Source: a virus. Taken from it: a DNA stretch of 32,485 nt. Within the stretch, counting starts at the first letter, position 1, and each line of letters begins with the position of its first letter. The notes under the pieces were generated by a model, which saw only the letters and a program-made list of their open reading frames with translations, did not search any database and had not been told where the DNA came from. The stretch spans positions 1-32,485 of IMG/VR virus record IMGVR_UViG_3300012964_000036; one strand, given 5' to 3'. The position numbers and the translations under genes were made by a program. This document shows positions 1-32,485 of the stretch, piece after piece.

Positions 1-216
1 CGACGCCAGGAGGGCGTCTGCGCGCCGGCGCCGAACCCATACGAGGAGCGGGCGGTCGAACTCTTCGCGACGGCCGTCGCCGCCTATGCCGAGGTCTCCG
101 GAATGCTCGCGCAGAACCAAACCGCTCGACGGCTCGACCAGCCGCCAGTCTATCTCGAGGAAGACTTCGGCGCGATCGCTGACGGCCTGCGAGCCGACAT
201 GAAGAGGAAGCCATGA
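1..216 (+). CDS. C-terminal part of an unknown early protein (cut by the window edge)
   Basis: The reading frame is open from the first base and ends with TGA at 214-216, leaving 71 residues. The visible part is helical and charged, ends in the basic tail MKRKP, and shows no domain I recognise. Its stop codon overlaps the ATG of the next gene (ATGA), the coupling pattern used throughout this early module, which supports it as a real gene. The true start and the domain content lie outside the window. Confidence 0.6.
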   Translation, partial: RRQEGVCAPAPNPYEERAVELFATAVAAYAEVSGMLAQNQTARRLDQPPVYLEEDFGAIADGLRADMKRKP

Positions 217-554
217 CCCCGACCCAACGGAAGCTTCTCGAGTATCTGACGAAGTACATCGGCGACCACGGCGGCGAGGCGCCGACGTTCAACATGATGA
301 AGGACCATCTCGGGCTCCGAAGCAAAAGCGGCATCCATCGACTGCTCTCCGCCCTCGAAGAGCGCGGGAAAATTCGCCGCCTTCGCAACCGCGCGTGGTC
401 CATCGAGCTGCTCGACCGCCAGCACGCGCTCGGTCCTCAGATGTCCGCGCGTCTCGACGAGTATTGTCGGGCGACCGGCGAGCAACACGTCGCCGTCATC
501 ACCGCCGCGTTCCTCGACTACTTCGCCAGCCATCCGGTCGGGAGGCGCGAATGA
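213..554 (+). CDS. LexA-like winged-helix DNA-binding protein
   Basis: The protein has 113 residues. Residues 3-66 resemble the N-terminal DNA-binding domain of LexA: a first helix starting TPTQRKLLEYL, a 'GEAPTF..M' turn, a recognition-helix region (SGIHRLLSALEERG) and a wing (KIRRLRNRAWSIEL). The S24 protease half of LexA is absent; the remaining 45 residues are a short helical tail. It is therefore a candidate transcription regulator that cannot cleave itself. It starts inside the stop codon of the upstream gene and overlaps the next start (ATGA), so it is co-translated with its neighbours. The fold assignment is by motif recognition; target operators are unknown. It could regulate the early operon or the switch to late expression. 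Confidence 0.7.
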   Translation: MTPTQRKLLEYLTKYIGDHGGEAPTFNMMKDHLGLRSKSGIHRLLSALEERGKIRRLRNRAWSIELLDRQHALGPQMSARLDEYCRATGEQHVAVITAAFLDYFASHPVGRRE

Positions 555-865
555 CCCAGGCGGTCGCCGAAGACCTCTTCTCGTTCGCCGCCGCCGAGGC
601 GGTCGTCGACGAGATGCCCGACGGCGTCCCGGTCGAGGTCTGCCTTCTGTTCGAGAAGCTCGCGCTCGAGGTCCGGGCGCTCGGCTTCGAGCGATACTCG
701 GCGCGCGCGATCATCCACCGAATCCGGTGGCACGAGACCATCGAGAAGGGTAACCGCGAGTTCAAGTGTAACAACAACTGGACGCCGGCGATGGCCCGGT
801 GGATTGCCGCGAAACACCCTCACATGGCGGAGTTCTTCGAGCTCCGGGAAAGTCCGAACCGATGA
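551..865 (+). CDS. Conserved phage protein of unknown function
   Basis: The protein has 104 residues. The start is ATG at 551, which overlaps the previous stop (ATGA), rather than the longer upstream extension that would run through the LexA-like gene. The C-terminal half contains a tryptophan- and asparagine-rich stretch (RIRWHETIEKG, then FKCNNNWTPAMARW) followed by AKHP and FFELR. I have the impression that this pattern is common in hypothetical proteins of proteobacterial phages and prophages, but I cannot attach a function. It lies between a DNA-binding protein and a HerA-like ATPase, so a DNA-related early role is plausible but not shown. Confidence 0.65.
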   Translation: MTQAVAEDLFSFAAAEAVVDEMPDGVPVEVCLLFEKLALEVRALGFERYSARAIIHRIRWHETIEKGNREFKCNNNWTPAMARWIAAKHPHMAEFFELRESPNR

Positions 866-1056
866 CGAGGCCTATCGACCCGCAACAGGCCGAGCTCGAG
901 GCCGTCGAGCAGCAGCTCGTCGAATGGAAGCGTCGAGCGAAAAATTACGGCCAGCACGGAATGAAGACGCCGCCGCACGTCGAGCGGCGAATCGACATGC
1001 TCAAGGCGGACGCCCGCTTGCTCCGCGAACAGATGACCCGAAGGGAAACGAGATGA
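862..1056 (+). CDS. Small helical protein of unknown function
   Basis: The protein has 64 residues. The start is chosen at ATG 862, overlapping the TGA of the preceding gene. Residues 8-62 are almost entirely charged and helix-forming (QQAELEAVEQQLVEWKRRA, then ERRIDMLKADARLL), consistent with a short coiled coil. Its stop overlaps the ATG of the HerA-like ATPase gene (ATGA at 1053-1056), so the two are translationally coupled. A role as a partner or adaptor of the ATPase is only suggested by this arrangement. Confidence 0.6.
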   Translation: MTRPIDPQQAELEAVEQQLVEWKRRAKNYGQHGMKTPPHVERRIDMLKADARLLREQMTRRETR

Positions 1057-2849
1057 CCTACCAGATACCGGAATCGATAACGAAGCGTCATACCGCCATC
1101 GTCGGAATGACCGGGTCGGGCAAGTCGTCGACCGAGCGGCTCATCGTCGAACTCGTCGTCGCCCAGGGCGCGCGCGTCTGCGTTCTCGACACGGTCAAGT
1201 CGGATTGGTGGGGTATAACCTCGAGCCGGAACGGGAAGGCGGCCGGCCTCCCGTTCAAGATCCTCGGCGGCCCTCGCGGTCACGTCAACATCGGGGAGAA
1301 GGACGGGAAAATCATCGGCCAGTTGGTCGGCTCCGGGAAGCTCCCGCTCTCGATCATCGACATGGCCGACTTCGGGCCCGGCGGCCTGCAACGGTTCTTC
1401 GCCGACTTCGCCGCGTCGATGTGGAAGAACACGAAGGGCGTCGTCTACCTCGTCATCGAGGAGGCCCACGAGGTCGCGCCGAAGGAGCGCGCTGGCTTCG
1501 GCGCCGAAAACATAGCGATCCATTGGGCGAAGAAGCTCGCGACCGGAAGCCGAACGAAGGGCATCCGACTCGTCGTCGCGACGCAACGCGTCCAATCGCT
1601 CCACAACGCGGTCCTCTCGAGCTGCGAGACGATCATCACCCACCGCATAGGGTTCAAGGACGACCAGGACCCGGTCATCAAGTGGATGAAGTCTAAAATC
1701 GGGAAGGAGAACGCCGCGCTCGTCGAGCGGGACATCGCCAACCTCCAGGACGGCGAGGGCTTCATCGCCGCCGGCGTCCCGGTCAAGATGTTCGAGCGCG
1801 TCAAGTTTCCGATGTTCAAGACATTCGATAACACGAAGACGCCGGAGAACGACGACGACCTGACCAAAATCGCGACCGCGCCCGTCGACGTCGGCGAGCT
1901 CAAGGCGATCATCGGTGAGGCCGTCGAGAAGGAGAAGGCCGACGACCCAAGGGCGCTCCGCGCGGCCCTCCTCGCCAAGGACCGGAGAATCGCGGAGCTC
2001 GAGCGCACCGCCGGTACCGCGAAGTCCGCTCCGCCGGCGGCCGACCCGGCGGCGCTCGAGACGGCGGAGAAGCGCGGCTTCGAGCGGGCGAAGAAGGAGG
2101 CGGCGACGGCCGCTCGAGACCTCATCATCGCGGCGGCGGCCGACATCGAGAAGATGGTTCAGCCGTTCGCCGAGACGACGACGAAGGCCGTTCACGACTT
2201 CCGGGTCGCGGCCGCCGACCGGCTCAAGGACCTCGTCCGGACGAAGCAGGCCGAGCTCGCGACGGCATGGGCGCCGTCGGTCGTGGGTCGCGCGCTGCGC
2301 GGCGAGGACGTCGGCGTCGGCCGCGCGAAGCCGCCGGAAGCACCTCGACCGGCGCCGCCGGCTCGCGACATGTCCAAGGTCGTCTATGACGTCGACCTTC
2401 CGGCCGCCGCCCGCGAGATGCTCGTCGTCCTCGACACAAACCCGCCGGTCAAGCGGAGTTGGAGCCAGGTCGCGTCGCTCTCCGGTCGGAAGGCCCGCGG
2501 CGGGTCGTTCAACAAGGCGAAGACCGCGCTCCAGGCGAGCGGCCTCATCGTCGAGGCGAACGGCCTCATTCAAATCCGGGAGCCGTCCGCGTCGGCCGTC
2601 GACGGCAACCTGCCGCCGGCGGAGCTCGTCGAGATGTGGGCGAGCCGGCTCTCGGGCGGAGCCCCGAAGGTTCTCCGCTATCTCTTTGAAATCGGCGGCC
2701 GGGCCAACCAGCTCGACGTCGCGTCCGCTCTCAATATCCAACCGAAAGGAGGGTCTTGGAATAAGGCCTGGAAAGAACTCCGCGACAACGACATCGTCGT
2801 CGTGACGTCCGGCGAGGCGAGCCTCACCGAAATGTTTTCACCCAACTAG
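1053..2849 (+). CDS. HerA/DUF87-type ATPase with tandem C-terminal winged-helix-like domains
   Basis: The 598-residue protein starts at ATG 1053, coupled to the upstream stop. Residues 10-260 form a P-loop ATPase of the HerA/FtsK group: Walker A GMTGSGKS at 18-25, Walker B VVYLVIEEAHE at 130-140 with two acidic residues, and a sensor-like VVATQR at 174-179. Known members are hexameric DNA translocases. Residues 280-400 are charged, alanine-rich and probably coiled coil, followed by a proline-rich linker at about 425-440. The C-terminus holds two related winged-helix-like segments at about 446-510 and 523-597; each contains a GGS(F/W)NKA motif followed by a helix and a beta wing, which suggests an internal duplication. 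No NurA-type nuclease partner is visible in the window. Likely roles are DNA translocation, processing or takeover of host DNA. Confidence 0.8.
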   Translation: MTYQIPESITKRHTAIVGMTGSGKSSTERLIVELVVAQGARVCVLDTVKSDWWGITSSRNGKAAGLPFKILGGPRGHVNIGEKDGKIIGQLVGSGKLPLSIIDMADFGPGGLQRFFADFAASMWKNTKGVVYLVIEEAHEVAPKERAGFGAENIAIHWAKKLATGSRTKGIRLVVATQRVQSLHNAVLSSCETIITHRIGFKDDQDPVIKWMKSKIGKENAALVERDIANLQDGEGFIAAGVPVKMFERVKFPMFKTFDNTKTPENDDDLTKIATAPVDVGELKAIIGEAVEKEKADDPRALRAALLAKDRRIAELERTAGTAKSAPPAADPAALETAEKRGFERAKKEAATAARDLIIAAAADIEKMVQPFAETTTKAVHDFRVAAADRLKDLVRTKQAELATAWAPSVVGRALRGEDVGVGRAKPPEAPRPAPPARDMSKVVYDVDLPAAAREMLVVLDTNPPVKRSWSQVASLSGRKARGGSFNKAKTALQASGLIVEANGLIQIREPSASAVDGNLPPAELVEMWASRLSGGAPKVLRYLFEIGGRANQLDVASALNIQPKGGSWNKAWKELRDNDIVVVTSGEASLTEMFSPN

Positions 2850-2870
2850 ACCACCCACCGGAGAAGAACC

Positions 2871-4613
2871 ATGAAGACCGCTACCGCGTCCCCGACCTCG
2901 AGCGAGGTCGTCAAGCTCTCGCAACTCACCATCGACCCGGTCAACGTCCGGAAGACCAATCGAGGCGCCGAACCGAAGTTCGCCTCGAGCATCGCGAAGC
3001 GCGGCGTCCTCGCCCCGTTTACCGTTCGCCGCGACGTCAAGTCCGGATTCTTCCTCGTCACCGACGGCGGCGAGCGGCTCCAGGCGCTCCAATACCTGCG
3101 CAAGAACAAGAAGACCGCGAAGGGCGTCCTCGTGACCGACGACTTCAAGGTCAAGGTCGAGGTTACCGACCGCTCCGACGCCGACGCCCGGTCGACGAGC
3201 CTCGCGCTTAACCTAATCCGCCACGACATGCATCCGGTCGACGAGTTCGAGGCGTTCGCCGCGATGGTCAAGGACGGCGCGACCCTCGAGGACATCGGCG
3301 ATGAATATAACCGGAAGCCGGCCGAGGTTCGACAGGCGCTCTCGCTCGCGTCGATCGCACCCGAGATTCGCGCGGCGTGGCGCGAGGGCAAGCTGAACGG
3401 CGCGGCGGCCGAGGCCTACGCGCAGACCCAGGACCTCGAGCATCAGGTCCGTATATTCAAAAAGCTCAAGGGTCGCGCCGGCGAAGCGTGGTCGGTCAAC
3501 CAGGAGGTTCGCGGCGCGAACGAGCATCGAATTGGCGTCCTGCTCAAGCTCGTCGGCCAGAAGGAATACGAGGCGGCCGGCCATCAGGTGAACACGTCTC
3601 TCTTCGTCGACGACGACCGCCAGCCGGTAACCGTCAACAACGTCCCGGCGCTCAAGGCGATGGCCGCGAAGAAAGTCGAGGCCGAGTGCGAGCGGCTCAA
3701 GGCCGACGGTTGGGGGTGGGCTATCCCGAAGGACGAAGCCCCGCGCGACATCTACGCGTGGCGCCGCCTTCCCGACGGCAAACCGACCGCCGACATGAAG
3801 AAGCTCGCCGGCTGCACGGTGAACGTCTCCTTCAACGGAACGCTCGAGGTCGAGCGCGGCTACCTCAAGCCGGGCGTTAGCGTCAAAATCGAGAAGACGG
3901 CCGCGCAGAAGGCCGCCGCCCGCAAGGCCGGCCCGACGAACCCGGGCATCATCTCGGCCGCGCTGACCTCTCGCATGTCCGAGGCGCTTACATCGGCGAC
4001 GGCGACCGTCGTCTCGGCGGCCGACCCCGACATGGTCTTGCGCCTCGCCATCGCCGGGCTCCTCTGCTCGACTGGCTTCGGCTCGAGTTCGCCGATTTGC
4101 CTCAAGCACTCGGGGATGCTCAGCCGCAAGGACGAGGACGCCGACGACGACCGCGACTTCGCGAAGGAGCTCGCCAAGCTCGCGAAGGTCGGCCGACCGG
4201 CCCTGCTCAAGCAGTTCGCCGCGCTCGTCGGAATGTCGGTCGACCTCACGAGCCACCACTCGGACCGCCGGCTCGACGTCGCCGGTGACGGGGAAGACGA
4301 CGACGGGACGGCCGCCACGCTGGTCAACTTCGTCCCGCAGAAGGACCTCCAGAAGGCGCTCCTCGCGACATTCAACGTCGACGACTACTTCGAGAATGCC
4401 CCGGGAGCTCTCGCGCTCGCGGCCATCGCCGACATGGGCTTGACCCCGCTTAAGAACGTCAAGAAGGCGGCCCAAGCCAAGATGGCGGCCGACCACGCGA
4501 AGAAGCTCGGGTGGCTCCCGCCGCAACTCCGGACGAAGGGCTATACCGGACCGAAGTCGAAGCCTGCGGCGAAGAAGAAGGCGAAGGCCTCAAGCCGGAA
4601 GAAGCGCGCGTGA
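2871..4613 (+). CDS. ParB-like DNA-binding protein (ParB/Srx domain)
   Basis: The 580-residue protein starts at ATG 2871 with GGAG just upstream (2850-2870). Residues 14-120 form a ParB/sulfiredoxin-type domain: DPVNVR at 22-27, GGERLQAL at 66-73 in the position of the nucleotide-binding GERR box, and NLIRHDMHPVDEF at about 114-126, corresponding to the ENLxRxxLxPxEEA box. A helix-turn-helix region follows at about 138-165 (GATLEDIGDEYNRKPAEVRQ). The remaining 400 residues are unfamiliar and end in a Lys/Ala-rich tail (545-580). ParB proteins are CTP-dependent DNA clamps that load at parS; this one resembles the large plasmid and phage versions. No ParA is visible. A parS-like site occurs at 10993-11008. 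The last codon overlaps the GTG of the methylase-like gene. Confidence 0.85.
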   Translation: MKTATASPTSSEVVKLSQLTIDPVNVRKTNRGAEPKFASSIAKRGVLAPFTVRRDVKSGFFLVTDGGERLQALQYLRKNKKTAKGVLVTDDFKVKVEVTDRSDADARSTSLALNLIRHDMHPVDEFEAFAAMVKDGATLEDIGDEYNRKPAEVRQALSLASIAPEIRAAWREGKLNGAAAEAYAQTQDLEHQVRIFKKLKGRAGEAWSVNQEVRGANEHRIGVLLKLVGQKEYEAAGHQVNTSLFVDDDRQPVTVNNVPALKAMAAKKVEAECERLKADGWGWAIPKDEAPRDIYAWRRLPDGKPTADMKKLAGCTVNVSFNGTLEVERGYLKPGVSVKIEKTAAQKAAARKAGPTNPGIISAALTSRMSEALTSATATVVSAADPDMVLRLAIAGLLCSTGFGSSSPICLKHSGMLSRKDEDADDDRDFAKELAKLAKVGRPALLKQFAALVGMSVDLTSHHSDRRLDVAGDGEDDDGTAATLVNFVPQKDLQKALLATFNVDDYFENAPGALALAAIADMGLTPLKNVKKAAQAKMAADHAKKLGWLPPQLRTKGYTGPKSKPAAKKKAKASSRKKRA

Positions 4614-5413
4614 AGAAGCGCGCCGTCGTCCTAACGACCGACGCGCACCGACCCGCCTTCGACGACTTCGCCGACGCCATGCGCGCGGCGGAGTCGAACG
4701 AGGGCTGGCGGTCGTCGGAGGTCCTACGCAACTTCCTCGAGGCCGCGTACTTCGCCGTGCGCGGCCGCTTCCTCCTCGGCGAGGTCTGGAAGGCGAACGA
4801 GGCCGACTACATGAGAATCGTCGAGACGTGCCGGAAGCCGAGCGAGACGATGGGCGCTCTCGCGAAGATGCTCGCCGCGACGACCCGCGCGCTCTTAACC
4901 GAGCCGGTCGACTTTATCGGCCCGGTCTTCTCCGAGCTCTCGGCCGACGCCGGGATGGGCCAGTTCTTCACGCCCTATTCCCTCTCATACATGATGGCGA
5001 AGATGACCCTCGGCGACGACCCGCGCTCGATGATCGGCGAGAAGGGCTACGTCTCGATGATGGAGCCGGCCTGCGGCGTCGGCGGGATGATCCTCGCGAC
5101 GAACGTCGCGCTGCGCGAGGCCGGGTTCGACGTCGCGCGCGAGGTCCACTGGACGGCCGTCGACGTCGACCGGCGGGCGTTCTGCGCCTGCTACCTTCAA
5201 CTCGCGCTGACCGACGTTTCGGCGGACGTCTACCGGGGAAATTCGCTCGGACCGCTCGAGAACCTCGTCGGGTGCCGAACGCCGGCGGCGATGTTCTTTC
5301 CGAAGCGATTGCCGAGCGATGGCGCGGCGCGGCCGGTCCCTCTCGAGGTCGAGCCGCCGGCGGCCGTCGCTGGCCCGAATCCTGAGCCGCCCCTACAGTT
5401 AAATTTGTTTTGA
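4610..5413 (+). CDS. N6-adenine methylase-like protein lacking the NPPY motif
   Basis: The 267-residue protein is read from GTG 4610, which overlaps the ParB stop (GTGA); a longer upstream ATG frame would run through the ParB tail. Residues 117-122 are GQFFTP, the signature that precedes the SAM-binding region in HsdM-type methylases. Motif I is EPACGVGGM at 152-160, and AVDVD at 183-187 fits the acidic loop binding the SAM ribose. The expected catalytic (N/D)PP(Y/F) is missing: where it should lie the chain reads YRGNSLGPLENLVGCRTPA and then becomes a proline-rich tail. The very C-terminus, QLNLF, matches the bacterial sliding-clamp binding consensus QL(S/D)LF. It may bind SAM and the clamp without methylating adenine, or use a non-standard active site. 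Confidence 0.75.
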   Translation: MKKRAVVLTTDAHRPAFDDFADAMRAAESNEGWRSSEVLRNFLEAAYFAVRGRFLLGEVWKANEADYMRIVETCRKPSETMGALAKMLAATTRALLTEPVDFIGPVFSELSADAGMGQFFTPYSLSYMMAKMTLGDDPRSMIGEKGYVSMMEPACGVGGMILATNVALREAGFDVAREVHWTAVDVDRRAFCACYLQLALTDVSADVYRGNSLGPLENLVGCRTPAAMFFPKRLPSDGAARPVPLEVEPPAAVAGPNPEPPLQLNLF

Positions 5414-5424
5414 AGGAGGAACCT

Positions 5425-5721
5425 ATGACCAAAACTATCGGCGAGAAGCTCGTCGACGACGTTCTACCAACCGCACCACGTTCCGAATTGGCGACGGCCA
5501 TCGACACCGCAATCGCGGCCGCAGTTCAACGCGGCTTCAAGCTCGGCTTCGAACACGCGGTCGAGGGCGGCCACGAGGCCGCGCGCCAGGTCCCGGAGCT
5601 CGCCGGCAAGGAGCCGCTCGTCCTCTACTTCGACAACGAGGCCGACCGCCGAGAGATGGTCGACGCCATCCACGCGGCGAAGCCAGGGCTCGTCGAGGCC
5701 CATTGGCCGAGCAAGTCGTGA
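5425..5721 (+). CDS. Small early protein of unknown function
   Basis: The protein has 98 residues. ATG 5425 is chosen because a strong AAGGAGGA ribosome-binding site (5413-5420) precedes it; an in-frame TTG at 5410 would place that site inside the coding region. The sequence is soluble, with an alanine-rich N-terminal helix region and a C-terminal part (LVLYFDNEADRREMVDAIH) that could be an alpha/beta unit. I do not recognise a family. The stop overlaps the GTG of the next gene. Confidence 0.6.
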   Translation: MTKTIGEKLVDDVLPTAPRSELATAIDTAIAAAVQRGFKLGFEHAVEGGHEAARQVPELAGKEPLVLYFDNEADRREMVDAIHAAKPGLVEAHWPSKS

Positions 5722-6308
5722 CCCGTCCGCCGAAGCGGCCGCGCCCAGGAATGCCTCCGGCGAGCGTCCGCGTGGTCGTCGCGCTGCGCCAGCTCGCGGG
5801 CTTCGGCGCGTCGGAGGCGCTTACGACGCGAGGCGACGGCGAGAAGGTCGACGCGTTCCTCGAGCGCCTACTCCTGGGCCTCGCCCTCTATATCGGCTGC
5901 GAGCGCGAGGATCTTCGGCTCGACCACGAACCGATGCTCCGGCGCCGGGCCTACGACCCGACCGTCACGAAGGTCGCCGACCGCTATACGCCGCACGCCC
6001 ATGACGCCGGGTGCCTCCTCTACCGGCCGCAGCCTCCGGAGTTCGCCGGGAGCCACCACGTCAAGACGAACGTCCGCGGCGAGCACGGCCAATACTCCGA
6101 CGTCGTCCTCGCGAAGCGCGAGCGCCGCCTCGAGCGACGCGAGCTGCTCGCGGCCGTCGCCGGCACGCCCATCAATGCGTTCGCGGCCGTCGCCGGACCG
6201 AAGCGCAAGTTCACTTTTCCCGTCAATAAATCGAAGCCGAAAAAGAAGTGGCCCTCGCGCCCCTTCCCGACCGGCCGGAAGTTCGACACCAGGAGGAAGA
6301 CACCATGA
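5718..6308 (+). CDS. Putative HNH-like phage protein
   Basis: The 196-residue protein is read from GTG 5718, overlapping the preceding TGA; an in-frame TTG at 5703 is less likely. The central part has a histidine- and aspartate-rich pattern (LRLDHEPMLRRRAYDP, then DAGCLLYRPQPPEF and HHVKTNVRGEHGQ). Its 'DHxPxL ... D...L.YR ... H..KT..RG' layout resembles degenerate HNH endonuclease-like proteins of proteobacterial phages. The C-terminus is very basic (KRKFTFPVNKSKPKKK), suggesting nucleic-acid contact. The HNH assignment is tentative because the central Asn/His of a canonical motif cannot be placed with certainty. The gene lies in an ATGA-linked series with the next two genes. Confidence 0.5.
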   Translation: MTRPPKRPRPGMPPASVRVVVALRQLAGFGASEALTTRGDGEKVDAFLERLLLGLALYIGCEREDLRLDHEPMLRRRAYDPTVTKVADRYTPHAHDAGCLLYRPQPPEFAGSHHVKTNVRGEHGQYSDVVLAKRERRLERRELLAAVAGTPINAFAAVAGPKRKFTFPVNKSKPKKKWPSRPFPTGRKFDTRRKTP

Positions 6309-6505
6309 TGCGCGCTGCCGTTCTATTCGACGAGCGAGACCGGAAGCTCGGGGTCGCCCGGGTACCGGACGCGACGCTCGTCATCGAACACGAGGGGCGG
6401 TTCTTCTTCCGCGACCAGGTCGCGGTCCGGCTCGCCGGCGGCGGAATCGGCGCGAAGTTCGTCGAGCGCGAGCCGGTCGTCCGCAACAAGCTGGAGCCGG
6501 CCTGA
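6305..6505 (+). CDS. Small protein of unknown function
   Basis: The protein has 66 residues. An AGGAGG ribosome-binding site at 6291-6296 precedes the ATG at 6305, which overlaps the upstream stop; a second ATG follows immediately. The sequence looks like a short beta-rich domain (RAAVLFDERDRKLGVARV, then LVIEHEGRFFFRD). No family is recognised. Its last base is the first base of the next start codon. Confidence 0.55.
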   Translation: MMRAAVLFDERDRKLGVARVPDATLVIEHEGRFFFRDQVAVRLAGGGIGAKFVEREPVVRNKLEPA

Positions 6506-6717
6506 TGATCGAGCACCCCGACGACTTTATGGAGCAGGCTCGCCTCACGCTCGTAACTGGCCTGAAGTTTAAGCAACGTATGAAGGATCGCGGTTTAACC
6601 GTTGCTCAGTCTATATGCCCGAAGTGCGGGAACCGGCTCGACGCCGCGCTCGTCGGCAGGAAGGGCCATTTTCATATGCTCTGCCGGACGCTCAACTGCC
6701 TCGCGATGATGGAGTAG
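6505..6717 (+). CDS. Small zinc-finger-like protein
   Basis: The protein has 70 residues and starts at ATG 6505, sharing one base with the upstream TGA (TGATG). The N-terminal 35 residues are helical; the C-terminal half has a cysteine cluster, CPKCGN, followed about 25 residues later by LCRTLNC. This can form a four-cysteine zinc ribbon or knuckle. Such small phage zinc proteins often bind nucleic acid or host polymerase, but nothing here shows which. The radical SAM gene starts six bases downstream. Confidence 0.6.
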   Translation: MIEHPDDFMEQARLTLVTGLKFKQRMKDRGLTVAQSICPKCGNRLDAALVGRKGHFHMLCRTLNCLAMME

Positions 6718-6722
6718 CTTTT

Positions 6723-7532
6723 ATGTCGAACTATTCCCCCGACCAGCCAATCGTCAAAGGCGCCGACGTGATTTACCCCCCGACCGGGCTCGCCGGCGAG
6801 TACGCTCCGCTCGCGACGAACCCCTACGTCGGCTGCGGGCACGGCTGCAAATATTGCTACGTCCCGCTCGTCTCGAAGCAGCCGCGCGCCGAGTTCAACG
6901 CGGGCGCGGTCGAGCGGAAGGGCTACCGCGAGCGGTTGCTGAACGACCTCAATCGCTACGAGCGCGCCGGCGAGCTCAATCATCAGGTCATGCTCTCGTT
7001 CATGACCGACCCCTATCACCCGGGCGACTCGAGCCTGACGACCTGGACCCTGCGCGCGCTCGCCGGCCGAGGCCTCGGGTTCTGCACGCTCACGAAGGGC
7101 GGCGCGCGGGCGCTCCGCGACCTGCCGCTCTTCCGGCCGGATCGCGACGCGTTCGCCTCGACGCTGACGTCGCTCGACGACGCGTTCTCGCTCAAGTGGG
7201 AACCGGACGCCGCACTCCCCGGCGACCGAATCGCGACGCTCCGGCGGTTTCACGAGGCGGGCATCTTCACCTGGGTCTCGCTCGAGCCGACGCTTGACGC
7301 GGCCGCGAGCCTCGCCATCGTCGAGGCGACCTGCGGCTTCGTCGACCTCTTCAAAATCGGGAAGGCAAACTACCTCAAGGGCTACGGCGCCGACACAGAC
7401 TGGCGAGACTATACCCTCCGGATGGTCGATGCCTGCCAGACGTTCGGCGTCCTCCACTATATCAAGAAGGACCTCCAGGAGTTCTTGCCGGCCGGCTACC
7501 CGAACCCGCTCCGCGTCGAGCAACACCGATAA
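6723..7532 (+). CDS. Radical SAM enzyme, spore-photoproduct-lyase-like
   Basis: The 269-residue protein starts at ATG 6723. The segment NPYVGCGHGCKYCYVP gives the radical SAM [4Fe-4S] motif CxxxCxxC with cysteines 38, 42 and 45. The following FMTDPYHPGD is typical of the SplB-like/Rv2578c-like radical SAM group, which includes spore photoproduct lyase and several uncharacterised proteins. A TIM-barrel core follows (FCTLTKGGARALRDL, WVSLEPTLD, FKIGKANY). Length fits a compact single-domain member. Substrate is unknown: family relationship permits DNA lesion repair or modification of a nucleotide or amino acid. It follows a methylase-like gene and a zinc-finger gene, so a DNA-modifying role is plausible but inferred. 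Confidence 0.8.
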   Translation: MSNYSPDQPIVKGADVIYPPTGLAGEYAPLATNPYVGCGHGCKYCYVPLVSKQPRAEFNAGAVERKGYRERLLNDLNRYERAGELNHQVMLSFMTDPYHPGDSSLTTWTLRALAGRGLGFCTLTKGGARALRDLPLFRPDRDAFASTLTSLDDAFSLKWEPDAALPGDRIATLRRFHEAGIFTWVSLEPTLDAAASLAIVEATCGFVDLFKIGKANYLKGYGADTDWRDYTLRMVDACQTFGVLHYIKKDLQEFLPAGYPNPLRVEQHR

Positions 7533-7611
7533 AAAAAAGGGCCACTCAATGAAGAGCGGCCCAAGTCTAGGGAGGAAACGCCCAAGGAGGGCAACGGTAT
7601 CGCTACCGCAT
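7531..7611 (-). ncRNA. Small RNA candidate, suhB/MmgR (alpha-r8)-like, with intrinsic terminator
   Basis: Read on the minus strand, this intergenic stretch has a promoter (7618-7646), a predicted start near 7611, and three structured parts. They are a 5' hairpin around GGTAGCGATACC, a small hairpin GCCC-UCCUU-GGGC, and, after a single-stranded linker holding UUUCCUCCCUAGACUU, a terminator hairpin (7539-7562, GGGCC/GGCCC and GCUC-type stem) followed by eight U residues (7538-7531). Two anti-Shine-Dalgarno-like CCUCC motifs are exposed, one in the loop and one in the linker. The length of about 81 nt and this layout match the alphaproteobacterial suhB/MmgR family as I remember it; the family name is from memory and not checked. 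Confidence 0.65.
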
Positions 7612-7617
7612 AACGCG

Positions 7618-7646
7618 GTTGTAGGCCGGCGCGCATGAACTCGCAA
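7618..7646 (-). promoter_or_regulatory. Promoter of the minus-strand small RNA
   Basis: On the minus strand TTGCGA (7646-7641) is followed by a 17-base spacer and TACAAC (7623-7618). This resembles the housekeeping promoter of alphaproteobacteria (CTTGAC, 17 bases, CTATAT-like). The predicted start lies about seven bases downstream, giving an RNA of about 81 nt that ends in the U-run at 7531. The -35 box overlaps the ribosome-binding site of the oppositely oriented gene at 7654. Confidence 0.5.
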
Positions 7647-7653
7647 GGAGAGA

Positions 7654-7800
7654 ATGATGAACTCAGGAATCGCGTTGCTTCTTCTCGTCGCCCTCGTCGT
7701 CTACGGTGCCGTCTCCGAGGCACGGCGGCGCGGTCGGATGACGCCGGCGGAACGCACGGCCGAGGACGAAGAGGTCCGGAAAGAAATGCTGATCTGGTGA
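7654..7800 (+). CDS. 48-residue single-span membrane protein
   Basis: ATG 7654 (a second ATG follows at once) is preceded by AAGGAGAG at 7645-7652. The peptide has a short N-terminus, a hydrophobic span at residues 5-20 (GIALLLLVALVVYGAV) and a charged cytoplasm-type tail (EARRRGR, then AERTAEDEEVRKEM). It is a small one-pass membrane protein of unknown function. The next gene begins 20 bases after its stop with its own good ribosome-binding site. Confidence 0.55.
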   Translation: MMNSGIALLLLVALVVYGAVSEARRRGRMTPAERTAEDEEVRKEMLIW

Positions 7801-7820
7801 CCAACCCGAAGGAGGAGACG

Positions 7821-8024
7821 ATGCCGGAAAAACTTACGCCGCAGACACTCGTCATCATGGCGGTGGCCGTCCTCTCGACGGTTCTTCCGCCGAAGCAAGC
7901 CACGAGGCCGGTCGACCGCCCGGCGATCGCGAAGAGAGCTCCCTGCGAACCGCCGAAGAGATGGGTCGAGGTCCGCCCACTCGCGGACGACGCCGGCGAG
8001 CCGTCGCCGCTGGTCTGCAAATGA
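7821..8024 (+). CDS. Small membrane-anchored protein of unknown function
   Basis: The 67-residue protein starts at ATG 7821, preceded by GGAGGAG (7811-7817); longer upstream starts in this frame would run through the 48-residue gene in another frame. Residues 7-23 (PQTLVIMAVAVLSTVLP) form one hydrophobic segment, which may be an anchor or a signal peptide. The remainder is proline- and charge-rich, with two cysteines. The stop overlaps the next ATG (ATGA). No family is recognised. Confidence 0.55.
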   Translation: MPEKLTPQTLVIMAVAVLSTVLPPKQATRPVDRPAIAKRAPCEPPKRWVEVRPLADDAGEPSPLVCK

Positions 8025-8284
8025 TAAAGCCGGACGCCGACCCGATGCTCGTCGACTGCATCTCATCTCACGATGCCTGCACCTGGACAAAGCGGGCCTA
8101 CGCTAAACCGTGGCCCGAAGCCGTGACCAAGATGCGAGAACTCGAGGCGAGGGGTCTTCTCCGGTTCGTGAGCCTACATCGAGAGCAAGGAACCGGCGCT
8201 ATGATTCGGCGGTCGACCATAACCGAGCGCGGTCTCGCCGAAATAGGAGCCAGCCGGGTTCTCGGGCTGGCTCCTTCTGTCTAA
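8021..8284 (+). CDS. Small winged-helix-like protein ending in the terminator
   Basis: The 87-residue protein starts at ATG 8021, coupled to the upstream stop. The sequence suggests a winged helix: helices around WPEAVTKMRELEARGLL, then a beta wing (RFVSLHREQGTG, RRSTITERGLAEIG). The last dozen codons run through the hairpin at 8246-8274, so the C-terminus (ASRVLGLAPSV) is encoded by terminator DNA. It is the last gene of the rightward module; the leftward small gene begins at the next bases on the other strand. A regulator role is possible but unproven. Confidence 0.55.
   Translation: MIKPDADPMLVDCISSHDACTWTKRAYAKPWPEAVTKMRELEARGLLRFVSLHREQGTGAMIRRSTITERGLAEIGASRVLGLAPSV
8246..8274. terminator. 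Bidirectional terminator between converging transcripts
   Basis: A perfect 10-bp stem, GGAGCCAGCC pairing with GGCTGGCTCC around a nine-base loop, lies at the meeting point of the rightward early genes and the leftward late genes. On the plus strand it is followed by TTCTGTCT, on the minus strand by TATTT, so both tails are only moderately U-rich. Its position argues for termination in both directions. Confidence 0.7.
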
Positions 8285-8394
8285 AGGTCGGGGCGCGCCG
8301 CCGGCGGCGGGTCGTCCGGAAGCTGCGGCGCCATCAGGAGCGCCAGGACGAAGACCACCGCGCCAATCAAAAGAAGCCAGCCCTTCGGGGTCAT
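8281..8394 (-). CDS. 37-residue single-span membrane peptide
   Basis: The ATG at 8394-8392 overlaps the TGA of the upstream peptidase gene (ATGA), and the reading frame closes with TAG at 8281. The peptide has a hydrophobic span (WLLLIGAVVFVLALLMAP) after four N-terminal residues, then a proline-rich acidic tail (QLPDDPPPAARPDL). It is the last gene of the late leftward transcript and is followed at once by the terminator hairpin. Its place in the lysis region suggests a lysis accessory (for example a small holin-like or spanin-like peptide), but no family is recognised. Confidence 0.5.
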   Translation of the reverse strand: MTPKGWLLLIGAVVFVLALLMAPQLPDDPPPAARPDL

Positions 8395-9170
8395 CGTCGA
8401 CTCGCCGCGACGCGCGCTCGGACCTCGCGGTGGGCGACGCGGCCGCGGGCGTGGTGGCTGGCGACCTTCCTACCGTGCCGACGCGCGGCGAGCAGGCCGG
8501 AGCTCCCGCGAGCCTCGCAGACCGACCCCGAGGCGATGGCCTGGACGTGGCCGTAGTCCGGCCGCCGACACCAGACGCCGCCCTCGAACAGGCCGTGCCT
8601 CGAGGCGATGGCCGCCATCTCGACCGGGCCCGGAAGGTTGCAGTTCCTCGCCCCGCTGACGTGACCCCGATGATCCTGGCAAACGTCGAGCGCCGAGCCG
8701 CAGGGGTGCTGGCTCCCGACCGAGCACCGGCCCCGGCGGTAGCCGCCCATATAGTAGACCGCCGCGCCCCGCGCCTCGAGGTCGTCGACGTAGGCCTGGA
8801 ACACGCCCGACCACCGGGGGGAGACGCGGGCGGTCGCGCCGGTCTTCCCCGAGCGGACGACGCCGGAACCGGCCTCGACCGCCGGAGCCGCGACGGCGGC
8901 CGTCGACTTCGTTTCGGGGGCGGCGCGGCCGGGCGGGGGCGGGCGGACGCTGCGGCGTTCGACTTGACGGGCCTTCCGGAGCGCCGGCGGCGGGGAGGCC
9001 TCTCTACGGGCTCGGGAGACGGTTTGGACGGGGCAGACCCGGTCGCCGCAAAAGGCGGTCACCGTGGAACCGGGCGGGCCTCTGTCGAGGGTCTTCGCCT
9101 CCGAAGGGGCGGCAAGCGCCGATAGGGTGAACAGGGCCAGCGCGAGGCCGGCGGTGCGCGTCATTTTCAT
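8391..9170 (-). CDS. Secreted M15-type (VanY-like) peptidase
   Basis: The 259-residue protein starts at ATG 9170 with AAGGAGG on the minus strand about 10 bases upstream (9187-9181). Residues 1-25 are a Sec signal peptide (MKMTRTAGLALALF then LSALAAPSEA). A low-complexity Pro/Arg linker follows to about 115. The catalytic part (115-215) contains SQHPCGSALD at 153-162, an exact match to the zinc-ligand motif SxHxxGxAxD of M15 peptidases (ligands His155 and Asp162), and a third ligand candidate His208 in DYGHV. Several cysteines suggest disulfides, fitting periplasmic location. The C-terminal 40 residues are basic. The family cleaves peptidoglycan peptides, so it probably helps lysis alongside the cytoplasmic endolysin. 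Confidence 0.7.
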   Translation of the reverse strand: MKMTRTAGLALALFTLSALAAPSEAKTLDRGPPGSTVTAFCGDRVCPVQTVSRARREASPPPALRKARQVERRSVRPPPPGRAAPETKSTAAVAAPAVEAGSGVVRSGKTGATARVSPRWSGVFQAYVDDLEARGAAVYYMGGYRRGRCSVGSQHPCGSALDVCQDHRGHVSGARNCNLPGPVEMAAIASRHGLFEGGVWCRRPDYGHVQAIASGSVCEARGSSGLLAARRHGRKVASHHARGRVAHREVRARVAASRR

Positions 9171-9240
9171 GGCGTGAGCCCCTCCTTACAGGGCGAGTTC
9201 TCGGTGGGTCGCTTGCCCCGCCCCTCCTCCGGCGGAATGA

Positions 9241-9257
9241 GCCCGGACCGTCCGGGC
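9241..9257. promoter_or_regulatory. Perfect short inverted repeat between divergent genes
   Basis: GCCCGGA-CCG-TCCGGGC is a seven-base perfect inverted repeat around three bases, lying in the leader of the leftward peptidase gene and upstream of the rightward DUF3309 promoter. It has no U-run on either side, so it is more like an operator or an mRNA hairpin than a terminator. The rest of the gene-free stretch 9171-9379 holds the peptidase ribosome-binding site and the EcfG-like promoter. Confidence 0.3.
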
Positions 9258-9311
9258 GAGGCGCGACCATAGCTGACTCGGCTCGAGCTCGCCATCTGGC
9301 GGCGCACCATC

Positions 9312-9337
9312 GGAACTTCGCCCGGCACGCGTGCGTT
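9312..9337 (+). promoter_or_regulatory. EcfG-type general-stress promoter of the DUF3309 gene
   Basis: GGAAC at 9312-9316 is followed by 17 bases and CGTT at 9334-9337. This matches the promoter consensus of EcfG, the alphaproteobacterial general-stress sigma factor (GGAAC, 16-17 bases, CGTT). It faces the DUF3309 gene and would give a leader of roughly 35 bases before ATG 9380. Recognition by a host EcfG is inferred from the consensus only. Confidence 0.6.
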
Positions 9338-9379
9338 GCCAGCACGGCGACGCGCTCGTCGCCTCGGGGAGAGACGTCG

Positions 9380-9562
9380 ATGTCACTTTCAATGATCGTT
9401 CTAATTGTTCTGCTGGTCGTCTTGCTCGGCGCCGTCGGCCCGGCCGTCGCCCCGCACCGAACTCCGTGGACCTACGGTTATGGCTTCGGCCACGGCGGTA
9501 TCAGCGCGGTCGGCGTCGTAATCGTAGTCGTCGTCGCGATGCTTCTTCTAGGCCGGCTTTAG
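9380..9562 (+). CDS. DUF3309-family small membrane protein (moron candidate)
   Basis: The 60-residue protein starts at ATG 9380, preceded by GGGGAGAG (9366-9373). It has two hydrophobic segments (MIVLIVLLVVLLGAVG and VGVVIVVVVAMLLL) joined by a Tyr/Gly-rich turn (WTYGYGFGHGG), and it ends in LLLGRL. This is the layout of DUF3309 proteins, which are found in alphaproteobacteria and some of their phages and whose function is unknown. It is the only rightward gene inside the leftward late region and has its own promoter, so it behaves like a moron, perhaps expressed from a prophage or during host stress. Its stop overlaps the stop of the facing gene by four bases. Confidence 0.8.
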   Translation: MSLSMIVLIVLLVVLLGAVGPAVAPHRTPWTYGYGFGHGGISAVGVVIVVVVAMLLLGRL

Positions 9563-9924
9563 TCGCCGGTTACGCCGCCGTCATAGCCGAGCGGGCGAAC
9601 CCATCCTCGAGCTTCGACTTCCTTCTTCCGCTGGCGCAGCGCGACGATTCTCATCGTGATGATGAGGTCAATCGCGATGTTGATCGCGACGTTCGGCGAC
9701 CATGGTGCCCATCCCTTGACGTGCGCGAAGTCGAGCGACCAGAGGAAGGCGAGGGCGAGCGCCGGGTACATGACCTTGCGGCCGTACCGGACGATTATGC
9801 AGTCGCGGTTTGAGTCGTGGTCGAGCCACGTCGCCTGCGACGCGTAAATCGAGACGACCATTCCGTAGAGCGCGGCGAGAACGTGCACCGCCGTCAGGTC
9901 AAATTTGTCGACGTACTCAAGCAT
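9559..9924 (-). CDS. Membrane protein with two to three spans, lysis-region
   Basis: The 121-residue protein starts at ATG 9924, overlapping the upstream gene by eight bases. Hydrophobic segments occur at about residues 11-29 (AVHVLAALYGMVVSIYAS), 51-66 (VMYPALALAFLWSL) and 77-92 (NVAINIAIDLIITMRI), followed by a basic tail. It sits among holin-like and membrane genes. No family is recognised; a holin or antiholin role is possible from position and topology only. Confidence 0.6.
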   Translation of the reverse strand: MLEYVDKFDLTAVHVLAALYGMVVSIYASQATWLDHDSNRDCIIVRYGRKVMYPALALAFLWSLDFAHVKGWAPWSPNVAINIAIDLIITMRIVALRQRKKEVEARGWVRPLGYDGGVTGD

Positions 9925-10216
9925 CGGGCTTTCCTCCGGTGGCGGCCGTCGGGCTGTAGCGTTTGATCGCGTCCATGATCTTCTGGCAGATGACCATCGC
10001 GCCGAGGCCTAGGATGAACGTCGTCGCCCCCTGTCCCGTTCCGATGAGTTTCCCGGCGGGTTCCCCGAGATAGTTCGCGGTGAGCGCACCGGCGACGACC
10101 GAGCTCACCAAGGCGAGCGGGCCGACCTTCTGCATGACGATGGAACTCACGATGCCGCCCGAGGCACCGCCGACCAAATCCGAGACGCGAAGGCCGAAGT
10201 CAGAAAGAGCGCCCAT
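9917..10216 (-). CDS. Small hydrophobic protein, holin-like candidate
   Basis: The 99-residue protein is read from ATG 10216, preceded by a G-rich ribosome-binding site; a TTG further upstream (10234) would place that site inside the gene. Hydrophobic, glycine/alanine-rich segments (GGASGGIVSSIVMQKVG, LALVSSVVAGALTANYLG, TTFILGLGAMVICQKIM) give two or three spans with a short charged C-terminus. Size and topology fit a phage holin. The neighbouring 190-residue LLH-like protein is a competing holin candidate, so the two may form a holin/antiholin pair. Confidence 0.55.
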   Translation of the reverse strand: MGALSDFGLRVSDLVGGASGGIVSSIVMQKVGPLALVSSVVAGALTANYLGEPAGKLIGTGQGATTFILGLGAMVICQKIMDAIKRYSPTAATGGKPDA

Positions 10217-10257
10217 CTTTAACTTACCCCCCAAAGGTTAACCGACCCCGAAGACGG

Positions 10258-10626
10258 TCAGCCCAGGTTCTCGCTGGCGCGCGCCCACCACCGTTCGGTC
10301 TCGTCGTGAGTCCATCCCGGAGGATCTACTCCGGCGATGTGCGCCGAGGCGGCCGCGAGCTCGCGGTCGGTGACCGGCGACGCGTCGCCGCGAACCTTCT
10401 TGAGTTGGCCGATGAAGTCCGAGAGCGTCTTGAAAAGCTCTGGCGCGGCGGCCTTCGCCGCGGCGAACGCCGCCGGCCCCTCGACGACCGCCTGTCGAAG
10501 AATCGGGATGGCGGCCTCGCCGTAGGGCTCGAGCTTCTGGATGATGGCGAGGACCGGAGCCGCGCCCGGGAAGGCGATGGACGCCGCCCCGAGCGCGAAG
10601 TTGATCAGCGTGCCGGCGGCGCTCAC
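10258..10626 (-). CDS. Lysis-region protein of unknown function
   Basis: The 122-residue protein is read from GTG 10626, two bases after the stop of the lipoprotein gene. The first 30 residues are hydrophobic (TLINFALGAASIAFPGAAPVL) and could be a membrane segment or signal anchor. The middle is alanine-rich and helical; the C-terminus contains DREL.AASAHIAGVDPPGW and ends in a Trp-rich segment (DETERWWARA). No family is recognised. It lies between a lipoprotein and holin-like genes, which suggests an envelope role. Confidence 0.6.
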   Translation of the reverse strand: MSAAGTLINFALGAASIAFPGAAPVLAIIQKLEPYGEAAIPILRQAVVEGPAAFAAAKAAAPELFKTLSDFIGQLKKVRGDASPVTDRELAAASAHIAGVDPPGWTHDETERWWARASENLG

Positions 10627-10628
10627 GG

Positions 10629-11000
10629 CTAACCGCCCGCCTTGACTTGATCGTAACCGGACTGAGCCGACGAGACGGCCTTCGCGACGGCGGCGGCCGT
10701 CGACGCGATGTCGGTCGGGACCTGGGAGCAGTAGCCGTTGATCGCCCCGTTGGCGGCGCCGAAGTATTGCTGCGCCTTGCCGCTGTTCGGGACGAAGGGC
10801 GCGATGAGCATCGCGTACTTCTGCAGGTCGGCGCATTTGGCGGCGACGGTCGGCGCGACGGCGGCGATGCTGCCGTTCACGGCGGCGACGTTCGTGTTGA
10901 AGTTGTCGGTCGCGGTCTTGATCTTCTCGACCGACGAAGACGAGCAAGCCGCCAGGGCGAGACCGGCGGCGGCGACGAGAACGAAGCGAAAATGTTTCAC
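10629..11000 (-). CDS. Small lipoprotein in the lysis region
   Basis: The 123-residue protein is read from GTG 11000, for which AGGAAGG (11017-11011) has a ten-base spacing; a TTG at 11009 lies too close to that site. Residues 1-19 form a lipoprotein signal peptide with lipobox LAAC, so Cys19 would be lipidated. The mature part is alanine-rich and helical with two cysteines. An outer-membrane lipoprotein in a lysis region could be an o-spanin or Rz1-like part, but it lacks the usual proline-rich character. The chosen start codon lies inside a parS-like palindrome (10993-11008), so a bound ParB could affect expression. Confidence 0.7.
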   Translation of the reverse strand: MKHFRFVLVAAAGLALAACSSSSVEKIKTATDNFNTNVAAVNGSIAAVAPTVAAKCADLQKYAMLIAPFVPNSGKAQQYFGAANGAINGYCSQVPTDIASTAAAVAKAVSSAQSGYDQVKAGG

Positions 11001-11008
11001 GTGAAGCA
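10993..11008. promoter_or_regulatory. parS: parS-like ParB binding site (15 of 16 bases)
   Basis: TGTTTCACGTGAAGCA differs at one position from the bacterial chromosomal parS consensus TGTTTCACGTGAAACA. It covers the GTG start codon and the first codons of the lipoprotein gene, with its other half in non-coding DNA. The same phage encodes a ParB-like protein (2871-4613); host ParB could bind it too. Confidence 0.6.
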
Positions 11009-11034
11009 ATCCTTCCTGGGTTTCGGACGGGGGG

Positions 11035-11607
11035 CTAGGCGGTGGTCGCGGGAGCGGTGACGTCGGTTGGCGTCACGGCGGGGTGCGTGGGGATGGTCGG
11101 GTCGACGAGCGCGGTCTCGATCCGGGCGTTGATCGCCTGGACGGCCTCGCCGCTCTTCGGGTCGAGGCCCATCGACTTGATGAGGTCGGCGCCGTGCGCC
11201 TGAACGTATTCGACGGTCTTCGCGGCGACCGCGTTCTTGACCTCGATTGGCGCCTTGCCCTCGAGGCTCTTCGAGGCCTGGGCGACCGCGAGGTTGAGGC
11301 CGTTCACGACGAGCTTGTTCAGCTGCTCCTTCTGCGCGTCGGAGACCTTGATGCCGGCGAGCTTGAGCAGCTTGACGACGAGGAGCGTGAGCGCGAGGCC
11401 TATGGAAACGCCGAAGGCCGCGTAGACCCATTGGATGACGTTGCTCGCGGCGGTCCCGCCGGAGACGGTGACCTCGTAGGCGGGAACGGCGGCGCCGCCG
11501 ATGCCCATTGGCGGAATGACCGGTACGGGCGCGGCCGTCTGCGCGATCGCCGCGCCGGCGACGAGCGCGAGGCCGGCGGCGACGAGAAAGATTTTGGTGA
11601 ATCGCAT
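11035..11607 (-). CDS. Putative LLH-type holin with signal peptide
   Basis: The 190-residue protein starts at ATG 11607, preceded by GGGGAGA on the minus strand; a longer frame extends upstream but without a good site. Residues 1-22 look like a signal peptide (MRFTKIFLVAAGLALVAGAA, then IAQ). A strong membrane span lies at 58-83 (VIQWVYAAFGVSIGLALTLL). Beyond it is a soluble helical domain (SDAQKEQLNKLVVNGLNLAV, then EVKNAVAAKTVEYVQAHGAD), which resembles holins of superfamily 6 (Holin_LLH). The endolysin gene is just upstream, the usual neighbour. The combination of signal peptide and span is atypical for a holin, so a secreted membrane protein of another kind is possible. Confidence 0.6.
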   Translation of the reverse strand: MRFTKIFLVAAGLALVAGAAIAQTAAPVPVIPPMGIGGAAVPAYEVTVSGGTAASNVIQWVYAAFGVSIGLALTLLVVKLLKLAGIKVSDAQKEQLNKLVVNGLNLAVAQASKSLEGKAPIEVKNAVAAKTVEYVQAHGADLIKSMGLDPKSGEAVQAINARIETALVDPTIPTHPAVTPTDVTAPATTA

Positions 11608-11620
11608 GGTGTTCTCCCCT

Positions 11621-11642
11621 CGGTCGGTGGTTCGACCGTTTT
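11621..11642 (-). other. Leader hairpin before the LLH-like gene
   Basis: CGGTCG and CGACCG form a six-base-pair stem with a six-base loop just upstream of the ribosome-binding site of the gene at 11035-11607. On the plus strand the hairpin is followed by TTTT, but no rightward gene needs a terminator here, so a leader structure on the leftward mRNA is more likely. The rest of the gap 11608-11711 shows only a CTATAG-like box. Confidence 0.3.
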
Positions 11643-11711
11643 CGCTTCTACGACATCTCGGGGAGAAGCGCACCTATAGATTTAGGCCGCCCACATTTCG
11701 CGGTCGGTCGT

Positions 11712-12407
11712 TTAGGCCGGCTCGAGCTTCGCCCAGGTCGCGCCGCCGACGACCCCGTCGACGGTCAGGCCTTCCTTCTTCTGGAAAGCGTCGACCGCGA
11801 GCTCGGTCGCGCCGCCAAAGTCGCCGTCGACCTCGAGCGGCTTCTCGGTCAGATTGAGGTCGTTCAGGAGCTCTTGCAGGTCGCGGACCGCGCCCGACTT
11901 GTCGTCATCCTTCGAGCCCTTCCGGAGAACCGGCCGCTCGGTCTTCGCTGGAGCCTCGGCATGCGCGGCGGCGACGGCGAGGTCGAACTTCCACGGCGAC
12001 GTGTCGTCGAAAATCTTCGGCGAGCCTTTGACCGAGACGTGGCAATGATGGTCGTGAGCGTTCGATCCGGTGTAGGGACGCCACACCCAGGGCGGGTGAC
12101 CTTGGCCGGTGCCAGACGCGATCTTCTTGTTCGAGATGACGTACTTTATGCGCGGGTCTTGGCTCGCGAGCAGCGCGTTCGCGAGCTTCTCGGAGTCGAT
12201 GCCGTGCGCGGGGTCGTTCGTAAAGTCGCGCGCCGTGACGACGCCGACGCCTTTGACGACTATGTAGGGATTGTGGTCGGAGCTCGCCTCGTGCTGATGA
12301 CGAAGGTCGCCGATGGCGCCGTCGCTCGCCTTGCTTCGATTCGGCGATAGCGCGTTGATCTGCGCGAGAAGGACGTCGAGGGATTCAGCAACGCGCCAGT
12401 TCGACAT
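11712..12407 (-). CDS. Endolysin: metallopeptidase-like domain plus peptidoglycan-binding domain
   Basis: The 231-residue protein starts at ATG 12407 with GGAGG upstream. The N-terminal domain (1-130) has SSDHNPY (His45), VVTARDF (Asp61) and a late AHDHHCHVSV cluster (His118-His123). This spaced His/Asp/His arrangement is typical of a common phage endolysin family related to zinc D,D-peptidases; exact ligands are inferred. Residues 158-230 (VLRKGSK, LEVDGDFGGATELAVDAFQK, LTVDGVVGGATW) are a peptidoglycan-binding domain of the PG_binding_1 type. There is no signal peptide, so it needs a holin; the holin-like gene follows directly. Confidence 0.8.
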   Translation of the reverse strand: MSNWRVAESLDVLLAQINALSPNRSKASDGAIGDLRHQHEASSDHNPYIVVKGVGVVTARDFTNDPAHGIDSEKLANALLASQDPRIKYVISNKKIASGTGQGHPPWVWRPYTGSNAHDHHCHVSVKGSPKIFDDTSPWKFDLAVAAAHAEAPAKTERPVLRKGSKDDDKSGAVRDLQELLNDLNLTEKPLEVDGDFGGATELAVDAFQKKEGLTVDGVVGGATWAKLEPA

Positions 12408-12455
12408 GGACGGCCTCCGGGTTTTGCCTTCTTCGGCGTAGGCCCGGTTTTAGTT

Positions 12456-12489
12456 CGTCGGGAGCGACCGCGCAAGGCCGCCCCCGACG
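12456..12489 (-). terminator. Strong 14-bp hairpin after the esterase gene
   Basis: Fourteen paired positions (two of them G-U on the minus-strand RNA) close a six-base loop ten bases after the stop of the gene at 12499-13647. No U-run follows, so it is not a classical intrinsic terminator. It could protect the 3' end of the upstream message or attenuate read-through into the endolysin gene. It occupies most of the gene-free stretch 12408-12498. Confidence 0.35.
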
Positions 12490-12498
12490 GTCGTCGGC

Positions 12499-13647
12499 CT
12501 AATTCGTCGAGACCTGAATCGTCAGCGGCGTGAGCGGCAGACCGAAGCCGGTCGAGAACGGGTCGTTGTCGTCGTAAATCGGGTTCGACGCGTTATAGGC
12601 GTTGTCCCATTGATACCCGACGTGAGCTCCGGCGCCCGGGTCCGACGCGAGCGTCAAGAGGACCATGTCGCCGATGGTCTGCGCGGCGTTCACCGCGATG
12701 GTCGACGAGTAGGAGGAGTTCCAGACGGTGAAGCCCGAGATGTTCGTCGTGTTGTTGAACGGCGACTTCGGATAGAGCGGCGCGCGATGACCGAGAATCG
12801 AGGCGGCGTTCGTCCCGAGCAAGACGAGGTTCGAGCTTCGGATGGCCGACGTGATCGACGGGCCCGACCCGGGACGGGTAAAGCCCGTCGCGCCGAGAAG
12901 CCGGAGCGCGCCGACCGCGCCGCGGTCGCCGTTCGTCTGATAGCTCGCCGCGTTCAAGTGCGTGCCGTCGACGTAGGTCAGGTCGTAGTAGCTCGGCCCG
13001 AGCGCGACGCCGGCCGCGCCCGAGAGCCCGTACCGGATTTGAGCCGCGTTGACGTAGGTCGACCCGGCTTGCCCGTAGGCGGCCTTCCCGGTCACCCACT
13101 GTTGCCACGGAAGCTGCGCGGCGGTCTTGCCGAAATGCGAGAGGATCATCGAGCGGAGCGACCCGAGTCCGGCCTCGTAGTCGCCGAGCAGGTTCGGCAA
13201 CGACGACATGTAGTCCTGCTGGCCCTGATTGTATTCGATCAGGTCGGGGACGACGCCCGAGTTAGAGACCATCGTGTAGAAGAGGTCGAGCGGCGCGCCC
13301 GAGGCGGTATTCAGCCAGTAGTTCGCCGCCGGCGAGGCGTCGGCCGAGAGCAACGCCGACCCGCCGAAGCACGCGTTGTAGAGGCGGACGTTCGTCGCGC
13401 CCGTCGCCGTCTTGATCCGGTTCGCGTACTGAATCGCGCCGTTGCCGGTGACGGCCGTCCACGACGTCGAGCCGTTCGCCCACATGCTCGTTCCCGAGAG
13501 CGGCGTCGGCGGAGAACTCGAGACCGAGAACATCTCGGCGCAAAGCGATTGACCGACGAAGGCGATGGTGATGTCGACCGCCTTCGCGGAGGTCGAGCAA
13601 AGAAAAAGCGCCGCCACGAGGGCGACGCTGCGGAGTTTGTTTAACAT
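12499..13647 (-). CDS. Secreted SGNH / sialate-O-acetylesterase-like protein
   Basis: The 382-residue protein starts at ATG 13647. Residues 1-23 form a signal peptide (LRSVALVAALFLCSTSAKA). The mature part has the SGNH-hydrolase layout: nucleophile segment IAFVGQSLC with Ser34, a glycine block CFGGSAL (94-98), an NQGQQD block (139-144) and a final catalytic segment VDGTHL with Asp226 and His229. The GQS and DxxH blocks are close to sialate-O-acetylesterase-like carbohydrate esterases. The C-terminal 140 residues are beta-rich and may bind sugar. It lies directly after the long tail fiber gene, so it may deacetylate surface polysaccharide as a tail enzyme, although the signal peptide points to export. 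Confidence 0.7.
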   Translation of the reverse strand: MLNKLRSVALVAALFLCSTSAKAVDITIAFVGQSLCAEMFSVSSSPPTPLSGTSMWANGSTSWTAVTGNGAIQYANRIKTATGATNVRLYNACFGGSALLSADASPAANYWLNTASGAPLDLFYTMVSNSGVVPDLIEYNQGQQDYMSSLPNLLGDYEAGLGSLRSMILSHFGKTAAQLPWQQWVTGKAAYGQAGSTYVNAAQIRYGLSGAAGVALGPSYYDLTYVDGTHLNAASYQTNGDRGAVGALRLLGATGFTRPGSGPSITSAIRSSNLVLLGTNAASILGHRAPLYPKSPFNNTTNISGFTVWNSSYSSTIAVNAAQTIGDMVLLTLASDPGAGAHVGYQWDNAYNASNPIYDDNDPFSTGFGLPLTPLTIQVSTN

Positions 13648-13674
13648 AAGGTTCTTCCTTTGGTTGGCCGAGGC

Positions 13675-16600
13675 CTACTGGAAGAAGGCCTCGACGATCA
13701 TCTTCCCGTCTGCGCCGGCCCCGCCGTTCGCGGACCCCCCGACGCCACCGGCTCCACCCGTTCCTACGGCGTAGGTGTAGGTGGCCGCCGGAGAGGTTAA
13801 TTGTATTTTTGCGCAAGCTCCAGCCCCTCCGCCGCCACCGGAGTTCGGAGTGCCGGCCGAAGCCGCGCCGCCGCCGCCGGAGCCCGTCCCGGCCTGCCCG
13901 GCGGTACCGCCGCCGCCCGCCGACGCGCCGCCCGTACCGTTGCCGCCGAGGCAGGAAGTTCCGCCGTTGCCGCCGACCATCGAGGCCGGGCTGTTAGAGC
14001 CCGACGCGCCGACGCCGCCCGTCCACGTCTGCTGATTCGTAAACGAGCCGGAGCCCGACGTGGTACCGCCGGTGCCGACCGTGCCGGCGACGGTAGAACC
14101 GACGCCGCCGCCGCCCGCCGCATAGACCGGCGTGGTGCACGCCGCGCCGGTGGTATTCCAGCAGGTGTTTCCGCCCGCGCCGCCGTTCGCCACGCTCGCG
14201 TTCGACGCACCGCCGCCGCCCGCTCCGACCATCGTGATTCGGAGGTAGAGCGCCCCGGCCGGCGTCGTGTAGGTCCCGGACCCGGTAAGGACCTGGACGT
14301 TCGGCGTCGAGAGGAAGCTCGCGAACGAAGCGTTCCCGAGCGTGCCCGCGTTGTTGTAGAGCAGATAACCGTTCGTGCCGCTCGCGACCGTCGTCGTTCC
14401 GACCGAAATCGAGGCGGCCGCCGTTCCGATGGCGGTGATGACGCCCGACGTGCACGAGATGGTCGTCCCGTCGCACTTGACCGTGCCGGCGGTCGCCGAC
14501 GGCGAGCCCGACGTGTTCGCGGCGTTCGGCAAGTTCGCGGTCGGGACCGTCCCCGTCCAGGTCACGAGCGAGGCCGCGACCGTGAATCCGGTCGTTGCCG
14601 AGCCAGCGCCGAGCGCGCCGACGGTCGTCAGCGACGAGGTCACGACGCTCGCCGCGAGCGTCGTCCCGGTCAAGCCGGAGGCGGGAACGGCCGCCGCCGT
14701 GATCGACGTGTTGCAGCCGAGGCCGGTGTTCGTCGTCCACTGGAGCGCGGACGCGGCCGTCGAGCAGCTCGGCGCCGCGATAGCCGTCGGCGACGCGCCG
14801 CCGCTCGTCGCGTTGGCAACGATGGTGTTCGCGGTCTGCGACGCGAGGTTGGTGAGCGCGACGAGGCCGGTCGCGGTGAACGCCGTCGTGACGGTCAGTC
14901 CGCCGTTCGAGTTGAGCGTCGTGAAGTTGCCGGCCGCGCGCGTCGTCGCCCCGATGGGCGTGTTGTCGATGGTCCCGCCGGTGATCGCCGCCGACGCGAT
15001 CGACGCGCCGCTCGAGAGGACCATCGAGCCCGTTCCGGAGACCGAGTTCGAGAGCGTCACGCCGCCGTAGGTGAGCGCCGCGCTCAAGGTCGTCGCCGTC
15101 GTGTGGATGATCGCGCCGGTCGAGGCGTTCCCGAGCGTGATCGTTCCCGAGCCCTTCGCGTTGATCGTCAGGCTCTCGTTCGTCCCGCTCGAGATGGCGG
15201 CGAGCGCGACGCCGCCGGCGGCCGCCGCCGCCGTGATCTTGAGGCCGGTCACCGAACTCGCGACCGACGTGTCGACCTGGAAGGCCGGGTTCGTCCCGCC
15301 GGCGAAGCCGACGACGAGCGCGGTCGTCGCTTGCTGGACGATGGCAAGGTTGCCGGACGTCAACGTGACGTTCGCCGCGTTGACCGTCCCGGTGAACGTC
15401 GGGCTCGCGGAGAGCGCCATCGACCCGGTCCCGGTGACCGAGTTCGCCAGCGTGACTCCGCCGTAGGTGATCGCCGAGTTGAACAGCGTCGTCCCGGTGA
15501 TCGCGAGGGCGTTCGCCCCGATGGTCGCGCCGCCGATAGCGAGCGACGTCGCCGAGGCGGTCGAGAGGACCGGCGAGCCGGTAAACGTCGGCCCGGCCGA
15601 CAAGACCATGCTGCCGGTGCCGGTCACCGAATTGGCGAGCGTCACGCCGCCGTAGGTCATGGCGGCGCTGAACGTCGCGGCGCCGCTCCAGGTGATCGCG
15701 CCGGCGACGGTCGACGTCGTCGTCCCGAGGACCATCGCGGTCGAGCCCAAGGTCACCGAGTTGTTCACGAGGTCGGCGTTCGCCACCGAGGCGCAAGTCG
15801 CGACGCCGGCCGCGCTCAGGGCGCGCGGGAATTGGTTCGTGCAAGAGGTCCCGATGTAGGCCTGGAAGCCGCCGGCGGTCGCGCCGAGCAGGATGCTCGC
15901 GCCGACGCCCGACGTATCGGTCAAGGTCTTGCCCGCGGCGATGGTGAGCGTGCCGGTGGTGCTGGTGACCGTCAGGCCGTTGTAGGTCTTGTTGATGAAC
16001 GCCTGAGAGGTCGCCAGTAGTGCGACGATGTCGGTCGAGGCCGGGAACGTGATGACCGACGAGCCGAGGGCGCCGGTCTGCGCCGTCAGGGTAAGGGTGC
16101 CGCTCGTCAAGTTCGCGAAGGAGAGCGTCCCGTTCGTCGTTCCGGCGACGCCGAGCGTGGGCGTGGCGGTGAACGTCGCGCCGGCGCCCGCGAGGACCTG
16201 GCCGGCCGCGCCGGTGATCGCGATGTTCGAGCCGGTGATCGTGAGGGGCGCCGTCGCCGTGAACGTCCCGCCGCCGCCCGTCAGGCAGGTCGGGCAGGTC
16301 AGGTTGCCGGTGGTCGCGTTCAACACGATGGGCGTCGTCGCGCCGACGGCGAAGGTCCCGGAGGCGTTCGGCAAGGTCAGCGTCGGCGTGCCGGCGGCCG
16401 CCTGTGGCGTGATCGTCGCGGTCCCGGAGGTCACTCCGGCGAAGCCCATCGTTCCGGTGCTGGTACCGGGAACGCCGAGCACCGGGGTGACCGTGAGCGA
16501 CGGGACGCCGGCGGCGCTCGCGTTCAGGATTCCGCCGTTGGCCGTCGCGAGGCCGGCGACGGTGTTCGCCGAGCTCGAGTAGAGGAGCTGGTTGACGGTC

Positions 16601-17337
16601 GTCGTCGCGGGCCAGGTCGCGGTCGACCACGCGGGCGCCGACGAGGATCCGGACTGGAGCATCTGCCGGGCGGTCGCGGTCCCCGAGAGAATCGCCATCG
16701 CGGAGGCGGTCGAGTAGACGATGCCGCCGTTCGACGCGGTCAGGGAGGCGGCGGTACCGCCGCGCGTCAACCCGAGCTGGCCGGTCCAGCCGAGGGCGAG
16801 CGACGCCGCGTTGACGAGCGCGGTCGTCGGCGCGCCGCCGAGGGTGAGCGTCACGTTCGTGTCGTCGGTCTTGGTCAGCGCGGCCGTGTTCAAGGTTGCC
16901 GTCACGCACGTCGCGCAGGCGTAGGTCGTCACGCCGGCGGGGAAGGTCACGCTCAGGGGGAGGGTCGCGGCGAAGCTCCCGCCGACCGCCGAGACGAGCG
17001 GGCCGACCGTCGCGCCGTTGATCCGAACGTAGAGCCCGGCGGTCGTCGTCCACAGGTTGCCGTTCACCGGGACGGTCGGCGCCGCGCCGTGCGGGAGGGT
17101 GAAGCCGGCCGCCGTCGTCGCCGAGGCGAGCGTCGTGAGCGGACCGAGCATCGTGTCGCCGGCCTTGTTGACCGGCGTGAAGCCGAGGACGTTCTGCTTC
17201 GCGGCGAAGCACGCGTTCCACTGTCCGGCGGTCAGGACCGCGCCGTAGACGATGCTCGAGCACCCCGACTGCGCCTGCGCGCCGGTCGCCCACAGGGCGA
17301 ACAGGAACGGGAGGAGGGCCTTCTTGAAGAAGTTCAT
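13675..17337 (-). CDS. Long tail fiber with glycine-rich tip and N-terminal signal-like peptide
   Basis: The 1220-residue protein is read from ATG 17337, two bases after the stop of the upstream fiber gene; a longer frame begins inside that gene. Residues 1-22 look like a signal peptide (MNFFKKALLPFLFALWATG, then AQA). The body is Thr/Ala/Gly/Ser-rich with beta-structured repeats typical of trimeric fibers, including three copies of YGGVTLxNSVxGTGSMxLS (see 15014-15663) and a TIDNTPIGATT motif. Near residue 1060 the segment GTYTTPAGALYLRITMVGAG opens a glycine-rich domain (GAGGGGA, NGGAGG, GGGGGAGAC) that runs nearly to the end (MIVEAFFQ). Such glycine-rich tips bind receptors in other phages. 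Paired cysteines in the tip may cross-link. Confidence 0.8.
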   Translation of the reverse strand: MNFFKKALLPFLFALWATGAQAQSGCSSIVYGAVLTAGQWNACFAAKQNVLGFTPVNKAGDTMLGPLTTLASATTAAGFTLPHGAAPTVPVNGNLWTTTAGLYVRINGATVGPLVSAVGGSFAATLPLSVTFPAGVTTYACATCVTATLNTAALTKTDDTNVTLTLGGAPTTALVNAASLALGWTGQLGLTRGGTAASLTASNGGIVYSTASAMAILSGTATARQMLQSGSSSAPAWSTATWPATTTVNQLLYSSSANTVAGLATANGGILNASAAGVPSLTVTPVLGVPGTSTGTMGFAGVTSGTATITPQAAAGTPTLTLPNASGTFAVGATTPIVLNATTGNLTCPTCLTGGGGTFTATAPLTITGSNIAITGAAGQVLAGAGATFTATPTLGVAGTTNGTLSFANLTSGTLTLTAQTGALGSSVITFPASTDIVALLATSQAFINKTYNGLTVTSTTGTLTIAAGKTLTDTSGVGASILLGATAGGFQAYIGTSCTNQFPRALSAAGVATCASVANADLVNNSVTLGSTAMVLGTTTSTVAGAITWSGAATFSAAMTYGGVTLANSVTGTGSMVLSAGPTFTGSPVLSTASATSLAIGGATIGANALAITGTTLFNSAITYGGVTLANSVTGTGSMALSASPTFTGTVNAANVTLTSGNLAIVQQATTALVVGFAGGTNPAFQVDTSVASSVTGLKITAAAAAGGVALAAISSGTNESLTINAKGSGTITLGNASTGAIIHTTATTLSAALTYGGVTLSNSVSGTGSMVLSSGASIASAAITGGTIDNTPIGATTRAAGNFTTLNSNGGLTVTTAFTATGLVALTNLASQTANTIVANATSGGASPTAIAAPSCSTAASALQWTTNTGLGCNTSITAAAVPASGLTGTTLAASVVTSSLTTVGALGAGSATTGFTVAASLVTWTGTVPTANLPNAANTSGSPSATAGTVKCDGTTISCTSGVITAIGTAAASISVGTTTVASGTNGYLLYNNAGTLGNASFASFLSTPNVQVLTGSGTYTTPAGALYLRITMVGAGGGGASNASVANGGAGGNTCWNTTGAACTTPVYAAGGGGVGSTVAGTVGTGGTTSGSGSFTNQQTWTGGVGASGSNSPASMVGGNGGTSCLGGNGTGGASAGGGGTAGQAGTGSGGGGAASAGTPNSGGGGGAGACAKIQLTSPAATYTYAVGTGGAGGVGGSANGGAGADGKMIVEAFFQ
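15014..15663 (-). repeat. Three repeats inside the tail fiber gene
   Basis: A 65-base unit encoding (A/L)xTYGGVTL-(A/S)NSVxGTGSMxLS occurs at 15014-15078, 15410-15474 and 15599-15663. The units differ in many third-codon positions, so the repeat is old and kept at protein level. The spacing (396 and 189 bases) keeps the frame. Confidence 0.75.
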
Positions 17338-17339
17338 GG

Positions 17340-18476
17340 TCAGCCTCGAACGGTGCCAGAGATGAGAACGGAGAACGACCCGATGCCGGCGTTCGTCACC
17401 GAGCCGAACGGGGTCGCGGTGTACGTCCCGAGCGTCGGGGCGTCGCTCCACGGCGCCGTGAGCGGGCAACTCCCGTTCGCGAGCGACGTCGTCATCGACG
17501 AGTTGATGCCGACCGCGACGTTGTTGATGCCGATTTGAACGCCGACCGTGTTGCCGCCGATGCTGAGCGAGGCGACGCCGTGGCAGGCGAGCGAGTAGGC
17601 CTCGCCGAAGCCGGTGATGAACGAGACGTTAGAGCCGACGGCGAGGGGGACGTATAGGTTCGACGCCGTCGTCGCGCCCGACGTATTCGCGCCCTGGATG
17701 GGCTTCGTCGTCCGGTTGAAGAAGTTAAAGAGAAGGCGCTGCGCGAGGTTGTCGGCGAACTGGCCGGCCGCCGTCGTCGTCGCGACCGCGACAAGCGTCA
17801 GCGTCGGGTCGCCAGCCTTCGTCCGAACGCCGTTCGTTCCGAGTGCCGAGCCGACGGTGTCGGCGACGAGCGTGATCGCGCTCCCGCTCCAACCCGCATA
17901 GATGTGATAGGCGGTGCTCGCGAGGAGGCCCGAGTTCGAGAGGGCGACGCCGACGAACGGCGTCCGCCGCATGAACCCGTTGATGATGAGGCCGCCGCCG
18001 TTGTACGGGAACATTATAAGTTGGGTCGGCGAGTTGACGATGACCGTGACCTGGCCGTGGGCGATTCCGTTCGTGAGCCCGACCCATCCCGCGCTCGTGT
18101 TCGGGTCGTCCGGGTTCGTCAGGTTGTCGTCGACGGTCGACTGCCACGAGTTGCCGAGGGCAGACGACATGACGACCGCGCCCTGCGGGTAGCCGGCAAT
18201 CGTCGTCTGGAACGACGCGTCGTAGAACATCGGCGCGCCGCCGGCGGCGACCCACTGACACCACGCGGTGACCTGATTGAGGATTCCGTTCTCGTCCTTG
18301 ACGTTCGGCGGGACGCCGCCGGCGGCGACGTCGGTCGCGTTCGCCGGAGGGAAGCCGAGCTCGAGGCTCGCGATGTTCGGGTTCGGGGTCGTCGTTGGAA
18401 TCGGATTGATAAAGTCCGGCGCCGCGCTGCTGGCGAACGGGATGGGAAACTTCGTCGGGATCGCGATGGCCTTCAT
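17340..18476 (-). CDS. Tail fiber protein, baseplate-attached
   Basis: The 378-residue protein starts at ATG 18476. The N-terminal part (about 25-130) has a pattern I recognise from many tail fibers of proteobacterial phages: LGFPPANATDVAAGGVPP, a WCQWVAAGG segment, YDASFQTTIAGYPQGAVV and a final GW after DPNTSAG. This region probably joins the fiber to the baseplate. The rest is beta-rich and may be a trimeric shaft or small head domain. It lies between the DUF2612 gene and the long fiber gene, the normal place for a fiber connector. Confidence 0.75.
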   Translation of the reverse strand: MKAIAIPTKFPIPFASSAAPDFINPIPTTTPNPNIASLELGFPPANATDVAAGGVPPNVKDENGILNQVTAWCQWVAAGGAPMFYDASFQTTIAGYPQGAVVMSSALGNSWQSTVDDNLTNPDDPNTSAGWVGLTNGIAHGQVTVIVNSPTQLIMFPYNGGGLIINGFMRRTPFVGVALSNSGLLASTAYHIYAGWSGSAITLVADTVGSALGTNGVRTKAGDPTLTLVAVATTTAAGQFADNLAQRLLFNFFNRTTKPIQGANTSGATTASNLYVPLAVGSNVSFITGFGEAYSLACHGVASLSIGGNTVGVQIGINNVAVGINSSMTTSLANGSCPLTAPWSDAPTLGTYTATPFGSVTNAGIGSFSVLISGTVRG

Positions 18477-18492
18477 CGAACCTGCTCCGCCC

Positions 18493-19155
18493 TCAGTAAA
18501 TTTGAACGACCGCCGCCTGCACGCCGACCGGCTTGGGGAGGATGCCGGACTGTCCGATGATCGCCGCCTCGACCGGCGAGAGCTTGAACAGGAACGTGTA
18601 AGTCATAGTCATGTCGAGGCCGTCTGTCACGTAGCAGTTGCCGCGCCCCGGGAAGAGCAAGAGTAGGATCTGGTTGATGCTCGGGATTGACCCGTCCGAG
18701 ATGTTGGCGAGGGCCTTCGCGAAGATGAGCTGACGGAAGGCGCTGTCCGTGAGCGAGAAGTTCGTCGTGAGCGGAGCCCCGTTGTAGAACGGCGCGATGT
18801 TGTAGGGCGCGCCCGACGCTCCGGCCGGCCCCTGCATGCCGAAGTATTCCCCGATTTCAATATTCAGAACGCGGGTCACGCCGACGATGCGACCCCACAC
18901 GTCGAGGCCCCACCCCTCGGCGCTGTCGATGTTCCAGACGAGGTCGAAGAACGCGTCGATGTTCGCCGTCTGGTCGACCGCACCCTGGAAGCTTTGGATG
19001 AGCGAGTCGACGACGGGCGAGTTCGCGTACTGGCTGATGATCGTGTCGAACGAGTCGAGGACCGGAACGTCGCCGATGGGGCTGACGCCGATTTGAAAGC
19101 TCCCGATGGCGTTCGAGCCCGGGAGCGGTTCGCGCGGATATGGAGGACCGCTCAC
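18493..19155 (-). CDS. DUF2612-family baseplate protein
   Basis: The 220-residue protein is read from GTG 19155, which overlaps the stop of the baseplate J gene (GTGA); the longer frame is an artefact running through that gene. Recognisable DUF2612 blocks are [29 protein letters not shown], a YFGMQGP turn, [20 protein letters not shown] and [15 protein letters not shown]. The family is a baseplate or tail-fiber network part found beside baseplate J, as here. It is probably the counterpart of tail protein I, linking the wedge to the fibers. Confidence 0.85.
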
Positions 19156-20582
19156 GAGATGGTCACCGCTATGTCGGCCGCCGAGATGGTCGGGACCTGG
19201 TCGATTTGGATTGCCTGGGTGTCGGCGTTCGGCAGCGAGCCGGTCATGGCCTCGGAGCCGACCGTCTGAGCGACCGAGAGGTTGTAGGTCCCGGTCCCGC
19301 CGGTGCCGGTCCCGAGCGTTAAGATGGTCGTTCCGGCGGCGACGCCGGCGGCGCCGATGGTCTGCCCGACCGCGAGCGCGCCCGAGGCGACCGCCGAGAC
19401 GGTCATCACGAGGCCGGCGATGGACGCGGTGAACCTCGCCGCGGCCGAGTTCGACGAGCCGACCTTGATCGTCGTGATTTCGACCCAGGATCCGAGCGCG
19501 AGGACCGGCGCATAGAACCGGCTCGCAAAAATCGTCGAGCCGATGCGCGCGACAGGACCGCCGTCGGCGCCGGCGAACGCCTCGATGATCGCCTGCTGGA
19601 TGAGCTCGACCGCGTTCGACGGGACCTGCGAGTTCGTCGCGAGGCGAACCGAGAAGAGGATGGCGACCGAGCTCGGCCGCTCGAACGTGACCTGATAGGA
19701 CGGGAACGGCTCGGTGTAGAGCGGGTTCCGGTCGTAGACCGTGACCGTCGTGTTTCCGTTGTAGTCGCAGCCCGGCGCCTTCTTGCTGTAGATGGCGTCG
19801 CCGACCTCCTGGTCGGTCGCGCCGACGGCCGCGACGTAAATCGACCGCGCGGCGACCGAGAACCCCCGGAAGGTGACCGGCACCGACGTGTCGTTCTGGT
19901 AGGCGAACGCGTCGGTCACGGTCACGATGTCGAAGACCGCCCCGAGAACCGCCGAAAGAGTGTTGCGCGAGTTCTTCGCGACGGTCGCCGCTCGCCGGTC
20001 CTCGAAGGCCTGCCGGCTCTCGGTGTCGCGGCCGATGACGCCGGCGGCCTCGTTCGTGATCGAATCCCAATTCGGAACTGTCTGATAGATTTGGTTCAGC
20101 GACCCGACCGGGCAAGCGATGGGTCCCGGGATGAGGCACTGGAACGGCGTCACGACGTAGCCGACCGCGCCAATCTCGGCGTCCTGGATGCTGATGTAGA
20201 TGTTGCCGTCGGTCGCCTGCGCCTTCGACCCGGCCGGGATGATGACGCCGGCGAGGCCGATGCACTTGGCCTGGACGGTCGTCGGCTCGGCCGGCTTGCG
20301 CGTCAGGAAGTAGATTCGCGCGATGGCATCCTGCATCCGGCCCTCGGCGAAGGCCGGGTCGACCCCGTTCGCGAGCGCGGTGAAGTCGCTGTTCGCCTGT
20401 CCGATGATCGCCGCGTCGCTCGAGGCGAGCTGACCCTGCGGCGTGTTGAGCGCCGGGTTGAGGCCTCCGCCGAACGCCTGATTTATATCGGCGGTCCGAC
20501 CCGCGAGAATGTCGGGCTCGGAGGGCGCGACGAAGCCGCGCGGGCCGAAGGTGGGAGCCGGGACGTTTGTGGTGAGTGCCAT
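19152..20582 (-). CDS. Baseplate J-like wedge protein
   Basis: The 476-residue protein starts at ATG 20582. It has the J-like build: an N-terminal helical wedge region ([20 protein letters not shown]), a central [20 protein letters not shown] segment, then [20 protein letters not shown] and an [16 protein letters not shown] segment. Residues 384-448 are an extra beta-rich module ([18 protein letters not shown], then [13 protein letters not shown]) that also occurs in two neck proteins of this phage. The neighbours gp25 and DUF2612 complete the usual wedge set. Its stop overlaps the next start. Confidence 0.85.
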
Positions 20583-20583
20583 G

Positions 20584-20937
20584 TTAGAATGCCGCCGCTG
20601 CCGTTTGCCCGGTAGAATCCGTGACCTGTACTTGACCGCCGACCGTTCTCCCGACCTTGTCGAAGGTCAGGAAGCATTTCGCCGAGACGACGCCCGGGAC
20701 CGTCAACGCCGCCTCGATGAACCGCTGCTTGAGCAGCGCGAGCGGCGGCGTGTGGCCGAGGATTTGCTCCCAATAAGGGACGCCCATCGCCGTGTCGTAC
20801 CAAACCTCGCCCTTGAACGTCCGGATGGCCGACGCGGCATCTTGCGCGAGCGCGTAGGCCCCGTCGACCGTCGCGATGTTGCCCGCGCCGTCGATCGTTA
20901 GGTCCCAGGTCTCCGGGTTTAGCAAAAGGGTCTTCAC
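20584..20937 (-). CDS. gp25/GPW-like baseplate wedge protein
   Basis: The 117-residue protein starts at GTG 20937, overlapping the stop of the spike gene (GTGA). Features of the gp25-like family include the N-terminal [16 protein letters not shown], the central [20 protein letters not shown] and the following helix plus beta C-terminus ([10 protein letters not shown]). T4 gp25 is the wedge part that starts sheath assembly. Its place between baseplate J and the spike is normal. Confidence 0.85.
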
Positions 20938-21644
20938 GGAATCTCCGGCGGATGGAGCGGCGCGGTCGAGTTCGTCGAACCTATAACATAATCCACGCGA
21001 GCATTTGTCGTGATCGAGACCCCGTTCCCGTTCGCGTCGTATTTGAGGACGTTGTTCGCGTGGACGTCGACTTCATCCGCGACCATGCGGATCTTGCCCG
21101 GGGTGATGGTGAGCGAGGTCGCGCCGGCGTCGGGCGTAAGCCTCATTCCGGGGCCGCCGTTGTCCTCGTCGAGGAAGGCGAGATAGCAGGTCGGGACGCC
21201 CTGGAGGATTCCGCAAACGTACATGGCGTCGGCGTAGTCGTACTGCCGGCGCGAGCCCGGGGGTGCCTCGGCGAGCGAGCTCTTGACCGAGGAGATGTCC
21301 CGGCTCGCGAAGACCGCGATGCCGATGTCGCCCTTCTTTGGGTCGAGGACCACCGCCTGCGCGCCGCCCTGGGCGCGCGCCGCCGGCACGTTGTTGATGA
21401 CGCCGTGAGAGGTCACGTTCCCCTGGCCGTCGATTTGCTTCACGAGCGGCTGGACGTCGACGTAGCACGGCGCCGGGAACGCACCCTGCGCCCGAACCGC
21501 GACGACCTTGACGACGGTCGCCGTCGCGGTACCGGCGAGGAGCTGCTCGAAGAGGAAGACCTGCGAGTTGAACGGCGACGCGGCCGCGCTCGGCCTCTGC
21601 TGGCCCGCATATCCCGAGTCGTTGGTCCCGGTCTTGTCGGTCAT
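20934..21644 (-). CDS. Gp138-like baseplate spike protein
   Basis: The 236-residue protein is read from ATG 21644, overlapping the hub gene stop (ATGA). After a short N-terminus, residues 45-150 form an OB-like domain (ATVVKVVAVRAQG, YVDVQPLVKQIDGQGNV, KKGDIGIAVFASRDIS), which resembles the Gp138 N-terminal domain. The C-terminal part (TSLTITPGKIRMVADEVDV, NNVLKYDANGNG) is a short beta-helix that probably forms the needle piercing the outer membrane. Confidence 0.8.
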   Translation of the reverse strand: MTDKTGTNDSGYAGQQRPSAAASPFNSQVFLFEQLLAGTATATVVKVVAVRAQGAFPAPCYVDVQPLVKQIDGQGNVTSHGVINNVPAARAQGGAQAVVLDPKKGDIGIAVFASRDISSVKSSLAEAPPGSRRQYDYADAMYVCGILQGVPTCYLAFLDEDNGGPGMRLTPDAGATSLTITPGKIRMVADEVDVHANNVLKYDANGNGVSITTNARVDYVIGSTNSTAPLHPPEIP

Positions 21645-22507
21645 CGCACCACCACGAGGCCGGGACGCGCCGCGCCCATCGTCGCGTGCCAGCGGCCGCC
21701 CGGGTTCTGCGACTCGAGGTCGAGGTCGAGGCTGTAGATGATCCAGTCGCCGTTCGCCGGCGTGAGGTCGCTCTGGACCTTTATCTTGCCGCCGTAGGTG
21801 AGCGACGGGAGGAAAATCGACCGCACCGAGATGCCCTTCGACGTGTAGGACGGATAGCCGTCCATCGTCGGCGGCGCGATGAGGACCGCCGTGTCGCCGC
21901 GCGAGCCGCCCCTCTTCCAGATGGCGAGCTTGCCGTTGTCGATGATGATTTCGATGCCGGCGGCCTTCGCCGCGCCGTAGGCCTGGTCGCGGTAGGATCC
22001 GGAGAGGTACGGGCTCGCGAGGACCTGGTCGACGCCGTTGTTCTCGAACGCGAGGCCCATCTTCGTCGCGAGGCTCGACATGATGACGTCGACCTTCGCC
22101 GCCCCCGAATAGCTCGAGGGCGTCGCCGTCGCGACCGCCTCGATGAGACCGGTGTGGGCCTCGACGATGAACGGGACCTCGGGCGCGCCGCGGAAGTCGC
22201 CCCACGCGTTCGTGATCGTCCCGACGAAGACGGTCCCCATCCCGTCGGTCTTGTCGCCGGCCGTGACCGTGACGACGTTTCGGCGAACGAGCGTCGGCAT
22301 CATGCCGAGGGTCGAAAGCTGATTCATCTTGTCGAGGGTCATCCCGTAGACCTGGAGAAGCGCCGTCCCCATCGAGGGCCCGCCCGCCTTGATGATCCGG
22401 GCGACGACCCGGAGGCCGGAGACCGTGACCTCGTTCGAGCCGGAATCGCCGAACGCGCCCTCGCCGAGCTTGAACGTCACGTCGATGTCGCGCTGAACGA
22501 ACGTCAT
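21641..22507 (-). CDS. Baseplate hub protein
   Basis: The 288-residue protein starts at ATG 22507, sharing its first base with the stop of the plug gene. It shows the features of gp27/gp44-type hub proteins: DIDVTFKLGEGAFG at the start, ALLQVYGMTLDKMNQLSTLG, a LAIWKRGG segment and YGGKIKVQSDLTPANGDWII near the end. The hub trimer joins the tube to the spike. Assignment rests on this pattern and on gene order (plug, hub, spike, gp25). Confidence 0.75.
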   Translation of the reverse strand: MTFVQRDIDVTFKLGEGAFGDSGSNEVTVSGLRVVARIIKAGGPSMGTALLQVYGMTLDKMNQLSTLGMMPTLVRRNVVTVTAGDKTDGMGTVFVGTITNAWGDFRGAPEVPFIVEAHTGLIEAVATATPSSYSGAAKVDVIMSSLATKMGLAFENNGVDQVLASPYLSGSYRDQAYGAAKAAGIEIIIDNGKLAIWKRGGSRGDTAVLIAPPTMDGYPSYTSKGISVRSIFLPSLTYGGKIKVQSDLTPANGDWIIYSLDLDLESQNPGGRWHATMGAARPGLVVVR

Positions 22508-22851
22508 CAGGCGTCGACCCCCGCGAAGTCGGCGAGCTCGAGGTAGACGAGCTGATAGCGCGTCCCGAGGCCGGTGTAGAACGGGCTGGTGTCGCCCTGA
22601 TTGTCGATGAAGCAGAGGTCGCCGACGAAGCCGAGATAGGCGTTCCGGACGATCCGATTGAGGTTCTCGCAGACGACCCCGCCGATGATGAGCTCGTCGT
22701 TGACGTAGAGGTCGAGGAACATCGGCGTCCCGGGCGTCGACGTCGAGCTGATGGCCTGCTTCTGCGAGAGGACGATTTTGCTCGTCTGGTTGGCGAGCGA
22801 GACCGTCACGATCTGCGAGGGGAGAGGTCGAAGGGGGATGATGAGCGCCAT
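22507..22851 (-). CDS. Baseplate plug-like protein (Pam3 gp18-type)
   Basis: The 114-residue protein starts at ATG 22851, one base after the stop of the Dit-like gene. It is beta-rich, with PSQIVTVSLANQTSKIVLSQ, FLDLYVNDELIIGGVVCENL and a final YQLVYLELADF. This resembles the small plug proteins that sit under the hub of Pam3-type contractile tails. The family name is from memory; position between Dit-like and hub genes supports it. Confidence 0.65.
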   Translation of the reverse strand: MALIIPLRPLPSQIVTVSLANQTSKIVLSQKQAISSTSTPGTPMFLDLYVNDELIIGGVVCENLNRIVRNAYLGFVGDLCFIDNQGDTSPFYTGLGTRYQLVYLELADFAGVDA

Positions 22852-22852
22852 G

Positions 22853-23419
22853 CTACTGCCCCGCCGCGCCGAACCGCTCGTTGAACGTCGCCGCCTGCCC
22901 CGAGCTCGGGTCGGTCGCCTGGACGGTCCCGCCGTTGACCGAGCTCGCGCCGCTCGGGCTCTTCGTCGACGCGAAGGTCGTCGTCGCGGTCACCCGCACC
23001 TGGATGAGCCGGAGCTCGATGACGACGAGGTTCGCGCCCTGCGCGTTCGTCCGATTGAGGACGTCGAGCTTCTGGACGTTGACGCTCGTGTAGGTCTTCT
23101 CGGGGGTGACGACGTCGTAGAGCTCGAGCGTGCCGGAGATCGCGTCGACCGCGTCGATGAACGCCTGCCGGTTCGCGACGTCGCCGCCGGCCGCCATCCG
23201 GACGAGCGTCCGGTAGGGCGTCTCGACCTTGTTGAAGGTCTCGAACGCGCCCTTCTCGAGCGGGTAGGTGGCGATGTCCCATTCGCGGCCGTAGCCGAAC
23301 GACAAGAACGTATCGGGCTCCACGACGAGCGCGCTGTCGAGATAGATTCCCCACGGCGCCGGCGGAGCCCCGAAGAGGCCGAAGTCGTCTTCGGTCAAGA
23401 GCTCAAGGATCGGGTCCAT
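22853..23419 (-). CDS. Dit-like tail protein
   Basis: The 188-residue protein starts at ATG 23419, one base after the tape measure stop. The N-terminal part contains FGAPPAPWGIYLDSALVVEP and YPLEKGAFETFNKVETPYRT, followed by a RQAFIDAVDAISGTLELYDV helix-strand unit and a RLIQVRVTATTTFAS strand. These features are typical of the Dit-like N-terminal domain in contractile-tail phages, which forms the first ring below the tube. The C-terminus is a flexible Ser/Gly-rich tail. Confidence 0.75.
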   Translation of the reverse strand: MDPILELLTEDDFGLFGAPPAPWGIYLDSALVVEPDTFLSFGYGREWDIATYPLEKGAFETFNKVETPYRTLVRMAAGGDVANRQAFIDAVDAISGTLELYDVVTPEKTYTSVNVQKLDVLNRTNAQGANLVVIELRLIQVRVTATTTFASTKSPSGASSVNGGTVQATDPSSGQAATFNERFGAAGQ

Positions 23420-23420
23420 C

Positions 23421-25004
23421 TCACTGCTGTCCGTTGTTCGCTTGAGCGGCGAAGGAATCCTGCTCTACGGCGCCCTTGAAGTCACGCGCAATGCCCGCCG
23501 CGTCGGTCGCGGCCGTGTGGACCTCGACCTTGTCGATGTGCGTCGTCTTCGAGGTCGACGAGGTCGACGTCCGATTGTCCGCGTTGTTGACCGCCGAGGC
23601 CGCCGCCGGCACCGAGGCCGGGACCTGGGCGAGCTTCGAGGCCATCGCCGTTGCCAGCGCGGCGCGCGCGGCGCTCTCCCCGGCCGTGTCCTTCGGGCGC
23701 TCGTACTTCTCCGAGACGATAGAGGCGGCCTCGCCGGCGGTCTTCGCGGCCATCAACGCGGCGCCGGCCTTCTTCTCGGTCCCGTTCCGGAGCTCGTGAT
23801 TGATGAACCCGAGCTGCTCGTCGCGGGTCGACTGCCTGATGTCCTTGCCGGCCCACTGCGCGAACCGCGCCTGCCGGTCGGGGTGCCACTGCGCGAGGCC
23901 GAAGGCCGCGCCGCCGTCGCCGACCGCCTGATGGTTTCCGGCGCTCTCCCGCTGAATGTTCGCCGCGATGCCGATGGCCTGATCTTTCGTCCAGCCCATC
24001 GCGACGAGCTTGTCGACGTCGGAGCCGGTCGTCGAGACCCCGACCTGACCGACCGCCGGCCGATGGGTCGTCCCCGCGCCGACGCCCGGGCGGTAGAGCG
24101 GCGCGGCGGTCGTCGCCGGGCTCTCGTCGCCGACGATGCCCTTCTCCTTGAACGCCTTCTTGAGCGCCTCCATCCCCCGGTCCTTCGCGCCGAGGAGCTC
24201 CATGATGTCGCGATTGAGGAAGTCGGCGACGGCGCCGATGCCCGGGCCGAGCCAGGTCATGAACGTCCGGCCCATGCGCTCGGCGCGGGTGATGAGGAGG
24301 CCCCACCGCTCGTAGAGGTCGCGGGCGGCGTTCGCGTCGGCCTTGGTGACGCCGCCGAGCTTGTTCATCTCGGCGAGGAGCGGGACGAGCGCGGCGCGGC
24401 CGCGAATCAGCAGGTCGATGGTCGCCTCGTCGAAGCCGAGCGCCTTCCCGAAGGCGGCGGCCTTCGCCGGGTCCATCGCGTGAAACTTGTCGGCGAGGTC
24501 GAGCAAGATGTCGTCCATCGACCGCATCTTGCCGCTGTCGTCGGCAATCGCGACGCCGAGCGCGCGGAAGTACGGGATGACCGCGCTCTCGCCGGTCATC
24601 GCGAACCGCTGAAACTCCTGGACGAGCCCCCGGATGGAGCCCTGCATGCCCTCGGCCGAGCCGCCGGTGACGACGGCGGCGTTCCCCCACTTCGAGACGC
24701 TCTGGAGCGTTTGACCGTAGAGCCGCGAGAAGCGGTCGGTCGCGACCGTCGCCACGGTTAGGTACTGCGCGAACTCTTTGATGCCGCGGCCGCCGGCGAA
24801 GACCGCGAAGGCGCCGAGCGCCTGCCCCTTGAGCGTCGAGAGCGCCTGGCCCTGCTTGCGGGCGGCGTCCTCGATGTCCTTGCCGCCCTTGAGCGCGGCC
24901 TCCTGGGTCTTCTTGAAGCCCTCGAGGGCTTCCTTCTGCCCGGTGCTGAGTTTCTTCGGATCGAGGCCGAGCTCGACGACGAGGGAATCGATGATGGTCG
25001 GCAT
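23421..25004 (-). CDS. Tape measure protein with embedded tail lysozyme
   Basis: The 527-residue protein starts at ATG 25004, overlapping the stop of the frameshifted chaperone. Residues 1-290 are helical with hydrophobic patches, as in tape measures, which set tail length; 527 residues implies a fairly short tail. Residues about 328-450 are a phage-tail-lysozyme domain: MGWTKDQAIGIAANIQRES places the catalytic Glu353, followed by GGAAFGLAQWHPDRQARF. This domain opens peptidoglycan during DNA entry. The C-terminus (470-527) is Ser/Thr/Asn-rich and helical. Gene order after the tail chaperones confirms the assignment. Confidence 0.85.
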   Translation of the reverse strand: MPTIIDSLVVELGLDPKKLSTGQKEALEGFKKTQEAALKGGKDIEDAARKQGQALSTLKGQALGAFAVFAGGRGIKEFAQYLTVATVATDRFSRLYGQTLQSVSKWGNAAVVTGGSAEGMQGSIRGLVQEFQRFAMTGESAVIPYFRALGVAIADDSGKMRSMDDILLDLADKFHAMDPAKAAAFGKALGFDEATIDLLIRGRAALVPLLAEMNKLGGVTKADANAARDLYERWGLLITRAERMGRTFMTWLGPGIGAVADFLNRDIMELLGAKDRGMEALKKAFKEKGIVGDESPATTAAPLYRPGVGAGTTHRPAVGQVGVSTTGSDVDKLVAMGWTKDQAIGIAANIQRESAGNHQAVGDGGAAFGLAQWHPDRQARFAQWAGKDIRQSTRDEQLGFINHELRNGTEKKAGAALMAAKTAGEAASIVSEKYERPKDTAGESAARAALATAMASKLAQVPASVPAAASAVNNADNRTSTSSTSKTTHIDKVEVHTAATDAAGIARDFKGAVEQDSFAAQANNGQQ

Positions 25005-25656
25005 CAGGACTTCCTCGGTTTGCTCGCCACCCGCCTGTTGTGCCCGCTCACGGCGACTATCTCAAGGAGGTCGTAGAGGTCCTTGACCCCGTAGACCGTG
25101 CCGAGCTCGTGAAGCGTGGCCTTCCCGGAGTCGACGATGATCGCGACGTTCGGCGCGACGTTCGCGCAGCGCGCTAGACGGCCGGTGAATCGGCCGACGT
25201 CGTCGTCGAGGACGTCGAGTCCTTCGACTTCAAGTCGGCCAGCGAAAAACCCGTGTGAAGAGTGAAGGCCTCCGACCGAAGTTGGACGCGGGTCATGACC
25301 TCTTCGACGTCGCTCTCGACGAGGGCGCCGACCGACATGGGACCGGCCCCTCGATAAATCTTTTGATCCTTCGGGTCGGGTATGTACGCGACGCACGAAT
25401 CCCACATCTCGTCGAGGAGTGGCTTGACGTCTTCGTCCTTGATGCCGAGGAGCCCCCGGAAGCCGAGGATGGCGAGGCCCGCCCATCCTTGGCCCTGGAG
25501 GTTCTCCGGAATCTCGACGCCGGCGCGCGTGAGCGCGAGAATCGCGCGGATGGCCCACCACTCGCCTTGCGACGCGTCCATCTCGTGGACGACGAAGAGC
25601 TTGCCCTTGTCCCGACCGGCGTCCGTGATCGGAACGAGCTTTTGACGACGTCCCAT
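25004..25656 (-). CDS. Frameshifted tail assembly chaperone (G-T type fusion)
   Basis: Translation begins at ATG 25656 and follows the short chaperone for 137 residues. It slips back by one base at G GGT TTT (25252-25246) and continues for 80 residues in the -1 frame to TGA 25006-25004, giving about 217 residues. The added part reads FAGRLEVEGLDVLDDD, then ANVAPNVAIIVDSG and a helical LYDLLEIVAVSGHNRR tail. The -1 frame stops exactly at the tape measure start, and no separate start is evident for it. This is the lambda gpG/gpGT arrangement. Confidence 0.8.
25174..25656 (-). CDS. Tail assembly chaperone, short form (G type)
   Basis: The 160-residue protein starts at ATG 25656 and ends in the zero frame at TAG 25174. 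It contains QGEWWAIRAILALTRAGVE, an ENLQGQGWAGLAILGFRGLL segment and KDEDVKPLLDEMWDSCVAY, which fits a soluble helical chaperone. The last 40 residues (LKSKDSTSSTTTSADSPAV) are low-complexity, typical of an unshifted tail-chaperone end. It lies between the tube and tape measure genes, the standard place. In phages of this kind it coats the tape measure with the longer form. Confidence 0.8.
   Translation of the reverse strand: MGRRQKLVPITDAGRDKGKLFVVHEMDASQGEWWAIRAILALTRAGVEIPENLQGQGWAGLAILGFRGLLGIKDEDVKPLLDEMWDSCVAYIPDPKDQKIYRGAGPMSVGALVESDVEEVMTRVQLRSEAFTLHTGFSLADLKSKDSTSSTTTSADSPAV
25246..25252 (-). other. Slippery heptamer for -1 ribosomal frameshifting
   Basis: On the minus strand the bases G GGT TTT (25252-25246) fit the canonical X XXY YYZ form in the zero frame, between codons ACG and TCG. 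Both frames are open here. Small hairpin-forming bases lie just downstream (CGACTTGAAGTCG), but no strong pseudoknot was worked out. Confidence 0.8.
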
Positions 25657-25666
25657 CTCGGGCCCC

Positions 25667-26095
25667 TTAAATCGGCGACGGTTCCATCGATTCCCAGGTG
25701 ATCGTGTACTTCCTGGGCTGGATGACCTTCCCGGCGCTCGGCGTCGGAGGGTAGAGCGTGAGCGTGCCGTTCGTCATCGTCCACTTCTTGCGAAGGGCCG
25801 GGAAGATGACGATGCCGTTCGCGTCGAAGGTGTCCTGCGCGGCCTTCTGCGCGGCAATCCACGCGTCGAAGACGTCGTTCGACGGCGAGTCGCCCATAAG
25901 CGAGATGCTCTGCGGAATCATGACGTAGATGAGGCCGGCGGTCTTGAACCCGTCGACGCCCATCATCGCCTCGGCCGGCGCGACCGACTCCGTCGAGAAG
26001 ATGTCGTCGGCGGCGAACTTCTGGAGCTGCACCGGCGTCGGGAAGAGACCGACAATCGAGAGCAGGTAGGTGCAGCTTACGGCGGTAATGGACAT
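25667..26095 (-). CDS. Putative tail tube protein
   Basis: The 142-residue protein starts at ATG 26095. It is beta-rich (ITAVSCTYLLSIVGLFPTPV, TAGLIYVMIPQSISLMGDSP) with a helix at FDAWIAAQKAAQDTFDANG and a C-terminal KYTITWES strand. It follows the sheath gene and precedes the chaperones, where the tube gene always lies in contractile-tail phages. The family is one I associate with DUF3277-like tail proteins, but this is not checked. Confidence 0.65.
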   Translation of the reverse strand: MSITAVSCTYLLSIVGLFPTPVQLQKFAADDIFSTESVAPAEAMMGVDGFKTAGLIYVMIPQSISLMGDSPSNDVFDAWIAAQKAAQDTFDANGIVIFPALRKKWTMTNGTLTLYPPTPSAGKVIQPRKYTITWESMEPSPI

Positions 26096-26107
26096 GGGGC
26101 GCTCCCG

Positions 26108-27613
26108 TTATTGAACTTCGGTGCTGACGAGGACGATTTTTTGGACGCTGCCGCCGTCCATGTACCAGAAGGTGCAGGGCGGCGATTCGCGCGCCGCTCG
26201 GGTCTCGGGCGAAGAGTCCTTGACCTGGAGGAAATTGCCCGTCGTCTGGAGGACGCCCGAGATGTCGACGCCGGCGGCCGCGTTGACCTGCGACTTCTGC
26301 ATCTCGGAGAGCGTGACGCCCGGGCGGAAGGCGCCGAAGTTTCCGGCCGCGAGGATGACGTCGGCGCACGCCGCCTGGATCATCGCGCGACCCGCGAAGT
26401 TGTACGGAATCGAGGGCGCGTTCTGGAGGAGGACCATGAGCGCGAGCTGAAACTCGTTGTTCATCCAGATTTGGTTGACGTAGCTGTCCGCCCACACGAA
26501 CGGACCAGAGATGGAGCCCGGCTGAAACTCGACGAACTGGTCGTTCCGCGTCGCGTAGGCCCCATAGAAGTTATAGCCGTTCGCGATGAAGTTCTGCGCG
26601 GTCGTCTCGTCGGTCACGTCGGCGACGAGGCCGCTCTGGCCGCGGAAGGCGAAGGTCGTCCGGCCGTTCGTCTTCGTGAAGTCGATCGACGCGGCGATAC
26701 CGAGGGCGAAGACCGCCTTGTCGCAAGTCGGGGAGAAGATGACCATCGTGCCCGAATACTCGTTCGTCACGTTGACCGCGTAGCCGAACGAGCCGGTCGC
26801 CGGGTTCGACGTGCCGCCGGTCAGGTCGGGGTCCCACCCAGCGTAGACGAAGGAATCGTCCTGCGAGTTGTTCCAGGCGGCGAAGAGAAGCTTGTTGGCG
26901 AAGACCCCCGACGTGTCCGGGTTGAATATGGTCGTAAAGCCCGCCCAATTCTGGCTGACGCTCGCGACCCCGTCCATGAACGTGCCGGGGACGGCTGCGT
27001 CGGCCCCCTGCGAGATGACCGCGCCGGTGGCCTGGGTGAGGAAGAGCGCGGTCGCGAACGCGTTCGTCGTCGGGTAGGCGATGGTCGCGGCCGCGCCCGT
27101 CGCGGTGCTGGTGACGAGGAACGCGCCGGCGGTGCTGTCGTAGGTCACGGCGAAGCCCGGCGACGTAAACGCCGCCGTGATGATCGCGGCCGCGTTCGAG
27201 AAGCTCGTCGCGGGCGAGAGGTCGACCGAACTCGAGGTCTTCGAGACGCCGCCGACGACGATGGTCAGGGTGCCGGCGGCGATGGCCTGGAGTTGCGTGA
27301 GCGTCAGGCCGCTTCGCCCGCCGCGCAGGAAGCCGGCGACGGCCGCCGAGTTGTATTGCGCCATCAGGACGGCGCCGGGCTTCCGCGCCGAATTGTTGTA
27401 GCCCCGGAAGTAAATATCGGCCGCCGCGCCCTCGGCCGAGCCCGAGCCGAAGTAGCTTTTGACGGCCGTCGCCGACGGGAACGACGCGACGGTCCCAATC
27501 GGAATGCGCGTCGAGGTCGTCAGGAGAAGCCCGTTCAAGTCGAGGGCGTTTCCGCCGGCCGGGAGGACGTTCGGGACGACGTCGACGAGTTGATTTGCGG
27601 GAATCGTGCTCAT
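26108..27613 (-). CDS. DUF3383-family tail sheath protein
   Basis: The 501-residue protein starts at ATG 27613. DUF3383 features include the N-terminal VVDVxPNVL-like start (VDVVPNVLPAGGNALDLNG), ATAVKSYFGSGSAEGAAADI, YFRGYNNSARKPGAVLMAQY, and the C-terminal FRPGVTLSEMQKSQVN and PPCTFWYMDGGSVQKI blocks. Sheath proteins of this family form the contractile cylinder. Length is normal for the family. The gene defines the phage as myovirus-type. Confidence 0.9.
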   Translation of the reverse strand: MSTIPANQLVDVVPNVLPAGGNALDLNGLLLTTSTRIPIGTVASFPSATAVKSYFGSGSAEGAAADIYFRGYNNSARKPGAVLMAQYNSAAVAGFLRGGRSGLTLTQLQAIAAGTLTIVVGGVSKTSSSVDLSPATSFSNAAAIITAAFTSPGFAVTYDSTAGAFLVTSTATGAAATIAYPTTNAFATALFLTQATGAVISQGADAAVPGTFMDGVASVSQNWAGFTTIFNPDTSGVFANKLLFAAWNNSQDDSFVYAGWDPDLTGGTSNPATGSFGYAVNVTNEYSGTMVIFSPTCDKAVFALGIAASIDFTKTNGRTTFAFRGQSGLVADVTDETTAQNFIANGYNFYGAYATRNDQFVEFQPGSISGPFVWADSYVNQIWMNNEFQLALMVLLQNAPSIPYNFAGRAMIQAACADVILAAGNFGAFRPGVTLSEMQKSQVNAAAGVDISGVLQTTGNFLQVKDSSPETRAARESPPCTFWYMDGGSVQKIVLVSTEVQ

Positions 27614-27623
27614 GGTTTGATCC

Positions 27624-28352
27624 TCACTCCGGTGGGAAGACGGCGTCGACGCTGATGAGGCCCACGACGACCTGGTCGGCGTATTGCTGCGGAACGCGGA
27701 CCGTCGCGTCGACCTGCAAGGCGACCTCGACGATCCATCGGTTCTCGACCTGCTGTTGGTCGTTCGTGAACGGTGACTGGCGCGGGTCGTCCGCGTAGAG
27801 CGGCGTAATGCCGGGGAAACCCTGGGCCTCGAAGAGCGTCGCGCCGTACTCGTCGCGGAGCGACGTCGAGATGATCGTCGCGTTGTCGTTCGACTTCGGA
27901 CCGTGCACGTCGACCTGAACGACGGTCATCGTCGATTGCATCATGTCCTTGCCGCCGGCGGAGAGCTTCCGCGTCGCGACGGTCTGACTTTTTGAGAGCT
28001 GGTAGGTCCCGGCGCCGCCCGGCGGCCCAGTCAGTTGGTCGACCACCCGCGTGTCGTCGAGGACGCCGACCCCGAAGACGGTCGCCCCGTCCTCGATGGG
28101 CCCGAGGCGAACGTCGGTCGCGGTCATCGTCGAGCCGGCAATCGAGCCGGTGAAGACGACGTCGAGCTCTTCGTCGAGGTTGGTGCCGAGGCGCGGCCGG
28201 CGCATGACGGTCATCGTCGCGAAGTCGGCGGCCTTCGGCTCGGAGACCCGGTTCTGCTGGCCTTGAACGACCGGAATCCCGAGGAGCGCGGTCAGGACGT
28301 TCCCGAGCGCCTTGAACGTCGAAGACTCGGTGGGGGTGACCGCGAGTGCCAT
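27624..28352 (-). CDS. Neck/tail terminator protein, LIC_12616-like, with inserted module
   Basis: The 242-residue protein starts at ATG 28352. The N-terminal helix (FKALGNVLTALLGIPVVQGQ) and C-terminal strands (NRWIVEVALQVDATVRVP) fit the LIC_12616-type neck proteins that lie before the sheath gene. Between them, residues 67-134 are a separate module (FTGSIAGSTMTATDV, then LTGPPGGAGTYQLSKSQTV) shared with baseplate J and the 191-residue neck protein of this phage. The protein probably ends the tail tube and joins it to the head. Confidence 0.65.
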   Translation of the reverse strand: MALAVTPTESSTFKALGNVLTALLGIPVVQGQQNRVSEPKAADFATMTVMRRPRLGTNLDEELDVVFTGSIAGSTMTATDVRLGPIEDGATVFGVGVLDDTRVVDQLTGPPGGAGTYQLSKSQTVATRKLSAGGKDMMQSTMTVVQVDVHGPKSNDNATIISTSLRDEYGATLFEAQGFPGITPLYADDPRQSPFTNDQQQVENRWIVEVALQVDATVRVPQQYADQVVVGLISVDAVFPPE

Positions 28353-28402
28353 GTCAATCCACTACACCGAGAACGCTCTCAGCACAACGGCGGCCGCCGG
28401 GC

Positions 28403-28978
28403 TCAGGAGACGTTCTGCAGCGTCGCGGCGACCTTGCACCACTCGCCCCACTGCTCGAGGACGAGCGCGACGAGCCAGGTCTGCGAGCTCGCGAGGTTGG
28501 CGGCATCGACCGCCTGCGCGACGTCAACGCGATAGGTCCCGACTCCGCCCAAGCCCGTCAGGATCTCGGTTACGTGCGTGTCGGCCGCGACGGTCCCGCC
28601 GCTCAAAAGGTCGCCGACGTTTATCGCCCCGTTGACGACCGACGTCACGGTCAGGACGTCGGCGGCGATCGATCCGGCGAAGGCGGCCGTCGGGAGGAAG
28701 ATGAGGTCGCCGCCCTTGTTCTCCGGCCGGACGAGCCCGTCGACCGAGCCGTTGATGTAGATGGCCCGGCGCGTGCCGTTGAGGTTGAGACCGTCGACCT
28801 GCATCAGGTCTTTGTAGGTCAGGGCGTCGACCCACATGGGAACGCCGGCGACGTCGCGATAGGTCGGGGTCCTCGAGAAGTCGTCGCCCGTCGCGTAGCC
28901 GGTGCTAACCCGAACCACGCCGGGAACGCTCGGCCTGATGGCCTGGACGGCGTTCCCGGCGATTTGATTCAGGTTCAT
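28403..28978 (-). CDS. Neck protein of unknown family with shared module
   Basis: The 191-residue protein starts at ATG 28978. The N-terminal part (AVQAIRPSVPGVVRVSTGYA, then PMWVDALTYKDLMQVDGLN and TRRAIYINGSV) is beta-rich and common in this position before the terminator gene. Residues 100-164 carry the same module (FAGSIAADVLTVTSVVNG, then LTGLGGVGTYRVDVAQ) seen in two other virion proteins. It ends in a WLVALVLEQWGEWCKVA segment. Position between tail completion and sheath genes points to a head-tail joining role. Confidence 0.65.
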   Translation of the reverse strand: MNLNQIAGNAVQAIRPSVPGVVRVSTGYATGDDFSRTPTYRDVAGVPMWVDALTYKDLMQVDGLNLNGTRRAIYINGSVDGLVRPENKGGDLIFLPTAAFAGSIAADVLTVTSVVNGAINVGDLLSGGTVAADTHVTEILTGLGGVGTYRVDVAQAVDAANLASSQTWLVALVLEQWGEWCKVAATLQNVS

Positions 28979-28982
28979 GGCG

Positions 28983-29678
28983 TTACTGCGGCGCGAGGCA
29001 GACCGTCACGACGATGCCGGCCGACGACTGAATCGCGTTCGCGAAGTCGATGGCGAGCCGGTCGCCAGCGGCGAGGGCCTTCGTCGCGCCCGAGGCGACG
29101 AGCGTGCCGACCTGGACGGTGTTCGCGGTCGCGTTCAGGTCGAAGCCGGTGTTCGTGTTGTTGGTCAACAGGTCGGTGCCAGCACCGGGCGCGTTCGTCC
29201 CGGTATCTTTGACGACCTGGAGTACCGAGGCGCCGCCGGCGGCGACCGCGTGAACCTCGCTCGCCGAGACGACGGTGTAGGCGCGGGTCGCGATGAAGAA
29301 CACGGCGTCGGTCGCTGCCGCCGGCATGACGGAAGCGCAGGTCATGCCGTCGGCCGATTTAAGAGTGGAAAACGAGCCGGTGTTCGGCGTCGAGGAGCCG
29401 ATGGGCGGCGGGCTGGCGAAGTTCGCCGTATTGCCGGCGCCGGACGGCGGGCTCGTCGAGGAGAGGGTGGTGAACGCGCCCGGCGCCGGGGTCGTCGCGC
29501 CGATGCTCATGTTGTCGATCGCGCCCGGGGTCGCGCCGCCGTTCGTCGGGGGCGAGATGGGGAAGGTCCGGTCGCCGGTCGAAGTGAGCCAAGTCGTGTT
29601 GCCGGCAAGTGCCGAAGCGCCGGCGGCGAGAACGGCGACGGTCGCGACGGCGATGGTCAGACGAGAGAGGCTTCGCAT
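28983..29678 (-). CDS. Secreted beta-rich protein with fiber-like motif
   Basis: The 231-residue protein starts at ATG 29678. Residues 1-25 are a Sec signal peptide (LTIAVATVAVLAAGASALA). The mature part is Thr/Ala/Pro-rich and has an AIDNMSIGATTPAPGAFTTL block (53-72), the same kind of motif as the TIDNTPIGATT segment of the long fiber. The C-terminal half (TDLLTNNTNTGFDLNATANT, AAGDRLAIDFANAIQS) resembles a small beta-sandwich used by fiber or decoration proteins. It interrupts the neck genes, so it may be a decoration protein or a moron. Confidence 0.6.
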   Translation of the reverse strand: MRSLSRLTIAVATVAVLAAGASALAGNTTWLTSTGDRTFPISPPTNGGATPGAIDNMSIGATTPAPGAFTTLSSTSPPSGAGNTANFASPPPIGSSTPNTGSFSTLKSADGMTCASVMPAAATDAVFFIATRAYTVVSASEVHAVAAGGASVLQVVKDTGTNAPGAGTDLLTNNTNTGFDLNATANTVQVGTLVASGATKALAAGDRLAIDFANAIQSSAGIVVTVCLAPQ

Positions 29679-29692
29679 GGTCGGCTCCTGGG

Positions 29693-30136
29693 TTACCGGA
29701 TGAACACTTTGTAGTCCGCGCTGTTGATCATGTGTGACTTGTCGATGAGCGGTTTGTCAAAGCCCTTTTTCTTGACGGTCGAAGCCGCGAGCGGCGGAGC
29801 CCACAGGTCGAGGATGGATTCCTGGAGCTCGCCCTTCACCATGTCGCCGGCGAAGGAGAGCGTCGCCGAGACGTCGTAGTTCGTTTGCTTGAGCATCTTC
29901 CCGACGACCGGACCCCAGGAATCGCTATTAAGCGCGATCATGTTGCGGAAGAACGGCCGCGAGGGCGTGTCTCCGTGGCCGAAGTCATTGACCGCGGCGA
30001 CCATCGCGACCGACGTCCCGTCCGGATAGGTCGCGTTCTCGAGGAAACCGACCTGGACGACGCCGCCTCGGCCGACCCGGTCGGCGAGGCCCTCGAGGTA
30101 GGCCCGGAGCTTCTCGCCGCCCTTGAGGATGGCCAT
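29693..30136 (-). CDS. HK97 gp10-like tail completion protein
   Basis: The 147-residue protein starts at ATG 30136. It has the features of the gp10-like/virion morphogenesis group: a first helix (GGEKLRAYLEGLADRVG), VQVGFLENATYPDGTSVA, the conserved VAAVNDFGHGDTPSRPFFRN turn, and a C-terminal KKKGFDKPLIDKSHMINSAD. These proteins complete the tail-head interface. Its position behind the DUF4054 gene agrees. Confidence 0.8.
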   Translation of the reverse strand: MAILKGGEKLRAYLEGLADRVGRGGVVQVGFLENATYPDGTSVAMVAAVNDFGHGDTPSRPFFRNMIALNSDSWGPVVGKMLKQTNYDVSATLSFAGDMVKGELQESILDLWAPPLAASTVKKKGFDKPLIDKSHMINSADYKVFIR

Positions 30137-30145
30137 CGCGACGTC

Positions 30146-30595
30146 CTATCGGAAGCGCCGGGGGAAACCGCCGTAGCTCGCGCCCCACCGCGCGCGGGGC
30201 GGTCCGATGACGTTCCTAAAAGTTCGGAACTGCGCGGTCGCCCGCCAATAGTCGGCGCCGTACTTCGTCTGGTTGTACCACGCCTCTTGCTCTGAGGTCG
30301 TCGTCCCGTAGTCGGCGGCGACGGTCACGCTGCCTTGGGTCGCGCTCGCAATCCGCCCAACCAAGCTCGAGGGCGCTACCCCGCCGACGGTCGCGTAGCG
30401 CGCGGCGATGTGCGCGGTCAGCATGTTCAAGAGGGCCGATTGTAGGACGGCGGTCGCGACCGGACCGCCGCCGTTGTTCGCGTGGTAAATCGTCGCCTCG
30501 TTGAAGTATTCCTGCGCGGTCGGCTCCGAGACCCCGGCAAACTCCGGGTATCTCGCAATCCATGACGCGTAGTTGAAGGCGACGATGACGGCCAC
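30146..30595 (-). CDS. DUF4054 head-tail connector protein
   Basis: The 149-residue protein starts at GTG 30595, just after the stop of the next upstream gene. Typical features are FNYASWIARYPEFAGVSEPT, AQEYFNEATIYHANNGGGPV and a helix bundle LQSALLNMLTAHIAARYA, followed by the SVTVAADYGTTTSEQEAWYN segment. This is the pattern of the DUF4054/connector family, which forms the adaptor ring below the portal. The C-terminus is basic. Confidence 0.8.
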   Translation of the reverse strand: MAVIVAFNYASWIARYPEFAGVSEPTAQEYFNEATIYHANNGGGPVATAVLQSALLNMLTAHIAARYATVGGVAPSSLVGRIASATQGSVTVAADYGTTTSEQEAWYNQTKYGADYWRATAQFRTFRNVIGPPRARWGASYGGFPRRFR

Positions 30596-30598
30596 GGA

Positions 30599-31141
30599 TT
30601 AGCCCGTCAGACTGGCGACGTCCGCCTTCTCGAGGGGGGTGACGTTCTTCGGAGTCGGGCCCTTCGGCGTGCGCGGGTCCTTGCCGGGATCTTGCGCCAG
30701 GCGCTCGAGGCCCGAGCGCAGCCCGGCCTTCTCGTTCGCCTCGTCCATCGCCGAGCTCCGGTCGGACGCGATGAAGATGAGGCCCTTCTTGACCATCTCG
30801 TGGTCGCGGTTCTGCTTGAGCCACTCGGTGATGAAGTTCTTGTCGACGTTCGGGGTCAGGGCGAAGCCGCCGGCGATGAGCGCGACGGGCGCGACGCCGA
30901 CCGGGACCTCGGCGCCGTGAAGCCGAACCATCTCGCCGACCTGGACGGCGCGCTTCTCCATGCGGGTGCCGCCGCCGAGAACCGGGACCGGATTGTCGAC
31001 CTGCTCGAAGAGCCGGAGGAGGAGACCGTTCGGGCTCTTGCACGCGACCGTAACGACGTCGCGGGCCTTCGCCGAGCCGGCGGGGAAAACCTTCGGCGCT
31101 TCGGCCGGCGGGGCGGGATTTCGGTTCTTCGGCTTCGTCAT
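30599..31141 (-). CDS. Head-region protein of unknown function
   Basis: The 180-residue protein is read from ATG 31141; a longer frame extends into the terminator-like hairpin region. It starts with a flexible Pro/Ala/Lys-rich tail, followed by a compact domain (ARDVVTVACKSPNGLLLRLF, TRMEKRAVQVGEMVRLHGAE) and FITEWLKQNRDHEMVKKGLI. I recall similar proteins between the capsid and DUF4054 genes of other phages, often unnamed. It may be a minor head or decoration protein. Confidence 0.65.
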   Translation of the reverse strand: MTKPKNRNPAPPAEAPKVFPAGSAKARDVVTVACKSPNGLLLRLFEQVDNPVPVLGGGTRMEKRAVQVGEMVRLHGAEVPVGVAPVALIAGGFALTPNVDKNFITEWLKQNRDHEMVKKGLIFIASDRSSAMDEANEKAGLRSGLERLAQDPGKDPRTPKGPTPKNVTPLEKADVASLTG

Positions 31142-31165
31142 GGTCGGACGGGCTCCAAATGAGGA

Positions 31166-31199
31166 AAGGGCGGAGGGCCAATCAAGGCCGCCCGCCCTT
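31166..31199 (-). terminator. Hairpin after the capsid gene (attenuator candidate)
   Basis: On the minus strand AAGGGCGG pairs with CCGCCCTT (eight pairs), and after a two-base internal loop GGCC pairs with GGCC around TTGATT. The hairpin follows the capsid stop by about 40 bases; only CTTTCCTC follows, a weak U-tract. It probably lets part of the transcripts end, so that the capsid is made in excess over downstream genes. Confidence 0.55.
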
Positions 31200-31240
31200 C
31201 TACTCGATTCCGCGCCGCTACACAAACGGCCGGAGAGACC

Positions 31241-32353
31241 TTAGACGCCGATCATCGACGAGATGGCGAAGGTCTGCCGGATGACCGTGCCCCAAGTGCC
31301 GCCCGAGACCTTCTGCTTGAAGGCCGAGAGCTCCTTGACGATGGCGTGAGCGCGCATCTTCTCGGAGAACGCGGCGAACGCCGTCTGCTGGCCTTCGACG
31401 GTCGGCGCGATCATCTGGATGAAGTTGCCGCCGGTAACGCCCTGCGGGTTCGAGCTCGAGAGCTGGCCGTACTGTACGGCGGTGATGACCTCGAGGTTCG
31501 GGAAGTTCTTCTTGAGCAGGTCCGAGACGTTCACGTTGAACGAGTTCGTCGCGGTCAGCGCGACGGCCGACTGCGGCGAGAGCGCCAGGACGAGCTTGTC
31601 GGTCGCCTCGATGAGGCCGCCCGACTGATTGACCAGCTGGAGGAAGAGCGACTCGATGTCGAGGTAGACCTCGTTCGCCGACGCGACGATGACGCCGTTG
31701 TTGATCCACTTGACGCCGCCGTAGCCCTTGAGCGCGGGGGTGAGCGCCGCCGAGAGGCCCGGGTCGTTCAGCAGGCCGTAGTTCTGGAGACCCGCGACCC
31801 CGAAGAAGTAGGTCAGGTTCTCGTACTTGTGCATAACGGTCGCGGCCGACATGTCGAGCTCGCCGACCCAGTTGATCTTCGCGAGGCCGGCGCGCTCGAG
31901 CTCGCGCTCACCGTACTGTTTGATCGTCTGGTAGAGGTAGTTCTGGCGGGCGGGCCAGTTCGTGTTCGCGTTCGTCGAGCCGTTGTTCGAGTAGTCGCCG
32001 TAGCTCGAGACCTCGCCGGTGTTCTCGACGATCGGGAAGAGGATCGTGTCGTCGATCCAGGTGCCCTTCTTCTGCTCGCCGACGATTTGCGCGGCCTTGT
32101 TCGGAGAGAACAAGACCCGGATGATCGTCGGGTCGATCATGGTCGTCAGGATGGCGGGAACGCCCGCGTTCGGGTCGGTGGTGAGCGTCGGCAGGGCGTC
32201 CATCGCCATGCCCATCTCGTCCATCGCACCGTCGAAGTCCCGCTTGAAGTGCTGCGGGGTATACGACCGCACCGACGGCAGGACGATGCCGAGGGACGCG
32301 AGCTGATTGCGGTCTGCCTCGAAGGCGGTGACCGCTTCCTGATAGCTCTTCAT
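31241..32353 (-). CDS. Major capsid protein, DUF2184 family
   Basis: The 370-residue protein starts at ATG 32353, preceded by GGAG (minus strand). It begins with an N-terminal arm (SYQEAVTAFEADRNQLASLG), then MAMDALPTLTTDPNAGVPAI, a PTIIRVLFSPNKAAQIVGEQ block and SYGDYSNNGSTNANTNWPAR, which are typical of DUF2184 capsid proteins (HK97 fold). The C-terminal part includes KNFPNLEVITAVQY and HAIVKELSAFKQKVSGGTWG. It is the main shell subunit; terminase, portal and protease genes are expected to the right of the window. Confidence 0.85.
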   Translation of the reverse strand: MKSYQEAVTAFEADRNQLASLGIVLPSVRSYTPQHFKRDFDGAMDEMGMAMDALPTLTTDPNAGVPAILTTMIDPTIIRVLFSPNKAAQIVGEQKKGTWIDDTILFPIVENTGEVSSYGDYSNNGSTNANTNWPARQNYLYQTIKQYGERELERAGLAKINWVGELDMSAATVMHKYENLTYFFGVAGLQNYGLLNDPGLSAALTPALKGYGGVKWINNGVIVASANEVYLDIESLFLQLVNQSGGLIEATDKLVLALSPQSAVALTATNSFNVNVSDLLKKNFPNLEVITAVQYGQLSSSNPQGVTGGNFIQMIAPTVEGQQTAFAAFSEKMRAHAIVKELSAFKQKVSGGTWGTVIRQTFAISSMIGV

Positions 32354-32398
32354 GAATTTAGCTCCGTACCCTTTTTTGCTGCTGTGCCCAGTTCACGG

Positions 32399-32485
32399 TT
32401 AGCCCTGCAGCCAGTACGACATCTTGACGAGCTCGCCGGACAGGCCGGGCGAGCGGCAGACCCACTTCGTCTCGACGTTGCTCGA
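32399..32485 (-). CDS. C-terminal end of a head-region protein (cut by the window edge)
   Basis: The frame is open from the right edge of the window (read leftward) to TAA at 32401-32399, leaving 28 residues that end in GELVKMSYWLQG. It is the gene just before the capsid protein. In DUF2184-capsid phages a small structural or decoration protein often lies here, but too little is visible to name it. Confidence 0.45.
   Translation of the reverse strand, partial: SSNVETKWVCRSPGLSGELVKMSYWLQG

Follow-up and report, generated by a model that had tools for sequence, protein, structure and literature searches.

In Alphaproteobacteria, the general stress regulon is controlled by the EcfG (ECF15)-NepR-PhyR system (PMC7083833, PMC4814048), and the EcfG promoter consensus has been described as GGAAC-N16-CGTT in Sphingopyxis granuli (PMC7083833) and as GAAC-N16,17-C/GGTT in Methylobacterium extorquens (PMC4814048). 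Phage genes that answer to a host regulator are known from cyanophages, in which they are controlled by host PhoBR via pho boxes (PMC10976474). In the papers searched, most subscription papers being outside the search, no report was found of a phage gene driven by the general stress sigma factor of Alphaproteobacteria. Only one paper was found that names DUF3309, as a protein released by Asaia, and none of the papers searched connected the family with the EcfG general stress regulon.

The window analysed here is the whole virus record IMGVR_UViG_3300012964_000036 (32,485 nucleotides), which is probably a fragment of a myovirus. Its rightward arm, up to about 8 kb, contains a terminase-like gene and others, and its leftward arm, after about 8 kb, contains lysis, tail, sheath, and capsid genes. 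A ParB-like gene (2871-4613, plus strand) and a radical-SAM-like gene (6615-7532, plus strand; below the Pfam cut-off) adjoin the terminase-like gene in the rightward arm, and a search for tRNA in the window found none. From 8391 to the window end, all plausible genes are leftward except the DUF3309 gene, which agrees with the lone rightward gene in a leftward region claimed by the initial annotation. The GGAAC, 17-base spacer, and CGTT that it had noted ahead of this gene were confirmed by direct reading of 9312-9337. The features are given below, with reference to the nearest phage found (L004, IMGVR_UViG_3300001605_000002, 72.6 kb, terminase 74% identical).

8391-9170, minus strand: M15-like peptidase gene, divergent, on the far side of the intergenic region, below the Pfam cut-off
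9312-9316, plus strand: -35 box GGAAC of the EcfG-type promoter, read in the sequence, identical in L004 (20585-20589)
9317-9333, plus strand: 17-nt spacer, length as in L004, sequence not conserved
9334-9337, plus strand: -10 box CGTT, read in the sequence
9366-9373, plus strand: Shine-Dalgarno-like GGGGAGAG, 6 nt before the ATG at 9380, read in the sequence
9380-9562, plus strand: DUF3309 gene, 60 aa, ATG at 9380, TAG at 9560-9562, PF11752 match
9559-9924, minus strand: h1, small convergent gene, its stop overlapping the DUF3309 stop by 4 nt
9917-10234, minus strand: h2, holin-like gene (PHROG holin family 2359, E 1e-7)

We consider it probable that 9312-9562 is a host stress-regulon-type unit carried by the phage and transcribed by host EcfG. 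In this one-gene unit, the EcfG-type (ECF15) promoter GGAAC-N17-CGTT would drive a 60-aa DUF3309 double-helix membrane protein, with transcription predicted to start a few bases past CGTT, at about 9342-9346. Under general stress in an infected or lysogenised alphaproteobacterium, PhyR would sequester NepR and EcfG would be freed; host EcfG-RNA polymerase would then transcribe the unit outside the phage late programme, and the DUF3309 protein would reinforce or imitate the DUF3309 complement that the host itself places in the membrane under stress. Comparative evidence argues strongly for the EcfG transcription step, and EcfG binding and stress induction are predicted from it. What is known of the DUF3309 family suggests that the protein may supplement or imitate host DUF3309 and have an envelope-protective role.

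The motif agrees with EcfG (ECF15) promoters in its -35 box GGAAC, its -10 box CGTT (GGTT being the permitted variant), and a spacer within 16-17 nt; it also lies at a suitable distance from the start codon, with 42 nt between CGTT and the ATG, and is conserved in the relative L004. The unit resembles the known regulon in its exact consensus boxes, in its allowed spacing, and in that DUF3309 genes with the promoter occur in alphaproteobacterial genomes, and differs from it in that the target is a phage gene whose EcfG dependence is predicted from sequence. Across the window, GGAAC-N16/18-CGTT gave 3 matches against 1.5 expected from shuffles, and 17 of 100 shuffles reached 3; the bare motif in the window is not significant and is weak evidence alone. 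Both of the other matches lay within coding genes. The motif's lack of enrichment in the window, and its absence before most phage DUF3309 genes, would be expected if it were a chance match before an ordinary phage DUF3309 gene whose actual promoter, of phage or sigma-70 type, escaped detection. In dinucleotide shuffles, the chance that a strict site would fall 10-70 nt ahead of the DUF3309 start in the window was about 0.0005, a figure for a site that the initial annotation had picked. The ortholog in L004 provides the independent test.

The L004 ortholog (20646-20813, rightward, about 44% identical) has like kinds of leftward neighbours on either side, and scored 19.6 bits against PF11752, under the gathering score. 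GGAAC-N17-CGTT was found at 20585-20610, 35 nt before its ATG, and the shuffle rate for a site 10-70 nt before the start was 0.0016 (dinucleotide shuffles), or 0.0008 for the N17 spacing. Between the window and L004, the boxes were identical at 9 of 9 positions and the spacer at 4 of 17, while the upstream 60 bases shared 19, the surroundings being at background identity. The whole L004 record contains two strict sites, the DUF3309 promoter site and one within the holin-like gene, so that the former is the sole strict site outside a coding gene in 72.6 kb. With the boxes conserved, the spacer diverged, and the one other strict site of L004 explained by conserved codons, the boxes look selected. 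Conservation of the promoter in related phages had been proposed as a check by the initial annotation, and both boxes and the N17 spacing were indeed kept in L004, the spacer sequence not being conserved. Against a chance match stand the site's independent reappearance in L004 with this pattern of conservation (shuffle rate about 0.001), the same gene-promoter pairing in host genomes, and a search for a sigma-70-like site across 8300-10400, which found none; we regard a chance match as quite unlikely. A second, different DUF3309 gene of L004 (19289-19453, minus strand) lies about 1.2 kb away from the first one and lacks the promoter. From the peptidase gene to h1, the distance is about 2 kb in L004 versus 0.4 kb in the window, and this stretch is therefore a variable region.

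A further GGAAC-N17-CGTT lies at 10017-10042 on the minus strand within h2, about 93 nt before the h1 start, and is conserved in L004. It was rejected as promoter evidence, since it encodes the conserved holin-like residues GT..GATTF on the same strand and in the same frame, and its conservation is explained by coding constraint; a promoter role for h1 could in principle still be served by this site.

On the lysis side, the 4-nt stop-to-stop overlap of DUF3309 and h1 was common to the window (9559/9562) and L004 (20810/20813), h2 matched a holin family, and an endolysin-like gene follows it. Before the DUF3309 stop, one terminator-like match was found, no better than chance, and DUF3309 and h1 leave no room for a terminator between them. 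Since no convincing terminator precedes h1 and the holin-like genes, an antisense effect on lysis would be a serious alternative or additional role: stress-induced RNA would run past the DUF3309 stop into h1, h2, and the endolysin gene, and antisense pairing or polymerase collision would delay lysis in stressed cells. However, 4-nt overlaps are frequent among compact phage genes, the protein is conserved (about 44%) and hence under selection, and the DUF3309 genes of other phages show no association with lysis genes, so that we judge this explanation unlikely in place of the EcfG-transcribed stress unit.

Like phage morons, the stress-regulon-type unit is a single gene with its own promoter, here predicted from a sequence match; it points the opposite way to the genes around it, and the content of the region is not the same in the window and in L004. 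Phage morons are prophage-expressed and dispensable for lytic growth, whereas the window unit is moron-like as judged from orientation and motif.

The window protein scored 28 bits against PF11752 (gathering cut-off 22.3; positions 1-50 of 50). Two membrane helices were predicted, at residues 3-22 and 37-56, with a flexible loop of Gly and aromatic residues between them (hydropathy; AlphaFold pLDDT 69, moderate confidence). DUF3309 proteins are small membrane proteins of about 50 aa with two membrane helices, and the window protein resembles them in length, its two hydrophobic helices, its Gly-rich middle, and a Pfam score above the cut-off, and differs as a divergent subtype with a longer loop (APHRTPWTYGYGFGHGG). 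Its nearest relatives, at about 43-52% identity, were a viral protein (L381, the nearest found, about 50%) and the alphaproteobacterial L195-L198. The host subfamily closest to it (L195-L198, L204) was without the motif, and for this reason a joint descent of gene and promoter from a known host gene would be conjecture. Joint arrival is not required either, because DUF3309 is common in phages and most copies are without the promoter.

Protein searches with phage DUF3309 in plasmids, phages, IMG/VR, and genome collections were fruitless, and the classic L004 copy missed even itself, probably because low-complexity masking hides DUF3309 from such searches. DUF3309 genes were collected instead by degenerate DNA patterns and the Pfam model. 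A promoter-free DNA pattern recovered 88 stretches from IMG/VR, about 83 of which were real short DUF3309 genes; with the family this frequent in phages, the mere presence of such a gene in the window is nothing unusual. Of the roughly 83 unselected genes, a single one (L297) had a strict intergenic site, and the promoter is therefore a trait of some phage lineages, presumably ones infecting Alphaproteobacteria, and not of phage DUF3309 generally. Intergenic strict sites were found before DUF3309 in two unrelated viral contigs, L297 (35 nt) and L299 (22 nt; second subtype); both were first found with a motif-containing pattern, and L299 by that pattern only, so the pair shows recurrence and not frequency. 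All but one of the other strict matches in these two records fell within ORFs; the exception, in the L297 phage (94 kb), is a second intergenic GGAAC-N17-CGTT (L439, 90382-90407) located 34 nt before a 193-aa ORF with no assigned function. The first IMG/VR pattern scan gave chance matches for the most part, and the L385 match was rejected as a promoter, as it has an 18-nt spacer and falls within the preceding coding gene or at its end. Phage DUF3309 as a member of a lysis cassette was also rejected, as the neighbours of 85 viral copies varied and no lysis family was among the 25 most frequent or best-scoring. DUF3309 is widespread in IMG/VR contigs (L331-L417), and a subfamily with FSG.GGGPFYGTGYYGGGGLGL had no PHROG match among the copies tested.

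The same promoter before host DUF3309 genes was another check proposed by the initial annotation, and it was run on 81 DUF3309 genes found with the Pfam model in 54 alphaproteobacterial genomes. Strict GGAAC-N16/17-CGTT was present 10-70 nt before the start in 15 of the 81 genes, and in 20 of 81 when GGTT was allowed; the next three 61-nt upstream bins of the same genes gave 0. When spacers of 12 to 23 were scanned, CGTT matches occurred at 16 and 17 only, with the exception of a single match at 21. Over 360 permutations of the motif, among them the true one, the mean was 0.09 matches, and the best of the others reached 4. A pattern-based set covered 116 DUF3309 genes across all bacteria. The motif preceded none of its 106 genes without an alphaproteobacterial label (Fisher 1.6e-6 versus the alphaproteobacterial set), and none of the ten with that label.

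A search at E 0.01 for nepR, the gene for the general-stress anti-sigma factor, gave matches in 36 of the 54 genomes. Where a DUF3309 gene bore the promoter, 16 of 18 genomes had such a match, versus 20 of 36 where none did (Fisher p 0.016). In 11 of the 54 genomes, a DUF3309 gene and a nepR match lay 1.3-9.2 kb apart, 9 of these nepR matches being above the family cut-off; this linkage was noticed in the coordinates after the search, and its computed probability is only a rough guide. The linked genomes were G003, G009, G035, G084, G126, G155, G158, G208, G226, G280, and G294. These coordinates suggest that DUF3309 may be a frequent accessory gene of the nepR locus in Alphaproteobacteria, and from the promoter pairing together with the nepR neighbourhood it seems to belong recurrently to the EcfG regulon there.

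The host of the phage was searched by capsid, sheath, holin, and endolysin proteins, and the result was mixed, with gamma- and betaproteobacterial phages and some alphaproteobacterial genome matches. The relatives of the major capsid and sheath (40-50%) were mostly phages of gamma- and betaproteobacteria, and capsid matches were found in 4 of 385 alphaproteobacterial genomes. We infer an alphaproteobacterial host, in which EcfG, NepR, and PhyR would be present. The promoter might instead serve another ECF sigma factor with a GGAAC/CGTT-like consensus, either a non-EcfG proteobacterial ECF or one of the actinobacterial SigR/SigH type. The actinobacterial SigR/SigH consensus GGAAY-N18/19-GTT overlaps the GGAAC/CGTT motif. 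The mixed picture from the host searches fits such a factor, as does the AAC core common to ECF -35 boxes (PMC7083833). That possibility appears distinctly improbable to us, as the capsid and sheath relatives infect Proteobacteria, and DUF3309, which can adjoin nepR, carries the motif in Alphaproteobacteria only (0 of 106 elsewhere).

The initial annotation had read the locus as an EcfG-driven moron. This interpretation is partly supported, and better than the bare motif would justify: the motif, the lone gene, its conservation in L004, and the gene-promoter pairing in hosts favour it, and it is weakened by the findings that DUF3309 is common in phages, nearly always without the promoter, and that the closest host genes have no motif. 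As with the cyanophage pho boxes (PMC10976474), phage genes would be placed under a host stress or nutrient regulator and their expression would follow the state of the host. The cyanophage case concerns a two-component activator and was examined with transcriptomics and DNA-binding assays, whereas the present one concerns the promoter of an alternative sigma factor, known from sequence only. More broadly, we lean slightly towards the view that some phages of Alphaproteobacteria carry host general stress regulon members behind authentic EcfG promoters, so that the PhyR-NepR-EcfG switch would govern expression of an accessory gene and, through an antisense effect, perhaps the timing of lysis. 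If phages do use the sigma factor in this way, a simple promoter could make the outcome of infection in Alphaproteobacteria of soil, plant-associated, and aquatic habitats dependent on the stress state of the host. By its promoter and gene neighbourhood, the unstudied DUF3309 family would be placed in the alphaproteobacterial general stress response, a first functional lead for it.
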